In this document: positions 1 through 64,000 of the stretch, piece after piece
Layout of the letters: each line of letters begins with the position of its first letter
Numbering within the stretch: the stretch's first letter is position 1
Source of the DNA: Sulfurifustis variabilis
Lineage (GTDB): Bacteria; Pseudomonadota; Gammaproteobacteria; Acidiferrobacterales; Sulfurifustaceae
Reading direction: 5' to 3'
Assembly: GCF_002355415.1 (NCBI RefSeq)
Contig: NZ_AP014936.1
Span: 3,224,001 to 3,288,000 of the forward strand
DNA: 64,000 bases
Notes under the pieces: generated by a model
The model's input: only the letters and a program-made list of their open reading frames with translations
The model's database searches: none
What the model was told of the DNA's origin: nothing
Position numbers and translations under genes: made by a program

Positions 1-620
1 ACGGGGCGCAACACCCAGCGGCCGGCGAGGATCATCGCGGCCACGACGATGGCGCCCTGCACGAGCGCCCAGCCGATCGCGCGCCAGCCCGTCTCGTCCG
101 TCCCGGCACCGAGCACCGGGATCAGGATCAGGAACGGCACCACCGCGAGATCCTGGAAGATGAGCACGGCCACGGACAGGCGGCCGTGGAGCCCGCCGAG
201 CTCGCCACGGCGGCTGAGCTCGCGGGTCACGACTGCCGTCGAAGACAGCGCGAGCGCGCCCCCGAGCACGAAGGCCGCGCCCGGGGTGATACCCGCGATC
301 GCCCAGGCGAGCACGGCGGCGACGGTGGCCGTGACCGCTACCTGCGCGCCGCCCAGGCCGAAGACCTGCTTGCGCAGCGTCCATAGACGGGCCAGCGAAA
401 ACTCCAGACCGACCGTGAAAAGCAGCAGCACGACACCGAGCTCCGCGAGCGAGTGCAGGTCGGCCGTGTGCGGGATCCACGCGAGACCATACGGGCCGAC
501 CGCCGCACCCACCAGGAGATACGCCACGAGCGACGGCAGGCCGAGGGGTTCGAACAGCGCCAGCGTGACGACGGAGGCGACCAGAACAAGGATCACCGCC
601 GTGAGTATCGGTTGCTCCAT
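1..620 (-). CDS. KefB/CPA2-type cation:proton antiporter, N-terminal part (runs off the window)
   Basis: The first 206 codons of a membrane antiporter are read from an ATG at 620; the frame stays open to the window edge, so the C-terminus is missing. The protein opens with a hydrophobic helix and continues with repeated membrane segments. Segments such as GVVLLLFTVGLEFS, ALALSSTAVV and LIFQDLAVVP are typical of the Na+/H+ exchanger domain of the CPA2 (KefB/KefC) family, which exchanges K+ or Na+ for H+ across the inner membrane. A MerR-type promoter lies about 60 bp upstream (681-712), so the gene is probably the first of its own transcript rather than the tail of the upstream MFS operon. The presence of a C-terminal RCK domain cannot be judged. 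Confidence 0.88.
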   Translation of the reverse strand, partial: MEQPILTAVILVLVASVVTLALFEPLGLPSLVAYLLVGAAVGPYGLAWIPHTADLHSLAELGVVLLLFTVGLEFSLARLWTLRKQVFGLGGAQVAVTATVAAVLAWAIAGITPGAAFVLGGALALSSTAVVTRELSRRGELGGLHGRLSVAVLIFQDLAVVPFLILIPVLGAGTDETGWRAIGWALVQGAIVVAAMILAGRWVLRP

Positions 621-680
621 TCACTGGATCTCGAGCTGTCATCCGGGGCTTCCAATCGATATGTGCCCTCGAGGCGCCTG

Positions 681-712
681 ACTCTAGAACCTGTGCGCTG
701 CTGACAGGTCAA
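681..712 (-). promoter_or_regulatory. MerR-type promoter/operator upstream of the KefB-type gene
   Basis: On the minus strand a TTGACC -35 box (712-707) and a TAGAGT -10 box (686-681) are separated by a 20-bp spacer. The spacer and -35 end carry the dyad CCTGT...ACAGG. Over-long spacers with a dyad between the boxes are the hallmark of promoters activated by MerR-family regulators. It points at the gene starting at 620. Confidence 0.75.
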
Positions 713-723
713 CCCCTCCGACG

Positions 724-2013
724 TCATTCCTCTTCGACCGGCGCGGTGGGGCTTTGCGCACCGCGGGCCGCCCCTGCGCGATCGCGGATGCGGTGGACAG
801 CAGGGGCATCGGGAAGCGACCGAACGATCGCCGCGGCCAGCGCGGCCCCGAGCAGGACCGTTGCCGTGATCCAGAACGGCGCCTGGGGCAGCAGACCGAA
901 GATCCACCCCGCGCTCGCCGAGCCGACACCCTGGCCGAGGCTCGCCACGCCGATCTGGCGGCCCAGCGCCCGCCCCTGCCCCGCGGAGCCGGCGGCGCGG
1001 GAGACGGCATAGGCGAGGAGCGGGATCAGCAGCCCGATGCCGCCGGAGACGAGGGCCGTCGAGACGAGGAGTGCGGCGAACTCCACGGCGGCGACGAGGC
1101 CATAGAGGCCGGCCGCCGTTACGGTGAAGGCGAGCACCAGCGCGTATCGGACGCCGATTCTCTTGAGCAGCGGGGTGAACAGCACGAGTTGTACCGCCGC
1201 CATGACGAGGCTGCACTCGATGAAGAGGGTACCGAGGCGATCGGCGCCGAGGCCCAGGACCTGCTGCGTCCGAAGCGTGAGCGCGGTCTCGAAGCTCCCC
1301 AGCCCGAAGAGACCGAGCAAGCTGAACACGAGCAGGATTCCGAGGCGCGGGCGACTCCGCGCCGGCGCCGCCGGTCCCGGCATCCGTCGCGCGGGCGCCG
1401 CCTCCGGCAATCGCAGGTAGACGGCGAGCCAGACGAGCGCGCCGAACGCCGCGGCCATGCCGAGGCCGAGAACGGGACCTTCGAGCCGCAGTCCCCACGC
1501 GCCGGTATCGATGGCGGCGAGCCGGCCGCCCAGCGCCGGTCCCGCGACGAGCGCAAGCGTGCTCGCGGCCGTGAGCCAGGCGAAGCGGCGGGCGCGCTGC
1601 TCGAGCGGCCCCACCTCCGCCGCATAGGCGAGCACCGCCGGCAGCACGGCCGCGACGAGCGCGCCGCCGGCCGCGCGCGCGAGGTACGCCGTCCAGAGCG
1701 TCGTCGCGAGCCCGAACGCGACCAGGGACGCCACGCACCCGGCGAGGCCGAGCAGCAGCACGGGCCGGCGGCCGAACCGGTCGGACGCGCGGCCCCAGAG
1801 GGGAGCGAAGAGGAACAGCATCAGCATGTACAGGCCCGCGAGCAGCCCGGTGTGCGCGGATACCGTCAGCCGCGAGGCATCCTCCGCCAGCCGCTCGACG
1901 AGAAGGGGCAGCACGGGAAGGATCACCCCGTAACCGAGGTACGCGGCGAACAGGGTGGCCATGAGGAGAAACAACGGCGCCGGCCGCCCCCCGCTTTCCG
2001 TCTCGCGCCTCAT
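724..2013 (-). CDS. MFS transporter (drug/metabolite efflux type)
   Basis: A 429-residue inner membrane protein with about 12 hydrophobic segments in two halves joined by a basic, proline-rich loop near residue 190. The first cytoplasmic loop has the MFS signature (LWGRASDRFGRRPVLL). The ATG at 2013 overlaps the stop of the upstream H+-ATPase gene by four bases (ATGA), which fixes the start and indicates translational coupling. It is clearly related to the MFS protein at 8440-9642: both have YMLxLF and AECSLVM/IECSLVM segments at matching positions, so they are an old duplication flanking the pH-homeostasis genes. The substrate is unknown; a proton-driven exporter is most likely. Confidence 0.85.
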   Translation of the reverse strand: MRRETESGGRPAPLFLLMATLFAAYLGYGVILPVLPLLVERLAEDASRLTVSAHTGLLAGLYMLMLFLFAPLWGRASDRFGRRPVLLLGLAGCVASLVAFGLATTLWTAYLARAAGGALVAAVLPAVLAYAAEVGPLEQRARRFAWLTAASTLALVAGPALGGRLAAIDTGAWGLRLEGPVLGLGMAAAFGALVWLAVYLRLPEAAPARRMPGPAAPARSRPRLGILLVFSLLGLFGLGSFETALTLRTQQVLGLGADRLGTLFIECSLVMAAVQLVLFTPLLKRIGVRYALVLAFTVTAAGLYGLVAAVEFAALLVSTALVSGGIGLLIPLLAYAVSRAAGSAGQGRALGRQIGVASLGQGVGSASAGWIFGLLPQAPFWITATVLLGAALAAAIVRSLPDAPAVHRIRDRAGAARGAQSPTAPVEEE

Positions 2014-4544
2014 GCGCCGACCTCGCCGCCGTCCGCTCTCGCGCTCGTCGGCGAGGGCCGCGGGCAGGCGCAGCTCGCCGGCGGGCACTCGCACGCATGC
2101 AGGCTCGCGTGCGCCCGCTCGAGGTGACGTGCGTGTCCGCCGAGCCCGCGCTCCCAGAGATCGAGCACCCAGACCCGGGCGGCGTTGTTGAACGGGAACC
2201 AGGCGAGCGCGTAGGCCCACACCCCGAGCGCGTAGGTCCAGCCGATCGGCTCGAGCAACCAGCCGTAGACGGCCGCGAGCGTGCCGGCGACCTGCGTCGC
2301 CTCGGTGGCCCAGAAGAGCCGCGCGGACGGCCAGGGGCGCCGCCAGAACCAGCGCTCGCTGCGGGTGATGTAGATCGTGAGGTGCCCCGCGACGAGGAGC
2401 TTGAGAAAGATCACCGTCTGGATCTGCGCGGGCGCGAGCGCGAGCACGTCCCGCACGAGCCAGAAGAGCACGAAGGACGCGATCACCCCCGTCGTGCCCG
2501 CGGTCACGGCAACCAGGAGCACCCGCGGCATCGCCCAGCGCACGGGGCGCTCGGCCACGCGCACGTTGTCGTAGGCGATCATCATGATCGGGAAGTCGTT
2601 CAGCACCGCGAGCAGCACCAGCATGATCGGCGTCACGGGATAGAAGTCGAAGACGACGATGGCAGCCGCGATGAAGCCGAGCACGCGAATCGTCTCGGCG
2701 ACGCGGAAGACCGCGTAGCTGCGCATGCGCTCGAAGATCTTGCGCGCCTCCGCCACGGCGATGGCGATCACGGAAAGCCCCGGGGCGGTGAGCACGAGGT
2801 CGGCGGCGGCGCGCGCGGCGTCGGTCGCGCCGCTCACCGCGATCCCGATGTCGGCCTGCTTGAGCGCCGGCGCGTCGTTCACCCCGTCGCCGGTCATGCC
2901 GACGATGTGCCCGGCGCGCTGCAGCGCGCGCACGATCTTGAACTTGTGCTCGGGGAAGACCTCGGCGAAGCCGCGCGCGGCTTCGATGCGCGCCGCGTCG
3001 CCGTCGCTGTCATCGTGCGCGAAGACCCCGCGCGCCGAGACGATCTCGGTCCCGAGGCCGAGCTCGCGCGAGACCTCGCGCGCGATGGCCGTGTGGTCGC
3101 CGGTGACCATGCGGACGTCGAGGCCCATGCGCCGGATCGCCGCCACGGTTTCGGCCGAATCGGCGCGCGGCGGATCGGACAGCGGCAGCAGGCCGAGGAA
3201 GCGCCAGGGCCCGCTGTCCTCGGCGCGCGCCACGCCGAGCGTGCGATAGCCGCGCGCGGCGAGCGCCTCGGTCGCGCGGCGGATGCGCTCCGCGAGCTCG
3301 CCGCCAGCCCCGACGAGGCCCGCGATCGCCTGGGGCGCGCCTTTCGCGACGCGCACGCGCCGCTCGCCGTGGCGCACCTCGGCCTCGGCGCGCTTGCGCA
3401 CCGGATCGAACGGGTGGAAGGCGACGACCGCGTACTCCGCCAGGGCGCGTTCGTCGCCGAGCCGCGCGAGGATCGCCGCATCGATCGCATCCGGGCTCTC
3501 CCGCTCGCTCGCGAGAGCGGCGGCGAGGAGCACCTCCGCCGGGGCGGCGGCGCCGATCACGACCGGTTCCCCGACCGTGAGCCGGTTCTGGGTGAGCGTG
3601 CCCGTCTTGTCGGCGCAGAGCACGTCCATGCCCGCCATTTCCTCGATCGCCACCAGGCGCGAGACGATGGCCTGTCTGCGCGCGAGCGCGGAGGCGCCCA
3701 CCGCGAGCGTGACCGACATCACCGCTGGGAGCGCCACGGGGATCGCAGCCACCGTCAGGATCAGCGCGAACAGGAGCGTCTCGATGAACGGGTCGCCGCG
3801 AAACAGCGCCACCACCAGGACCAGCGCGACCAGCCCGAGCGTCGTCAGGATCAGGAAGTTGCCGATACGCAGCACCGCCTCCTGGAAATGCGAGCGGGCC
3901 CCGGCGGTCTGGACCAGGCCGGCCGTGCGGCCAAAGTAGGTCTTCATGCCGGTGGCCGCGACCACGCCCTGCATCTCGCCCTGGCGCACCACCGACCCGG
4001 AGTAGGCCGTGTCCCCCGCCTTCTTCTCGACCGGCAGCGACTCGCCGGTGAGCGCCGACTGATCGAGGCTCAGGTAGCCGCCACCCGCGAGCGCTACGTC
4101 CGCGGGCACGATGGCGCCCAGACGCAGGAACACCACGTCGCCGGGGACCAGCTCGCGCGCCGGGAGATCCTGCCAGCGACCGTCGCGCAGCACGCGGGCG
4201 ACGGGCGCGAGCCGCTGCTTCAGGGCCTCGATCGCGTTGTCGGCCTTGTGCTCCTCGAAGAAGCCGACGCCGGCATTGATGAGCAGCAGGCTCGCGATCA
4301 CCGTGAAGTCCTCCCAGCGCTGTGCGGCGCCCGAGAGGAGCGCAGCCGCCTCGATCATCCACGGGATCGGTCCCCAGAAATAGGACAGGAACTTGCGCAC
4401 CGCCGAGACGCGCTCCTCCCGGATCGCGTTCTCCCCGTGCTCGGCCCGGCGGCGGGCCGCCTCGGCGCTCGTCAGGCCCGGGCCAGGCGCGCCGGGGACC
4501 GGCGGCGAAGCGTCCGGTGTGCTCGGACTTCTCGTTTCATCCAT
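2010..4544 (-). CDS. Plasma-membrane-type (P3A) H+-exporting P-type ATPase
   Basis: An 844-residue P-type ATPase. It shows the actuator TGES motif (SALTGESLPVEKK), the phosphorylation motif DKTGTLT, the hinge MTGDGVNDAPALKQADIGIAV, and membrane segment PVALPAVMSVT. The N-terminus matches the cation ATPase N-domain (LTSAEAARRRAEHGENAI) and there are no metal-binding CxxC motifs, which fits the archaeal/plant-type proton pump family (ATP-driven H+ export). Start: ATG at 4544; a GTG three codons upstream (4553) is also possible, and neither has a strong ribosome site. The gene follows nhaA by only a few bases and overlaps the next MFS gene, so proton pump, Na+/H+ antiporter and carrier are co-expressed. 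Confidence 0.9.
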   Translation of the reverse strand: MDETRSPSTPDASPPVPGAPGPGLTSAEAARRRAEHGENAIREERVSAVRKFLSYFWGPIPWMIEAAALLSGAAQRWEDFTVIASLLLINAGVGFFEEHKADNAIEALKQRLAPVARVLRDGRWQDLPARELVPGDVVFLRLGAIVPADVALAGGGYLSLDQSALTGESLPVEKKAGDTAYSGSVVRQGEMQGVVAATGMKTYFGRTAGLVQTAGARSHFQEAVLRIGNFLILTTLGLVALVLVVALFRGDPFIETLLFALILTVAAIPVALPAVMSVTLAVGASALARRQAIVSRLVAIEEMAGMDVLCADKTGTLTQNRLTVGEPVVIGAAAPAEVLLAAALASERESPDAIDAAILARLGDERALAEYAVVAFHPFDPVRKRAEAEVRHGERRVRVAKGAPQAIAGLVGAGGELAERIRRATEALAARGYRTLGVARAEDSGPWRFLGLLPLSDPPRADSAETVAAIRRMGLDVRMVTGDHTAIAREVSRELGLGTEIVSARGVFAHDDSDGDAARIEAARGFAEVFPEHKFKIVRALQRAGHIVGMTGDGVNDAPALKQADIGIAVSGATDAARAAADLVLTAPGLSVIAIAVAEARKIFERMRSYAVFRVAETIRVLGFIAAAIVVFDFYPVTPIMLVLLAVLNDFPIMMIAYDNVRVAERPVRWAMPRVLLVAVTAGTTGVIASFVLFWLVRDVLALAPAQIQTVIFLKLLVAGHLTIYITRSERWFWRRPWPSARLFWATEATQVAGTLAAVYGWLLEPIGWTYALGVWAYALAWFPFNNAARVWVLDLWERGLGGHARHLERAHASLHACECPPASCACPRPSPTSARADGGEVGA

Positions 4545-4559
4545 TGCCGTCACGCCGCG

Positions 4560-5771
4560 TCACGGAAACGGCTCCGCCGCCCTCGGCGCCGCCTTGGCGC
4601 GCTTGCGGCCCGCGGGCAGCAGCACCGCCGTGCCGGCCGCGGCGGACAGTACCGAACCGACGATGACGCTGAGCCGGGCATCTCGGAACATCGCCGGATC
4701 GGCGAACGCGAGCCCGGCGATGAACAGGCTCATGGTGAAGCCGATGCCGGCGACCAGAGCCACCCCGTAGAGCTGGCGCCAGCTCGCCCCCTCCGGGCGC
4801 TTTGCCACCCCGAGCCGGACCGCGAGCCAAGTGGCGCCGAAGATGCCCAACTGCTTGCCGCCGAACAGCCCGAGCACGATCCCCAGCGAGGACGGCGACC
4901 CCAGCCCGCTCGCGCTCGACAGCGACAGCACGATGCCGGAGTTGAAGAACGCGAACGCCGGCACCACGCCGAGCGCCACCCAGGGATAGAGCTGATGCTC
5001 GATGTCCCGCAGCGGCGAGAAGCGCCGGCCGTCTTGCGTCGCCTTCATCGGAATCGCGAGGCCGATGACGACGCCCGCCAGGGTCGCGTGCACGCCGGAC
5101 TCGAGCACGGCGAGCCAGAGAAACACGCCGGCGACGACGTAGGCCGCGGTGCGCGTCACGTTAAAGGCGTTGAGGCCGATGAGCGCCGCGATCCCGAAGG
5201 CCGCCAGCACCAGCGACGGCGTGGCGAGCCGCTCGGTGTAGAACAACGCGACCACGAGGATCGCGCCCAGGTCGTCGAAGATCGCGAGCGCCGTCAGAAA
5301 CACCTTGAGCGAGGCCGGCACGCGCCCGCCGAGCAACGTGAGCACGGTCAGGGCCAGCACGGTGTCCGTGGCGGTGGGGATCGCCCAGCCGCGCATAGCG
5401 AGCGGGTCGCCGGCGTTGAACGCGACATAGATCAGCGCGGGGGCCGCCATCCCGCCCAGCGCGGCGAAGCCCGGGGTAGCGATCGCTTTGGGCGAGGACA
5501 GCTGCCCCTCCAGGATCTCGCGCTTGAGCTCGAGGGCGATGAGCAGGAAGAAGAACACCATCAGCCCCTCGTTGATCCACAGGATGAGCGGCTTGTCGAT
5601 GGCAAAATCACCCACCCGCACGGACACGGGAAGGTGATGGACCGCGTCGTACCACTCCCGCGCGGGCGAGTTGTCGAGGACGACCGCGACGAGCATTGCC
5701 GCGATCGTGGCTAAACCGGCGACGTGTTGCGAGCGCGACCACCCCTTCATGATCAACACGAATGCTCCCAT
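4560..5771 (-). CDS. nhaA: Na+/H+ antiporter NhaA
   Basis: A 403-residue inner membrane antiporter of the NhaA family, which uses the proton gradient to expel Na+ at alkaline pH. The paired aspartates of the ion site are visible in AIFDDLGAI, together with the family segments MVFFFLLIALELKREILEG, IPTATDTVLAL, VFLTALAIFDD and FGGKQLGIFGATWLAV. The open frame extends upstream to 5972, but the extra 67 residues are basic and non-membrane. The ATG at 5771 (or at 5750, MKGWSRS) gives normal length. It sits between an uncharacterised Zn-ribbon protein and the H+-ATPase in the same operon. Confidence 0.93.
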   Translation of the reverse strand: MGAFVLIMKGWSRSQHVAGLATIAAMLVAVVLDNSPAREWYDAVHHLPVSVRVGDFAIDKPLILWINEGLMVFFFLLIALELKREILEGQLSSPKAIATPGFAALGGMAAPALIYVAFNAGDPLAMRGWAIPTATDTVLALTVLTLLGGRVPASLKVFLTALAIFDDLGAILVVALFYTERLATPSLVLAAFGIAALIGLNAFNVTRTAAYVVAGVFLWLAVLESGVHATLAGVVIGLAIPMKATQDGRRFSPLRDIEHQLYPWVALGVVPAFAFFNSGIVLSLSSASGLGSPSSLGIVLGLFGGKQLGIFGATWLAVRLGVAKRPEGASWRQLYGVALVAGIGFTMSLFIAGLAFADPAMFRDARLSVIVGSVLSAAAGTAVLLPAGRKRAKAAPRAAEPFP

Positions 5772-5814
5772 GCTCGCCGCGTGGGACAGCGGTTTCGCGC
5801 GCGATGCGATGGCT

Positions 5815-6489
5815 TCAAGACCTGCCGCCTGCGCCGTATGCCGTGCCCTGCTGCTGCGCGCCCGGTCGCTCCCAGCCGGGCACGAGGTCCCGGCCGCAGT
5901 TGATGCAGAACGGCTTCGGCGCCCCGGGCCGCCGCTTGGGCGCGCCCGGCGCGCATTCCTCGCAGGCGGCAATGACGAGCGAGGCGTCGGCCAGCTGCGC
6001 CTCGTCGAGTCTCAGCAGCGCCGACACGTCCACGCGGCACACGCCCGGTTCGCGCAGCAGCAGCTTGTACAGCCCGTGCGGCGTCCACACCCAATACTTG
6101 CGACCCAGGAGGTAGGAGGCGAGCGTTGCGCACGTCATCCAGCCGCGCACCTGGCTGCCGCGTCCGGGAACGGCTTCGCGCACGTGGAGAACGTCGCCGC
6201 GCGCGCCCCAGATCAGGAACTTGCGCGCCTGCTCCGACGTGATGGTCGCCGTCAAAAGACGGTGCCACCATGGCTCGAACAGCGTCCATTGGCCCGGACC
6301 GGCGGGCCGCATGGCGAAGACGTGTTTGTGGCGCTGGTGCACGAACGGATGCCACCATTGCTTGACGAGCCCGGGCACGAAGCAGACGAACCACCCACGC
6401 GGCTCGATGCTCACCGGCGATCCATCCTGGTCCAGCTCGAGCTTGACCACCTCCAGTTCGCGTTCCATGGAATCGCGTGCTTCAGACAT
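5815..6489 (-). CDS. Uncharacterised 224-residue protein with C-terminal Zn-ribbon-like cysteines
   Basis: I do not recognise a named family. The protein is soluble, rich in Trp, His and Arg (QWWHPFVHQRHKH, LFEPWWHRLL) and ends with two CxxC pairs (CEEC ... CINCGRDL), which could bind zinc or iron. The last 30 residues are Gly/Gln-rich and probably disordered. The ATG at 6489 overlaps the stop of the FNT transporter gene by eight bases (ATGTCTGA) and has a purine-rich ribosome site in that gene's 3' end, so expression is tied to the transporter. Its place between an FNT channel and NhaA suggests a role in ion or pH homeostasis; this is context only. Confidence 0.6.
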   Translation of the reverse strand: MSEARDSMERELEVVKLELDQDGSPVSIEPRGWFVCFVPGLVKQWWHPFVHQRHKHVFAMRPAGPGQWTLFEPWWHRLLTATITSEQARKFLIWGARGDVLHVREAVPGRGSQVRGWMTCATLASYLLGRKYWVWTPHGLYKLLLREPGVCRVDVSALLRLDEAQLADASLVIAACEECAPGAPKRRPGAPKPFCINCGRDLVPGWERPGAQQQGTAYGAGGRS

Positions 6490-7363
6490 GGGGGAAGTCC
6501 TCCTTTCCTTCATTCATGGCGCTGTGTTTCGAGCCGAAGCAGATCCAGAAAGGGAGTACGACGAGCAGGAAGCCGCCGAGGATGTTTCCGAGCGCGGCCG
6601 GGAGGATGTTCCAGGCGAGCGCCGCGCTCCATCCCGGCCCAATGCCCGCGGCCTCGGCCAGCGAGAAGTAGGCCATGTTCGCCGGGCTGTGCTGAAAGTT
6701 CGCGGCGACGAAAACCGATACCGCCAGGAACACGGGAATGAACTTGTCGACGACCGTGCGCCCCATCGTGGCGAAGAGCGCCGCCAGACCGACCAGCCAG
6801 TTCGCGAGCATCCCGGACCAAACGGCATGGAGCCATCCAATAACGCCCCCGATTTCCCGATACGCCATCTTGGCCGAGACTATTTCCTCCAGCCGTGAAG
6901 CGATCTCCGGCGGGTAGTGCTGCACCGTCGCGACGAGGTAACCCACGGCCAGCGCGCCGGCCAGATTGGCCGCAAAGGCGACCGTCCAGAATCGTGCCGC
7001 CTTCGCCAGCATCGTCGGCACCGAGAAGTGAAGCAGGGTCACCGGCATGACGACGTTGATCTCGGTGAACAGCGCGCACTGCGACAGAATCACGAAAAAG
7101 AACCCGGCGCTGAAGCCCAGGCCTTCGAGCAGCCGGCGCGGACCTTGCGTTTCGATGCCCGCGGAAAGCAGCACCGAGAACAAGGCGCCCGCGGCGATCA
7201 GCGCTCCCGCATAGGCCGCCAGTACGCTCACGTGAGCGACCGGCGCGTTGAGCAGGCGCCGCCCGCTGGACATGGCCATCGCCTCGATGGCCTGCCTCGT
7301 ATCCAGACACTGGGACGGCGGTATGGCCGGGAGCTTGCCGCCGGTGGACTTCGCTTTAACCAT
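6482..7363 (-). CDS. Formate/nitrite transporter (FNT) family protein
   Basis: A 293-residue membrane protein with six predicted helices and the FNT pattern: a first half with ALFTEINVVMPVT and a second half with GMLANWLVGLAALFAT and FVAANFQHSPANM, matching the conserved NWL and FxHxxANM motifs of the family. FNT pentamers conduct small monovalent anions such as formate, nitrite, hydrosulfide or lactate with protons. The substrate cannot be deduced, but hydrosulfide is worth considering in a sulfur oxidiser. It overlaps the preceding hydrolase gene by eight bases and the following gene by eight bases. Confidence 0.85.
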   Translation of the reverse strand: MVKAKSTGGKLPAIPPSQCLDTRQAIEAMAMSSGRRLLNAPVAHVSVLAAYAGALIAAGALFSVLLSAGIETQGPRRLLEGLGFSAGFFFVILSQCALFTEINVVMPVTLLHFSVPTMLAKAARFWTVAFAANLAGALAVGYLVATVQHYPPEIASRLEEIVSAKMAYREIGGVIGWLHAVWSGMLANWLVGLAALFATMGRTVVDKFIPVFLAVSVFVAANFQHSPANMAYFSLAEAAGIGPGWSAALAWNILPAALGNILGGFLLVVLPFWICFGSKHSAMNEGKEDFPHV

Positions 7364-8246
7364 CGGCAGATTCCTCTTTTGCGCTGCGCAGCTCAGCGAG
7401 GACGGCGTCGAGATGGCAAACGATGAGCGAGAGATGTCCCTCGTCCGGGAGGCAGCGCGACTCGCTGTCCGGCAGCGCGGCCGCGAGCCGCTGCGCGATG
7501 GCCGGAGGCACGATGTTGTCGTCCAGTCCCTGCCAGATCCGGACCGGCACCCTCACCTCCTTCAGGCTGAAGTCCCACGGCCGCGCAAGCAGCGTCAGCT
7601 CCCAGGCGGCGCCCCGTCCGCCCTGGCGCAGCGCCTCCGCGGTGCTCGCCGTGAACAGCGCGCGGTATCCGGGATCGGCGAGCACCCGGCGGTCCGCGGC
7701 GGGCGCGCCGGACATCATGTGCGCGAGCCAGCGTTCCGGATCCTGGCGAACCCAGCGTGCCGCGAGCCGGACCGCGAGACGCGCGAGCAGCGGCGTGCGC
7801 GCGGCGAGCGCCAACGCCAGCCGGTTGAGCCCGACCATGTCGGGCGCGAGCGGCATGCGGCCGAGCGGTCCCAGGGCACCGACGAGGGCCGCGCGGCTCA
7901 CGCGCTCGGGAAGGCGTGCGGCGCAGGCGAGGGCATACGGCCCGCCGCCGGAGACCCCGACGACGGCGAACCGCTCGAGCGCGAGCCGATCCGCGAGCTC
8001 CGCCACGTCGGCGGCCCAGGCGCCGATGGTCCGGCCCGGCTGAAAGGTGGAGGCGCCGAAACCGGGACGATCCGGCGCAAGCACCCGCAGGCCGAGACCC
8101 CGAGCGGCGTCCGACGCGAGGCGGGCCTCCAGACGCGAGCCCGGATAGCCATGGAAGTAAAGGACAGGGCGTCCAGCAGGGTCGCCCAGAGCGAGCCAGG
8201 CGAGGATTCGGCCATCCGCCAACCGGAGTCGCTGTTCGCGCGCCAT
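7356..8246 (-). CDS. Alpha/beta-fold hydrolase
   Basis: A 296-residue alpha/beta hydrolase. The oxyanion segment HGYPGSR, nucleophile elbow GVSGGGPYAL (Ser), acid region QGLDDNIVPP and catalytic DEGHLSL (His) are all present in the normal order, so it should be active. The lid region (about residues 125-200) is helical and Arg-rich. It belongs to the broad esterase/haloperoxidase group; the substrate is unknown. The ATG at 8246 gives family-typical length; an ATG at 8285 would add 13 residues. It is co-transcribed with the FNT channel (stop and start overlap). Confidence 0.8.
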   Translation of the reverse strand: MAREQRLRLADGRILAWLALGDPAGRPVLYFHGYPGSRLEARLASDAARGLGLRVLAPDRPGFGASTFQPGRTIGAWAADVAELADRLALERFAVVGVSGGGPYALACAARLPERVSRAALVGALGPLGRMPLAPDMVGLNRLALALAARTPLLARLAVRLAARWVRQDPERWLAHMMSGAPAADRRVLADPGYRALFTASTAEALRQGGRGAAWELTLLARPWDFSLKEVRVPVRIWQGLDDNIVPPAIAQRLAAALPDSESRCLPDEGHLSLIVCHLDAVLAELRSAKEESADG

Positions 8247-8439
8247 CGCGTGTCCGTCCGATGGCTCCCGGCGGCGTGCGGGCATCGCGATAACCTGTGC
8301 AGTCTTTCTCACGGGCCCGCGCCCGCTCCGCTGTCCGTCGGACCTGTGGAGGCTGTCCGTTTGTCGATCCCGAAGCACGGCCGAGACGACTCGTGACCGG
8401 AGCGCAGGAGAACGAGCGCGAGAGCGATGCCGCGGCGGA

Positions 8440-9642
8440 TCACGGCTTACCTCCTTCCAGTCGGATGGGATACGGCTTAAGGGCCAAGATGGCCGCGATA
8501 ACGAGCAGGCCGGCGGTGACCCAGTACGGCGCCTCGACGAGCAGGGCGAAGAGCCAGCCGGCGCCGGCCGAGCCCGCCGCCTGGCCGAGGCTGGCGGCCG
8601 CGGTCTCCCGGCCGAGCGCGGCGCCCTGCGCGGCGCCGGCGGCAAGCGACACGAGGTAGACGAGCGCCGGGATCAGGAGGCCCGATGCCGCGGCGATGAG
8701 CGCGGTGGCGACGAGCAGCAGTCGGTAATCCTGGCCGTAAGGCAACAGCCCCAGTCCCAAGGCCATCGCGAGGAACGCCGGCGCGAGCAGCGCCTGCGCC
8801 CTGCCGCGCCGGATCAGCGGACCGAGCACGAAGAGCTGCACCAGCACCATGACCAGGCTGCACTCGGCGAAGACAAAACCGATCGCGCGCGGGCCGAGGC
8901 GCAGCACCTGCTGTCCCGTGAGCACGAGCGCCACCTCGAAACTCCCGATGCCGAGCATCACGAGCAGCGACAGCGCGAGCAGGCGGTTCAGCGAGGGTGC
9001 GGCCGCTTCCCCGTCTGGCCGCCCACCTCGCGAAGCGGTCGTCGCGAATGAACGGCGCGCGGCGAGCGCAACGGCTGCGCTCAAGGCCGCGCTCGCGTAG
9101 AACGGCAGGGCGAGGGGATCGACGACGGATGTCTGAACGGAGGCGAGCCATCCGCTGACGCCGGGTGCGAGCAGGAACCCGATCGCCGCGGCCGCACTGA
9201 GCGCGGCGAACGCCTGTGCCCGGTCCGCGGGGGTCGACGCGTCGCTCACGTAAGCGTACGTTGCCGGCAACACCGCGCCGGCGAAGGCGCCGGCGAGCAG
9301 GCGGGCGCTGTACGCCAGCGCGAGCCCGCGCCCGAGCGCGAGCAGCAGCAGCGCGCCGCTCAGGCCGACGAGCCCGATAAGGATCACGCGCCGCCGCCCG
9401 ATGCGGTCCGAGCTATGTCCCCAGGCGGGCGCCGCGACGAACAGCGCCAGCATGTACACGCCTGTGAGCAGGCCCGTGTGCCAGGCGACGGCGGCGCGCG
9501 CGCCCTCCCCGAGGCTGCGCTCGAGCAGGAACGGGAGCACGGGCAGCACCACCGCGTAGGCGACCGACACGACAAATACGGCCGCGAGCGGCAGCCGCAG
9601 CCCCGCCGCGACCCGGCCGCCGGCGGCCCAGGGCGCGCTCAC
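8440..9642 (-). CDS. MFS transporter, paralogue of the one at 724-2013
   Basis: A 400-residue 12-helix carrier with the MFS loop signature ([17 protein letters not shown]) and a central basic loop. Its ATG at 9642 overlaps the stop of the copper-type P-ATPase gene by four bases (ATGA), linking it to the copper operon upstream. It aligns along its length with the MFS protein at 724-2013. About 190 bp without an obvious gene follow before the hydrolase start, so the long operon may be partly interrupted here. Probable proton-driven exporter of unknown substrate. Confidence 0.84.
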
Positions 9643-12047
9643 TCCGCGACCGCCTCGCGCCCAGCCGCCGGGGCCGCCGCACCGGGTTGGCGGATGCCCT
9701 CGAGGCGCAGGAACTTGAGCAGCAGCGCGTTGACCGCGACCAGCACGGAGCTGCCGGACATCGACAGGGCGGCGATCTCCGGGCTGATGGTGAACGGATA
9801 GAACACCCCGGCCGCGACCGGGAACGCGACCACGTTGTAAGCCACGGCCCAGAACAGGTTCTGGCGCATCTTGCGCAGCGTCGCGCGAGAGAGGGTGATC
9901 GCGCCGACGATGTCGTAGGGATCGCTTTTCATGAGCACCACGTCGGCGCTCTCCATCGCGACGTCGGTGCCGGCGCCGATGGCGAAGCCGACGTCGGCCT
10001 GGGTGAGCGCGGGGGCGTCGTTGATGCCGTCGCCGACCATGCCGACCTTCCTGCCCTCTCCTTGCAGCTCCTTGATCTTTGCCGCCTTCTGTCCCGGCAG
10101 CACGTCCGCGAGCACGAGGTCGAGGCCGAGCTCGGCGCCGATGCGCTCGGCGGTGCCGCGGTTGTCGCCGGTGATCATGGCGACCTGCACGCCGCGCGCC
10201 TTGAGCGCGGCGATGGTATTCCCCGACGTCGGCCGCACGGCATCGGCGATGGCGATGAGGCCGAGTATCTTGCCGGCGCGTGCCACGTGCACCACCGTGC
10301 GTCCGGCGCCTTGCAGGCGCTCAGCCTCGGCGGCGAGGAGACTCAGGGCGACGCCCTGCTCGTCCATGAGCCGGCGGTTGCCGAGGTAGACTGTTCGCCC
10401 CGCGACGTCGGCGCGCGCGCCCTTGCCCTCGATCACGGCGAAACCCGTCGACTTTTCGACAGTGAGCCCCTCGGCCTTGCGCAGGATCGCCTGCGCGAGC
10501 GGGTGGTCCGTGCCCTGCTCGACGGCCGCTGCGGCGGCGAGCACCGTTTCGGCCTCCGCCGCCGGCACCACCTCCACTACCTCGGGCTGCCCGACGGTCA
10601 GCGTCCCGGTCTTGTCGAACACGATCACGTCGAGCTTGGTCGCGTCCTCGAGCGCCGAGGCGTTTTTGAACAGGATGCCGTTCATCGCACCGAGACCGGT
10701 GCCGACCATCACCGCCATGGGGGTGGCGAGGCCCAGCGCGTCCGGGCAGGCGATCACGAACACCGTGATCATGAGAGTGAGGCCGAAGAGGAACGGCTCG
10801 CCGATCGACCAGGTCCAGACCGCGAAGGTGAGGAGCCCGATGACGATGGCGGCCACGATGAGCCACTGCGAGGCCTTGTCCGCGAGGAGCTGCGCGGGGG
10901 CCTTGGAGTTCTGGGCCTCCTGCACGAGCTTGACGATCTGGGCGAGCGCGGTGTCGGCGCCCACCTTGGTCGCCCGGTACCGGAACGTGCCACTCTTATT
11001 AATAGTCGCGCCGATGACCGTGTCGCCCGGCTTCTTGCCGACCGGCATGGACTCGCCCGTGAGCATCGACTCGTCCACCTGCGAGGCGCCCTCGAGCACC
11101 TCGCCATCGACCGGAATCTTGTTGCCGGGCCGGATCACGACCGTCTCCCCCGCCTGCACCTCGGCGGTCGGCACCTCGACCTCGCGCCCGTCGCGGATCA
11201 CGTTCGCCATCGGCGGCGCGAGGTCGAGGAGCTTCCGGATCGCCGCGGACGCCCCGGCGCGGGCGCGCATCTCGAGCCAGTGGCCGAGCAGGATGAAGAC
11301 GAGCAGCACCGCCGCCGCCTCGTAGAACTGCACGCCCGCGAAGAAAAAGGTCGCGCCCACGCTGAAGAGGTACCCGGTGCCGACCGAGAGCACCACGAGC
11401 ACCGCCATGTTGAGCACGCCGTTCCTGAGCGCCCGGTACGCCGCGATCACGAACGGCCAGCCGGGGTAGAGGATCGCGCCGCTCGCGAGCAGGAACAGCC
11501 AGAGGTCGAGATCGAGCCCGAACGGCGGCGGCAGCGCGGGCAGCGGCAGCCCCATCGGGGCCGAGAGGAAGATGGGCACCGTGAACGCGAACGCGATCCA
11601 GAAGCGGTTGCGCATGTCGCGCGCCATGGACTGCATGTCCATGCCTTCGCCGTGCCCCATCTCGTGGGCCGCCTCGTCGCGGGCGCGGGCGGGCGCAGCG
11701 GCGACTTCGTGTTCCGCGTGCGCGCGACGTGCCTCGGGCCGAGTCGGCGCATGTCCCGTGTGTGCCCGGGTCGGCGCGACGGCGACCGCTGCGGCGGCGG
11801 GCGGGTCCTCGGGCTTGCAGACGTGGTGCGGCACCACCTCGCCGGTACAGTGGAAGCCGCAGTCGCGTATCTTCGCCTTGATCGCCGCCAGGCTCGTCAC
11901 GCGCTCGTCGTAGGTCACCGTGGCGCTCGCGGTGGCGTAGTCCACGTCCGCGCGTTCGACGCCGGGCAGGCGCTTGAGCTGCTTCTCGATCCCCATGTCG
12001 GAGAGCGGCGTGAGGATGCCGCCCACGTCCACCGTGCTCGTCTTCAT
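9639..12047 (-). CDS. P1B heavy-metal-transporting ATPase (copper-type) with CPD instead of CPC
   Basis: An 802-residue P1B ATPase, most likely a Cu+ exporter given its neighbours. It has TGES, DKTGTLT, the HP motif ([10 protein letters not shown]) and [16 protein letters not shown]. Two points are unusual. The membrane metal site normally written CPC reads C-P-D (Cys codon 10746-10748, Asp codon 10740-10742; about residues 434-436). The N-terminal HMA-like domain ([11 protein letters not shown]...) lacks the CxxC pair and is followed by [10 protein letters not shown] and a His/Met-rich linker ([11 protein letters not shown]). Start ATG 12047 has an AGGAG ribosome site; an upstream in-frame start at 12077 is less likely. 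It follows copB and overlaps the MFS gene. Confidence 0.88.
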
Positions 12048-12084
12048 TCGGCCTGCTCCTGTCGTTTTCGTGGCCATCGCGGTC

Positions 12085-12864
12085 TCAGAACCACGCCCGC
12101 ACGCCGGCGACGATCGCGGTCCTCTTCGTCTCCTCCCCTTCCGCCTCGGCCAGATCGGCGGTGTCGCCGAGCTTGCGCGTCCAGCTCACGCCGACGTAGG
12201 GCGCGAATTCGCGCTTGATCTCGTAGCGCAGCCGCAGACCGAGGGTGACGTCGTTGAATCCGCGCCCGATGCCCGCCTCTTCCACCTCGTCCCCGGACAC
12301 GTTCGTCTCGAAGCGCGGCTGCAGGATGAGCCGCTGCGTCAGCAGCAGGTCGTACTCCGCTTCGAGATTGGCCGACACGTCCCCCTCGTCGCTCACGTAG
12401 GCGGTCGCGTCCACCTCGAACCAGTAGAGCGCGAGCCCCTGTATCCCCAGGGCCGCGAAGCGGCGCACGGGCTTCGGTTTGGAGTCGTAGCGGATGCCGG
12501 CCTGCAGGTACCAGAACGGGGCAATCAGGCGTGCATAGAGCGCCTCGAACTGCGCCTCTTCCGTCTCGCCGCCGACCGCCTGCTCGCCCTCGGTCTTGAA
12601 CCAGAACTTGTTCCAGTCGCCGCCGATCCAGCCCTGCGCGTCCCAGAGCCGCGTATCCGCGCCTTCGTCGTTCCACTGGTATTCCAGGCGGTCGACGAGC
12701 ACGAACGGGATGATGGGATTGTCGTTGATCGTCTCCGGCCACTCCTTGGGCGGCAGCGGAAACGGCCGATCCTCGGCGGCCACCGAGGCCCGTGGCCATG
12801 CGGCGAGCATCCCGACCAGTCCTGCGACGAGCGCCGCCCGTTTCAATCCCAGGTGCACGCTCAT
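12085..12864 (-). CDS. copB: Copper resistance protein CopB (outer membrane)
   Basis: A 259-residue protein with a signal peptide ([21 protein letters not shown]) followed by an amphipathic beta-strand region typical of the CopB family: [59 protein letters not shown] and a terminal aromatic residue (RAWF) as in outer membrane barrels. CopB works with the CopA oxidase in periplasmic copper sequestration. It lacks the long Met/His-rich N-terminal tract seen in many CopB proteins. The ATG at 12864 overlaps the copA stop (ATGA), which sets the start. Confidence 0.92.
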
Positions 12865-14795
12865 GAGTGCACCTCCTTCTCCGGCAGGGGGACGTTCACC
12901 ACGCGCAGCATCCCCATGTCGAGGTGATAGAGCAGGTGGCAGTGGAACGCCCAGTTGCCCGGCTCGTCGGCCGTGAGCTCGAACGCAAGCCGCTCGGCCG
13001 CCTTGACGCTGATCGTGTGCTTGCGCGGCCGATGCGCCCGGTCGGCGCCGGTGTCGATCTCCTTGAACATCCCGTGCAGGTGCATCGGGTGCTCCATCAT
13101 GGTGTCGTTCACCAGCACGATGCGCAGGCGCTCGCCGTAGCGGAGGTACACCGGCTCGTCGACCTCCGAGAACTTCTTGCCGTCGAAGCCCCACATGAAG
13201 GTTTCCATGTTGCCCGTCAAGTGCAGCTCGATCTCGCGCGCCGGCGGGCGCAGGTCGTGGTTGGGCTCGAGGCTCTTGAGGTCGGTGTAGACGAGCACGC
13301 GGTGCGGGACGTTCTCGAGGCCGGTGCCGCGCTCGCCGAGGCGATTGCGCTGCACCGTCGCGACCGAGACGTTCGCCGGGCCGTGGGTGTCGGGTCCGTG
13401 GCGCGCGACGACCGGGCCCGCCTGCTCCATCCCGGGCATGGCCATCCCCGCGTGCGCGCCCCCGCTCGTCGCTTGCTTGCCCGCTTCCATGCCGGGCATC
13501 GCCATCCCGGGCGCGTGGCCGGCGTGTCCACCCTCCATGCCTGGCATCGCACCCTGACCCGTGCCCGCCGGCATCCCCGGCATGGCGCCGCCCTTGTCCA
13601 TCGGCATGCCCGCGCCCATCTCCGTGCCCGCCATGCCCATCTCGCCCATGTCCATACCCATGTCGATCATGGTCCGCAGCGGCCGTTCGCGCAGTTCCGG
13701 AACCGCCGCGCTCATGCCGGGACGCGGCGCGAGCGTCGCGCGCCCGTAACCGCTCCGGTCCATCGCCTCGGCGAAGATCGTGTAGGCGCGATCCTCCCCG
13801 GGTTCGACGATGACGTCGTAGGTCTCGGCGACCGCGATCTGAAACTCGTCGCACTCGACCGGCTGCACGTTCTGTCCGTCGGCCTGCACCACGGTAAGCG
13901 GCAGGCCCGGGATGCGGACGTTGAAGAAGGTCGAGGCGGCCGCGTTGATGAAGCGCAGCCGAACCCGCTCGCCCGGCTGGAACGGCGCCGTCCAGTTGTC
14001 CTCGGGCGCGACGCCGTTGACGAGATACGTGTACGTGTACCCGGTCACGTCGCTGATGTCGGTCGGGCTCATGCGCATCCGGCCCCACATCGCCCGCTCC
14101 CGCAACGTCGCGCGAAAGCCGTTGCGCGACACGTCGCGGAAGAAGTCGCCGACCGTGCGCTGCTGGAAGTTGTAGTAGTCGCTCTGCTTCTTGAGCTTCG
14201 ACAGCACGCGATAGGGATTCTCGAAGGTCCAGTCGGAGAGCAGGACCACGTGCTCGCGGTCGTAGGCGACCGGGTCCGTCCCGGCCGGGTCGATGATCAT
14301 CGGGGCGTAGTGCCCGGCCTGCTCCTGCAGCCCCAGATGGCTGTGATACCAGTAAGTGCCGTTCTGCCGCAGGCGATAGCGGTAAGTGAAGGTCTGTCCC
14401 GGGCGTATCCCCGGGAAGCTCACGCCGGGCACACCGTCCATGTCCTGCGGCACGATCACCCCGTGCCAGTGAATCGAGGTGATCTCCTCCAGCCGGTTCG
14501 TGACCTCGAGCGTGACCGTCTCGCCCTCGCGGAAGCGCAGCAGCGGCCCAGGCACGGTGCCGTTGATCGTGATCGCCGAGCCCTCGCGCCCGCCGATCAC
14601 GACCGGGGTGCGGGCGATGACGAGTTTGGCGACCTCGCCGTCGCGCACTTCGATGACCTGCGGCGGGCCATTGGCCGCCCGCGCCGGGCGGGGCGCGAGA
14701 CCGCGCCAGCCCGCGAGCACGCCGAGCGCCGCCGTGGCCTGAAGAAAGCGGCGGCGGGAGATTGCGTTTGCACTGTAGCTTCCCTGCTCCTTCAT
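12861..14795 (-). CDS. copA: CopA/PcoA-type periplasmic multicopper oxidase
   Basis: A 644-residue copper oxidase that oxidises Cu(I) in the periplasm. A Tat signal is present (SRRRFLQATAALG). Copper ligand motifs are visible: HWHG, WYHSH, HPMHLHG and the C-terminal HCHLLYHLDMGM. Between the second and third cupredoxin domains lies a Met/Gly/His-rich tract (about residues 370-455; repeats of MPGM, GMAMPGM and GHAGHAPGM) likely to bind Cu(I). The ATG at 14795 follows a GGAGGA ribosome site; the frame stays open upstream but without signal-peptide features. It is the first gene of the copA-copB-ATPase-MFS set, about 110 bp after ftsH. Confidence 0.93.
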   Translation of the reverse strand: MKEQGSYSANAISRRRFLQATAALGVLAGWRGLAPRPARAANGPPQVIEVRDGEVAKLVIARTPVVIGGREGSAITINGTVPGPLLRFREGETVTLEVTNRLEEITSIHWHGVIVPQDMDGVPGVSFPGIRPGQTFTYRYRLRQNGTYWYHSHLGLQEQAGHYAPMIIDPAGTDPVAYDREHVVLLSDWTFENPYRVLSKLKKQSDYYNFQQRTVGDFFRDVSRNGFRATLRERAMWGRMRMSPTDISDVTGYTYTYLVNGVAPEDNWTAPFQPGERVRLRFINAAASTFFNVRIPGLPLTVVQADGQNVQPVECDEFQIAVAETYDVIVEPGEDRAYTIFAEAMDRSGYGRATLAPRPGMSAAVPELRERPLRTMIDMGMDMGEMGMAGTEMGAGMPMDKGGAMPGMPAGTGQGAMPGMEGGHAGHAPGMAMPGMEAGKQATSGGAHAGMAMPGMEQAGPVVARHGPDTHGPANVSVATVQRNRLGERGTGLENVPHRVLVYTDLKSLEPNHDLRPPAREIELHLTGNMETFMWGFDGKKFSEVDEPVYLRYGERLRIVLVNDTMMEHPMHLHGMFKEIDTGADRAHRPRKHTISVKAAERLAFELTADEPGNWAFHCHLLYHLDMGMLRVVNVPLPEKEVHS

Positions 14796-14904
14796 CTTCG
14801 ATCCTCCATGTTCAACGATCGGCAACCTACTTTTCGTCCACGACTCCCTTCGCCCCGCTCGCGTGTGTCCCTCCTCGCGCCGGCGCCGGGAGGCGAGAGG
14901 ACGC

Positions 14905-16824
14905 TCAATCTTCATCCCTGGGAGTCGCGCGAAGCACTTCCACCCGGCCGACCCGCGTAGTCGGCTGCTTCCCGGGCCCGCCGAGCAGCTCATGCAGCTC
15001 CTCCTCGGCAAGCGTCTCCTTCTCGAGGAGGCGCCTGGCCGCGCGCTCGAGCGTGTCGCGTCGTGCCTCGAGCACCGAGACGGCCTTGCGGAACGCGCCG
15101 TCGACGAGCTCGCGGACGGCGCGGTCGATCTCGCGTGCCGTCTCCTCGCTGTACTCGCGCATCGCCGGCGGAACTCCGGGCACCTGGAGGAACGCCGGAC
15201 GCTCGGCCTCGTAGACGACGTGCCCGAGCTTCTCGACCATGCCGTAGCGCATGACCATGCTGCGGGCGATGTCGGCGACCTTGGCGAGGTCGTCCGCCGC
15301 CCCGGTCGAGAGCTTCCCGAAAACGACGTGCTCGGCCGCGCGTCCGCCGAGGAGCACCGCCATCTTGTTCTCGAGCTCCTCGCGCGTCATGAGGTAGCGG
15401 TCCTCGGTCGGCCGCTGGATCGTGTAGCCGAGCGAGCCGATGCCGCGCGGGATGATCGAGACTTTGTGCACCGGATCGGTGCCGGGCAGGGACGCCGCGA
15501 CGAGCGCATGTCCCATCTCATGGTGGGCCACCACCTCGCGTTCCCTGGGATTGAGCAGCCGGTTCTTCTTCTCGAGCCCGGCGACGATGCGCTCGATCGC
15601 GTTCGTGAAGTCGTCCAGGCTCACGGCCTCCGCGCCCCGGCGCGTCGCGAGCAGCGCCGCCTCGTTGACGAGGTTCGCGAGGTCCGCGCCGGAGAAGCCG
15701 GGGGTGAGCGCGGCGATTTTCTCCAGGTCCACGTCCTGCGCGAGCCGGATCTTTTTTGCGTGCACGGCGAGGATATCGACCCGCCCCTTGCGGTCCGGGC
15801 GGTCCACGAGCACCTGCCGGTCGAAGCGCCCGGCGCGCAGCAGCGCCGGGTCGAGGATCTCCGGGCGGTTGGTGGCGGCGAGCAGGATGAGCCCCGCGCT
15901 CGGGTCGAAGCCGTCCATCTCCGAGAGGAGCTGGTTCAGCGTCTGCTCCTTCTCGTCGTGGCCGCCCATCTGCGGATAGGCGCCCCGCGCGCGCCCGAGG
16001 GCGTCGAGCTCGTCGATGAAGATGATCGCCGGAGCCTGCTTGCGCGCCTGCTCGAACAGATCGCGCACGCGCGCCGCGCCCACGCCGACGAACATCTCGA
16101 CGAACTCCGAGCCGTTGATCGAGAAGAACGGCACGCCCGCCTCGCCCGCGACCGCGCGCGCGAGCAGCGTCTTGCCGGTGCCCGGCGGGCCGACGAGCAG
16201 CACGCCCTTCGGGATGCGCGCGCCGAGGCGCCCATAGCGGTCGCGGTTTTTCAGGAACTCGACGACCTCCTTGAGCTCCTCTTTCGCCTCGTCCACGCCT
16301 GCGACGTCGCCGAAGGTCACGCCCGTCTGCTTCTCCATGTAGACCTTGGCCTTGCTCTTGCCGATCTCCATGAAGCCGCCGGCCGCCCCGCCCATGCGCT
16401 TCATGAGCAGCATCCACAGCCCGAGGAAGAGAAAGACCGGCACGAGCCACGACAGCAGCGTCGAGAGCCAGTTGCTCTCGATGCGCCCGGCGTAGCGCAC
16501 CTTCGCCGCCTCGAGGTCCTGGATGAGATCGGGGTCGTCGACGCGCACGGTCACGAAGCGATGGGCCTCGCCGCCGCCGGCCCGGCGCAGCGACTCGATC
16601 TGCTCCTTCGTGAGCAGGCCCTCGAGGCCTTCGGTGTCGAGCGTGCCCATGATGACGCGCTCGGTGAGATCGAGGTTCTTCACCTTGCCGGCGGCGAGCA
16701 GCGCCTTGAAGTCGCTGTAGGCGAGGTTCTCGGTGTGCGGCGCGTTCCAGACGCTCTGCAGCGTGAGCAGGAGCAGGAACGCGATCACGAAGTACCACAG
16801 CGAAAATTGCTTCTTTTCCATCAT
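14905..16824 (-). CDS. ftsH: FtsH-type ATP-dependent zinc metalloprotease
   Basis: A 639-residue membrane AAA+ protease. Two N-terminal membrane helices surround a periplasmic domain, followed by the AAA module (Walker A GPPGTGKT, Walker [35 protein letters not shown]) and the peptidase domain with zinc motif HEMGH (the usual Ala of HEAGH is Met). It degrades misfolded membrane and soluble proteins. Its ATG follows the TGA of the HtrA gene directly, so the two proteases are made together. The cluster context (HtrA, DUF2934, copper genes, a MerR promoter) marks it as an accessory, stress-regulated FtsH rather than the housekeeping copy. Confidence 0.94.
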
Positions 16825-17994
<1,170 letters not shown>

Positions 17995-18034
17995 CGGCGC
18001 GCCCGTGCTTCATGAGGAAGAGGACACGGTGAGC

Positions 18035-18268
18035 TCACAGTCCGATGAGCTCGGCATGAACGCCTATACCCTTGACGATTTCGAGTATGGCCCGGGCGCT
18101 GACGACATCGGGGTCGTACTCGACGACCAGGAGGTGCGGCTTGTCATCGTGATACGCGGCTGCCATCACGCCTTCACGGGCGAGAACCCTGTCGCGCAAC
18201 TCCTCGCGGTCGTTGTGCGTGATGTTCTCATCGATGTGGAGCATGACGTCTACCATTTTGGTGCCCAT
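18035..18268 (-). CDS. Small ferredoxin-fold (HMA-like) protein without metal cysteines
   Basis: A 77-residue protein whose pattern (MVDVMLHIDE ... LRDRVLAREGVMAAAYHDDKPHLLVVEYDP ... ARAILEIVKGIGVHAELIGL) matches the beta-alpha-beta-beta-alpha-beta fold of heavy-metal-associated domains. The CxxC metal loop is absent and only His residues are left, so it may bind another ligand or a partner protein. It starts at an ATG with an upstream AGGA sequence and lies between the DUF2934 gene and the HtrA gene in the MerR-promoter-led operon. No function is established. Confidence 0.65.
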   Translation of the reverse strand: MGTKMVDVMLHIDENITHNDREELRDRVLAREGVMAAAYHDDKPHLLVVEYDPDVVSARAILEIVKGIGVHAELIGL

Positions 18269-18345
18269 TGAAATCCTCCGGACTACTCCGAACCGGTGTT
18301 CACGCTATCGTTCAAAGAGCGGATGCCTCGGACCCAGTCGGTCCG

Positions 18346-18603
18346 TCATGAGCGGCTCAGCCTCCGGTCGACCTCGGCCTCCGCCTGCAACCAGTCTTCG
18401 AGCTCCCGCCCCGGCACAAAACCGCGCGCCTGTGCCCGGAAGTAGGCCGCCTCGGCGATCAGGCGCTCGCGTTCCGCGCTCGGCCCATCTCCGCTGGCCC
18501 GCCGCTCCAGCGCGCGCTGAGGTCTCTCCGTCGTCTCCGCCCGGGCGCGGCGCGCCTGGCTTCGGCCGCGAGACGCTTCTCGGTTGCCGTGCTTCATGTT
18601 CAT
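18346..18603 (-). CDS. DUF2934 domain protein
   Basis: An 85-residue, highly charged protein. The first half is basic and probably disordered; the second half carries the DUF2934 signature (RERLIAEAAYFRAQARGF, PGRELEDWLQAEAEV). The function of DUF2934 is unknown. The ATG at 18603 has a clear AGGAGGA ribosome site, and the MerR-type promoter (18619-18649) ends about 15 bp upstream, so this is the first gene of the stress/copper operon. Confidence 0.72.
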   Translation of the reverse strand: MNMKHGNREASRGRSQARRARAETTERPQRALERRASGDGPSAERERLIAEAAYFRAQARGFVPGRELEDWLQAEAEVDRRLSRS

Positions 18604-18618
18604 GTCCTCCTGATCGCG

Positions 18619-18649
18619 CTTCTACACCTGTGTGCTGCGCACAGGTCAA
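18619..18649 (-). promoter_or_regulatory. MerR-type promoter in front of the DUF2934-HtrA-FtsH-copper operon
   Basis: The -35 box TTGACC (18649-18644) and -10 box TAGAAG (18624-18619) are 19 bp apart on the minus strand, with a near-perfect dyad (CCTGTGCGC / GCACACAGG) between them. The -35 box overlaps the stop codon of the upstream merR gene (18646-18648), placing regulator and target back to back. It is close to the consensus of the eight sites. Confidence 0.82.
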
Positions 18650-19068
18650 GTCGCCTCGGCCTCTGCGCCCGCCGCCTCGATCAACCGCCACCAGCCGTCG
18701 CTCCCCTCGTGCGGGTCGGGGAGGCTCTCCCAGATCGCGAGCGCCCGCTCCATGCGCTGCTGCAGGACGAGGAGCTCCGCGATCTTCGCGCGGTTGTCCT
18801 CGAGGCGCCGCTTCAAGACGCCGCGCACTTGGTGGCAGGGCGACTTTCCTTCGCTCTGCAGCTTGAGAAATCCTCGGATCTCCTCGAGCGTGTAACCGAG
18901 CCGCTGCGCCTTGCGGATGAACCGCAGGCGCCCGACGTCATCGTTCGAGAACAGCCTGTAGCCGTTCTCCGGATGGCGTGCTGGCTCGAGCAGTTGGATG
19001 CGGGCGTAGTAGCGGATGACGTGCGGCGAGACGCTGCCGCGCTTGGAAAGCTGGCTCACGGTGAGCAT
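18646..19068 (-). CDS. MerR-family transcriptional activator
   Basis: A 140-residue MerR regulator: winged helix HTH (LTVSQLSKRGSVSPHVIRYYARIQLLEPARHPENGYRLFS), the second helical motif (RLRFIRKAQRLGYTLEEI) and a coiled-coil dimer helix. It is the only MerR-family gene in the window and is the obvious candidate to control the eight MerR-type promoters. One cysteine is present (C78, in GKSPCHQ, the position of the first metal ligand in MerR/ZntR). The C-terminal loop reads WESLPDPHEGSDGWWRLIEA, with no cysteine, so a classical tri-thiol or CueR-like metal site is not complete. The inducer is therefore uncertain. Confidence 0.9.
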   Translation of the reverse strand: MLTVSQLSKRGSVSPHVIRYYARIQLLEPARHPENGYRLFSNDDVGRLRFIRKAQRLGYTLEEIRGFLKLQSEGKSPCHQVRGVLKRRLEDNRAKIAELLVLQQRMERALAIWESLPDPHEGSDGWWRLIEAAGAEAEAT

Positions 19069-19173
19069 GCGAGTATGACCTCCGTTTCTGGATCCCAGGA
19101 CCGACCCCGACGAGCGGAATCGGCATCGCAGGCGCGAGGACCGCGCGCAGAGGCGCAGCGCGACTTCCGGGAT

Positions 19174-19587
19174 CTAGTTCAGGAGACGACCGAGGCGCAG
19201 ATAGAGAGGAGAACGGGCAGGAAGCGGCGGGCCTGCGGAGAGCGCAAATCGGGCGACGAGCGCCATGGCCGCAAGGCCGATGAATACCCAGAGCCCGAGC
19301 AAAGGGAAAGACAAGGGGGAAGCACCGCCGGGGAGCGCCGCGAGCGCGGCGTCGGGCGAGACCGGGCAGAGCGCGTGCTCGGTCCCCGAGTCATGGCCGT
19401 GGGAGGCCGCGTCGTGTCCGGGGCCGGTTTCGGCATGGGCTGCCGGAGGCGCAAACAAGCTCGTGACGCCCTCGCAGCAGGGCGCGAGCACAGCGGCGAG
19501 CGACAGGGCGAGCCAGGCGACGAGCGCCTTCGAGGCGAAAGACCAGGGGCCCTTCCGCAGCCTGGCGTGCAGTCTTTGTATGGACAT
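19174..19587 (-). CDS. Small membrane protein with Cys/His-rich periplasmic segment
   Basis: A 137-residue protein with a basic N-terminus, a first hydrophobic helix ending in APCCEGV, a His/Asp-rich exported segment (HDAASHGHDSGTEHALCPV), and a second membrane helix (FPLLGLWVFIGLAAMALVARFAL). The adjacent cysteines, His cluster and neighbourhood resemble the small copper-associated membrane proteins loosely grouped near DUF2946, but I cannot assign a family firmly. A possible FNR/Dnr-type box lies upstream (19650-19663). It ends about 100 bp before the MerR gene on the same strand. Confidence 0.6.
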   Translation of the reverse strand: MSIQRLHARLRKGPWSFASKALVAWLALSLAAVLAPCCEGVTSLFAPPAAHAETGPGHDAASHGHDSGTEHALCPVSPDAALAALPGGASPLSFPLLGLWVFIGLAAMALVARFALSAGPPLPARSPLYLRLGRLLN

Positions 19588-19831
19588 GCGCAGCCGTTTG
19601 CCGAGCGATAACCAGGTGTCAGGTTAGGCGCCTATCCCGGGGAGCAACTTTGACCAGAATCAAAATTCCCCGACTCGCCCTCTCCCCGGCGGCGCGGTCG
19701 GGTAAGTCTACCCCGCCGCCATCGCGGGCTAAACGCTGTTTTCTCTAGGGGTTAAGAAGCCGTTCCTCGAAGTTCTCGGTCCACCTCACGACATATCAAT
19801 TCGAACGGCTCGAAAACCCTCGGGAGAGGGG
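19588..19831. other. Non-coding interval between the small Cys/His protein and the Pgm operon end
   Basis: No convincing gene on either strand. It is locally less GC-rich than its surroundings and holds a TTGAC-N4-ATCAA site (19650-19663) and several short T-runs, consistent with a promoter region for the minus-strand gene starting at 19587. Confidence 0.5.
19650..19663 (-). promoter_or_regulatory. Possible FNR/Anr/Dnr-type box
   Basis: The sequence TTGAC-CAGA-ATCAA matches the TTGAT-N4-ATCAA consensus of the CRP/FNR superfamily with one mismatch. It lies about 63 bp upstream of the gene starting at 19587. No factor binding it is encoded in the window. Confidence 0.4.
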
Positions 19832-19957
19832 TCAGCCGGCAACGAGGGTGAACAGTACCGAGACGACGGCGACGAGCACCAGAACGGCGGCGGCCAGCAC
19901 CAGGCTCCCGCCGACGGCGAGCGCCACGCGCTTCAACCGATTCCCGCGCTCCTCCAT
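19832..19957 (-). CDS. 41-residue single-span membrane peptide coupled to pgm
   Basis: A short frame from ATG 19957 to TGA 19832. It starts one base after the pgm stop codon, which suggests translational coupling. The peptide has a charged N-terminus (MEERGNRLKRV) followed by one long hydrophobic helix of about 30 residues rich in Ala, Val and Leu, so it is a predicted N-in membrane peptide. No homologue is recognised. It would be missed by length-limited gene finding. Confidence 0.5.
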   Translation of the reverse strand: MEERGNRLKRVALAVGGSLVLAAAVLVLVAVVSVLFTLVAG

Positions 19958-19958
19958 C

Positions 19959-21966
<2,008 letters not shown>

Positions 21967-22092
21967 TCGCCTTCCCGTAGCGCTGTCTTGTCGGCCCATC
22001 AGGCAGCTCTGGGCGCCCCATCATATATATATGAAGAACGCCTGGGGTTGATCCGGGTGGCCATCCGCGCTATCGAGGGCCGCGAGCGAAAG

Positions 22093-22125
22093 GCGGCGGG
22101 GCGTGCATGCGCGCCTCCGCCGCCA
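22093..22125 (-). terminator. GC-rich hairpin between the two SPW genes, possibly an attenuator
   Basis: GGCGGCGG pairs with CCGCCGCC around a GC-rich loop, followed on the minus strand by only three Ts. A weak terminator or attenuator between SPW2 and SPW1-pgm is possible; it might equally be an mRNA-stabilising hairpin. Confidence 0.3.
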
Positions 22126-22139
22126 TGGGCCGCGTTACC

Positions 22140-22496
22140 TTATTGCGATACCCTCCGCGGGGCTGGCGCAAGCGCCGCCCAGAGCGCGTCGGCGCCGATG
22201 AGGAGGCCGACGATGATCTGGTTCCACGTCGGCCCCGCCTGGTCGGTGAACCCCAGGACGAACGGCGCGAGGATCAGCCAGACGCCGAGCACCAGGTTCG
22301 TCCACTCCTCCCACTGCTGCGGGCGCGCGAGCGCGGCGGCCGCGAAGATCGCGACCAGCACGCCGAGCACGTAGGAGTTCCAGGCCGCGACATCCCCGGT
22401 CATGCCGACGCCGAAGAACGGCGCCAGCACGAGCCAGATGCCGAGCACCAGGTTCGCCCAGTCCTGCCATCGTTGTCGGCTCGTCTGTCTTGCCAT
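22140..22496 (-). CDS. SPW-repeat membrane protein 2
   Basis: A 118-residue paralogue of SPW protein 1, with repeats ANLVLGIWLVLAPFFG and TNLVLGVWLILAPFVLGF and the AAWNSYVLG and TWNQIIVGL halves. The ATG at 22496 has a strong AAGGAGG ribosome site. The MerR-type promoter at 22531-22562 lies directly upstream, making this the first gene of the SPW2-SPW1-pgm-peptide unit. A third, larger SPW protein is at 44544-46148. Confidence 0.85.
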   Translation of the reverse strand: MARQTSRQRWQDWANLVLGIWLVLAPFFGVGMTGDVAAWNSYVLGVLVAIFAAAALARPQQWEEWTNLVLGVWLILAPFVLGFTDQAGPTWNQIIVGLLIGADALWAALAPAPRRVSQ

Positions 22497-22530
22497 AACG
22501 TGCCTCCTTGCTCCATTTGAACTCGATTGC

Positions 22531-22562
22531 AACCTACTCCCTGTGCGCACGGCACAGGTCAA
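22531..22562 (-). promoter_or_regulatory. MerR-type promoter in front of SPW2-SPW1-pgm
   Basis: TTGACC (22562-22557), a 20-bp spacer with the dyad CCTGTGC/GCACAGG, and TAGGTT (22536-22531) on the minus strand. The ATG of the first gene is about 35 bp downstream of the -10 box. Confidence 0.75.
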
Positions 22563-23151
22563 GCCCCCCATACCCGCGCATCGGGCAGGCACGCAAAGAT
22601 GACTGCGCCATCGAGGCGGCGGATCATCGGGCTCGATGCGAGGCGGCCGGCCGGCACAGGATTTCAGGGAAGCCCGGTCTCCCGTTAGCGCCTCTTCGAG
22701 CAGATCGCCGCGACGTCCTGGCGCAATCTCAATGCCTGGGGCTGTGCAAGCGGTCTACGAAGGGCAACGATTCAGAGATGAAGTTGCCATGACGTCGAAG
22801 AACGAGGAATCCAGGATACTCGCCGATTGACGATCTAGGGCCGCCATCGTGGGTGCCGTGGAGTCGCAGCTGCTTTACATCGAGATGCGCCACCTGGCAT
22901 CTCGCCTGTACGGCATGGCGGAATCCAACCACAGGTCGGGGCGGCCATGCCGCACCACATCCTGCCGTCCGGAGTTGCGGCTGCGAGCACGCGCCGGCAA
23001 TTCCACACCTGCTTCTCCCCTGTGGCCACCGCACCCCTGCTTCGGTGCCGAGGACGGGGGAGGAGCAGAACCCGGTTTTCCGCGCCCACAAGGTCCCAGG
23101 CGGCGGGGCCGGATCGTTCCGGCGCCCTCCGTTCCGGCTTGCGCACCACCT
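22563..23151. other. Interval of about 590 bp without a supported gene
   Basis: Only short frames without ribosome sites or recognisable motifs occur on either strand. It lies between the SPW2 promoter and the end of the sulfurtransferase gene and could hold decayed sequence. Confidence 0.5.
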
Positions 23152-24189
23152 TTACCGCGCCGGCCTTGCCTCGGCCAGCGCCTTCTCCAGGGCGTCGACG
23201 CGCTTCTGCATGGCGGCGAGCCTCGCGTTGAGCGCACCGACGTTGAAGAACTGCGCGTTCTCCGCGGGCGCGTCCAGCGTGTTGCCGTAGCCGAGCCACG
23301 AGGAGTCGTAGACCTTCACCTTCTTGAAGCCCAGGTCCTTGAGCACCGTTGCAGTCTCCGCCGCGCGCACGCCGCTCTGGCAGTACACGATGGTTTCCTT
23401 GTTCGGATCCAGCTTGGCGTAAAGCGCCTTGAGCCCGTCGGCGGGCTTCAGCGCCAGCCCGTCCTTGGTGCCGACCTGCTTCCTGGCCAGCTTGGCCGGC
23501 GTTTCCGGATCGGCCCAGTTCTGCTCGTAGGGGACATTCACCGCGCCCGGGATGTGGCCGCCGCGGATCGCGCGGATGTCTTCGCCCGCGTGCTCGCCCG
23601 CCGTGCGCACGTCAATGAACTGCACGCCCTTGCGCTTCTGCGCCGCGAGCACGTCCTTGGTGGACACCGTCACACCGGGGTTGGTCGTGAGCTTGAGTGC
23701 CACCGGGGCCCGCTTGGCCGGTTCGGTCTCGAGGGCGTTACCCGCGGCCCTCCAGTCATCGATGCCACCGTGATAGACGCGGCCATTCTTGCCATTCAGG
23801 TATTCGACGGTCAACAGACCAAAATAAGCATACGGGTTGCCCTTGTCGCCGTAGACGACGATTTCCTTGCTCGGGTCGATGCCCGCTTCGCCCAGGATCC
23901 TTTCCATCTGCGCAAGCGCGATGTAGTCCTCGTCGGACTGCTTGCGCAGCACCTTGCCGATGTCACCGATGTTCACGGCGCCCGGGATGTGCCCCTTCTT
24001 GTACTCGTCGGCGCCGCGCACGTCCCACACGATCGCGCCGCGCTCGATGGCCGCGCGCACCTCGGCGGTATCGATGATCCTGTTCTGCGACGAGGGTGGA
24101 GCGGCGGGCGCGGGCCGGTCGGCGGCCGGTGCCGCGGAGCCGGCAAAGGCAAGACCGATCAGGGCGGCGAATAGGGAATGTTTAAGCAT
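23152..24189 (-). CDS. Periplasmic two-domain rhodanese-like sulfurtransferase
   Basis: A 345-residue protein with a signal peptide (LFAALIGLAFAGSAAPAAD), two rhodanese domains and a C-terminal coiled-coil tail. Domain 1 (about residues 35-155, VWDVRGADEYKKGHIPGAVNI) has lost the catalytic cysteine (VVYGDKGN). Domain 2 (about 180-300) keeps it (VYCQSGVRAAET). This inactive-active order is usual for TST-type sulfurtransferases, which move sulfane sulfur to thiols or cyanide. It ends the segment just before the direct repeat at 24263 and fits the sulfur-oxidation theme of the adjacent block. The ATG at 24189 is chosen for the signal peptide. Confidence 0.88.
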   Translation of the reverse strand: MLKHSLFAALIGLAFAGSAAPAADRPAPAAPPSSQNRIIDTAEVRAAIERGAIVWDVRGADEYKKGHIPGAVNIGDIGKVLRKQSDEDYIALAQMERILGEAGIDPSKEIVVYGDKGNPYAYFGLLTVEYLNGKNGRVYHGGIDDWRAAGNALETEPAKRAPVALKLTTNPGVTVSTKDVLAAQKRKGVQFIDVRTAGEHAGEDIRAIRGGHIPGAVNVPYEQNWADPETPAKLARKQVGTKDGLALKPADGLKALYAKLDPNKETIVYCQSGVRAAETATVLKDLGFKKVKVYDSSWLGYGNTLDAPAENAQFFNVGALNARLAAMQKRVDALEKALAEARPAR

Positions 24190-24262
24190 GCTCTTTGACT
24201 CCTTGCGGTTCTCGTTGCCCGGAGGCCGGGAGCAACGGAGAGAAATAGTACCTGAACGACGC

Positions 24263-24575
24263 GCTCGCCGGGACAGACGACCCGGTGCCTCTCCGCGCAA
24301 GCGACTGCTCGCCAGACGGAGGGGAATAACCTCACGCCTACAGCCAGCGCCGCACCAGCCAGCCCGTCGCCTCCGACAGCCGCTTGGGCCAGCCGCGCGC
24401 GAGCCATTCGCGCGGCACGACGGGCGCCGCCTCGGCGAGGTCGGCGCGGAACCGGCGCTCGAGCGCCGCCGCGAGCGGCGCATCGCGCGCGACCAGGTTG
24501 ACTTCGTAGTTGGTGAAGAAGCTGCGGTAGTCCATGTTTGCGGTACCGATCGTGCTCCATGCGCCGTCGACGACC
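24263..24575. repeat. 313-bp direct repeat, copy A (identical to 34221-34533)
   Basis: Every base appears to match 34221-34533 in the same orientation. The repeat contains the last 80 or so codons of a phospholipase-D family gene plus about 75 bp downstream. Identity in a region of high coding constraint implies a recent duplication or ongoing gene conversion. Confidence 0.9.
24338..24575 (-). pseudogene. Truncated phospholipase-D/cardiolipin-synthase C-terminus
   Basis: Only the 3' end of the gene at 34296-35456 is present (from VVDGAWSTIGTANMDYRS to the stop at 24338). At 24575 identity to the full copy ends abruptly and unrelated sequence follows, so the second HKD histidine and everything upstream are missing. 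No start codon or ribosome site serves it. It is a remnant of the duplication that created the direct repeats. Confidence 0.85.
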
Positions 24576-24772
24576 ATTTGACGATGGCGAAGCGGCCGCC
24601 GGACCTGAGCGCCGCGGCCGCCTCCCGTGCAAGCGCGGTCTAGTCCGGCACGCCGTGCGGGGTATCGGTTAAACAAACACCTTTTTTGGGTCGCCCCCGC
24701 CATCCGCCCTCGCGTAAACGTGCAGTACTTGCGGCACCGCCGAAAGCCGAATGGCGGGCTCCCCCGCCGCGG

Positions 24773-26398
24773 TCACGACGAAACGTGGGCGCCTGCCTCG
24801 TGCAACGCCCGTTTCCGGTACAGCATCGGGTCGATCCGATGCGACTTGAGCTTCTGGTGCACGGCGCGCGGCGTGATCCCCATCTCCCGCGCCGCCGCGG
24901 ACACGTTCCCCTCGCAACGCAGCAGCACCTCCCGCAGCACCCTGCCCTCGATCTCCATGGCCGCCCGCCGCTTCATGCTGCGCAATACAAGCTCATCCGG
25001 GGCGGCTTCCCGCTCGTGGGAGAACCTTTCGGTGTCGACGAGCATGTCCTCGATAACGGGACCGGTCGCGAACAGGAACGAGCGCTCCAGGACGTTCTCG
25101 AGTTCGCGCACGTTGCCGGGCCATTCATAGGTCATTGCCCGGATCCAGGACCGCTCGCTCAAGGTCTTCGATGGCAGGCCGTGCTTGGCTGCCAGTTTGC
25201 GCAGGATGTGGTCGGTCAGAACGGAGATGTCGTCCCGACGTTCCCGAAGGGGTGGGATATGGATCGGCACGACGTTCAGGCGATAGTAAAGGTCCTGCCG
25301 GAACTCCCCTGACTTCACCATCTGGTCAAGCCCACGATTGGCGGCGGCGATGATCCGCACGTCGGCGCGCAGCACGTGTTTGCCGCCGACGCGCTCGTAT
25401 TCGCCCTCCTGCAATACGCGCAGCAGCCGGCCCTGGGCGGCCAACGGCAGGGAATTGATTTCGTCGAGGAACAGAGTACCGCCTTCAGCTCGCTCGAACA
25501 GCCCGTGATGGACCTGGTAGGCGCCGGTGAAAGCGCCTTTCTCGTGCCCGAAGAGCTGGCTCTCGATCAGGTTCTCCGGGATCGCGCCGCAGTTGACCGC
25601 GATGAATTCGCGTGTCGCGCGCCCGCTGAGCGCGTGCACGGCGCGCGCGATGATTTCCTTGCCTACGCCGGTCTCGCCCCAAATGAGCACCGCCGCCGTC
25701 GTCGGCGCGACGCGCTCGGCGCACTCGAGCGCCCGGCGCATCGCTGTCGACTCGGCGACGATCTTGGGTCTAGGGTACGCAGATGAGGACTTGTCCTGGT
25801 GGGAGCTGCACCACGCCTGACGCATTTTTTCTTCCACGCGTACGACGGCCTCGAGCGATGCGGACCGTGAAACGATCGTGTTCCCCTCGACCTGGTACTC
25901 GTCGCCCTCGCGCCCGGCGGCCTTGGTCCGGTCGAGATAGACGCACACTTCGCAACCACCGTCGTTGTTCGCAATGCGCTTCTTGAGCTCCACCTTCGCA
26001 TACCCGAAATTCCGGGCCGCGATCCCACCGAAGACGCTGGCGGTCATTCGGCACAGCTCCGGGGCTTCCTTTACGGCATCGCCGAACGGGCAGCGCGTAT
26101 TGATGACACGCACGACACCCGCCTCGCTCGACGCGCGCGAGAAGTTGCCACCGATCTGGTTCTTGAGCGAGACAATGACATCCGCGTACTGATCGGGCGA
26201 CAGGCCTCCCTTCAGGCCGGCCTGTTCCCGGCACGCTTGCTCGAAACAGCCGCTCGCGCTGAGCCCGAGGTGCTCGATCAGGTTGAGGCGGCTGCCGCAC
26301 GAGGCGCAGCCGAGCTGGTTCGCGATCTTGACACTCTGTGTGGCGAAGCTCTGGAGAAAGGAAATGGCGTTCAGTTTGGTCGGCGGCTTGGTGTACAT
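24773..26398 (-). CDS. Sigma-54-dependent activator with Cys-rich N-terminal sensor
   Basis: A 541-residue enhancer-binding protein. The N-terminal part (about 1-165) is cysteine-rich (CASCGSRLN, SGCFEQACREQ, CPFGDAV, CEVCVYLD) and resembles the MetOD1/V4R type of small-ligand or redox sensors. The central AAA+ domain has Walker A GETGVGKE, GAFTGA loop, Walker B GGTLFLDE and arginine finger FRQDLYYRLNV. The C-terminus has a Fis-type HTH (GNVSAAAREMGITPRAVHQKL). It can contact sigma-54. A textbook -24/-12 promoter stands upstream of its own gene (26532-26546), and two more lie in front of the adjacent operons, so it is probably autoregulated and controls them. The ATG at 26398 begins the conserved sensor; the frame extends upstream to 26476. 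Confidence 0.9.
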   Translation of the reverse strand: MYTKPPTKLNAISFLQSFATQSVKIANQLGCASCGSRLNLIEHLGLSASGCFEQACREQAGLKGGLSPDQYADVIVSLKNQIGGNFSRASSEAGVVRVINTRCPFGDAVKEAPELCRMTASVFGGIAARNFGYAKVELKKRIANNDGGCEVCVYLDRTKAAGREGDEYQVEGNTIVSRSASLEAVVRVEEKMRQAWCSSHQDKSSSAYPRPKIVAESTAMRRALECAERVAPTTAAVLIWGETGVGKEIIARAVHALSGRATREFIAVNCGAIPENLIESQLFGHEKGAFTGAYQVHHGLFERAEGGTLFLDEINSLPLAAQGRLLRVLQEGEYERVGGKHVLRADVRIIAAANRGLDQMVKSGEFRQDLYYRLNVVPIHIPPLRERRDDISVLTDHILRKLAAKHGLPSKTLSERSWIRAMTYEWPGNVRELENVLERSFLFATGPVIEDMLVDTERFSHEREAAPDELVLRSMKRRAAMEIEGRVLREVLLRCEGNVSAAAREMGITPRAVHQKLKSHRIDPMLYRKRALHEAGAHVSS

Positions 26399-26766
26399 GA
26401 CGGCTCCCCCATCGTATTTGTCTTTGTCGAAGCGCTTCGGTGATCGAACTGACGGCGCTCCTCGGGCGCGACGCACTACCGAGACGCCAGCGTATCACTG
26501 GGCGAGGCAACCGGCGGCTCCAGCGAGGTTCGCAACGAGCGTGCCAGTTGCGACCAAAGAAAACTTTCGCCAGACAAGCAGTTATGATCGACTCGTCGCC
26601 CGACCAAGAAAATAAAGGGAAACCGCTATTTCCGTGCACGGCGAGAAGCGCGAAAAATCAACAAGATACCCTGCGAAGCATTGCTTCGTTGGATGAAATA
26701 GAAGTTCGTTCGGATCTGCACCTGCGCGGGGCAAAACCGACCGCGCGGTCTCGCCTCCGCGCCCCG
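26399..26766. other. Intergenic region upstream of the sigma-54 activator
   Basis: No gene is supported. It contains the sigma-54 promoter at 26532-26546 and is AT-richer around 26560-26710 than flanking coding DNA, as expected for a regulatory region that may include activator sites and the 3' untranslated end of the porin gene transcript. Confidence 0.5.
26532..26546 (-). promoter_or_regulatory. Sigma-54 (-24/-12) promoter of the activator gene
   Basis: The minus strand reads TGGCAC-N5-TTGC, an exact match to the RpoN core consensus. Transcription would start near 26520, giving a leader of about 120 nt before the ATG at 26398. Confidence 0.75.
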
Positions 26767-28143
26767 TTACCACGGATGCGCGTCGTGTTCGAAAGACATC
26801 TCGACGCGCACACCGACGACCCATGCATTCTTCAAGGTCGGATCGGTTCCGGGATCGACCACGTACTGCACGTCCGGCTGCACCGCCAGCCACGGTCGTA
26901 CCTGCGCGCGGTAGGTCAGCTCGAACACGGTCTCGGCCTCGGTGACCGGCGCGCCGGCGAGCCGCTGGAGCCGCTGGTACTTGCCGCCGTTGCGTGCTTT
27001 AGCGAGCGAAAGGCCGAGCTGGTCTTGAGGCCGCCCGGGGACGAGACCGGTGTAGACAGCGCCCGCGCCCAAGGCATGGGCGAAGCGGTTCACGTCGGAA
27101 TTCGCCCGGCCATAACGCAGGAAAACGTCCAGCCCTTGCTCCGCGGCGTCCGCCTCGCGGTACATGCCGTGCTCGGCCAGGAAGTAGACGCCCCGGTCGG
27201 TGCGCTGACGGGGTAGACCTTCAGAGTCGACGTAGAGCAGATCGTCGAAGCGCGCCGTATAGCGCCAGGTTCCGAGCGCGTACTTGCTGGAGCGCTCGGA
27301 CTTTCCGTCGGCCAGATAGCCGACCTCGGCGACAATCAACGCGCCGTCACCCTCGGCGAAGCGGATGCGCGTGCCGCGCGGGTTGTCGGGATCGCCCGGA
27401 ACGCCGTCGAGGGCGACGGCCTGGAGGTACAGCGAAGGCATTGGTTCCGCCTTTACCCTCATGCCGACGGAGGTGGTCGGGAAGATGGAGGGCCCGTTGC
27501 GGCCGGTCTGATTGAGATCCTTGCCGGTACCGAAGGAGTCGTTCAGGAACAGCTCGGAGCTCTCCGTGACGTAGAACTCCGAGTTGAGGTCGTAGAGCCC
27601 GGCGAGGAACGACAGCCGTTCCTGATACAGGCTCTTCTGCACCCACGCCTCGAAGAGCTTGGTCGTGCTCGGGGCCTCGATGTTGCTCACGGCCTGCGCG
27701 GCACCGGCGTGCTCGCTCGGCTCGCCCCCGTGGTTGTTCAGGAGGTAGACGAAGAAGATCGTGTCCTGCCACCCGAGCAGCCGGTCCGCGTCGACGGTCG
27801 ACTTGAGATCCACGTTGCCGAGGTATTCGGCTGTACGGCGCACGCCGCCGGAAACATTGGCGAGAACGTCCGCCGTATAAACCAGCTTGAGGCCGTGCCG
27901 CTCGCCGAGCCCGTCGTGGCGCGCCCCGCGTTCGGTTCCGTGCACGGGAGCCTCGGCACTCTCGGGCGCGGCATCCGCGGCGGGCGCCGGGGATCCGACG
28001 AGGGACAACACGAGGGCGGCGAGCTGGCAGAGCAGGTCGCGGCAGCGCCGGCATGAGCACGTTCGCGATGCGGTACCGCCGGCCGAAACCGTGACGGCGC
28101 TTTCTTCTTCCGCGCAACCCGCCGCGCGGCAGCACTCCGGCAT
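26767..28143 (-). CDS. OprB-family outer membrane porin
   Basis: About 458 residues. After a Cys-containing N-terminus and a hydrophobic export segment (LLCQLAALVLSLVGSPAPAAD) the chain has the OprB pattern: GLKLVYTADVLANVSGG, LEAWVQ-like KLFEAWVQKSLYQERLSFLAGLYDLNSEFYVTESSELFLN and alternating beta strands up to VVGVRVEMSFEHDAHPW. OprB porins conduct sugars and other small solutes. Here it lies at the end of the carbonic-anhydrase/FmdB/MerC unit, so its solute may be something other than sugar. Start is uncertain: ATG 28143 has a weak ribosome site and the frame is open further upstream. Confidence 0.82.
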   Translation of the reverse strand: MPECCRAAGCAEEESAVTVSAGGTASRTCSCRRCRDLLCQLAALVLSLVGSPAPAADAAPESAEAPVHGTERGARHDGLGERHGLKLVYTADVLANVSGGVRRTAEYLGNVDLKSTVDADRLLGWQDTIFFVYLLNNHGGEPSEHAGAAQAVSNIEAPSTTKLFEAWVQKSLYQERLSFLAGLYDLNSEFYVTESSELFLNDSFGTGKDLNQTGRNGPSIFPTTSVGMRVKAEPMPSLYLQAVALDGVPGDPDNPRGTRIRFAEGDGALIVAEVGYLADGKSERSSKYALGTWRYTARFDDLLYVDSEGLPRQRTDRGVYFLAEHGMYREADAAEQGLDVFLRYGRANSDVNRFAHALGAGAVYTGLVPGRPQDQLGLSLAKARNGGKYQRLQRLAGAPVTEAETVFELTYRAQVRPWLAVQPDVQYVVDPGTDPTLKNAWVVGVRVEMSFEHDAHPW

Positions 28144-28250
28144 TCGTATCTGGCGGGACAGGAGCGATGGCACGACGTTCCACCCGCCGTTCCGCCCTTC
28201 CCGCTTGGAGGTCGACGACACTGGCAGCGGACGAAGGTAGTCGGGTGCGC

Positions 28251-28664
28251 TCAGCATGCAGATTCCGCGCATACCCGGCACGTCCGGCAAAAGTAGAGAT
28301 TGACGAGATGCGCGACGACCATCGCGATGCCGCCCGACACGGTCGCGATCGTCTCCAGCGACTCGGACGACATCGACTCGGGCAGGACGACCGGCAACCA
28401 GATGAGCGCCACCCCGGCCGATCCCAGGCCCAGCACCGGGCTGCGCCTGTGCTTTCTGAAGCCGGGGACGAACGCGAGCAGGCTGAACGATAGGACCGCA
28501 AGCGCGAGGACGGCGTGGGTCGCCCCTTCCATCGCGGCGATGATCGGCAGGACGGCGGCCACGAAGGGGGTTGCGACGCAATGGGCGACGCACAGAGTCG
28601 AGGCCGTCAGCCCCGCGCGGTCCCACACGGGCCTGCTGGTCAACAGGCGAGTTGCGAACGTCAT
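28251..28664 (-). CDS. MerC-family membrane protein
   Basis: A 137-residue membrane protein with four hydrophobic helices and the MerC cysteine pair in helix 1 (STLCVAHCVATP). The C-terminus adds CRTCRVC and a final Cys. MerC proteins take up Hg(II) in mercury operons, but no merA, merT or merP is present here, so a different thiophilic substrate or a sensing role is possible. It lies between the FmdB-type and porin genes on one strand, downstream of the carbonic-anhydrase-like gene. The ATG at 28664 has a GGAGG ribosome site. Confidence 0.8.
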   Translation of the reverse strand: MTFATRLLTSRPVWDRAGLTASTLCVAHCVATPFVAAVLPIIAAMEGATHAVLALAVLSFSLLAFVPGFRKHRRSPVLGLGSAGVALIWLPVVLPESMSSESLETIATVSGGIAMVVAHLVNLYFCRTCRVCAESAC

Positions 28665-28764
28665 GATGTCCCTCCTCCTCTCATATCGTTCTGCGGAAAG
28701 CAGCCGATGCGCTCGGACATGCCGCCAGTGACGCGTGGCAGCTGCCGCTCCACCTGCCGGTGGC

Positions 28765-29004
28765 TCACCCGGTGCCCCTCGGCCGCGATGGTGGGCAGCA
28801 CCGGCATCCTTTGCCGCACTGAGGCAGCGAGCGGATGGCCGCCTCGCGCCCTGCCGATGCAAAGCCGTGCATGGCCGGGGAGCGCAGAATCACCCTACGA
28901 GCAGGCACACCGCAGTCGGGACATTCTGGGTCCGGCGCGGAAATCGACTGCTGTATCTCGAAAACTGCGTCACAGGCTGTGCAGCGGTAGTCGTATGTCG
29001 GCAT
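28765..29004 (-). CDS. FmdB-family zinc-ribbon protein
   Basis: A 79-residue protein beginning MPTYDYRCTACDAVFEI and continuing PECPDCGVPARRV, the two CxxC knuckles of the FmdB/CxxC_CXXC_SSSS putative regulatory domain. The tail adds a second Cys cluster (CGKGCRCC). FmdB proteins sit next to amidase and C1/S1 metabolism genes and are thought to be regulatory or metal-handling. The ATG at 29004 has an AGGAGAG ribosome site. It follows the carbonic-anhydrase-like gene by 100 bp, with a GC-rich hairpin in between. Confidence 0.85.
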   Translation of the reverse strand: MPTYDYRCTACDAVFEIQQSISAPDPECPDCGVPARRVILRSPAMHGFASAGREAAIRSLPQCGKGCRCCPPSRPRGTG

Positions 29005-29104
29005 GAATCTCCTCTCCTGGCGTCTGAAGCGCACTCGGGGCGGGGCCTCGCGCGCCCCGGCCCCGAGGTTTGCTCCTGGTGAATCTTTCTGCACCACGCG
29101 TGAC

Positions 29105-29791
29105 CTACGACCACCGCGGAGGCTGCTTGCCCTTCACGCCCATCGAAGCGGCCGTCGCCTGTGTCACCGCCCGTGTCGGCGCCTCGAGGTTCGGCGCGCG
29201 CAGCCGACGGAACTCGGTCTCCCAGATCCAGCCACTGATCACCACTTCCTTCGGGATGAGCGGATGGTTGCGCAGCAGCTCAACGCACCTGATACAGGTC
29301 GCGTCGACGTCGTCCATCATTCCGATCCACTTGGCGAAGGCACCTTCCTTGAGCGTGAGCTCTGGCAAGGAGGGATCGATCGCAACCGCCGCCGTATCGA
29401 CCGCCGTGGCGCGCACCACCTCTTTCTTGAAGATCCCGCGCTCCTTCAGATCCTTCTCCAGGTCGAACCCGTTGGCCGACAGCATTCCGCACCCGGTGTG
29501 CTGCAGGACGACGATCTCGCGGGTACCGAAGAAATTGATCGTCAGCATCGCAGAGCGGATGGCGTCGTCGGTCACGATCCCGCCTGCGTTGCGAAACAGG
29601 TGTGCGTCGCCCCCACCAACTGGAGTGTCGGCGCGGATGCCCAACGCTTCATCCACTGGTAGCCGCTCGTCCATACAGGCGAGTACCCAAAGGCGGCGCA
29701 AGTTCGGACCTTCGGCGCCATACTGCCGCTTGATTTCCCATCGCTGGCGCTGTTCGACGGATTGCTCGAGTTGCTCTTTCAACGTGGTCAT
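29105..29791 (-). CDS. Beta-carbonic anhydrase, clade-D type (possible COS/CS2 hydrolase)
   Basis: A 228-residue beta-CA. The zinc ligands C39 (in ACMDERL), H98 and C101 (in QHTGCGM) and the Asp41-Arg43 dyad are present. RNAGG, TDDAIRSAM and FGTREIVVLQHTGCGM match clade D, the branch that contains carbonyl sulfide and carbon disulfide hydrolases as well as true carbonic anhydrases. An acidic insert (about 105-175) makes it longer than the short clade-D enzymes. A sigma-54-like promoter lies 69-84 bp upstream (29860-29875). Flanking SQR, TusA and DsrE genes would consume sulfide, which favours a COS/CS2 substrate, but plain CO2 hydration is not excluded. Confidence 0.85.
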   Translation of the reverse strand: MTTLKEQLEQSVEQRQRWEIKRQYGAEGPNLRRLWVLACMDERLPVDEALGIRADTPVGGGDAHLFRNAGGIVTDDAIRSAMLTINFFGTREIVVLQHTGCGMLSANGFDLEKDLKERGIFKKEVVRATAVDTAAVAIDPSLPELTLKEGAFAKWIGMMDDVDATCIRCVELLRNHPLIPKEVVISGWIWETEFRRLRAPNLEAPTRAVTQATAASMGVKGKQPPRWS

Positions 29792-29859
29792 CGTGTTGTC
29801 TCCCCGGTAAGGTGACGAGCCTCGAAAGACTCGGGATCGGAAAAGCCGAATGCTGCGTT

Positions 29860-29875
29860 TGCACGTGGCGTGCCA
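29860..29875 (-). promoter_or_regulatory. Probable sigma-54 promoter of the carbonic-anhydrase-like operon
   Basis: The minus strand reads TGGCACG-N4-GTGCA, one mismatch from the RpoN consensus (TTGCA at -12). The predicted start is about 55 bp before the ATG at 29791. Confidence 0.6.
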
Positions 29876-30371
29876 TCCAGAAATCCTCTTTCGGTTATTG
29901 CACTTGCGAAACGGCGACCGCTGTACGTGTGCACGCCAGCTACGCGGGAGCAACGGCACTGCGGCGCTAAGTCATTGTCGAAGCGAACAATCGCCCAGGG
30001 ATGCCGAAGTTCCTTGTGTGAAGCAGCACTTCGCAGTCGTCGGTGAACGGAATTGCCCGCGCACGGGTTGCCGATGACGAGCCTGATCGAGGCCACCGAG
30101 CGGGAGCTCGAATGGGCGAGTTTTGGTTGGCAAGCGCACGCGTGCGCCGAACACGAGCGCCTGGTTCGCACGAACGCCCGGGCCCTCGGCCTCGGTCGCG
30201 ACCCGCTCGCCGAGAACTTCCGCTTCCCTGTGCGAAATTGAAGCTCGCCCCGCGAAGCATGTGATCGAACGAAGGAAACACGCGCATGACGGCCGAAGGG
30301 CCTGAAGCGGCACTTCGCTGTCACCGCTGACGTGAGGACTTAGGTCGTTGTTTCCTTGCGCTTTCGCCGCC
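29876..30371. other. Divergent control region between the two sigma-54 units
   Basis: About 500 bp between the back-to-back -24/-12 promoters. It contains a doubtful 55-codon frame (30074-30241) and imperfect direct repeats built on GAAGC(A/G)GCACTTCGC (near 30019 and 30304), which are candidates for activator binding. Confidence 0.45.
30074..30241 (+). CDS. Doubtful 55-residue ORF
   Basis: The frame reads MTSLIEATERELEW...LAENFRFPVRN, charged and helical, with plausible codon use but no ribosome site. It lies inside the divergent regulatory region. It may be a chance ORF or a gene fragment. Confidence 0.25.
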   Translation: MTSLIEATERELEWASFGWQAHACAEHERLVRTNARALGLGRDPLAENFRFPVRN

Positions 30372-30387
30372 TGGCACGGCGCCTGCT
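30372..30387 (+). promoter_or_regulatory. Probable sigma-54 promoter of the OmpW/sulfide operon
   Basis: The plus strand reads TGGCACG-N4-CTGCT, one mismatch from consensus at the first base of the -12 element. Transcription would start near 30398, about 58 bp before the ATG at 30456. Confidence 0.6.
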
Positions 30388-30455
30388 AGGGAGCGTCGGT
30401 CGGCGCCGGCGCACGCTCGCGCCATCGCGTGACCAGAGGAGCGAGGAAGAAAACC

Positions 30456-31109
30456 ATGATAAGCAGACCGGTCGCAATCATCGTCGCTACCGCTCTAATG
30501 CTTAGCGGCACCTTGGCGCAAGCGGAGCAGAATTGGATGGTCCGGGGCCGAATCCTCAATGTCGCGCCAAACGACAGCAGCGGGGAGGTGTCCACGCTGC
30601 CAGGATCGGGCGTCGAGGTCGACGGCGACACGACCCTTGAGCTCGATTTCACCTATATGTTCACCCGCCACGTGGGCGTCGAGTTCATCCTGGGAACAAG
30701 CAAGCACACGCTCAAGGGAGACGGCACCATTGCCGCGCTGGGGGAGATCGGCGAGGCGCGCACCCTGCCGCCCGTCGTGACGCTCCAGTACCACTTCGCA
30801 CCCGACGGAACGGGCATGCGGCCGTACGTCGGCGTAGGCGCGAACTACACGAAGTTCTACGACGAGAGCGTCACCTCGTCACTCGAAGCGGCACTCGGGC
30901 CGACGAAGCTCGAGATCGATGACTCGACCGGGCTCGCCGCGCAGGTCGGAGTTGATTTCCCGATCGGCGGGCGCTGGCTCCTGAACCTCGACGCGAAGTA
31001 CATCGTGATGGAAACCGAGGCGACGTTGAGGTCGGGGGGCGTATCGCGCCGCGTCGATATCGATCTGAACCCCTGGTTCCTCGGCTTCGGCCTCGGCACG
31101 CGCTTCTGA
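30456..31109 (+). CDS. OmpW-family outer membrane protein
   Basis: A 217-residue protein with a signal peptide ([18 protein letters not shown]) and eight-strand barrel features: [88 protein letters not shown] and the terminal aromatic TRF. OmpW channels pass small hydrophobic molecules, which would suit an uncharged sulfur gas or organosulfur substrate. The ATG at 30456 has a GAGGAAG ribosome site; an upstream GTG at 30429 is less likely. First gene of the plus-strand operon. Confidence 0.9.
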
Positions 31110-31156
31110 CGCCGACGCCGCCGGCTGACCTGCATCGGCTCCGATCGACCGTATCC

Positions 31157-31552
31157 ATGGCCTCGAACAAGCTCAACATCATGGTCCTCTCCGGCACGCG
31201 CGAACGGCTGCAGATGGCCGCCATGCTCGCCTCCGTGGGTGCGGTCAGCGGCAACCAGGTAGCTGTCTTCCTGTCGATGAATGCCCTGCCGTTCTTCCTG
31301 CGAAACGGCGATATGCCGCCCCCGCCGGCCGAGGGGCCAGTGGGTGCGCTGATGGAAACAACGAAAGTGCCGCCGTTCACGGAGCTGTTTCGACAGGCGG
31401 TCGAGCTCGGCGATGCCCGGATCTACCCCTGCTCCATGGCTATGGACGTGCTGGGCGCCACGCCCGACAAGTTGGAACCTTTCCTCGCGGAGCCCCTCGG
31501 TCTGACCAAGTTTCTCAACGACGCCGAGGGCGGCCAGGCGTGGACGTTCTAG
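31157..31552 (+). CDS. DsrE-family protein
   Basis: A 131-residue DsrE/F-like protein: [40 protein letters not shown] and a conserved Cys in [12 protein letters not shown]. DsrE-type proteins carry persulfide sulfur between enzymes in the cytoplasm. It is followed at short distance by tusA and an SQR-type gene, the order seen in sulfur oxidisers. Confidence 0.88.
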
Positions 31553-31565
31553 GAGGCACCGCGTC

Positions 31566-31883
31566 GTGTCGAAACCGAAGATCATCGGCCCGGAACAGTC
31601 CTGGGGCGCGCGTCTCGAGAGGAAGTGGCGCAGCATCCCGGTCGCGCGGGCGAGCGCGCCGAGAAAGGTCATCGATGCCCGTGGGACCTTCTGTCCCGGT
31701 CCGCTGATGGAGCTGATCGCCGCCATGAAGATCGCGGAGGTGGGCGACGAGATCGAGGTGCTGTCCAGCGACCGCGGCTCGGCGTCCGACATCCCGGAAT
31801 GGATCCGCAAGGTCGGCCATGAGCTCATGTCGACGAGCGAGCAGGAGGGCGTGTGGCATGTCGTGGTTCGAAAGGCGAAATGA
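31566..31883 (+). CDS. tusA: TusA-family sulfur carrier
   Basis: A 105-residue protein whose last 70 residues form a TusA domain with the persulfide-accepting motif FCPGPLMEL. The first 35 residues are a basic extension not found in E. coli TusA. It transfers sulfane sulfur, probably with the preceding DsrE protein and the following SQR. The start ATG at 31566 lies 13 bp after the dsrE stop, with an AGGAGG ribosome site. Confidence 0.92.
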   Translation: MSKPKIIGPEQSWGARLERKWRSIPVARASAPRKVIDARGTFCPGPLMELIAAMKIAEVGDEIEVLSSDRGSASDIPEWIRKVGHELMSTSEQEGVWHVVVRKAK

Positions 31884-31910
31884 TCTGAACCACTCGAAGC
31901 AGGAGGAGCA

Positions 31911-33044
31911 ATGCGGATACTGATCGTCGGTGGCGGAATGGGCGGCACGATTCTCGCGAACAACCTCGCGCGGCGCCTGAATAACGAGCTCAAGACCGGC
32001 AAGGCGCGCATTACGATGCTGTCCGCCTCGGACAAACACATGTATCAGCCGGGCCTGCTCTACGTCGCGCTCGGGCGCATGACCCCGGACGAGCTCTATC
32101 GAGACCAGGCGAGCTTGCTCGAGCCCGGGATCGAGTTTCACGTCGACCCGGTCGACGAGTTCCAGCTCGACAAGAATCAGGTCAAGGCGAAAAGCGGCAA
32201 GACCTACGGCTACGACCTGATCGCCATCGCCACCGGCTCGCGCCCCGTCCCGGAGGAGATACCCGGCCTCGCGGAGAACTCGATCAACGTCTACACCGAG
32301 GAGGCCGCGCTCAAGTTCTTCCAGACCATCAGCCGGTTCCAGGGCGGGCGCGTGGTGATCGCGGTGGGCGTACCGCACAAGTGCCCGATGATCCCGCCGG
32401 AGGTAACGTTCACGCTGTACGACTACTTCAAGAACCGCGGCCTCGCCGACAAGGTCTCGTTCCACTACACCTACCCGATCGGGCGGTTGCACAGCCTCGA
32501 GCCCGTGAGCAAGTGGATGGAGGGCGAGTTCGCCCAGCGCGGCATCACCTCCGAGACCCTATTCAACATCAAGGAGGTCGACGGGAAGAAGCGGGTCGTG
32601 CGCAGTCTCGAGGGCTCGGAGGCGAAGTACGACCTGCTGGTGGCCGTGCCCGCGCACAAGGGCATGGAGGTCATCGAGAAGAACAACCTCGGCAAGGGCG
32701 GATGGATCCCGGTCGACCGCAACCGCCTCAACATCGAGGGCCACACGAATGCCTTCGCCCTCGGCGACACCACCAACATCCCGATCAGCAAGGCCGGCTC
32801 CACGGCGCACTTCGAGGCCGAGGCGCTCGCTGAGAACCTGGCCTCGATCGTGAAGATCGGCAGCCCCACGCGCGACTACGACGGGAAGGTGTTCTGCTTC
32901 ATCGAAGCTGGCAAGGACAAGGCGACGTATGCCATGTTCAACTACAACAACCCGCCGGACCCCAAGCCGCCGACCAAGTCCATCCACTGGTTCAAGATGG
33001 CCTACAACCAGCTGTACTGGACGAGCGCGCGCGGGTTGCTTTAG
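31911..33044 (+). CDS. sqr: Sulfide:quinone oxidoreductase-like flavoprotein
   Basis: A 377-residue FAD enzyme: N-terminal dinucleotide fold (ILIVGGGMGGTILANNLA), second motif YDLIAIATGSRP and FAD-binding NAFALGDTTNIP. C158 (HKCPMIPPEV) and a second Cys near residue 328 (VFCFIEAG) correspond to the redox pair of SQR, while the third SQR cysteine near residue 128 is absent. The C-terminus is amphipathic, as in monotopic SQRs. It would oxidise sulfide and reduce quinone at the inner membrane, passing sulfane sulfur to TusA/DsrE. Confidence 0.88.
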   Translation: MRILIVGGGMGGTILANNLARRLNNELKTGKARITMLSASDKHMYQPGLLYVALGRMTPDELYRDQASLLEPGIEFHVDPVDEFQLDKNQVKAKSGKTYGYDLIAIATGSRPVPEEIPGLAENSINVYTEEAALKFFQTISRFQGGRVVIAVGVPHKCPMIPPEVTFTLYDYFKNRGLADKVSFHYTYPIGRLHSLEPVSKWMEGEFAQRGITSETLFNIKEVDGKKRVVRSLEGSEAKYDLLVAVPAHKGMEVIEKNNLGKGGWIPVDRNRLNIEGHTNAFALGDTTNIPISKAGSTAHFEAEALAENLASIVKIGSPTRDYDGKVFCFIEAGKDKATYAMFNYNNPPDPKPPTKSIHWFKMAYNQLYWTSARGLL

Positions 33045-33053
33045 GAGACGGCC

Positions 33054-33602
33054 ATGAACGATGCCATACAGGGTGACGGCGCCGCCGCCGAAATCGAACG
33101 CCTGGTGGCGAGCGCGCAGGACGCGCTTACCGACGACATGGTTACGCGCCTGAGCGCGACCGTCGGCGATGGACTCGACCTGCTCGACCGCGTCAACCGC
33201 AGCGGCATCGCCCGCGCCTTGCCGGCGATCGCGCAGCTCGTCGAGAACGGCGATCTCGACCGGCTGGTCAGCCTCGCACGCCTCTTCGCCTCCATCGAAG
33301 ATTCGCTCTCGGACGATATCGTGAGCCGGCTGGCGACCGTCTGGGCCGGGACGGCGGCGCTCGTCGACAAGCTCGGGCGCAACGAGGGCTTCGTGAAACT
33401 GATCGACATCCTCGGGCGCGAGGAAGTGCAGCGCGCGCTGATCGACCTGGCCGAGTCCGCCTGCGCCGCCAGGACCGAGGCCGCGGCGCTGCCGGCCCCT
33501 AAGGGTGGCCTAGGCGGGCTGTGGCAGCTCGCCAAGGACCCCGGTACGCAGGGCGCGCTGCGCTTCGTGGCGCTGGTGAGCAGGCAGTCGCGCAAGCGAT
33601 GA
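33054..33602 (+). CDS. DUF1641 family protein
   Basis: A 182-residue helical protein with DUF1641 features: VGDGLDLLDRVNRSGI, DRLVSLARLFASIEDSLSDDIVSRLA and FVKLIDILGREEVQRALIDL. DUF1641 proteins regularly accompany SQR-like flavoproteins and formate dehydrogenases and are thought to be accessory subunits. Its ATG lies 10 bp after the sqr stop, with a GGAGA ribosome site. Confidence 0.85.
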   Translation: MNDAIQGDGAAAEIERLVASAQDALTDDMVTRLSATVGDGLDLLDRVNRSGIARALPAIAQLVENGDLDRLVSLARLFASIEDSLSDDIVSRLATVWAGTAALVDKLGRNEGFVKLIDILGREEVQRALIDLAESACAARTEAAALPAPKGGLGGLWQLAKDPGTQGALRFVALVSRQSRKR

Positions 33603-33620
33603 GGGGATGTCGAGGGATTA

Positions 33621-34193
33621 ATGTCTGGACACGACGTGCATGCACACGGTCCGCACGATGACGAAGTCGAGCACCAGGCCCGACACGGCCCGGGGTTGGC
33701 GCAATATGTGGCGATCTTCACCGCGCTCCTTGCCTCGTTGGGAGCCGTCGTCAGCTATAACGCGACCACCGCATCGAATGAGGCCATGCTGTATAAGCAC
33801 GAAGCAGCGCTCAAGAAAGCGGAGGCGTCCAAACAATGGATCAATTATCAATCCAAGAGCACCGAGGGTTACCTCATGCAAGCGGTGGCGGACTTGAGCG
33901 CGCCGGCCAAGGCTCAAAATCACCCCACGCAAGTCGAGCGCATCGAAGAGGAGAAGCGTGAAATCGAGCGCCAGGCGGAGGCGCTGGAAGAAGAGTCGCG
34001 CCGTGCTGACGCAGAGAGCGAGCGCTTGCTATACCCGTCGCACCGTGCGGACCAGGCGTTGACGCTGATACAGGTCGCGATCTCGCTCGCGTCCATTACG
34101 GTGCTGACGCGCAAGAAGTGGTTGTTCGCGTTTGCCGGTATTGCAGCGGCGGGCGGCGTGATATTAGCCGGCATGTCGTTTTTCTTTGCCTGA
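33621..34193 (+). CDS. DUF4337 family membrane protein
   Basis: A 190-residue protein with a His/Asp-rich N-terminus (GHDVHAHGPHDDEVEHQARHG), a first membrane helix (AQYVAIFTALLASLGAVVSY), a long charged coiled coil (about 60-135, EEEKREIERQAEALEEESRRADAESERL) and two C-terminal helices. This matches DUF4337. Function unknown. It is the last gene of the sulfide operon and ends about 28 bp before direct repeat copy B. Confidence 0.83.
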   Translation: MSGHDVHAHGPHDDEVEHQARHGPGLAQYVAIFTALLASLGAVVSYNATTASNEAMLYKHEAALKKAEASKQWINYQSKSTEGYLMQAVADLSAPAKAQNHPTQVERIEEEKREIERQAEALEEESRRADAESERLLYPSHRADQALTLIQVAISLASITVLTRKKWLFAFAGIAAAGGVILAGMSFFFA

Positions 34194-34220
34194 ACCGAAA
34201 CCGTGAGGAGGGCGGCTCGA

Positions 34221-34533
34221 GCTCGCCGGGACAGACGACCCGGTGCCTCTCCGCGCAAGCGACTGCTCGCCAGACGGAGGGGAATAACCTCACGCCTACA
34301 GCCAGCGCCGCACCAGCCAGCCCGTCGCCTCCGACAGCCGCTTGGGCCAGCCGCGCGCGAGCCATTCGCGCGGCACGACGGGCGCCGCCTCGGCGAGGTC
34401 GGCGCGGAACCGGCGCTCGAGCGCCGCCGCGAGCGGCGCATCGCGCGCGACCAGGTTGACTTCGTAGTTGGTGAAGAAGCTGCGGTAGTCCATGTTTGCG
34501 GTACCGATCGTGCTCCATGCGCCGTCGACGACC
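34221..34533. repeat. 313-bp direct repeat, copy B (identical to 24263-24575)
   Basis: This copy lies in the native 3' end and downstream flank of the complete phospholipase-D family gene. With copy A it brackets a 9.96-kb segment in direct orientation. I see no terminal inverted repeats or transposase, so homologous duplication or circle integration is more likely than transposition. Confidence 0.9.
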
Positions 34534-35456
34534 GCGGTCTTCGCGTGCAGGATGCGCGGCAGGTAGCGGTAGATGCGCACGCCGGCGGCGAGCAGCGGCG
34601 CGAAGGCCGCGTGCGCCGCCCAGTGGACGATCCCCACGTCGACGATCCCGGGCACCAGCAGCCGTACGTCGACGCCGCGCGCCGCGGCGGCCTCGAGCGC
34701 GCGCTGGCTGCGCGTATCGGGCACGAGGTACGGGGTCGTCAGGTAGATCCGCTCTCGCGCCGCCTCGAAGGTTTCTGCGTACAAGCAGTGCAGGCGGTGC
34801 TCGCACGCGTAGGAGTTGTTCGAGACGAGCGCGGCGGCCGCGCCTCCGACCGCGCGCCACTGCCAGCGCCGCTCGCCGCGCCAGAAGGCGTCGAAGAGCC
34901 CCGCGGCCTGCTCGGCCAGGGAGCCGCGCAGCCCCACGTGGGTGTCGCGCCAGCGCTTCTCCCCGTAGCGCCGGCGCGAGTTCTCGCGGTGGATGTTGAA
35001 GCCGCCGAGGAAGGCGCGCTCGCCGTCCACGACGAGGAGCTTGCGGTGGTTGCGGCGGTTGTAGCGCAGCGGGCGGCGCCAGCGCCAGCGATGAAACCAG
35101 CGGAACTCGACGCCCTGGTCGCGCAGATATCGCTCGAGCGACCGGGAGGCCCAGAAAAGCGAGCCGACCGAATCGATCTGCACGCGCACCGCGACACCCG
35201 CGCGCGCACGCTCGCCGAGCGCGCGGGCGAACTCCCAGCCCACGTCGTCCGTGGCGAAGATATAGCTCTCGAGCCGCACGCTGCGCGCGGCCGAGCGGAT
35301 CGCAGCGAGCATCGCGTCGTAGAGGGCGTCGCCCTCGGTGTAGAGCTCGAAGGCCTCGCCCGCCGGCAGCAGGGAGGGCGCGCACCGGACCGCCTCGCCG
35401 GGGCGAGGCGCGGCCGACGAAGGACCCGCTCCGCTCTTCCAAGGCGGCTCCGGCAT
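34296..35456 (-). CDS. Phospholipase D/cardiolipin synthase family protein
   Basis: A 386-residue protein with two HKD motifs: NHRKLLVVDGERAFLGGFN (about residues 140-158) and HAKTAVVDGAWSTIGTANMD (about 290-309). Both carry the HxK-x4-D core, so it should be active as a phosphatidyltransferase or phospholipase. Membrane helices typical of Cls are absent, as in ClsB/ClsC-like enzymes. The start ATG 35456 (MPEPPWKS) is the best in-frame choice; the frame is open upstream. Its 3' end is duplicated as a fragment at 24338-24575. Confidence 0.86.
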   Translation of the reverse strand: MPEPPWKSGAGPSSAAPRPGEAVRCAPSLLPAGEAFELYTEGDALYDAMLAAIRSAARSVRLESYIFATDDVGWEFARALGERARAGVAVRVQIDSVGSLFWASRSLERYLRDQGVEFRWFHRWRWRRPLRYNRRNHRKLLVVDGERAFLGGFNIHRENSRRRYGEKRWRDTHVGLRGSLAEQAAGLFDAFWRGERRWQWRAVGGAAAALVSNNSYACEHRLHCLYAETFEAARERIYLTTPYLVPDTRSQRALEAAAARGVDVRLLVPGIVDVGIVHWAAHAAFAPLLAAGVRIYRYLPRILHAKTAVVDGAWSTIGTANMDYRSFFTNYEVNLVARDAPLAAALERRFRADLAEAAPVVPREWLARGWPKRLSEATGWLVRRWL

Positions 35457-35503
35457 TTCCGACCGCTCGTGTCCCGCGCGAGGAGGAAGGCCGCGATGAC
35501 GAC

Positions 35504-35941
35504 TCAGCAGCCCCGCCGGCGAGGCCGTTCGCGCGCGGCCTCGGCCGGATGCACGGGGTGGCCCACCGCCTCGTGCGCGTACTCTTGCGGCGCGGCTTCG
35601 AAGCGGTCGCGGTTCTCCTTCGAGGCGAAGTAGTAGACCTTGCCGCCGTGCACGGACGTCAGCGCCTGCGCGGTGCGCACCGCCTCGCCGCTGACGGGAT
35701 CGATCGCCGCCTCCGGCGCGTCCGCGGCCCCCGCGCGATCCGCGTGTCCGCTGCGCTCCTCGTGCCCGCCGTGGCCGCTGCCGTGTCCGCGGCCGCCGCC
35801 ATGGCCGCGCCCGATGCCTCCCAGCAAATCGACGAGGCCACCCCCGTGGCCGCCGACGTGACCGCCGCCCCGGCGGAGAAGGAACAACGCCGCCCCGGCC
35901 GCGAGGACCAGCCAGAGCCAGTTCTGCGATAACCAATCCAT
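35504..35941 (-). CDS. Membrane-anchored YHS-domain protein with Gly/His tract
   Basis: A 145-residue protein. One N-terminal membrane helix (WLSQNWLWLVLAAGAALFLL) is followed by a Gly/His-rich stretch (GGGHVGGHGGG ... GHGSGHGGHEERSGH), then a YHS-like domain (AIDPVSGEAVRTAQALTSVHGGKVYYFASKENRDRFEAAPQEY) in which the usual Cys of DPVCG is Ser. The His tract suggests metal binding. The ATG at 35941 has a strong GGGGGTGGG-type ribosome site. It follows the frameshifted copZ-like gene. Confidence 0.75.
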   Translation of the reverse strand: MDWLSQNWLWLVLAAGAALFLLRRGGGHVGGHGGGLVDLLGGIGRGHGGGRGHGSGHGGHEERSGHADRAGAADAPEAAIDPVSGEAVRTAQALTSVHGGKVYYFASKENRDRFEAAPQEYAHEAVGHPVHPAEAARERPRRRGC

Positions 35942-36035
35942 GTCCCACCCCCTCATTCGCCGCTCGAGTGATAACGATAGCCTGTGCCGCGCCGCACGGG
36001 CGCCGCCGCGGCACGTCGCGCTGCGCCCTCCGCGG

Positions 36036-36279
36036 TCAATGGCAACAGCAGCCGCCCTTGGTGCTCGCGGCCAAGGTCTGTGGCTCGGCGGGCGCCGCCG
36101 GATAGCCCGCTGCCGCCAGCGCCCGGGTCAGCTGGTCGACCGTGCTCTGGCCTTCGATCCGCACGCGCCGGCTGCCGAGGTCCACCTGCACGCGCGCCTC
36201 GGGGTCGACCGATTTGACCGCGCGGGTCACCGTCCGCGCAGTGGCCGCAGGTCATGCCCTTCACGTTCAGCTCAATCAT
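36036..36279 (-). pseudogene. CopZ-like copper chaperone with a frameshift
   Basis: The reading starts MIELNVKGMTCGHC (ATG 36279, GGAG ribosome site), a perfect HMA copper-site start. It then runs out of frame. The frame one base away continues TVTRAVKSVDPEARVQVDLGSRRVRIEGQ...GYPAA and ends with GGCCCH-type metal-binding residues (TKGGCCCH). Joining the two frames by one inserted base at about 36236 restores a normal chaperone of about 80 residues. This is either a true single-base deletion, a sequencing error, or programmed frameshifting. Confidence 0.75.
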
Positions 36280-36382
36280 CGGGTGCTCCTGTCGTGTGCG
36301 CTCTTCAGTCATGGGTCTTGCCGGTTGAAGCGGTTTGCGCGCCAACCGTGTACAAGGTGCCCGTTTGCCGCTGTCTTGTTCT

Positions 36383-36396
36383 TGATGGGGATCAAA
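36383..36396 (-). promoter_or_regulatory. FNR/Anr/Dnr-type box upstream of the copZ-like gene
   Basis: A perfect TTGAT-N4-ATCAA palindrome about 104 bp before the copZ-like ATG, with a TTGTAC-like -10 candidate at normal distance on the minus strand. It suggests oxygen- or NO-responsive expression. Confidence 0.6.
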
Positions 36397-36462
36397 CTAC
36401 AAGCCCGCTGCCCGATGCGGCGCAAAACCTCGCGCTGCGCGCGGTCGTGCGCGCGCTGCCGC

Positions 36463-37899
36463 TCAGGGTGCCCGCTCCGGAAGAGGGTTGTGCCAGCCGT
36501 CGTGGGCCGCGATGAGCCGATCCGCCTCCTTCGGCCCCCAGCCCCCGGGCTCGTAAGGGAGCGCCGGGCCATGATCGACCAGCACCGGACCGACCACCGC
36601 CCAGGCGGCCTCGATCGAATCCTCGCGGGCGAAGAGCGCGCCGTTGCCGGCGAGGGCATCTCCCAGGAGCCGCGCGTAGGGCGCTTCCTCGTCCGGGTGC
36701 TCGTGCAGCAGGTAGAGCTCGCGCTGCTCGCCCACGAACTCCTTGCCCGCGCGCTTGACGCGTGCCGCGACGCCGATCGCGTGGCTCGGCGAGAGCCGGA
36801 AGCGCACGTAGTTGGCGCGGCCGTCCGCCGGCCAGGAGTCGGCGAACAGCCGCTGCGGCGGGGGCTTGAGCTCCACGAGCACCTCGGCCGCCGTGTACGC
36901 CAGGCGCTTGCCGGCGCGCAGATACCACGGCACGCCCTGCCAGCGCCACGAATCGATGCAGAGCTTGAGGGCGCTGTAGGTCTCGACATCCGAGTCCTTC
37001 GCCACCCCGGACTCCGCGCGGTAGCCGGCGTACTGGCCGCGCACGAGGTCGTCGCGCGCAAGCGGGCGCATCGCCTGGAACACCTTGGCCTTCTCGACGT
37101 GCACCGCGCCGTAGCCGCGCGTCGCCGGCGGCTCCATGGCGAGCAGCGCGACGATCTGGAACAGGTGGTTCTGCACCACGTCGCGCAGGCAGCCGACGCT
37201 CTCGTAGAACCGGCCGCGGCCCTCCACCCCGAAATCCTCGGCGAGCGTGATCTGGACGCGCGCCACGCAGTTGCGATTCCAGATCGGCTCGAGGAAGGAG
37301 TTGGCGAAGCGGAAATAGAGGATGTCCATGATCGCTTCCTTTCCGAGGAAGTGATCGATCCGAAAGATCGCGTCTTCCGGGAACGCCGAGCGCGCGATGC
37401 GGTTGAGCTCGCGCGCCGAGGCAAGGTCCCGCCCGAACGGCTTCTCCACGACGACGCGCGCGCCCCCGGCGAGGCCCGCGGCGGCGAGTCCCCGGATCAC
37501 CGTTGCGAACAGCGCGGGCGGGATGGCGAGGTAGTGCGCCGGGCGCTGCGCGCCGCCGAGCGCGCGCTTGATCGCCGCGTACGTGCCCGGGTCGTTGTAG
37601 TCGCCGCTCACGTAGCCGAGCCGCGCGAGCAGGCGCTCGAGGGCGCGGCGGTCGTCGGTCGCGCCCGAGCTCGCGATGCTCTCTTTCGCCCGTTCGCGCA
37701 GCTCCGCCGCACTCAGCTTCGAGCTGGCGACGCCGACCACCGGGGCGTCCAGTTCGCCGCGCCGCGCGAGCGCGTAGAGCGCCGGGAAGATCTTCTTGCG
37801 GGCGAGGTCGCCCGTCACCCCGAAGAGCACCAGGGCGTCGGAGCGCGCCACGCTGTCGTCGAGGTCGTACATCGGTCCGTCTCGCTCGCGACGGAGCAT
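36463..37899 (-). CDS. zwf: Glucose-6-phosphate 1-dehydrogenase
   Basis: A 478-residue enzyme producing NADPH and 6-phosphogluconolactone. The nucleotide loop FGVTGDLARKKIFPAL, VVVEKPFGRDL, the catalytic signature RIDHFLGKE and the substrate segment YLRAGKRL are intact. The ATG at 37899 overlaps the stop of the Tal-Tkt gene (TAATG), so NADPH generation and the non-oxidative branch are translationally coupled. Other in-frame ATGs at 37917 and 37872 are less well placed. No 6-phosphogluconolactonase or gnd gene is in the window. Confidence 0.95.
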   Translation of the reverse strand: MLRRERDGPMYDLDDSVARSDALVLFGVTGDLARKKIFPALYALARRGELDAPVVGVASSKLSAAELRERAKESIASSGATDDRRALERLLARLGYVSGDYNDPGTYAAIKRALGGAQRPAHYLAIPPALFATVIRGLAAAGLAGGARVVVEKPFGRDLASARELNRIARSAFPEDAIFRIDHFLGKEAIMDILYFRFANSFLEPIWNRNCVARVQITLAEDFGVEGRGRFYESVGCLRDVVQNHLFQIVALLAMEPPATRGYGAVHVEKAKVFQAMRPLARDDLVRGQYAGYRAESGVAKDSDVETYSALKLCIDSWRWQGVPWYLRAGKRLAYTAAEVLVELKPPPQRLFADSWPADGRANYVRFRLSPSHAIGVAARVKRAGKEFVGEQRELYLLHEHPDEEAPYARLLGDALAGNGALFAREDSIEAAWAVVGPVLVDHGPALPYEPGGWGPKEADRLIAAHDGWHNPLPERAP

Positions 37900-40895
37900 T
37901 AGCCGTACACGCGCCACCTCGGGGCAGCACGCCGCTCCGCGCCGAGCATCTCGCGCACCGCGGTTTCGATGGCGTGCCCGGAGATCCCGTGGCGGTCCAG
38001 CATTTCCGACGGCTTCCCCGAGCGCGGCTCGCCGTCGACGGCAAGGTGCCGGAACGCGATGCCGATCCCGGCCAGGGCCGAGGCCACCGCCTCGCCGAGG
38101 CCGCCCGCGCGCCAGTGGTCCTCCACCACGACGATGCCGCCGGTCTGCCGCGCGGCCCGGCGCAGGGTCTCCGCGTCGAGCGGCTTCACCGAGTAGGCGT
38201 CGATCACGCGGAGGGGAATGCCCTGGCGCTGCAATTTTTCCTGCGCCGCGAGCGCCTCGTGCAGCGTGATCCCGGCCGCGACGACGGTGAGGCGATCGCC
38301 GGCCGACTCGCGCAGCACCTTGGCGCCTCCGACCGGAAACGGCTCGTCGTCGCCATACAGCACCGGCGTTTTGGCGCGCGTCGTGCGGATATAGACGATG
38401 CCCTCGGTCTGCATCGCGGCCTCGGTCAGGCGCTCGGCGCTCACTGCATCGGCCGGGTAGAGTACGGTGCTCCCCGCGACCGCCCGGAACATCGCGAGGT
38501 CCTCGAGCCCCATCTGCGAGGGACCGTCCTCGCCGATGGACACGCCCGCGTGGCTGCCGTTGAAGACGAGGTGTTTGGGCGCGCTGTGGCCGGCCATGCG
38601 GATGAAGTCGAAGGCGCGCGTGAGGAAGCAGGCGAAGCTCGAGACGTGCGGGCGCTTGCCCATGGCCGCGAGACCGAGCGCCACACCCGTCAGATTCTGC
38701 TCGGCGATGTGGCCCTGGAAGAACCGGTCGGGATAGGCCCGCTCGAAGTGTTCGGTATAGGTCGAGTTCTTCACGTCGCCGTCGAGCACCACGAGGTCGC
38801 GGAAGCTGCTGCCGAGCTTCTTCAGCGCCGCGCCGTAGGCGGCCCGGGTGGCCACGAGCTCGCCCGGCCTGTAGCTCACCTCGATGGGCGCCGCCCCTTC
38901 GACGGAAGGCGGCCGGTCGGGGCCGGCGACCCGGCGCGGCTCGACCCGCAGGCGTTGATCGACCTCCACGATCTCTTCGAGCGCCTTGCGCGCCTGTTCC
39001 TGGTCCAGCGGTTTGCCGTGGAAGCCGCCCTTGCCTTCGAGGAACGACACGCCCTTGCCCTTCTCGGTGCGAGCCAGAATCGCGGTCGGTCCGCCCGCGC
39101 GGGCCTGTTCGAAGGCATCGAGCAGGTCAGTCACCTTGTGACCATCTACCTGTATCGTCTGCCAGCCGTATGCCTCGAAGCGCTGCTCGAAGACGGAAAG
39201 ATCGTGGTCGTAAGGCGCCGGCCCGCTCTGCCCGAGGCCGTTCACGTCGACGATGGCCACCAGCCCGGAAAGTTTGTTCAGCGCGGCGAACTGGGCGGCC
39301 TCCCACACCGAGCCCTCGGAGCACTCGCCGTCGCCGAGGAGGCAGTAGACCCGGCCGTCGATGCCGTCGAGGCGATCGGCGAGCACGATGCCGCAGGCCG
39401 CGGCGAGCCCCTGGCCGAGCGACCCCGTGGCCACCTTGACCCAGGGGTTGCGCGGCGTCGGATGGCCCTCCAGCGTGCTGTCGATGCGGCGCAGGGTCAT
39501 CGGATCTTCGGCGATCGCCCCGGCTTCGTAGAGCACCGCCCAGAGCGCGGGCGCGGCGTGCCCCTTCGAGAGCACGAAGTGGTCGACGTTGCGGGCCTCC
39601 GGCGCGGTGGGGTCCCAGCGCAGCTCGTGGAAGAAGAGCGTCGCCATGATCTCCGCCGCCGACATGCTCGAGGTCGGGTGTCCCGAGCCCGCCTCGGTGG
39701 TCATGCGGATGATCGTGCGGCGCAGCTTCTGCGCCATCTGCTCGAGCGGACGGGCGACATCGCGGCGCGCGAGCTTGCGCGCCTTCTCGGCGAGGATCGC
39801 GAGGGACGCATCGTAAGGGTCAATGAACTTCTGTATCCCCTCGTTGAGCAGCTGCCCCGCGACCCGGCCGAAGTCGATCCCGATTCTCCGCAGGTCGCGC
39901 ATGACCTGCTCGGCCTCTTCGATTTCCTCCTCCACCGAGTCCGTGTCCGGCACTGCCCCGTGGTCGGCGAAGGCCGCGATGGTCTCGTCGGGCATGGTGT
40001 TCACGGTGTGCGGCCCGATGAGCGGCTCGACGTACATCACGTCCCGGTAGCGGGGATTCTTCGTGCTGGTGCTCGCCCAGAGCAGCCGCTGCACCCGTGC
40101 TCCCTTCGCCTCGAGCCACCGCCAGCGCTCGGCTGCGATGATCGTCTTGAAGCGCTGGTAGGCGAGCCTGGCGTTGGCGACGGCCGCCCGACCGAGCAGA
40201 CGCTCGGCGACGGGGCTCGCCCCGTGAACCGCGCCCGGCCGGATGCGCTGCGCGAGGAGTGGATCGACCAGCACGTCGATCCGGCTCAGGAAGAAGCTCG
40301 CGACCGAGGCGATGCGCTCGATCGGTAGACCCGCCGCGAGCCGCCGCTCGAGCGCTCGGATATAGGCCCAGGCAACCGATTGGTACGCCGGAATGGAAAA
40401 CAGCAGCGTGACATTGACGTTGATCCCTTCGAACAGGCACGCCTCGATGGCGGGCAGGCCGGCCCGCGTGCCGGGGATCTTGATCAGCAGGTTCGGGCGG
40501 TCGACCGCGTGCCAGAGCCGCCGCGCCTCCGCCCGGGTGGCCTCGGTGTCGTGCGCGAGGTGCGGCGAGACCTCGAGGCTCACGAAACCGTCGCGACCCT
40601 CCGAGACATCGTAGACGGGGTGGAGGATGTCGCAGGCGTCGCGCACGTCCGTGGTGGTGAGCGCCTCGTAGATCTGTGGCACGGTGCGGCCGGCGGCGAC
40701 GGCCTCCTCGATCTGCCGATCGTACAGGTCGCTCGCCGCGATCGCCTTGCCGAAGATGGCGGGATTCGAAGTGATTCCACGGAGACCCTCCTGATAGGCG
40801 CGCCGATGCAGCTCCCCGCTCTGGATCTTGTTGCGAGTGAGATTATCGAGCCAGTAGCTCTGGCCGTGGTCAGCGAGCTTGAGAAGGGTGTCCAT
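37899..40895 (-). CDS. Transaldolase-transketolase fusion protein
   Basis: A 998-residue fusion. Residues 1-about 370 are a transaldolase (GITSNPAIFGKAI, the Schiff-base lysine region PNLLIKIPGT, VNVTLLFS, WASTSTKNPRYRDV). From about 375 it is a complete transketolase: EAGSGHPTSSMSAAEIMATLFF, TGSLGQGLAAACG, the thiamine diphosphate motif GDGECSEGSVWEA...NKLSGLVAIVDVNGLGQ, and the C-terminal half with FQGHIAEQNLTGVALGLA and GEDGPSQMGLEDLAMFRA. Both enzymes look intact, so C3, C4, C5, C6 and C7 sugars can be exchanged by one polypeptide. It is followed directly by zwf and preceded by two haem proteins under a MerR-type promoter. Confidence 0.95.
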   Translation of the reverse strand: MDTLLKLADHGQSYWLDNLTRNKIQSGELHRRAYQEGLRGITSNPAIFGKAIAASDLYDRQIEEAVAAGRTVPQIYEALTTTDVRDACDILHPVYDVSEGRDGFVSLEVSPHLAHDTEATRAEARRLWHAVDRPNLLIKIPGTRAGLPAIEACLFEGINVNVTLLFSIPAYQSVAWAYIRALERRLAAGLPIERIASVASFFLSRIDVLVDPLLAQRIRPGAVHGASPVAERLLGRAAVANARLAYQRFKTIIAAERWRWLEAKGARVQRLLWASTSTKNPRYRDVMYVEPLIGPHTVNTMPDETIAAFADHGAVPDTDSVEEEIEEAEQVMRDLRRIGIDFGRVAGQLLNEGIQKFIDPYDASLAILAEKARKLARRDVARPLEQMAQKLRRTIIRMTTEAGSGHPTSSMSAAEIMATLFFHELRWDPTAPEARNVDHFVLSKGHAAPALWAVLYEAGAIAEDPMTLRRIDSTLEGHPTPRNPWVKVATGSLGQGLAAACGIVLADRLDGIDGRVYCLLGDGECSEGSVWEAAQFAALNKLSGLVAIVDVNGLGQSGPAPYDHDLSVFEQRFEAYGWQTIQVDGHKVTDLLDAFEQARAGGPTAILARTEKGKGVSFLEGKGGFHGKPLDQEQARKALEEIVEVDQRLRVEPRRVAGPDRPPSVEGAAPIEVSYRPGELVATRAAYGAALKKLGSSFRDLVVLDGDVKNSTYTEHFERAYPDRFFQGHIAEQNLTGVALGLAAMGKRPHVSSFACFLTRAFDFIRMAGHSAPKHLVFNGSHAGVSIGEDGPSQMGLEDLAMFRAVAGSTVLYPADAVSAERLTEAAMQTEGIVYIRTTRAKTPVLYGDDEPFPVGGAKVLRESAGDRLTVVAAGITLHEALAAQEKLQRQGIPLRVIDAYSVKPLDAETLRRAARQTGGIVVVEDHWRAGGLGEAVASALAGIGIAFRHLAVDGEPRSGKPSEMLDRHGISGHAIETAVREMLGAERRAAPRWRVYG

Positions 40896-40952
40896 GGCTT
40901 TCTCCTTGCTCCATCGCGCAATCCGTTTCGGCTCATCCGGTGAGAAGAAAGG

Positions 40953-41708
40953 TCAGCTCTCTTTGGCACCGGCCGCGCGGCCGGCGAGCCACATCTCCCA
41001 GAGCGAGACGACGATCTGCGCCGCGAGCGCGAGCCCCATGAGCGCGCCGCCGATCACGACCACCCACGCGAACACGGGCTCGACCTTGGTGATCCACCAC
41101 GAGCCGATGTCGGCCCAGATGGCGAGGTACGGGGCCGCGAGGATCGGGGCGCGCCATTTCCAGGAGATGCCGCTCAGCGCGAAGATCAGGCCGGTGAGCA
41201 GGAAGATGATGCTGATGCCGAAGAGGTGCACGTGCGAGACGCGCGCGAGCTGAAGCAGGCTCGCGCCGGTGTCGACCTGCGCGAACCGGCTGACCTCCTC
41301 GAAGCTCGTGAGCGGCGGGACCGGCAGGCCCGAGGCCTTGCTGTGGCACGCGACGCAGTTCCGGTCGAGGATCGGCTTGACGGCGGCGAAGCCCTCGCGG
41401 TCCGCCCCGCCGCGCAGCCAGGCGATGAGCTGTTCGCGGTCGGCGGCGCCGATCCGGCTCGCCATCGAGCCGCGCAAGGCCGATTCGAGCCGCGTGTTGC
41501 CGCGCTCGCCGTAGTACTTCGCCGCCACCGCCGGGACCAGCCACATGCCCATCTCGCGGTGGGGATCGACGTCCTGGAGGAAGAGATAGTAGATCGCCGC
41601 GAGGAACCCGAGGCCGATGGTGATCAGGAAAGACGAGAACAGCACCCGCAGGGGGAGCGAAAGCGTGCGCAGGGTGGCGCCGCTCAGGAACCCCCGGTCG
41701 CCGTTCAT
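40953..41708 (-). CDS. Membrane-bound haem c protein of unknown family
   Basis: A 251-residue protein. An N-terminal helix (LRVLFSSFLITIGLGFLAAIYYLFL) leads to a periplasmic domain with one haem c site (NCVACHSK, about residue 117), then four hydrophobic helices containing several His residues (RVSHVHLFGISIIFLL) that could ligand haem b. The topology suggests an electron-transfer membrane protein working with the adjacent soluble cytochrome c. I do not recognise a named family. It lies ten bases after the cytochrome gene and before tal-tkt. Confidence 0.72.
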   Translation of the reverse strand: MNGDRGFLSGATLRTLSLPLRVLFSSFLITIGLGFLAAIYYLFLQDVDPHREMGMWLVPAVAAKYYGERGNTRLESALRGSMASRIGAADREQLIAWLRGGADREGFAAVKPILDRNCVACHSKASGLPVPPLTSFEEVSRFAQVDTGASLLQLARVSHVHLFGISIIFLLTGLIFALSGISWKWRAPILAAPYLAIWADIGSWWITKVEPVFAWVVVIGGALMGLALAAQIVVSLWEMWLAGRAAGAKES

Positions 41709-41718
41709 GGCCGACCCC

Positions 41719-42126
41719 CTAGCGCCCGAACGCTTCGCGCATGTAGCGCAGCACGGCGATGGCGTCCTGCCCGGTGAGCGACGGGTCGCCGCCCTTCGGC
41801 GGCATCGCGACCGGCGCGCCCGGCGCCTGGTAGCCCTCGAGGATGCTCTTCACGAGCGCGTCGTCGGGCTTTCCGAGCGATCCCTTTTTCCCGCCGAGCG
41901 CGCGCATGCCGGGCAGCGCACCCTTGCCATCGCTTCCGTGGCAGGCAACACAGGTGCGCCCGTAGACCGCCTTGCCGTGGGATGCCGCCTCGGCGGCGCC
42001 CGCCCCCGCGGCGAGCACCACGCCGAGCGCCGCCGCCCGGATCGCCCTGCTCGTTTCACTTGCCTCGCCGGGCGAGACCGGCAATTCGCGCGTGCTCACC
42101 CGTCCTGATGTGCCCATCTTCTTCAT
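41719..42126 (-). CDS. Class I cytochrome c
   Basis: A 135-residue exported monohaem cytochrome: signal region AIRAAALGVVLAAGAGAAEAA, haem site CVACHGSDG and a methionine ligand candidate in MPPKGG, in the order of cytochrome c4/c5-like proteins. It probably passes electrons in the periplasm to or from the neighbouring membrane haem protein. First gene after the MerR-type promoter at 42229-42259, about 100 bp downstream. Confidence 0.87.
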   Translation of the reverse strand: MKKMGTSGRVSTRELPVSPGEASETSRAIRAAALGVVLAAGAGAAEAASHGKAVYGRTCVACHGSDGKGALPGMRALGGKKGSLGKPDDALVKSILEGYQAPGAPVAMPPKGGDPSLTGQDAIAVLRYMREAFGR

Positions 42127-42228
42127 ATCGCGATTTCCTCCGCAACGGGCGGGCAGCGAGCACCTCCTGCGAACCGCCCCGACAGGGTCCCTCGCCCAGG
42201 TAACGCCGCGCCGCCCTTCCGGGAGTTG

Positions 42229-42259
42229 TTTCTACACCTGTGCGCCGCGCGCAGGTCAA
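42229..42259 (-). promoter_or_regulatory. MerR-type promoter in front of cytochrome/Tal-Tkt/zwf
   Basis: TTGACC (42259-42254), a 19-bp spacer with the dyad CCTGCGCGC/GCGCACAGG, and TAGAAA (42234-42229) on the minus strand. The ORF seen across it on the same strand has no ribosome site and is a shadow. Confidence 0.8.
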
Positions 42260-42348
42260 CCACTTGCGCGGCAGGTAGACTCGCATCCGCGCGACGCCGA
42301 CACGGGTGTAGACGCGCGCCCGCATCCTCTTCGCTCCGGTCCGCACGC

Positions 42349-44520
42349 TCATGGCGAGCGCTTCCGGAGCAGTATCGCGACGGAGCGCGCCGCGACCCGG
42401 TAGCGCAGGGACGGCAGCCCGCTCTCGCTGCCCGGCTCGAGGAAATCGAGGGGACTGTCCAGGCCCGTGTCGACCACCCGCCGCCACTCGCCGGCCGTTC
42501 CCTCCTGGACGTGAAAATCGAGATCCTCCCACCAGACGTTGATCATGACGTAGAGGTCGTCGTCGCCGAGAGCGGCCCCGTGCACGCAGAACGCGAGGCT
42601 GTGCGAGTCATGCGCGAGATCGGGCCGCGCGCCCACGCCGTACCAGCGCACGTCCTCGCGCCAGAACCGGCTGCGCCCGAGCGACGGGTGCCCTTTGCGG
42701 AAGGCGATCATGAGCCGGAAGAAGCGCGCGACGTCCGCGTTCGCCTCCCGCCGGCGCCAGTCGAGCCATGCCGTCTCGTTGTCCTGGTTGTAGGGGTTGT
42801 TGTTGCCGCCCTGCGTCTGCATGAACTCGTCGCCCGCGCGCAGCATCGGCGTGCCGTTCGACAGGAACAGCAGGCAGCAGAAATTCTTCACCTGGCGCTT
42901 GCGCAGGCGCAGCACCTCGGGCGGTGCGCCCTCGTCGCCCTCGAAGCCGCAGTTCCAGCTATAGTTTTCCGCGGGACCGTCCGTGTTGCCGTGGCCGTTG
43001 GCCCAATTGCGCTTGGCGTTATAGGCGACGAGATCGTAGAGCGTGAAGCCGTCGTGCGCGGCGACGTAGTTCACGCTCTGGTGCGGGCGATACGCGTGCG
43101 CCAGGTCATCGGGAAAGAGATCGTCGCTTCCGTACAGGCGCCGCATGAGCAGCGGCACCATGCCGGGATCGCCGCGGACGAAGCGGCGCACGTCGTCGCG
43201 GAACCGGCCGTTCCACTGGCAGGCCGTGATGCCCGGGAACGCGTGCCCGAGCTGGTACGCGCCGCCCGCGTCCCACGGCTCGGCGATCAGCCGCAGGCCG
43301 GCGAGCCCCGGGTCCGAGGCCATGTCGGACAGCAGCGGCACCTCTGTCGGGTCTATCGAGCCGTCGAGGCCGCGCGTGAAGATGGACGCGAGATCGAATC
43401 GGAACCCGTCGACGCCCATCTCGTGCGCCCAGTGCCGCACGCTGTCCATGATCAGCTTGCGCACGGCGGGGTTGGCGCAGTTGAGCGTGTTGCCGGTGCC
43501 CGAGAAGTTGGCATAGGGCCGGTCGGGACGCTCGGAGATGAGATAGTAGGTACTGTTGTCGATGCCCTTGTAGCTGTAGGTCGGGCCCGTGTGGTCGCCC
43601 TCGCCCGTATGGTTGTACACGACATCGAGCACGACCTCGATGTCCGCCGCGTGCAGCGCCTCCACCATCTCACGAAACTCGTCGTGCTGCGACTCGTGCC
43701 CGCGGCGGACGAGGTAGCCGTTGTGCGGCGCGAAGAAGTTGAGCGGGTCGTAGCCCCAGTAGTTACCGTCGGACGGGTCGAACTGAAAGACCGGCATCAG
43801 CTCGACCACCGTGATGCCGAGATCCTCGAGATACGGAATCTTCTCGATCACGCCGGCATACGTGCCGCGCGCCTCCTTCCGCACCCCCGAGCTCGGGTGC
43901 CGGGTGAAGCCCCCGACCTGCAGCTCGTAGATCACCGCCGACGCCTCGTGCCGGACGGGCCGCGGCCCTTGCCGGTGCTGGCGCCCGCGGTCGCCGGCGA
44001 TGACGCCGAGCGGCGCCTTGCCGGCATTCGAGCCGGGCAGCGCGGCCGCGAGGCGGTCGAGCGCCGGTGGAAAGAACACGGATCTCGCGTAGGGATCGAG
44101 GAGCACCTTGTCGCGATCGAACGCGTGCCACTCGAATCGCCCGGCGGGCGGCGGGCCGTCCACGCGGTAGGCGTAGTACGCCGCGCCCTTCATCGCGTCC
44201 AGGGGAATACGGCAATGCCAGACCCGGCCCGACTTGTTTCTGAGGTGATCGTAGAAATGCACGAGCACCGGGTTGACGAGGTCATCCGGGGCGTAGAGCA
44301 GCAGGGCGACGCTCTCGGCGTGTTGCGAGTACAGCGCGAAATTGAACGCCCGCTCATCTTGGATCCAGGTCGCGCCGAGCGGAAACGGCAGCCCTTCTGC
44401 CGCCGCCCGGGCGCCTGGCGGGATCTGGACGCGCTCCTTGCCGGCGACGGCGATGGCAGTGTTCCTCGCGGACGTCATCGACTTACGGCCGCCCCGTGCT
44501 CGCTCGTTCCCAAGGACCAT
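42349..44520 (-). CDS. glgX: Glycogen debranching enzyme GlgX/isoamylase type
   Basis: A 723-residue GH13 enzyme. An N-terminal CBM48-like domain (FPLGATWIQDERAFNFALYSQHAESVALLLY) precedes the catalytic barrel with VVYNHTGEG, the nucleophile region GFRFDLAS, acid/base LIAEPWDAGG and AAHDGFTLYDLV. It cleaves alpha-1,6 branches in glycogen. The ATG at 44520 has a GGAGG ribosome site; the ATG at 44478 lacks one. Together with Pgm and Zwf it links glycogen breakdown to NADPH formation. It starts 24 bp after the SPW-VKOR gene. Confidence 0.93.
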   Translation of the reverse strand: MVLGNERARGGRKSMTSARNTAIAVAGKERVQIPPGARAAAEGLPFPLGATWIQDERAFNFALYSQHAESVALLLYAPDDLVNPVLVHFYDHLRNKSGRVWHCRIPLDAMKGAAYYAYRVDGPPPAGRFEWHAFDRDKVLLDPYARSVFFPPALDRLAAALPGSNAGKAPLGVIAGDRGRQHRQGPRPVRHEASAVIYELQVGGFTRHPSSGVRKEARGTYAGVIEKIPYLEDLGITVVELMPVFQFDPSDGNYWGYDPLNFFAPHNGYLVRRGHESQHDEFREMVEALHAADIEVVLDVVYNHTGEGDHTGPTYSYKGIDNSTYYLISERPDRPYANFSGTGNTLNCANPAVRKLIMDSVRHWAHEMGVDGFRFDLASIFTRGLDGSIDPTEVPLLSDMASDPGLAGLRLIAEPWDAGGAYQLGHAFPGITACQWNGRFRDDVRRFVRGDPGMVPLLMRRLYGSDDLFPDDLAHAYRPHQSVNYVAAHDGFTLYDLVAYNAKRNWANGHGNTDGPAENYSWNCGFEGDEGAPPEVLRLRKRQVKNFCCLLFLSNGTPMLRAGDEFMQTQGGNNNPYNQDNETAWLDWRRREANADVARFFRLMIAFRKGHPSLGRSRFWREDVRWYGVGARPDLAHDSHSLAFCVHGAALGDDDLYVMINVWWEDLDFHVQEGTAGEWRRVVDTGLDSPLDFLEPGSESGLPSLRYRVAARSVAILLRKRSP

Positions 44521-44543
44521 GATGCCTCCGGTGAATTCGCGCC

Positions 44544-46148
44544 TTAAACGATGTAGCGGTCCCAGCCCGCATACGAATCCTTGATCGGCCCGCGCGGAAG
44601 CGAGAGCGCGATGAGAAGCGCGCCCCCGATGACGCCGTTCCAGGTCGAGAGCGCCGAGCCCGCGCCGTCGAGCAGCCAGGGCGCGGCCATCAGCCAGGCG
44701 CCGAAGAGGACGTTGATGAAACGCACGCTGCGTGCCACCTCCGAGAACGCCATGATCGCGAACACGACGACCAGCGAGCCGACCAGGTGGTCGCTGTTGG
44801 CCATGTCGCCCGAGTTGCCGAAGGTGAGCCGCGTGAGCATGAACGAGATCCCGATCGCGACGCTCGCGAGCAGCATCCACGGGACGCTGTTGCCGCGGTT
44901 GGCCTCACGGAACATCTCGCGCGGCGTGCCGAGCAGGCCCTTGGACGTATCGTCCGAGCCGCCCTCCATCGCGTCTCCCATCCAGAACGTGCGCCAGAAC
45001 GGCTTGCCCTTCCGGCGCGCCCAGAGCAGGAACTGGCCCATGGCGACGAACTCGTCGAGCTGGTACGGGATCATGATGGTCATCAGGAGCGCCGCGATCA
45101 GGCAGAGCGTGCACCAGGTGCCGATCACGATCGGCTGAATGATGATGAAGTAGATGCTCACCACCCCGAGCGGCACGATGAGCACGGTGATGCCGAGCAC
45201 CATCCAGGGCATGGTGCGCCAGCGGTCCTTGCCGCCCATCCAGGTCATGGCGAGCTCGAGCATGTAGACGATGGCGCCGAGCGCGCCGTCGGGGATCGGC
45301 CAGGCCTTGGAGACGTCCGAGGTGATGATGGTCTCCGTGCCGTTCATCACGCCCTGCATCTCGCCGCTTCCCGCGAAGAACGGCTCCCACACGCCATCGA
45401 GGTGGCCGAGCTGGTAGGCCCCGAGGACGCGCGCGATGAAAAAGCCGATGAGGGCGAGGATCGCGATCGGCATGCGCTGCACCCAGCTCGCCGGCGTGTA
45501 CGCCCAGCCGGGCGGGATGTCGGGCTTGCCCATCATGCCCTCCATGCTCATGCCGGGCATCATCGGCACGAGCACCGCGAACGCGATCACGAGCGCGCCG
45601 ACGAGCGTGTCGTTGGCGTAGGCCTCGGGCAGCGGCGTCCAGAACACGAGCGGCGCGAACAGCAGCCAGAAGCCGACGAACGCGTTGGCCCACTGCGCCC
45701 AAGGGAAGCGCCGGTAGGAATCGGCGGAGAGTGCGCTGAAGATCACGACGAGCACGCCGCTTGCGATGTCGCTCCAGGTCATCGCGAGGTTGCGCCACTC
45801 GAACGACGGCAGCCCGCGCTCTCCCAGGACCCGCAATTGGTTCGCATCGGGCACGAATTCGCTGAGATAACCGAGCGTGAACGGGCTCGTGATCAGCCAG
45901 AGCCCGAGCATCAGGTTCATGTAGTGCGGCCAGAGGAGCTTGCGATGGTCCGCGACCATCATGTCGGCGTGCGCCCCCGCGTGCTCCCGCACCTGCTCCA
46001 TGGCCGCGCCGCGCGGCACCAGTTTCATCCCGCACTTGGGACAGTTGCCCGGCTCGCGGGTCACGACCTCGGGGTGCATCGGGCAGGTGTACTCGACCGC
46101 CTGCGCGGCGGGCATCGCATGGCCGTGGCCGGCGTGCTCGTCAGACAT
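44544..46148 (-). CDS. Fusion of heavy-metal-binding domain, SPW repeats and VKOR-like domain
   Basis: A 534-residue membrane protein. The N-terminus has a His-rich start (DEHAGHGHAMP) and a YTCPMHPEV...PGNCPKCGM metal-binding domain (HMBD). A first SPW pair follows (MNLMLGLWLITSPFTLGY, ANAFVGFWLLFAPLVFW), then a VKOR-like segment with a CxxC (GTWCTLCLIAALLM) and, at the C-terminus, another SPW pair (INVLFGAWLMAAPWLLDG). VKOR domains exchange electrons between quinones and thiols. The ATG at 46148 overlaps the upstream epimerase stop by eight bases. Confidence 0.82.
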   Translation of the reverse strand: MSDEHAGHGHAMPAAQAVEYTCPMHPEVVTREPGNCPKCGMKLVPRGAAMEQVREHAGAHADMMVADHRKLLWPHYMNLMLGLWLITSPFTLGYLSEFVPDANQLRVLGERGLPSFEWRNLAMTWSDIASGVLVVIFSALSADSYRRFPWAQWANAFVGFWLLFAPLVFWTPLPEAYANDTLVGALVIAFAVLVPMMPGMSMEGMMGKPDIPPGWAYTPASWVQRMPIAILALIGFFIARVLGAYQLGHLDGVWEPFFAGSGEMQGVMNGTETIITSDVSKAWPIPDGALGAIVYMLELAMTWMGGKDRWRTMPWMVLGITVLIVPLGVVSIYFIIIQPIVIGTWCTLCLIAALLMTIMIPYQLDEFVAMGQFLLWARRKGKPFWRTFWMGDAMEGGSDDTSKGLLGTPREMFREANRGNSVPWMLLASVAIGISFMLTRLTFGNSGDMANSDHLVGSLVVVFAIMAFSEVARSVRFINVLFGAWLMAAPWLLDGAGSALSTWNGVIGGALLIALSLPRGPIKDSYAGWDRYIV

Positions 46149-47538
46149 GGGCTTCTCCCGGGACTTGGCGCAGTTCGAGCGACATGCCGCACTGGGGACA
46201 GCGGCCGGGTTCGTGGCTTGCGACCTCGGGGTGCATCGGGCAGGTGCACGCGAGCGCCCCGGCCGGGAGCGCCTCGGGTTCGAGGCCAAGCCCGCACCTC
46301 GGGCAGTTTCCGGGCGTGGCCTGGGCGACCTCGGGGTGCATGGGGCAGATATGTACCAGTCGGCCCTCCGGCAGCCCTGCTGCTTCGCTCCCGTGCGCGT
46401 GTGCCGCGGCGGGCGCGGGCTCGTGCGCCGCCGCCTTCTTCGCCGCCGCCTTCTTCTCGCGCTCCACCGCTTTCTTCAACGACGACGGCGGCTCGAGGCC
46501 GTGCTCACGGTACCAGCCGATGGGATCGGCCTCGAGCGCCGCGACCATCCTGGGCAGCGTCTGGCGCAGCGAGCGGCGCGGCGCCCAGCCGAGCAGCGTG
46601 CGGGCGCGCGCGATGTCGAGCGCGTAGTGGTCGTTGGCCCGGTCGATCATCCACGGCTTGATGAACTGCTCCTTGCCGGGGAGGAGATCCTGGGCCCAGG
46701 CGCCGAGCTTCGCGATGAGCCCCGGGACGCTCTGCGTCTCCGTGGACTTCTTGTGCAGCAGGCGCATGAAGGTGTGCTGGAGCTCGTCGTAGCTCAGCGT
46801 CTCGGGCTCGCCGATCAGGATCGCCGTCTCGGGCGGGAGCTGCGCGCGCCGCTCGATCGCCTGCTCGATCGCGTCGACCACGTCGTCGAGGTGCACGAAG
46901 GCCTGGCCGTGGGAGGTCTCGCCGGAATAGAGACGGCCGGCGAGCTGGCCCTCGTAGATGCGCTGGATCTGGTGCGCGAGCGGCGGCGAGTGGCAGACGT
47001 CGTCGTAGACGCCGGCAAGACGCAGGATCACGGCGGGAATGCCATCGCGCTCCTCCCGGATGAGCGCCTCGGTGCGCACCTTCGATTCCGGGTAGGCCCA
47101 GGTCGGCCCGATCGGCCAGTCCTCGTTGATGAACTCCCCCGGCTCGCCGGGCTTGTGCACGAGCATGGTGCTCGAGAAGATGAACTGCTCGACCTCGAAA
47201 CCCTCGCGCAGGCCACGCAGCAGGCGGCGCGTGCCCTCCACGGTGATCTGGTCGTACTTCGCGCTCGGCTTGCCGAGAAAGTCATAGTAGGCGGCGAGGT
47301 GGACCACCGATGCGATGCGCGTGCCGTGGTGCTCCCGCAGGACGTGCAGCGCCTCGCGGACCGCGTCGTCCGACGAGATATCAACGGGAATGCGCTCGCA
47401 GCCGGGCGGCGGCGGGGTCGGCGCCTGGCGATCGAAGCCCACCACATTGCTGTAGCGCCCGGTCAGCCGCTGCACCACTGCGGCTCCGATGCGCCCGTTG
47501 GAGCCCGTGACCAGGAGGATACTCCTTTCCGCGTTCAT
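46141..47538 (-). CDS. NAD-dependent epimerase/dehydratase with two C-terminal heavy-metal-binding domains
   Basis: A 465-residue protein. Residues 1-about 340 form an extended SDR sugar-epimerase domain (LLVTGSNGRIGAAVVQRL, VVHLAAYYDFLG, the catalytic Tyr/Lys in WAYPESKVRTE). After an Ala/Lys-rich linker come two HMBD copies (HICPMHPEVAQATPGNCPRCGLG and CTCPMHPEVASHEPGRCPQCGMS). The combination of a nucleotide-sugar-type enzyme with metal-binding modules is odd. The ATG at 47538 has a GGAG ribosome site; GTG 47547 is an alternative. Confidence 0.83.
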   Translation of the reverse strand: MNAERSILLVTGSNGRIGAAVVQRLTGRYSNVVGFDRQAPTPPPPGCERIPVDISSDDAVREALHVLREHHGTRIASVVHLAAYYDFLGKPSAKYDQITVEGTRRLLRGLREGFEVEQFIFSSTMLVHKPGEPGEFINEDWPIGPTWAYPESKVRTEALIREERDGIPAVILRLAGVYDDVCHSPPLAHQIQRIYEGQLAGRLYSGETSHGQAFVHLDDVVDAIEQAIERRAQLPPETAILIGEPETLSYDELQHTFMRLLHKKSTETQSVPGLIAKLGAWAQDLLPGKEQFIKPWMIDRANDHYALDIARARTLLGWAPRRSLRQTLPRMVAALEADPIGWYREHGLEPPSSLKKAVEREKKAAAKKAAAHEPAPAAAHAHGSEAAGLPEGRLVHICPMHPEVAQATPGNCPRCGLGLEPEALPAGALACTCPMHPEVASHEPGRCPQCGMSLELRQVPGEAHV

Positions 47539-47611
47539 GGCTGTCACTCCATGTCAGGATTGCGAAGATCGCACTGTCTCTTGAAATGCCTCGCGACGTT
47601 GCCGCTATGGC

Positions 47612-48928
47612 TTACCTGGGTATCCCCATGCCACCGCCGGTCAGGTTCGCCTTGCGCAGCAGGCTCTCGTACTGCCGCGACATCAGGTGCGCCTGCACCT
47701 GCGCCATGAAATCCATGCTCACGACCACCACGATCAGGAGCGAGGTGCCGCCGAAGTAGAACGGCACGTTCCAGCGCACGATCAGGAATTCCGGCAGCAG
47801 GGATACCGTCGCCAGGTAGATGGCGCCGGCGAGCGTGAGGCGCGTCATGACGCCGTCGATATAGGCCGTCGTCTGCTCGCCGGGGCGGATCCCGGGGATA
47901 AACGCGCCCGATTTCTTCAGGTTGTCCGCCGTCTCCTTCGGGTTGAAGACGAGCGCCGTATAGAAGAACGCGAAGAAGACGATGGCTGCCGCGTACAGCG
48001 CCACGTAGATCGGCTGCCCGGGTGAGAGCGTGGTCGCCAGGTCGCGCAGCCAGCCCATCCCCTCCGCCTGGCCGAACCAGCTCGCCACCGTCGCCGGCAT
48101 CAGGATGATGCTCGAGGCGAAAATCGGCGGGATCACCCCGGCCATGTTGATCTTGAGCGGAAGATGGCTGCTCGTGCCAGCGAGCGTGCGGCGGCCCCGG
48201 TGCTGCTTGGCGTAGTTGACCGTGATCCGCCGTTGCCCGCGCTCCACCAATACCACAAACCAGGTGACCCCGAGCGCGATCGTGAAGAGCAGCAACGCGA
48301 ACAGCGGCTGGAACGTGCCGCGCCCGACCAGCTCGAGAGTCTGGCCGATCGCGCTCGGCAGCCCCGCCACGATGCCGGCGAAGATGATCATCGAGATGCC
48401 GTTGCCGATGCCCCGCTCGGTGACCTGCTCGCCGAGCCACATCAGAAACATCGTGCCGGTGACGAGGGTGATCACCGTCATCAGCTTGAACCCGATGCCC
48501 GGCGCCACGACCACGGGCAGCCCGCCCGCCTGCTGGCTTTCCAGCGCGATCGCGATGCCGAACGCCTGGACCGTGGCGAGGATCACCGTCCCGTAGCGCG
48601 TGTACTGCGTGATCTTGCGCCGCCCCGCCTCGCCCTCCTTACGCAACTGCTCGAGCGCCGGAATGGCCGACGACATGAGCTGCATGATGATCGAGGCCGA
48701 GATGTACGGCATGATCCCGAGCGCGGAGACGGAAAAGCGCTCGAGGGCGCCGCCCGAGAACATGTTGAAGAGCCCGACGATCGAGCTCTGCGTGCCCTCG
48801 AAGAGGTCCGCCAGCGCGACCGGGTTGATTCCGGGCACCGGGATGTAGGTGCCGATCCGGTAGACGACGAGCGCCCCGAGGAGGAAGAGGATTCGCTGCT
48901 TGAGGTCAGTGAATTGGCTGGACATCAT
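47612..48928 (-). CDS. secY: SecY translocase subunit, accessory copy
   Basis: A 438-residue, ten-helix Sec[45 protein letters not shown] (plug and TM2), [43 protein letters not shown] and [16 protein letters not shown] are conserved, so it looks functional. It is not in a ribosomal-protein operon. It is flanked by a decayed Fe-S gene and an epimerase gene and lies downstream of a MerR-type promoter, so it is most likely a second, stress-inducible SecY. The housekeeping copy should be elsewhere in the genome. Confidence 0.93.
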
Positions 48929-48937
48929 GACCTCCGC

Positions 48938-49240
48938 TCATCCTCCACGTCCTCGCGAGGGGGCATTCATCATCCCCGGGGTACGACAACTCCCGCCCCG
49001 GGGAAGCGGCTGCACACGGCTCCACGCGCCGTTTTCGATGAAGCAGTTATCAACGCGCGCGGTGCAGCCGTTCAGGCGCTGGTCAATGCCGATCGGCAAC
49101 CCGCAATGCCGCCGGGTGGCGGCCGGCTGCTCGAGAGCGCGCGCCCGGGAAAACTCGACCACGAGCAGACCCGTAACAGGCGCATTCGCCGCAGCGGCGA
49201 GCGTCGCGAGGACGAGAGATTCGGCTCGGTTCAGGCTAAT
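48938..49240 (-). pseudogene. Decayed 5' copy of the 4Fe-4S protein gene at 49418-50143
   Basis: The reading SLNRAESLVLATLAAAANAP...LLVVEFSRARALEQP...GIDQRLNGCTARVDNCFIENGAWSR aligns with the first 75 residues of the intact neighbour (SLNRREFLSLTALAAAAAP...LLVVELARARPPEEP...IDVDQCVEGCTACVEACFIENGVWGH). The start codon has become ATT, two of the first cluster's cysteines are lost, and sequence after about 49000 is unrelated. It is an old partial duplication that retained its upstream promoter (49318-49348). Confidence 0.8.
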
Positions 49241-49317
49241 GGTGTCGGCACCTCGTCAGCCACGGGTCGAACGGCATCGGAACAGCGTCGAAGCACGGGC
49301 GAGCATCCTCTCGCCCG

Positions 49318-49348
49318 CTTCTACACCTGTGCGCAGCGCTCATGTCAA
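49318..49348 (-). promoter_or_regulatory. MerR-type promoter upstream of the decayed Fe-S gene and secY
   Basis: TTGACA (49348-49343), a 19-bp spacer with TGAGCGC/GCGCACAGG, and TAGAAG (49323-49318) on the minus strand. Although the first downstream gene is decayed, the promoter is well preserved, so it probably serves secY, the epimerase and the SPW-VKOR gene. Confidence 0.75.
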
Positions 49349-49417
49349 CCCTTCCGCGCGCAGGGCGAGATCAAGATGTGACGCCTTGCCTTGCCGTTTC
49401 GGCTGTCCGCACGTCGA

Positions 49418-50143
49418 TCAGAGCCCCTGGTAGCGCACGCCGGTGTTCAGGTTGAGATCCGGCCGCAGCTGGGTGGACGTCCGTGCCGAAAGACGCCGGT
49501 GGATCTCGCTGTTCGGGTCTTTCAGGTCCCCGAAGAGAATGGCCTGGTTGCCCTGTTTCCGGCACGCCTCGGCGCAGGCGGGGATGCGGTCGGCGTCGAC
49601 CCGGTGCACGCACAGCGTGCACGACTCGACCGTGCCTTTGCCGCGCGGGGCGTACGGCTTCTGGTCGTGCACGTCCTCGTGGATGAACGAGCGCGCCTTG
49701 TACGGACAGGCCATCATGCAGTAACGGCAGCCGATGCAGATGTGCTTGTCCACGAGCACGATGCCGTCGGCGCGCCGGAAGGAAGCGCCGGTGGGGCAGA
49801 CGTCGACGCAGGGCGGCTTCTGGCAGTGCTGGCACATGACCGGGAACGACTGCGTGACGCCGGTCTGCTTGTCCCGGATCGTGACTTTGCGGATCCACTG
49901 GGCATCGGTCGCGGGCCGCCCGTGGCCCCAGACGCCGTTCTCGATGAAGCAGGCCTCGACGCAGGCGGTGCAGCCCTCGACGCACTGATCGACGTCGATC
50001 AGGAGCCCCCAGCGCTGGCGGCTCGAGGCCGGCTCTTCCGGCGGACGCGCCCGGGCGAGCTCGACGACGAGCAGGCCGGGAACGGGCGCCGCCGCGGCGG
50101 CGAGCGCCGTGAGGCTCAGGAATTCGCGTCGGTTGAGGCTCAC
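49418..50143 (-). CDS. Tat-exported 4Fe-4S dicluster protein (DsrO/NrfC/HybA-like)
   Basis: A 241-residue ferredoxin-like subunit. A twin-arginine-like start (NRREFLSLTALAAAAAPVPG) is followed by four cysteine groups: CVEGCTACVEAC, CQHCQKPPCVDVCP, CIGCRYCMMACPY and CTLCVHRVDADRIPACAEAC, enough for up to four 4Fe-4S clusters. In this family the protein passes electrons between a membrane quinone subunit and a catalytic partner. Neither an NrfD/DsrP-like nor a molybdopterin subunit is adjacent, so it is an orphan here. The start is GTG 50143 behind GAGGAGGAG. Confidence 0.87.
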   Translation of the reverse strand: MSLNRREFLSLTALAAAAAPVPGLLVVELARARPPEEPASSRQRWGLLIDVDQCVEGCTACVEACFIENGVWGHGRPATDAQWIRKVTIRDKQTGVTQSFPVMCQHCQKPPCVDVCPTGASFRRADGIVLVDKHICIGCRYCMMACPYKARSFIHEDVHDQKPYAPRGKGTVESCTLCVHRVDADRIPACAEACRKQGNQAILFGDLKDPNSEIHRRLSARTSTQLRPDLNLNTGVRYQGL

Positions 50144-50201
50144 GGTGTCTGCTCCTCCTCAGCGCGCGGATCCGACCGGGAAACGATCGGCCGCTCGCGT
50201 G

Positions 50202-50232
50202 CTTCTACACCTGTGCGCAGCACCCAGGTCAA
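50202..50232 (-). promoter_or_regulatory. MerR-type promoter of the 4Fe-4S protein gene
   Basis: TTGACC (50232-50227), a 19-bp spacer with the dyad CCTGGGTGC/GCGCACAGG, and TAGAAG (50207-50202) on the minus strand, about 60 bp before the GTG start at 50143. Confidence 0.8.
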
Positions 50233-50319
50233 CCATCCCGCCAGTCGGGGCAAGAGCGAGGCGGGCGGTCGCCGGCGTTCGTCGTCGTGGCTGGCCGAAA
50301 GCTGACCGGTTCCGGTCGC

Positions 50320-51654
50320 TCATCGGGCCGCATACAGATCCCGGCGGGTCAAGGGCACCGGAATCGGATCCTTCGTCCGCGGCGCGGCGAGCACTTGATA
50401 CACACCTACGTCGCCCTCCTCGAAGGCGAGCGCGCAGGCAGTCATGTACAGGCGCCAGACCCGGTAGGTCGGCTCCGGCACGTGGCGCAATGCCTCGTCG
50501 CGCCGCCGCTCGAGCCGCTGCACCCAGTGGCGCAAAGTCAGGGCGTAATGCGGTCGCAACGCCTCCACATCGAAGATCTCGAAACCGGATCGCTCCATGG
50601 CGCGCTGCACGTTACTCGCCGTGTCGAGCTCGCCGTCCGGGAAGACGTAGCGGTTGATGAACTCGGTCCCGACGCTCCTGCGCCAGCCCTCGGTCGCGCT
50701 GGTGATGCCGTGGTTTAGGAACAGCCCGCCCGGCGCGAGCAGGCGCCGCACCGTCGCGAAGTACGCCGGGAGCTGCTCGAGGCCGACGTGCTCGAACATG
50801 CCGACGCTCGCGATCTTGTCGTAGGTCCCCTCGATATCGCGATAGTCCGCGAGCGCCACGGTCACGCGGTCGTGCAACCCTTCCTCGGCGATCCGGTGCC
50901 GGCAGTGCTCGTACTGTTGCCCGCTCAGCGTCACGCCGTGCGCCCGCACGCCGTGATGGCACGCCGCCCAGCGGATCAGCGCGCCCCAGCCGCAGCCGAT
51001 GTCGAGCAGCCGTTCGCCGGGCTTGAGCCGGAGCTTGCGGCAGATGTGCTCGAGCTTGTTCCGCTGGGCCCGGTCGAGGCCGTCGCTCGCGTTCTCGAAG
51101 TAGGCGCAGGAGTAAACCATCTGCTCGTCCAGCCACAGGCGGTAGAACTCGTTCGACACGTCGTAGTGAAAGGCGATGGCCTCGCGGTCGCGCGCCTTCG
51201 AATGGGCACGCGCCGACCGAAGGCGGTGCGACGTGGGCCATCCAGGCGTGGCCACGGCGGCCGCTGCGCCGTCCGTCTTCGGCAGGCGCAGCGCCCCGAG
51301 CAGAAACCCGGCCTTCTCCCGCGCCGAGAGGTGCAGCGCGCCGAGATGCTCCTTGAGACGCAGGGCGGCACAGAGATCGCCTTCGACGTCCACCCGCCCG
51401 AGAAAATAGGCCTCGGCCAGGCGCAGCGGATCGCGCGAGAGGATCGACTCGCGAAAGGCACGGGGTGTGCGAAAGACGAGGGTGCATTCCGGCGCGCCAC
51501 GGCCGAAGGCCACGGTGCGACCGTCCCACAAGCGGACCGCCAGGTCGTCGGGATAGTCACGGAACACCCGCCGCAAGGCGCCTTCCGCCCATTTCGCCCC
51601 GGCATCGGCGGACAACGACAAGGTAATGTCTTCGTTCTGCCTCATAGTCGGCAT
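50320..51654 (-). CDS. cfa: Cyclopropane-fatty-acyl-phospholipid synthase
   Basis: A 444-residue SAM-dependent enzyme that adds a methylene bridge to unsaturated phospholipid acyl chains, stiffening membranes under acid or other stress. The substrate segment AIAFHYDVSNEFYRLWLDEQMVYSCAYF, the SAM motif LLDIGCGWGALI, GVTLSGQQYEHC and SVGMFEHVGLEQLPAYF are all conserved. An N-terminal lipid-binding region (about 1-130) is present. It lies between the promoter of the Fe-S gene and a small secreted protein gene on the same strand. Confidence 0.94.
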   Translation of the reverse strand: MPTMRQNEDITLSLSADAGAKWAEGALRRVFRDYPDDLAVRLWDGRTVAFGRGAPECTLVFRTPRAFRESILSRDPLRLAEAYFLGRVDVEGDLCAALRLKEHLGALHLSAREKAGFLLGALRLPKTDGAAAAVATPGWPTSHRLRSARAHSKARDREAIAFHYDVSNEFYRLWLDEQMVYSCAYFENASDGLDRAQRNKLEHICRKLRLKPGERLLDIGCGWGALIRWAACHHGVRAHGVTLSGQQYEHCRHRIAEEGLHDRVTVALADYRDIEGTYDKIASVGMFEHVGLEQLPAYFATVRRLLAPGGLFLNHGITSATEGWRRSVGTEFINRYVFPDGELDTASNVQRAMERSGFEIFDVEALRPHYALTLRHWVQRLERRRDEALRHVPEPTYRVWRLYMTACALAFEEGDVGVYQVLAAPRTKDPIPVPLTRRDLYAAR

Positions 51655-51708
51655 CTTTGGAACATTTGCACGCGGACCACCGGTCCACGCTCGCCCTTTC
51701 GTCCTCCC

Positions 51709-52098
51709 CTACGGCGCCCCTCGGCGCGGCGGGTTGCGGCGCATCCAGTCCATCTCGCGCCGCATGTCGAGCATCCGCGCCTGCGTCTCGACGTCCGCGA
51801 GCGCGGCCTCGTTCGCGAGCCCCGACATCTGCGTCATGAGATCGGCCATCCGCCGCATGCGCTCCGCGATGCGGCCGCGCTCGGCGGCGCTCAATTGCCC
51901 CTCCGCCGTGGCCTCCGCCATTACCCGCATCTGCTCGGCCATGTCGCGCATCAGGCCGGACAGCGGCTGCAAGCCCGCGGCGGCGCCGGGCTTCGCCGCC
52001 GGCCTGGCGTCGTCCGTCCACGCGGGCCCCGGCAGCGTCAGCGCGAGACCGAGCAGCAGCAACGCGGCGAGCTTAGGGCCCCTAACAAAATGAGTCAT
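51709..52098 (-). CDS. Small exported helical protein
   Basis: A 129-residue protein with a signal peptide (LAALLLLGLALTLPGPAWTDD) and a Met/Arg/Glu-rich helical body (MRDMAEQMRVMAEATAEGQLSAAERGRIAERMRRMADLMTQM). No family is recognised; it resembles the secreted coiled-coil protein at 58493-58969 in style. The proposed ATG (52098) lies inside a REP-like hairpin, so the true start may be a little downstream or the element may have replaced the original start. Confidence 0.6.
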   Translation of the reverse strand: MTHFVRGPKLAALLLLGLALTLPGPAWTDDARPAAKPGAAAGLQPLSGLMRDMAEQMRVMAEATAEGQLSAAERGRIAERMRRMADLMTQMSGLANEAALADVETQARMLDMRREMDWMRRNPPRRGAP

Positions 52099-52180
52099 TC
52101 CCGCGCAAGCGGGAATCCATAGGGCGTTAGATGAGGCTCGAAAGGCCGCATAGGTTCCCGCTTTCGCGGGAACGACACCG
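52094..52180. repeat. REP-like palindromic element
   Basis: Two hairpins, TTCCCGCG-CAA-GCGGGAA (52098-52115) and GTTCCCGC-TTTC-GCGGGAAC (52154-52173), in inverted order, of the type scattered as REP/BIME units in proteobacterial genomes. They lie between the small exported protein gene and the lipoprotein gene. Confidence 0.75.
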
Positions 52181-52220
52181 ACATGTGAAACCCACCGTTG
52201 CTTCATCTTCCGCCTCGTCA

Positions 52221-52973
52221 CTATGGCAACAATCGGAAGGTGACGGTATACGGCTTCTTGGATACCTGATCGATCAGTTGCAGGCGCAGGCTCTTCGCCG
52301 TGGCCGCCTCCGCCGGGAAAAAGATGAACCCGTAGGCGAGATCGCCGGGCTTGATCGGCCGGTTGCGCAGGGACTTGTCGTTGAAGTCGTCCATCACCGC
52401 GCGCCGGGCCTCGTCCGACTTGGCCGCGCCCGCGCCGCCGCCCACGACGCCCCCGCCCGCGGCGCCCGCGGCCGCGCCCTTGGCCGCGGTCCGGCCGACG
52501 TCCTCGCCGCTCACCACCCCGACCGCGGCGCCGACCAGGGCGCCCGCGACGCCGCCGAGAAAGGCGCCGTAGGCGCCTTCCCGAAATATCTGCTTCGTCT
52601 GCGCGTATTGCGTCACGCGCTCGTAAGCGAAGCGGTCGTTGAGCACGGGCCAGAGCTTGCCCTCCTCGTTCTCGAGAAAGGTCTGCGCGGGATTGATCGC
52701 GAGCGCGCTCTCGCCGCGGTGGTCGAACACGACCTGCACCGGCAGCAGCCCGGCGTCGATCACGTCGAAACCGAACGCCTGCGCGGCCGTCTTCGGATCG
52801 GCGTAGGCCATGGCGCCGATCGTCGCACCCGCGACCTCTGTCGCGTTCGGGTAGCGCTCCGGCAGTTCGAAACCGACCGGCGTGACCTGGTAGGCGGTGC
52901 CGCACGCCGCCAGGGCGCCGCCGGCGACCGCGATGAGGAAAATGCGGGCAGTGGCCCGCGCAAGTGGGCTCAT
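52221..52973 (-). CDS. Lipoprotein with glycine-zipper region
   Basis: A 250-residue predicted outer or inner membrane lipoprotein (lipobox LAAC, Cys at about residue 24). Residues about 130-190 form a Gly/Ala-rich zipper (GAFLGGVAGALVGAAVGVVSG, AAAGAAGGGVVGGGAGAA) that could pack in a membrane. The rest is a beta-rich domain. The ATG overlaps the DUF998 gene stop (ATGA). It probably has a structural envelope role; no specific function is known. Confidence 0.72.
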   Translation of the reverse strand: MSPLARATARIFLIAVAGGALAACGTAYQVTPVGFELPERYPNATEVAGATIGAMAYADPKTAAQAFGFDVIDAGLLPVQVVFDHRGESALAINPAQTFLENEEGKLWPVLNDRFAYERVTQYAQTKQIFREGAYGAFLGGVAGALVGAAVGVVSGEDVGRTAAKGAAAGAAGGGVVGGGAGAAKSDEARRAVMDDFNDKSLRNRPIKPGDLAYGFIFFPAEAATAKSLRLQLIDQVSKKPYTVTFRLLP

Positions 52974-53800
52974 GATCGTGAATCCTCGTGTGCTGAGTCG
53001 GGAGAAACCGTCGATTCACCCTCCTCGTTCACGCGCCCGGACTGCCGCGCGAGCACGAGCGCGGCCCAAAGCTCCCAAGCCAGGAAACTGCCCAGGGCCA
53101 GCCGCTCCGCCGCCCCGGGAATGGCGTTCGCGTAGACCGCGAGAAAAAAGCCGATCAGACCGAGCGCGGCGACAGCCGACAACGCGAAGGAGCTGCCAGC
53201 GCGTGCCCGCCAGGCGCGCTGCCGGGCGAATGCGATCGAGAATAAGACGAGCGCGACGAGCTCGATCGGAAAGGCGGCGATGACGATCGCGCGGTGAACG
53301 AGCCCCGCGAGGGACGGCAGGCTTCCGGTGGGATCGACAGGAACGAGCGCTGCCGCCACGATGCCGGCCGCGGCGAGACCGAAGAATACGACCGCGCCTT
53401 CGCGCAGCGCGCCCGGTTCGAGGGAGCGGTAGAGCCCGAGCGTCAGGGCGAGGTTGCCCAGGCCGTGGAGCATCGTACCGGAGACGAACATCCAGCCGAG
53501 CGAACCGTTCGCGAAGTCGCTGACGTAATGCCGCGTCCAGTCGACCTCGGCGCGCGCGACGTGCAGCACGAGGAGCGCGACCGTGAAGAGCGAGGCGCCG
53601 AGCAGCCCCGCGAGACCGAGGAGCCGCACCTGCCGCACGGCCGCGCGCCCCGCCCCACCGTTCGACGCGGCGGGGTCCGGTGGACGGAAGATGACACGCA
53701 GTGGTACGGGCCTCGTCTCGCTGTCCTCGTCCAGCCCGAGACGAGCGAGCGCTCCACCGCGCGCCCCGCCTCCGCCATCGTTCGGTACGCGCGCCCTCAC
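52970..53800 (-). CDS. DUF998 membrane protein
   Basis: About 276 residues with six membrane helices in the DUF998 pattern (HYVSDFANGSLGWMFVSGTMLHGLGNLALTLGLY, VPVDPTGSLPSLAGLVHR). The first 65 residues are not conserved-looking. A GTG at 53800 overlaps the previous stop (GTGA), which supports that start, but a GTG at 53638 would fit the conserved region better. Function unknown; it follows the PFOR operon. Confidence 0.68.
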   Translation of the reverse strand: MRARVPNDGGGGARGGALARLGLDEDSETRPVPLRVIFRPPDPAASNGGAGRAAVRQVRLLGLAGLLGASLFTVALLVLHVARAEVDWTRHYVSDFANGSLGWMFVSGTMLHGLGNLALTLGLYRSLEPGALREGAVVFFGLAAAGIVAAALVPVDPTGSLPSLAGLVHRAIVIAAFPIELVALVLFSIAFARQRAWRARAGSSFALSAVAALGLIGFFLAVYANAIPGAAERLALGSFLAWELWAALVLARQSGRVNEEGESTVSPDSAHEDSRS

Positions 53801-55437
53801 AGCGACACCGGCTCCGGTTCCATGTGGATGTGCCCGCACGGACACTCCGCGGCGCAGATGCCGCAGCCCTTGCAGTACTCGTAGTCGAAGCGGTAGCGCT
53901 CGCCCGGGCCCTGCTTGATCACGGCGGCGTCGGGGCAGAAGTGCCAGCAGTTGTCGCACTCGAGGCACACCCCGCAGCTCAGGCAGCGCCCTGCTTCGTA
54001 GGCAGCGCCGACGGCGTCGAGGCCCGTCACCGCTTCGCGGAAATCCCGAAGGCGCGCGATCGGATCGATCTCGGCCGCCGCGCGCCGGGGCAGGCGGCGG
54101 TAGTACTGCGTGTGCAACGCCTCGAAGGTGACGGTGGCCGGGCGGCGGAGGTTGACCGGCGCGCGGTCCTCGAGGAACGCCATGATGTCCTCGGCGCCCT
54201 GGTGGCCGCTGCCGATCGCGGCCGCCGCCGTGCGCGGCGCGCCCGCGCAGTCGCCGCCCGCGTAGACCCCGGCCGCCGGGTCGGGGCGCAGGGCCTCGAG
54301 CCCGCTCCAGTCCGGGTGCTGGCCGGTGGCGACGATGACGTAGCCGGCCGGAAGGAACATCTCCGTGCCCTCGTAGAGGACCGGCTTGAACCGGCCGCGG
54401 TCGTCGTGCACGCGATCGACCTGCGCGAGCTGCACGCCATCGAGGTGCTGGCCGCTGCGCACCAGCCGCTGCACGCCCCAGCGCAGCAGCAGGCGCACGC
54501 CCTCGGCCTCGGCCTCGGCGATCTCGGAGGGCGTGGCCTTCATCTCCTCGGCCGGCTGGCCGGGGCGGCGGCCGGGCCGGTCCTGCGGCGAGACGATCGT
54601 GACTTCCGTGGCCCCGAAGCGCCGGGCGCAGCGCGCCACGTCGATCGCGGTGTTGCCGGCGCCGATGACCGCGACCCGCGCCGGCAGCACCGGGCGCTCG
54701 CCACGGTTGACGCGATCGAGGAAATCGATGCCGTACTCCACGCTTCGCCCGCTGACTTCGCCCTCCGCCGGCACGTGCGGCAGGCGCGCGCCGATCGCGA
54801 GGAAGACGGCATCGTGCTGCGCGCGCAGCTCGGCGGCGCCGAGGTCCGCGCCGATGCGCATGCCGAGGCGCAGCGTGACGCCGAGCGCGAGGATCGCCTC
54901 GATCTCGCGCGCGAGCGCGTCCTTGGGCAGGCGATAGTCGGGCACACCCCAGCGCAGCGTGCCGCCCGGCTCGGAAGCGGCGTCGTACACCGTCACCGGA
55001 TAACCCGCCCGGGCGAGATGGTAGGCGCACGAAAGACCGGCCGGCCCCGCGCCGACGACGGCGACGCGCTTGTCCGCACGCGCGCCGCGCGGAACGTCAT
55101 GCGCGAAGCCGCGGGTGCGGGCGAGGTCGCCCAAGTGCCGCTCGACGTGATGGATGGCGACGGCCTCGTCGAGGCGCGCGCGGTTGCAGGCGCCCTCGCA
55201 GGGATGCGGGCAGATCCGGCCGCACACGGCCGGGAACGGGTTCTGCTCCGTGAGCTTGCGCCAGGCCGCCTCGGGCCGGTCGGCCTCGATCAGGGCGAGG
55301 TACGCCTGGATGTCCTCGCCGGCGGGACAGGCCGCACCGCAGGGCGGCCACTTGTCCGCATACACCGGGCGCGCGAGGCGCCAGTCGCCGGTGCGGTAGG
55401 CGGTGCTGCTGCCGGGTTCGAAGGCGAGCCGGCTCAT
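53797..55437 (-). CDS. GltD-like NAD(P)H oxidoreductase fused to a ferredoxin domain (PFOR partner)
   Basis: A 546-residue flavoprotein. An N-terminal Cys-rich domain (CGAACPAGEDIQAYL, CGRICPHPCEGACNR) and two nucleotide folds (VAVVGAGPAGLSCAYHL and VAVIGAGNTAIDVARCA) are typical of the small glutamate synthase subunit family. The C-terminal 90 residues add two ferredoxin-type clusters (CLSCGVCLECDNCWHFCP and CKGCGICAAECPCG). No separate ferredoxin (PorD) gene exists in the operon, so this domain probably supplies the delta function and links 2-oxoacid oxidation to NAD(P)H. Its ATG overlaps the porB stop (ATGA). Confidence 0.88.
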   Translation of the reverse strand: MSRLAFEPGSSTAYRTGDWRLARPVYADKWPPCGAACPAGEDIQAYLALIEADRPEAAWRKLTEQNPFPAVCGRICPHPCEGACNRARLDEAVAIHHVERHLGDLARTRGFAHDVPRGARADKRVAVVGAGPAGLSCAYHLARAGYPVTVYDAASEPGGTLRWGVPDYRLPKDALAREIEAILALGVTLRLGMRIGADLGAAELRAQHDAVFLAIGARLPHVPAEGEVSGRSVEYGIDFLDRVNRGERPVLPARVAVIGAGNTAIDVARCARRFGATEVTIVSPQDRPGRRPGQPAEEMKATPSEIAEAEAEGVRLLLRWGVQRLVRSGQHLDGVQLAQVDRVHDDRGRFKPVLYEGTEMFLPAGYVIVATGQHPDWSGLEALRPDPAAGVYAGGDCAGAPRTAAAAIGSGHQGAEDIMAFLEDRAPVNLRRPATVTFEALHTQYYRRLPRRAAAEIDPIARLRDFREAVTGLDAVGAAYEAGRCLSCGVCLECDNCWHFCPDAAVIKQGPGERYRFDYEYCKGCGICAAECPCGHIHMEPEPVSL

Positions 55438-56417
55438 GAGGGTGCCTCCGCGCGCGGGCTCGCGTAGCCGCCGCGGCCGCCGCGCTCAACCCGGCCGGCC
55501 TCGTCGGTGTCCCACGCGGTCGGCGCCTCGAGCAGGCCGTAGCGGCGGATGTTCGTGTCGGTGAGCGCCTGCAAGTGGCGGATCTCCTCGGCGCCGCGCG
55601 CGTCCGCGAAGAGGTGCTGGAAGCGGCCCTGCACCCGCAGGTACTCCTCCACCGGCCGCGGCTGCGCGAGGCGCATCACGCTCGTGACCGCGCCGTACTC
55701 GAGCTCCACGAGCGGAAACACGCCGGTCTCGACCGCGAGCCGCGCCACCTGCACGGACGCCGCCGCATCATGGTCCCAACCGAGCGGACAGGGCGAGAAC
55801 ACCTGGAGGAAGCGGGGCCCGTGCAGGCTCATCGCCTTCTCCACCTTGGCCTTGAGATCGGGGAAGAACGCCACCGAGGCGGTCGCGGCGTAGGGCATGT
55901 GGTGCGCCGCGATGATGGAGAGCAGGTCCTTCTTGAGATGGTGCTTGCCCTCGCTCAGCCGGCCGGGCGGCGAGGTCGTGGTACGCGCCGCGTGCGGCGT
56001 CGAGCTCGAGCGCTGCACGCCGGTGTTCATGTACGCCTCGTTGTCGTAGCAGACGAAGAGCACGTCGTGGCCGCGCTCGATCATGCCGGAGAGGCATTGC
56101 AGCCCGATGTCGAAAGTGCCCCCGTCGCCCGCCTGCACCACCACCCGCGCATGGCGCGGCAGGCCGCGCAGCGCCGCCTCCACGCCCGAGGCGACCGCGG
56201 CCGCGTTCGCGAACACCGAGTGCAGCCACGGGACCTGCCAGGCGGTCTGCGCGTTGTGCGTGGTGAACACTTGCAGGCAGCCGGTGGCGTTGACGACGAT
56301 CGCGTCGGGGCCGATGAGATCGCCGACCATGCGCGCGCCCATCGCCTGCCCGCAGCCCGAGCAGGCGCGGTGGCCCGAGGTGAGCGCGTTGAGGCGAAAC
56401 GCATCGCGCCGGTCCAT
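55434..56417 (-). CDS. porB: Pyruvate/2-oxoacid:ferredoxin oxidoreductase, beta subunit
   Basis: A 327-residue thiamine-diphosphate subunit: CSGCGQAMGARMVGDLIG, VVNATGCLQVFTTHN, the ThDP motif QAGDGGTFDIGLQCLSGMIERGHDVLFVCYDNEAYMNTGVQRS, and cluster cysteines CSGC. It acts with PorA and PorG to convert pyruvate and CoA to acetyl-CoA, CO2 and reduced ferredoxin, or in reverse. The ATG at 56417 lies three bases after the porA stop. Confidence 0.92.
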   Translation of the reverse strand: MDRRDAFRLNALTSGHRACSGCGQAMGARMVGDLIGPDAIVVNATGCLQVFTTHNAQTAWQVPWLHSVFANAAAVASGVEAALRGLPRHARVVVQAGDGGTFDIGLQCLSGMIERGHDVLFVCYDNEAYMNTGVQRSSSTPHAARTTTSPPGRLSEGKHHLKKDLLSIIAAHHMPYAATASVAFFPDLKAKVEKAMSLHGPRFLQVFSPCPLGWDHDAAASVQVARLAVETGVFPLVELEYGAVTSVMRLAQPRPVEEYLRVQGRFQHLFADARGAEEIRHLQALTDTNIRRYGLLEAPTAWDTDEAGRVERGGRGGYASPRAEAPS

Positions 56418-56419
56418 GG

Positions 56420-57610
56420 TCAGCCTCCTTCCGCGAGCGCGGGCTCGCGCTCGCTCGTGTCGGCCGCGTCCACGAAGCGGCAGCCGATCGGCGCGCTGGC
56501 CGCCGCCGAGGCGGCGTACACCGCCTCGATGGCGGCGGGCGTGAGATCGCGCCCGCCGAGCCCGCCGACGAAGCCGTCCACCGGAAGCAGCAGGCCGGCC
56601 TCGTGCAGCGCGGCGCGCAGCTCGGCGGCAATGATGCCGCCCGCCCCCGCGCTCAACGCCTTCTCGAGCACCGCGACCCGGCGCACGGCGCGCAGCAAGT
56701 GCACCAGCTCCGCCGCGGGGAACGGCCGCACGCAGCGCAGCCGGAGCGCCCCCACCCGCTCGCCGCGCGCCCGCAGTGCGTCGACCACGTCGCGCGCCGC
56801 GCCCATGGCGGAGCCGAGCATGACGAGGACGCGCTCGGCGTCGTCGAGGCGGTAGCCGTCGAGGAGCGCGCCGTGCGTGCGCCCGAAGGCCCGCTCGAAG
56901 TCGGCGGCGGCCGCGACGATCTCCCCGGCCGCGCGCGCCAGCGCAGCGTGGTGCGCGCGGCGGTACTCGAGGTAGTTGTCCGGCTCGCTGCCGCCCCCGA
57001 GTGTCGCCGGTGTTGCCGGGTCGAGGGAGCGAGTGAACTGAAACGGCGGCAGGTAGGCGTCCACCTGTCCCTGCTCGGGCACCTCGACGGCCTCGAAGGT
57101 ATGGGTGAGGAAGAAGCCGTCCATGCACACCATCACTGGCAGCTCGCACGCCTCGGCGATGCGGTAGGCCTGGATGGTGGTGTCGAGCGCCTCCTGGTTG
57201 CTCTCGACGTAGAGCTGGATCCAGCCGGCGTCGCGCAGCGACAGGCTGTCCTGCTGGTCGTTGTAGATATTGATCGGCGCGCCCACCGCGCGGTTGGCGC
57301 AGGTCATGACGACCGGCAGGCGCAGTCCGGCGATGTTGAAGAGCACCTCGGTCATGAGCAGCAGCCCCTGCGAGGCGCTCGCGGTGTAGGCACGCGCGCC
57401 GGCCGCCACCGCCCCGAGCACCACCGAGGCGGCCGCGAACTCGCTTTCCGTGCTGATGTACTCGGCGGCGAGCTCGCCGTCGGCCACCATCTGCGAGAGG
57501 TGCTCGACGATATGGGTCTGCGGCGTGATCGGATAGGCCGCGATCACGCGCGGCCGGCACAGGCGCACCGCCTCGGCCACGGCGCGCGAGCCCTCGAGCT
57601 GCCGCCTCAT
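56420..57610 (-). CDS. porA: Pyruvate/2-oxoacid:ferredoxin oxidoreductase, alpha subunit
   Basis: A 396-residue subunit with the PorA signature segments AAYPITPQTHIVEHLSQMVADG, YISTESEFAAASVVLGAVAAGARAYTASASQGLLLMTEVLFNIAGLRLPVVM and NRAVGAPINIYNDQQDSLSLRDAGWIQL. The ATG at 57610 overlaps the porG stop by four bases; an upstream reading to 57739 is a shadow of porG. A conserved pyruvate-type substrate pocket is likely but 2-oxoacid specificity is not proven. Confidence 0.92.
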   Translation of the reverse strand: MRRQLEGSRAVAEAVRLCRPRVIAAYPITPQTHIVEHLSQMVADGELAAEYISTESEFAAASVVLGAVAAGARAYTASASQGLLLMTEVLFNIAGLRLPVVMTCANRAVGAPINIYNDQQDSLSLRDAGWIQLYVESNQEALDTTIQAYRIAEACELPVMVCMDGFFLTHTFEAVEVPEQGQVDAYLPPFQFTRSLDPATPATLGGGSEPDNYLEYRRAHHAALARAAGEIVAAAADFERAFGRTHGALLDGYRLDDAERVLVMLGSAMGAARDVVDALRARGERVGALRLRCVRPFPAAELVHLLRAVRRVAVLEKALSAGAGGIIAAELRAALHEAGLLLPVDGFVGGLGGRDLTPAAIEAVYAASAAASAPIGCRFVDAADTSEREPALAEGG

Positions 57611-58176
57611 GCCGCGCCTCCCTCCGCGCCCAGGCGGAAGCCTTCGCGCAGCATCTCGATGTTGGCGCTCACCACCTTCTCGCCCTTGCGCGCGAGATGG
57701 CGACGCACGACCGCCTCGAGCGCCGGCAGCCCGACCCACCCGGTCACGGCGGCCAGCGCGGCGAGCAGCACGGTGTTCGGCAGGGGCCGGCCGAGGCGCT
57801 CGGCGCTGAAGCGGCTCGCAGGAACGGCGAGCCAGCGGTGCGCCGGGCCATCGGCATACGAGCGGGGCGCGGTTTCTGCATTGACGATCACGAGGCCGCC
57901 CGCGCCCAGGCCGTGCAGCACGGGCTCCGAGCGCAGGAGCGTGGCGTCCAGGATCACGACCGCATCCGGCGCATAGACCTGGTTGTGGCTGCGGATCGGC
58001 CGGTCGCTGATGCGCACGTATGACTCGACCGGCGCGCCGCGGCGCTCCGAGCCGAACTTCGGGAAGGCCTGCGCCTCGAAGCCGTCCTCGAAGGCCGCGA
58101 GCGAAAGCAGCGCCGCGGCCGACACCGCCCCCTGCCCGCCGCGCCCGTGGAACCGGATCTGCTGCATCAGCGCCAT
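57607..58176 (-). CDS. porG: Pyruvate/2-oxoacid:ferredoxin oxidoreductase, gamma subunit
   Basis: A 189-residue gamma subunit: IRFHGRGGQGAVSAAALLSLAAFEDGFEAQAFPKFGSERRGAPVESYVRIS is the standard start, followed by LLAALAAVTGWVGL and GEKVVSANIEMLREG. It is the second gene after the MerR-type promoter at 58440-58471, 20 bp after the small Cys protein. Confidence 0.92.
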   Translation of the reverse strand: MALMQQIRFHGRGGQGAVSAAALLSLAAFEDGFEAQAFPKFGSERRGAPVESYVRISDRPIRSHNQVYAPDAVVILDATLLRSEPVLHGLGAGGLVIVNAETAPRSYADGPAHRWLAVPASRFSAERLGRPLPNTVLLAALAAVTGWVGLPALEAVVRRHLARKGEKVVSANIEMLREGFRLGAEGGAA

Positions 58177-58195
58177 GTCCCAGCTCCTGCGCGCG

Positions 58196-58405
58196 TCAGC
58201 AACGCAGCCACTCGGCGATCGGCTTCAGGCACTCCGCGCGCCATTCGCACGCGTAGTCCGTGCACGTAAAGCGCTCGTCGTTGCCGAAGCAGGCCGCCTG
58301 TCCCCGCCGGCGCTGGATTGCCCGGATCAGGCGGGGCGCCGGCGCGTCCATCGGTAAATCGAGACCCAGTTCGGTCGCCTGTCGTTCGAGCTCGTGCGCG
58401 TTCAT
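58196..58405 (-). CDS. 69-residue Cys-containing protein heading the PFOR operon
   Basis: Residues 1-35 resemble a SAP-like helix-turn-helix (MNAHELERQATELGLDLPMDAPAPRLIRAIQRRRG); the second half has four cysteines (ACFGNDERFTCTDYACEWRAEC) that could hold a metal or Fe-S cluster. The ATG at 58405 has a strong GAGGAGG ribosome site and follows the MerR-type promoter by about 35 bp. It may be a small regulator or assembly factor of the oxidoreductase; this is inferred from position only. Confidence 0.65.
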   Translation of the reverse strand: MNAHELERQATELGLDLPMDAPAPRLIRAIQRRRGQAACFGNDERFTCTDYACEWRAECLKPIAEWLRC

Positions 58406-58439
58406 CGGGCTTCCTCCTCGCGCGATTCGATCGCTGGCC

Positions 58440-58471
58440 ATGGTGCAGCGTGCGCGCCGCGCACAGGTCAA
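58440..58471 (-). promoter_or_regulatory. MerR-type promoter of the PFOR operon (weak -10)
   Basis: TTGACC (58471-58466) and the dyad TGTGCGC-G-GCGCGCA are well conserved, but the -10 position (CACCAT, 20-bp spacer) matches poorly. Location directly ahead of the PFOR operon supports it. Confidence 0.6.
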
Positions 58472-58492
58472 CCCCGGATCGCACGGACGCGT

Positions 58493-58969
58493 TCACGGAG
58501 CGATATTCCGCTCGACTTCCTCGAGCAACAGGTCGTTCATGTCGACCAGCATGCGGACCTGCTCGTGAACGAGCCGCAGCAGGCGGCGCAGGTCGCGGTC
58601 GCTGCCGATCCGGCCGCGGTCGAGGTCCTGCCACATCCGCTCCTCCATCGCGAGGGCGCGCTGCATCTCCTCGCGCACGCGCCCGAGATGCGTCCTGAGT
58701 GCCACCCTTCGCTCGCCACCGTGAAGCGCGCGAAGCCGGTTCATCTCCTCGCGCAGCGCAACGAGGTCGGCGCGCAGCCGATCCATCTCGTGCTCCATGA
58801 CCGTGTGTGATGGCAATCGCGGCTCGGAATCGAGGGCTTGGGGCCAGGCCGGGGACGCGAGAGCGATGCCCGCGAGCGCGAGGCACGGTACAGCGGTGCG
58901 TGATATCCGCCGTGAGGTGCCCCTGTTCGGCACTGCCGATCCCGATGAGCCGCGGGCCGGTGTAGTCAT
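58493..58969 (-). CDS. Exported coiled-coil protein
   Basis: A 158-residue protein with a signal sequence (AVPCLALAGIALASPAWPQAL) and a long charged helix (MEHEMDRLRADLVALREEMNRLRAL ... MEERMWQDLDRGRIGSDRDLRRLLRLVHEQVRMLVDMNDLLLEEVE). No family is recognised. Periplasmic helical proteins of this sort can act as chaperones or metal-binding spacers. Last gene of the Rieske/YHS unit. Confidence 0.62.
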   Translation of the reverse strand: MTTPARGSSGSAVPNRGTSRRISRTAVPCLALAGIALASPAWPQALDSEPRLPSHTVMEHEMDRLRADLVALREEMNRLRALHGGERRVALRTHLGRVREEMQRALAMEERMWQDLDRGRIGSDRDLRRLLRLVHEQVRMLVDMNDLLLEEVERNIAP

Positions 58970-58984
58970 CGCGCTTCTTCCTGC

Positions 58985-59182
58985 TCACCGCTGCTTCCGG
59001 CCGGGCGGCTGCGGACTACCATGTCCGTGCCCGGCGTGCCCGCCGAGGTATTTGTGTGGATCGGCGGTAAACGCCTTGTGACAGGCCGCCGAGCAGAAGT
59101 AATACGTCTGGCTCTCGTACTCCGCCTTGGCCGCCGCCTGTTCGGGCTCCACCCGCATCTTGCACACCGGATCGATCGCCAT
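58985..59182 (-). CDS. YHS-domain protein 1
   Basis: A 65-residue YHS protein: MAIDPVCKMRVEPEQAAAKAEYESQTYYFCSAACHKAFTADPHKYLGG followed by a His/Gly tail (HAGHGHGS). The three cysteines and histidines in DPVC, FCSAACH are the expected metal ligands of this domain, found in copper chaperones and metal-stress proteins. It is a paralogue of the protein at 59966-60163. The ATG at 59182 has an AGGAGG ribosome site. Confidence 0.87.
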   Translation of the reverse strand: MAIDPVCKMRVEPEQAAAKAEYESQTYYFCSAACHKAFTADPHKYLGGHAGHGHGSPQPPGRKQR

Positions 59183-59208
59183 GGTTCACCTCCTGTCGCA
59201 GGATTCGG

Positions 59209-59472
59209 CTAGCGCGCCTCGCCGTAGCGGCTCGCGAGCCAGTTGTAGATCGGCACGTACACGATCCCGGCGTAGACGCCGTAGAGAAAGCTCTCGACCA
59301 GCCCGAGCAGGAAGCCCCACCAGGTGAGCCACTCGAACGCGGGCAGCACCTGCTCGAGGAAGGCGTGCATGTGATAGGCCTCGGGCACGGTCAGCCCGTA
59401 GAGCACGCACACGAGGAACGTGAACGCGCCGAAGAGACCGAGCGCCCAGGCAACGAGTTTGATCTGCAGCAT
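59209..59472 (-). CDS. DUF5676-like small membrane protein
   Basis: An 87-residue protein with two or three hydrophobic helices (IKLVAWALGLFGAFTFLVCVLYGL and FEWLTWWGFLLGLVESFLYGVYAGIVYVPIYNWLA), the layout of the DUF5676 family often found beside YHS proteins and copper ATPases. Function unknown. It follows the 57-residue His-rich protein gene by about 11 bp. Confidence 0.75.
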   Translation of the reverse strand: MLQIKLVAWALGLFGAFTFLVCVLYGLTVPEAYHMHAFLEQVLPAFEWLTWWGFLLGLVESFLYGVYAGIVYVPIYNWLASRYGEAR

Positions 59473-59483
59473 GGCGTCCCCTT

Positions 59484-59657
59484 TCAGTGCCGATGCCCGG
59501 ACGACCGCCCGGGCTCGCCGTCGTCCCGGCGGCGCCGCGGCGCCTCCTCCTCGCCATCGCCCCCATGGCCGCCGTGACCTCCGTGACCGAACAGGTGCAG
59601 CGCGACGAACGCGATGAACACCACGATCCACACCCAGTTGTCGACGATCCACTGCAT
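59484..59657 (-). CDS. 57-residue membrane peptide with His/Gly-rich tail
   Basis: A short frame from ATG 59657 (GGAGGTGA ribosome site) to TGA 59484. One Trp-rich helix (MQWIVDNWVWIVVFIAFVALHLFG) is followed by HGGHGGHGGDGEEE and a basic end (RRRRDDGEPGRSSGHRH). It resembles the DUF2933-type peptides of metal-resistance islands and probably binds metal ions at the membrane. Too short for routine gene calling. Confidence 0.7.
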   Translation of the reverse strand: MQWIVDNWVWIVVFIAFVALHLFGHGGHGGHGGDGEEEAPRRRRDDGEPGRSSGHRH

Positions 59658-59695
59658 GGGTCACCTCCGCCGGCAAGACGGCTTGACGTCTTCGT

Positions 59696-59920
59696 TCACT
59701 CGTCGCGCTCGAGCGTGCGCTTGCGCTCCCCGTACTCCTCCTTCGAGATCTCGCCCGCGGCATAGCGCCGCTGCAACAACTCGAGCGGTGTCTCGCGGGC
59801 GGGTGGCGGGCGCGTCGGCGCCTGGAACAGAAAGACCGCGGCGGCGCCGATCACCGCGATCCAGAAGAGCCACCAGAGCGCATGCATGCCGAAGAATCCC
59901 CAGCCGTCATAACCCATCAT
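59696..59920 (-). CDS. SHOCT-domain membrane protein
   Basis: A 74-residue protein with one N-terminal membrane helix (MHALWWLFWIAVIGAAAVFLF) and a C-terminal SHOCT motif (PLELLQRRYAAGEISKEEYGERKRTL). SHOCT modules promote oligomerisation. Two ATGs begin the frame (MMGYDGW); the first has a GGGGGAGAG ribosome site. Confidence 0.85.
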   Translation of the reverse strand: MMGYDGWGFFGMHALWWLFWIAVIGAAAVFLFQAPTRPPPARETPLELLQRRYAAGEISKEEYGERKRTLERDE

Positions 59921-59965
59921 GGTCTCTCCCCCCTTGCTCCGGTACCCGAAGCGGTTGGCCTTTTC

Positions 59966-60163
59966 TCAGCCTGCAAAGCGGACGCCGCCTTCCGTTCGAG
60001 GCAGCGCATCCGCACAGTCGGCGCCAGAGTACTGCCTGGGATTCGCGCGGAAGGCCTTGTGACAGGCGCTGGAGCAGAAGTAGTACGTCGCGCCGTTGCA
60101 CTCCACCGTGGCCGCCGCCTTCGTTTTCTCGACTTCCATTCCGCATACCGGATCGATCGCCAT
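59966..60163 (-). CDS. YHS-domain protein 2
   Basis: A 65-residue paralogue of the protein at 58985-59182 (MAIDPVCGMEVEKTKAAATVECNGATYYFCSSACHKAFRANPRQY) with all ligand positions kept and a different tail containing one more Cys (GADCADAL). Probable metal-binding protein. It follows the Rieske gene by about 55 bp. Confidence 0.87.
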   Translation of the reverse strand: MAIDPVCGMEVEKTKAAATVECNGATYYFCSSACHKAFRANPRQYSGADCADALPRTEGGVRFAG

Positions 60164-60219
60164 GACTCACCTCCTTCGCTCGTCGATTGGAGCTTCTCGA
60201 ACCGGCGCGTTCGCCGGCG

Positions 60220-60816
60220 TCATGTCTTCCTCGCGCCCGCCGGATCGAGGCCGATCACCGCGCGTTGCGCGCCGTCCAGCCGATACGGCGGGACGACCAG
60301 GTTGGTCGGCGCCGGAACATTGCGGAACACCCGGCCTGCGAGGTCGAACTTCGACCCGTGGCAGTGACAGAACCAGCCGCCCGGCCATTGCGCACCCAGG
60401 CCCGAGACGTCGCCGGGCTCGAAATGCGGCGCCGGGACGCAGCCGAGATGCGTGCAAAGCCCGACAAGCACGAGCCACTCCGGGTCGATGGAGCGGTAGG
60501 GGTTCCGAGCGTAGGCTGGCTGCTGCGTCTCCACGTCCGAGCGTGGGTCCGCGAGCAGCGGCGCGCTGCGCTCGAGCCGCGCCAGCATCTCGGGCGTGCG
60601 GCGCACGACGAAGATCGGCTTGCCCCGCCACTCGGCCTTGAGCAGCGCTCCCGGCGCCGGGCGGCCGAGGTCGACCTCGACCGGTCCGCCGAGCGCGCGG
60701 GCGCGCGCGCTCGGACGCATGCTCGCGACGAAGGGAACGGCACCCAGCGCGAGCCCCACCCCGCCAAGGGCGCTCGTCACCACAAGCAGTCGTCGGCGCC
60801 GGTTGGGTGTATCCAT
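60220..60816 (-). CDS. Rieske 2Fe-2S protein (cytochrome bc1-type)
   Basis: A 198-residue Rieske subunit. The N-terminal anchor (RRRLLVVTSALGGVGLALGAVPFVASM) is Tat-like with RRR before the hydrophobic stretch. The cluster motifs CTHLGC and CHCHGSKFD are intact, with the linker and basal domain LVVPPYRLDG of ubiquinol-cytochrome c reductase. No cytochrome b or c1 gene is adjacent, so it is either an additional, stress-expressed Rieske protein or an isolated electron carrier. First gene after the MerR-type promoter at 60847-60878. Confidence 0.93.
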   Translation of the reverse strand: MDTPNRRRRLLVVTSALGGVGLALGAVPFVASMRPSARARALGGPVEVDLGRPAPGALLKAEWRGKPIFVVRRTPEMLARLERSAPLLADPRSDVETQQPAYARNPYRSIDPEWLVLVGLCTHLGCVPAPHFEPGDVSGLGAQWPGGWFCHCHGSKFDLAGRVFRNVPAPTNLVVPPYRLDGAQRAVIGLDPAGARKT

Positions 60817-60846
60817 GAACCCGCCGTCTGTTCTCTCGATTTACCG

Positions 60847-60878
60847 ACTGTAGGACCTGTGAGCAGGTGACAGGTCAA
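60847..60878 (-). promoter_or_regulatory. MerR-type promoter of the Rieske/YHS/SHOCT unit
   Basis: TTGACC (60878-60873), a 20-bp spacer with dyad CCTGTCA/CTCACAGG, and TACAGT (60852-60847) on the minus strand, about 30 bp before the Rieske ATG. Confidence 0.75.
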
Positions 60879-60968
60879 GGCTCGGGGTCGCACGCGCCGT
60901 TCTTCGCCGCCCGCCACCCCGTTCACGAACCGGGTTCTTCCAGGGGGATGCCCATCGACCGCCAAATC

Positions 60969-62822
60969 GGGATAGGGGATGACCGGTAGAGCCCGGTCAT
61001 TCCCCTCCCACACCACCGTACATGCGGGTCCGCATACGGCGGTTCGGAAGGTTGCGGTTACGTCGCAAGCCTCGGGATGCCGAGTCGGTCGTAATAACGG
61101 ATAGGCAGAGCCTCTTGGAGGGCGGCGTGAGCGGCGGTGCGCCACCAGCGGGTCGCGTGAGCAGCCGCCTCCTGCGCGCGGCGCATCGGGACTCCCCGTG
61201 CACGTAGCTCGCGATAGACGGTAGTCCCCCGCTTCCACTGTGTGAGCTGTGCAGCCCGCAGTCGTCGCCGTACCCATTTATCGAGGTCCCGCAACGGGCG
61301 TTGCACCTGCACCAGGCGGAAGTACTCCTTCCATCCCACGAGGAACGTCTTCAGTTCTTCGACGAGGGTGCCCATGCGTCGTCCACCGTTGCGACAAGTG
61401 ATGAGTCGGATGCGCGCTCGCGCCGCCGTGAGGGCCTTCTCGGCCACGGCCCGCCGGACCTCCCCGTGGCGGTTACGCCAGAAGGTGTAACCGAGGAAGG
61501 GACGCCCCCAGGGTTCGGCGACGGCGCTCTTGGTCTCGTTGATGCGGAGTCGAAGGCGGGCATAATGCCTCTTCAGGGCTTGCATCACCCGTTCGCCCGC
61601 TCGCTTCGACCGCACGTACACGTTGCAGTCATCGGCATAGCGGCAGAACGCATGGCCGCGCCGCTCCAGCTCCTTATCCACCTCGTCCAAAAGCACGTTC
61701 GCAAGAAGCGGCGACAACGGTCCGCCTTGCGGCGTTCCCTCGTGCCGCTCGACCGCGACCCCGTTCGCCATGATGCCGGCTTCGAGGTAGCGGCGGCTCA
61801 GGGCGAGCATCCGCTTGTCCGCGATACGCTTGGCCAGCCTTCCCATCAGCACGTCGTGGTTGACCCGATCGAAAAACTTCTCCAGGTCGATGTCGACCAC
61901 GAAGTGGCGTCCGCCCTCGACGTAGCGCTGGGCCGCGAGGATCGCGTCCTGGGCGCGCCGTCCCGGGCGGAAGCCATAGGCGTGTTCCGAGAAGGTGGGA
62001 TCGAACCGCGGTTGCAGCACCTGCAGGATGGCCTGCTGGATAAAACGATCCAGCACGGTGGGAATGCCGAGCATACGCTCACCACCGCCGGGTTTCGGAA
62101 TCATCTGCCGCTTCACGGGTTGCGGCCGGTACCTGCCCTCAAGCAACTGCGCTCGCAGGCTCGGCCAGTGCTCCCGCAGATGATCCGGCAGTTGATCCAC
62201 CCGCATGCCATCCACACCGGGGCTGCCCTTGTTCTGCTTCACCCGCTTGAGCGCGCGCTGCAAGTTCTCGCGCGCCACGACCTCCTCCATGAGGCTCTCC
62301 GTACCGGATCGTGCGTTTCCGCGCGCCGCCGCCGACGCTTCACCGCTCCGCTCCCGAGGCGCGGCTTCACCGCGCACCGCTGGCGGCAGCTCCCCCTGCG
62401 GGGACGGCTGGTGCCTTGCGTCACCGAGACGTTCGGTCGTCATGATCTCCTTCCGTTTGGCCCTTCGTGTCGCCTTCTCAGGCGTCGCTACTACGGCCGC
62501 TGCTGACTTCTCGCTCCCTCTGTTGGAGGTTGCCCTTTCGGGCGCGAGGCGAGATCTCCCCAGGTAAGGGTCACGACCGTCCCCGCACAACCGCCGGATT
62601 TACGCCGCTCTCCCTTGGTCGCAAGGGCTTCGCGGCCATTTGCCCGCTCGCCCTGGAAAGCGTTCGCCTCGTATCCGGTTCCTGTTCGTCGGCTCGCGGT
62701 TTCGCTCCCCGCTTCTTTCAGCGACGTCCTCACGGCGCGTCGCCTTGCGGTTCGCTCGGAGTCCCTGCGACCAGGTTCTCCAGAGGACTTGCACCTCCAG
62801 GTCGTGCCCATGCTGGGCACAC
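60969..62822 (-). mobile_element. Group II intron (probable bacterial class C) with its maturase
   Basis: The 5' end begins GTGTGCCC directly after the T-run of a rho-independent terminator (62823-62849), the characteristic insertion site of class C introns. About 380 nt of structured 5' RNA precede the maturase gene. After the gene, a domain V-like hairpin (about 61012-61046; CCGTATGCGG...CGCATGTACGG) and a domain VI-like hairpin (about 60972-61008; GGGGAATGACCGG/CCGGTCATCCCC) are visible. The exact 3' splice site near 60969 is approximate. Confidence 0.82.
61058..62443 (-). CDS. ltrA: Group II intron reverse transcriptase/maturase
   Basis: A 461-residue RT. RT motifs run in order: KGSPGVDGMRVDQL, RPQPVKRQMIPKPGGGERMLGIPTVLDRFIQQAI, GFRPGRRAQDAI, VDIDLEKFFDRVNHD, GTPQGGPLSPLLANVLLDEVDKEL, the catalytic FCRYADDCNVYV and FLGYTFW, then a maturase X domain. 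No C-terminal HNH endonuclease is present, as in class C introns. The ATG at 62443 has a GGAGA ribosome site. Confidence 0.95.
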   Translation of the reverse strand: MTTERLGDARHQPSPQGELPPAVRGEAAPRERSGEASAAARGNARSGTESLMEEVVARENLQRALKRVKQNKGSPGVDGMRVDQLPDHLREHWPSLRAQLLEGRYRPQPVKRQMIPKPGGGERMLGIPTVLDRFIQQAILQVLQPRFDPTFSEHAYGFRPGRRAQDAILAAQRYVEGGRHFVVDIDLEKFFDRVNHDVLMGRLAKRIADKRMLALSRRYLEAGIMANGVAVERHEGTPQGGPLSPLLANVLLDEVDKELERRGHAFCRYADDCNVYVRSKRAGERVMQALKRHYARLRLRINETKSAVAEPWGRPFLGYTFWRNRHGEVRRAVAEKALTAARARIRLITCRNGGRRMGTLVEELKTFLVGWKEYFRLVQVQRPLRDLDKWVRRRLRAAQLTQWKRGTTVYRELRARGVPMRRAQEAAAHATRWWRTAAHAALQEALPIRYYDRLGIPRLAT

Positions 62823-62849
62823 AAAAAGCGGGCCCGTTGAGGGCCCGCT
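62823..62849 (-). terminator. Rho-independent terminator carrying the intron insertion
   Basis: A nine-base-pair stem (AGCGGGCCC/GGGCCCGCT) with a five-base loop and a T-run on the minus strand, placed 23 bp after the stop of the gene at 62873-63058. The intron starts immediately after the Ts. Confidence 0.88.
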
Positions 62850-62872
62850 GTCACACCGTCAGGAAGCCTGGA

Positions 62873-63058
62873 TCATCCACCTGAACCGTAAAGCTGGTAC
62901 CACTCGTCGGGCGAAAGCTTGTCGACATTGATCGTCGTCACGCACTCGTCGCGCTCGCCCTGCTGAGCCGTCCGGGCGGACACCGGCGCGACGGTCAGCA
63001 CGCCGGCCGTGAAGATCACGCCCAGAAGAAACATGAAAAGGCCCTGTAGTTTTCTCAT
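62873..63058 (-). CDS. 61-residue exported peptide
   Basis: A signal peptide (MRKLQGLFMFLLGVIFTAGVLTVAPVSA) followed by a 33-residue mature part containing one Cys and DELSPDEWYQLYG-like acidic and aromatic residues (VDKLSPDEWYQLYGSGG). The ATG at 63058 has a GGAGGTG ribosome site. It follows the sensor kinase on the same strand and ends in a strong terminator. It may be a small periplasmic component of the metal response; no family recognised. Confidence 0.7.
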   Translation of the reverse strand: MRKLQGLFMFLLGVIFTAGVLTVAPVSARTAQQGERDECVTTINVDKLSPDEWYQLYGSGG

Positions 63059-63151
63059 GGCATCCACCTCCGTGGCAGGCGGGCGCCCGGGAACGGGCGC
63101 TCCACGCCACCCCAGATTACGCCCGCCCACCGACTGAACGCTGACGCAAAC

Positions 63152-63167
63152 CTTACAGATTCGTAAG
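63152..63167. promoter_or_regulatory. Possible copper-response-regulator box
   Basis: The inverted repeat CTTAC-N6-GTAAG resembles sites of CopR/CusR/CzcR-type response regulators. It overlaps the kinase stop codon and lies about 95 bp upstream of the exported peptide gene. Confidence 0.4.
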
Positions 63168-64000
63168 CTGCGGTTCGGGCACCCGGGAACCGGAAGCGGG
63201 CGCATTCGGCGCCCCGGGGCCGTCATGGTCCTTTGGAAACACGAGCGTGAAGCTCGTGAGCTGTCCCGGCTCGCTCGACACGTGCACGCTGCCGCCGTGC
63301 AGCTCCATGATGGACTTGACGATCGCGAGCCCCAGCCCCGATCCCTCCTCCGCGCTGCCGCGCGCGCTGTCGATGCGATAGAACCGGTCGAACACGCGCG
63401 CGAGATGCGGCGCCGGGATACCGGGCCCCGGGTTGCTGACGACGAGCGTCAGCGCCCCGGACTCGGCGCTCAGGCGCGCACGGATTTCTCCTCCCTCTGG
63501 GGTGTGCTTGAGCGCGTTCGACAGCAGATTGCCGATCGCCCGCCGCACGAGCGCGCGATCGGCCAGCACGCTCCCTGTGCCTTCGCACACGACTCGGAGT
63601 TCCCGTTCCTCCGCGTGCGCCTGATAGAACTCGACCACCTTGTCGAGCTCCGCGCGCAGATCGACCGCCTCGGCCTTGAGGGCGAGCTGCGCATGATCGG
63701 CCTTCGCGAGGAACAGCATGTCCGCGATCATGCGCGACAGCCGCTCGCACTCCTCGAGGTTCGACTCCAGCACGCCGCGGTACTCCTCGACCGATCGCGG
63801 ACGGCTGAGCGCCACCTGCGTCTGCCCCATGAGGTTGTGGACCGGGGTGCGCAGCTCGTGGGCCAGGTCGGAGGAGAAGGCCGCGAGCCGCGTGAACGAG
63901 TCCTCCAGCCGGGCGAGCATCGCGTTGAACGCCGTCGCGAGCTGCTCGAGTTCGCGGGGAACCTGGCGGGCTTCGAGCCGCGCGCTCAGGCGATCGGCCG
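63153..64000 (-). CDS. CusS-like heavy-metal sensor histidine kinase, C-terminal part (runs off the window)
   Basis: The visible 282 codons include the end of a HAMP segment (ADRLSARLEARQVPRELEQLATAFNAML), the phospho-acceptor helix with His in FSSDLAHELRTPVHNLMGQTQVALSRPRSVEEYRGVLESNLEECERLSRMI (the CusS/CopS pattern), and the ATPase boxes NLLSNALKHTP, NPGPGIP and GSGLGLAIVKSIMELHGG. The sensor domain lies beyond 64000. It probably pairs with a CusR/CopR-type regulator encoded outside the window. Confidence 0.9.
   Translation of the reverse strand, partial: ADRLSARLEARQVPRELEQLATAFNAMLARLEDSFTRLAAFSSDLAHELRTPVHNLMGQTQVALSRPRSVEEYRGVLESNLEECERLSRMIADMLFLAKADHAQLALKAEAVDLRAELDKVVEFYQAHAEERELRVVCEGTGSVLADRALVRRAIGNLLSNALKHTPEGGEIRARLSAESGALTLVVSNPGPGIPAPHLARVFDRFYRIDSARGSAEEGSGLGLAIVKSIMELHGGSVHVSSEPGQLTSFTLVFPKDHDGPGAPNAPASGSRVPEPQLTNL

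Follow-up and report, generated by a model that had tools for sequence, protein, structure and literature searches.

We found that a gene of Sulfurifustis variabilis probably encodes a zinc-dependent hydrolase of carbon disulfide (CS2) and carbonyl sulfide (COS) that serves a dedicated sigma-54 regulon (Table 1). Among clade-D β-carbonic anhydrases it would fall in the CS2 hydrolase branch, as one of the sub-type distinguished by a longer tail and two small inserts. The gene lies in a 64-kb stretch of DNA (the window) from a genome that forms one contig of 3.96 Mb. A first-pass annotation had named its product a candidate COS/CS2 hydrolase next to a sulfide:quinone oxidoreductase (SQR). This remained the best reading and could be sharpened: the sequence points to the CS2 hydrolase side of the family and not to the THI115 type of COS hydrolase.

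Table 1. Genes and putative regulatory sites of the cassette, in window coordinates
Feature	Coordinates	Strand	Basis or remark
Sigma-54-dependent activator: MetOD1/V4R-fold sensor, AAA+, Fis-type HTH	24773..26398	-	Sigma54_activat 5.2e-70; MetOD1 Pfam match; fold search
Sigma-54-like site before activator gene, TGGCACGCTCGTTGCG	26531..26546	-	Pattern match
Palindrome upstream of activator gene	26672..26690		2 mismatches to consensus; alone not significant
OprB-type porin, start codon not settled	26767..28116	-	PF04966 3.1e-66
MerC-like small membrane protein	28251..28664	-	PF03203 1.3e-23
FmdB-type zinc-ribbon protein of 79 aa starting with MPTYDYRC; follows enzyme gene in operon	28765..29004	-	Pfam PF09723, TIGR02605
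β-Carbonic-anhydrase-fold enzyme, S1p-like CS2 hydrolase group (CS2/COS hydrolase candidate)	29105..29791	-	ORF, Pfam, alignment, tree
Sigma-54 (-24/-12) site of enzyme operon, TGGCACGCCACGTGCA	29860..29875	-	Pattern score
Palindrome TGTGAAGCAGCACTTCGCA, presumed activator-binding site	30017..30035		Sole perfect copy in the 3.96-Mb genome
Second palindrome, GAAG-N5-CTTC core, before OmpW operon	30301..30319		3 mismatches to full consensus; alone not significant
Sigma-54 site of OmpW-DsrE-TusA-SQR operon, TGGCACGGCGCCTGCT	30372..30387	+	Pattern score
OmpW family outer-membrane barrel	30456..31109	+	PF03922 2.1e-51
DsrE-like protein	31157..31552	+	Profile match; relatives in 6/80 loci
TusA-like sulfur carrier	31566..31883	+	Profile match; relatives in 6/80 loci, one at only 30% identity
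Sulfide:quinone oxidoreductase (SQR)	31911..33044	+	Same kind in L019, L021, L022, L074
Protein of unrecognised family, directly after SQR	33054..33602	+	Follows SQR also in 4/80 loci

The enzyme and its place among clade-D carbonic anhydrases

The open reading frame is intact and codes for 228 amino acids, and its product matched the Pfam family Pro_CA at 32.9 bits (cut-off, 25.7). In an alignment, the zinc ligands Cys39, His98 and Cys101 and the Asp41–Arg43 dyad that characterize clade-D β-carbonic anhydrases were identical across all 91 family rows, the Acidianus CS2 hydrolase (3TEN) and the THI115 COS hydrolase (3VQJ), which bears out the earlier statement that the zinc site is intact. An AlphaFold model of the enzyme was of mediocre to fair quality (mean pLDDT 69.3), and its best match in the PDB by fold search was again 3TEN. 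The genome also encodes a second β-carbonic anhydrase with a full-length Pro_CA match (2.0e-44), which could take care of CO2 hydration. Additionally, we observed that a THI115-type COSase gene of this genome (L002, 2605505-2608714, from base 1501 of that stretch) is broken: the middle of the protein is missing after CGMLAFTD, and its end is encoded in a different frame.

Against solved structures, the enzyme scored 155.2 bits with 3TEN and 64.3 bits with THI115; the other clade-D chains reached at most 78.3 bits, the score of Streptococcus mutans 3LAS. We then placed the family in a tree of 102 rows, obtained by a quick search without bootstrap, with several long branches flagged and with partial reference rows. 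A split with an SH-aLRT value of 100 separated 3TEN, a Halopiger protein and the whole family from the COS hydrolase and the other clade-D rows. A phylogeny with the Thiobacillus COSase and the Acidianus CS2 hydrolase, proposed as a check at first annotation, accordingly put the enzyme on the side of the latter. For this tree a mycobacterial protein was shortened to 225 residues, and we left out L004 and L005, which we took to be the same genes as L026 and L036, together with the clade-D row L015. At 18 positions, the residue of 3TEN was present in at least 90% of the 91 rows of the family but absent from the 8 other clade-D rows compared, of which 5 to 8 were filled at each such position. These group-specific residues include W35, E42, T84, F87 and F88, and the window enzyme carries 17 of the 18, with lysine instead of arginine at position 21. 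THI115, itself a clade-D β-carbonic anhydrase with the same zinc site, has CMDAR where the window enzyme has CMDER, and LL where it has FF at 87-88. By bit score, tree split and residues alike, the enzyme failed to group with THI115-type COS hydrolases. We infer from these sequence comparisons that the gene product most likely hydrolyses carbon disulfide and carbonyl sulfide.

The A1-3 strain of Acidianus provided the closest solved CS2 hydrolase (3TEN/3TEO) by both sequence and fold search, although it is without the two small inserts and the longer tail of the window enzyme. The CS2 hydrolase of Acidithiobacillus thiooxidans S1p reportedly differs from that of Acidianus by nine additional residues in the tail and by PD at 26-27 and TPAGGG at 56-61, and it is said to form only an octamer and no catenane. 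We found AE at 26-27 and TPVGGG at 56-61 in the window enzyme, whose tail exceeds that of 3TEN by nine residues (27 versus 18 residues beyond the last aligned residue). A Sulfuricella relative (L041) has PD and TPAGGG at the same places. If the reported S1p features are right, the enzyme would be of the S1p sub-type, from which it would still differ by an added stretch at about residues 122-131. The Acidianus CS2 hydrolase is described, in passages of PMC13352647, as an archaeal catenane.

The window enzyme had previously been credited with an insert of roughly 70 residues relative to short clade-D members. This was mistaken, as the extra length is spread over three places and does not form one insert. 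The enzyme exceeds the short clade-D protein 3LAS (166 amino acids) by 62 residues, which the alignment distributes as 1 at the N terminus, 6 at 56-61, 27 in the C-terminal tail and 28 in the segment from Cys101 to His176. Of these 28 additional residues, most have counterparts in the CS2 hydrolase 3TEN and therefore mark the CS2 hydrolase group. The stretch of about ten residues at about 122-131 (29399-29428, minus strand) is peculiar to the window enzyme; among the 102 aligned rows, no other fills six or more positions of this stretch.

A conserved cassette and its sulfide-oxidation partners

Close relatives of the enzyme (about 60-81% identity) were present in 12 of 369 genomes of the class, this genome included, and a further 4 of the 369 had matches at 37-38% only. 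A scan of named genomes returned 179 relatives, of which the best 80 make up our locus set; these loci are related to one another, not independent, and many of the stretches end at contig ends. Carriers among the best 80 of 179 include sulfur oxidisers, ammonia oxidisers, methanotrophs, Pseudonocardia and many bins. The gene was carried by 35 of 125 genomes in the family of G323, a genome that is Nitrosomonas-like by its gene. We also found two enzyme-family reading frames in one locus or genome in several instances (L055, L062 and L081; G402 and G433). On one contig filed as Bacteroidetes (L086), the enzyme matched its counterpart from a Nitrosomonas bin (L084) at every column used, and this contig is probably wrongly assigned.

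Within the best 80 of 179 loci, the FmdB zinc ribbon accompanied the enzyme in 77 and a sigma-54 activator in 74, the latter counted by BLAST, so that unrelated sigma-54 activators could be included. Rarer neighbours were MerC (17/80), OmpW (11/80) and SQR (20/80), and relatives of the OprB porin were found in none of the 80 loci within the stretches covered. With the window included, all 78 FmdB genes are on the strand of the enzyme; 73 of them begin -30 to 400 bases from the end of the enzyme gene, and for the remaining five reading frames the first start codon lies 52-189 bases before that end. Of the 75 activators, 48 follow the enzyme on its own strand and 3 precede it there, whereas 20 are divergent and lie upstream and 4 are convergent and lie downstream. 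Seventy lie within 3 kb of the enzyme, and the farthest is 5.7 kb away. Each of the six loci in which we saw no activator (L023, L032, L042, L060, L072 and L083) covers less than 5 kb downstream of the enzyme. One of these, from Pseudonocardia (L072), has neither FmdB nor activator, but only 415 bases downstream are covered.

A shorter relative (L110) has the activator, enzyme, FmdB and OmpW genes consecutively, and the enzyme occurs without the cassette on a mycobacterial plasmid (L099) and alone in L111 and L112. A total of 32 plasmid records matched the enzyme, and among the 20 of 32 listed, one reached at least 60% identity. The Methylobacter plasmid L100 (6068-13378) carries the enzyme, the zinc ribbon, a ZIP metal transporter (a ZupT model match below cut-off), the activator and a cupin, flanked by IS3 and IS1 transposase genes.

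The first-pass annotation had noted that the enzyme gene is divergent from sulfide-oxidation genes, and we confirmed this for the OmpW-DsrE-TusA-SQR operon (30456-33044). The link to SQR, earlier drawn from adjacency alone, gained support from SQRs of three kinds near relatives of the enzyme. SQR genes were near the enzyme in 20 of 80 loci, compared with about 1 expected in 1.3 Mb at the density of this genome (3 per 3.96 Mb), and the other 60 loci showed none within the stretch covered. The first kind comprises the window's own SQR and those of four relatives. The second occurs in ten loci and is accompanied in nine of these by a TauE-type exporter; eight of the ten loci are assigned by name to Nitrosomonadaceae or one of its genera, and a member from L066 scored 332 bits with the mitochondrial SQR. 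The third occurs in six loci, and a member from L024 scored 553 bits with the SQR 3SZ0, which we take to be that of Acidithiobacillus ferrooxidans. One member of each kind was checked individually. Recruitment of three kinds of SQR fits a sulfide-releasing enzyme.

Sigma-54 sites, the shared palindrome and the activator

We found that sigma-54 sites are strongly enriched upstream of the enzyme gene. Sites matching at least 10 of 12 positions were present within 250 bases upstream in 72 of 81 loci, compared with 0.54 expected from dinucleotide-preserving shuffles and with 1 on the other strand. At a threshold of at least 9 of 12, the count rose to 78 of 81 (3.38 expected), and L042, L060 and L072 were the loci without a site. 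The 64-kb window contains exactly two matches to the strict sigma-54 pattern (0.17 expected; two in 1 of 100 shuffles), and these stand before the enzyme operon and before the OmpW-DsrE-TusA-SQR operon. OmpW genes, the window's included, were preceded by a site of at least 9 of 12 in 11 of 12 cases (0.74 expected). For the activator genes of relatives there was no clear enrichment (11/74 at this threshold versus 5.86 expected). Expectations for OmpW and activator genes, here and below, came from single-base shuffles. Sigma-54 itself is encoded in the genome.

Many of the upstream regions of the enzyme also carry a palindrome with the consensus TGYGAAG-N5-CTTCRCA. At least 12 of its 14 positions were matched in 33 of 79 upstream regions of the enzyme, compared with 0.35 expected from dinucleotide-preserving shuffles; the consensus was derived from the loci that were scored, and the window's own copy is not among the copies shown there. 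Matches of at least 11 of 14 preceded OmpW genes in 6 of 12 loci (0.52 expected) and activator genes in 29 of 74 (3.12 expected), where the 20 divergent loci are partly counted again because enzyme and activator have one upstream region in common. In the window, the perfect copy lies between the divergent operons. On the full consensus, the window has 6 matches with up to three mismatches versus 8.13 expected, and two of its three cassette palindromes are not significant by themselves. On their core they are significant only as a set: it occurs four times in the window versus 0.67 expected, and three of the four copies stand before cassette genes. Elsewhere in the genome, a single palindrome with one mismatch lies about 70 bases upstream of another reading frame, presumably that of exonuclease VII, and has beside it only a weak sigma-54-like site (9 of 12). 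We regard this copy as a chance match because reversing the pattern as a control likewise gave one match at this level. In the window, the two divergent operons both have sigma-54 sites and palindromes that presumably belong to a single regulon, which further supports the link to SQR.

The activator is the presumed regulator of this regulon. Cys129, Cys142 and Cys175 (numbered in the 567-residue reading frame) were invariant in 68 of 68 activator rows of at least 500 residues, the window's included. The sensor domain matched MetOD1 in all three activators scanned, with no match to V4R or to any other Pfam sensor family, and a search of the PDB by sequence with the sensor alignment returned no match at E values up to 1. 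A model of the sensor (mean pLDDT 82.5) was used for a fold search, in which TRAPP/Bet3 proteins ranked first (best E value, 1.2e-4), followed by the phenol sensors PoxR, DmpR and MopR (TM scores to the query of 0.50-0.55; E values of 1e-3 to 8e-3). These phenol sensors consist of a sensor, an AAA+ domain and an HTH domain. The window activator resembles them in this layout and in its predicted sensor fold, but its sensor matches MetOD1 and is only about 8-14% identical to theirs. The modelled resemblance to TRAPP/Bet3 and to the phenol sensors makes a pocket for a small hydrophobic molecule plausible.

Alternative roles and a proposed gas-sensing regulon

The β-carbonic anhydrase family and active site of the enzyme, together with the many carriers named as genera that we take to be autotrophs, would also suit an ordinary carbonic anhydrase for carbon fixation with coincidental sulfur neighbours. 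We consider this highly improbable, given the other β-carbonic anhydrase in the genome, the CS2-hydrolase-specific residues and the repeated pairing with SQR. The close relatives are also patchy, both in the class and in the ammonia-oxidiser family, and no RuBisCO or carboxysome gene was among the recurrent neighbours in the part of the clusters that was annotated. Passages of PMC8209446 moreover describe CO2 hydration by related CS2 hydrolases and COSase as negligible or absent. Another possibility concerns the ammonia oxidisers and methanotrophs, in which the cassette could be a detoxification system that shields copper monooxygenases from CS2. The carriers include Nitrosomonas, Nitrosospira, Nitrosovibrio, Methylobacter and Methylomonas, the gene is carried by more than a quarter of the Nitrosomonas-like family, and nine loci pair the mitochondrial-type SQR with the TauE-type exporter. 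CS2 inhibits ammonia monooxygenase (AMO) according to the title of Hyman 1990, as cited in PMC7170481 and PMC9040604, and a passage of PMC4502522 proposes CS2 removal to aid ammonia use in a bioleaching consortium. In the class sample, however, a close relative was present in 1 of 10 genomes with AMO or pMMO and in 11 of 359 others, which is no clear association, and the Sulfurifustis genome itself has no AMO/pMMO match. Protection of copper monooxygenases is therefore only a suggestion, and we think it unlikely.

COS derived from thiocyanate is a serious alternative substrate. The enzyme could be a COS hydrolase for thiocyanate metabolism, turning the COS made by thiocyanate hydrolase into H2S for SQR. 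CS2 hydrolases act on COS too. The genome encodes a thiocyanate hydrolase gamma subunit (393.6 bits; equivalog cut-off, 291.45), and two adjoining reading frames match nitrile hydratase beta below cut-off, as the other subunits would. Some 7 kb from these genes (L117/L118, at about 2.735 Mb) is another SQR, which is of the same kind as the window's and 59% identical to it. Because the THI115-type COSase gene of this genome is broken, COS would need another hydrolase. Against these points, the thiocyanate hydrolase genes are about 0.5 Mb from the enzyme gene, and the enzyme is nearer in sequence to the CS2 hydrolase than to COSase. The 19.5 kb around thiocyanate hydrolase contain no sigma-54 site of at least 10 of 12 and no palindrome above 11 of 14, so the cluster does not look like part of the regulon. 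We judge this role in thiocyanate metabolism to be rather unlikely.

We favour a CS2/COS hydrolase serving its own sigma-54 regulon, and for its substrate, its inducer and the roles of FmdB and OmpW we infer the following scheme. The signal bound by the V4R-like sensor of the activator would be small and hydrophobic (CS2, COS or a product), and the three invariant cysteines may take part in binding it. The activator would then bind the palindrome and fire sigma-54 RNA polymerase at both divergent operons. OmpW would pass the gas or a related molecule across the outer membrane, the hydrolase would convert the gas to H2S and CO2, and SQR, with DsrE and TusA, would oxidise and carry the sulfur. 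FmdB, with MerC or, in some methanotrophs, with the ZIP transporter, may supply zinc to the hydrolase, which makes a product, sulfide, that binds zinc.

Among titles and the beginnings of abstracts, we found no literature linking a CS2 hydrolase with sigma-54, FmdB or SQR. The enzyme adds a member to a group already known; the new part, as far as could be seen, is the surrounding regulon. We tentatively propose, as a possibility somewhat short of an even chance, that the cassette is an undescribed gas-sensing regulon in which detection of CS2 or COS by the V4R-like sensor would lead to hydrolysis, OmpW-mediated entry and oxidation by SQR. It would be mobile among sulfur oxidisers, ammonia oxidisers and methanotrophs, with three kinds of SQR recruited. 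The arrangement suggests that such sulfur gases are sensed by the cell and then either used or detoxified. A dedicated promoter, palindrome and activator would offer a handle on how bacteria sense these gases, and the cassette would be a genome marker separating CS2/COS hydrolases from ordinary carbonic anhydrases. The regulon would also allow a connection of sulfur gases with nitrification and methane oxidation to be tested.
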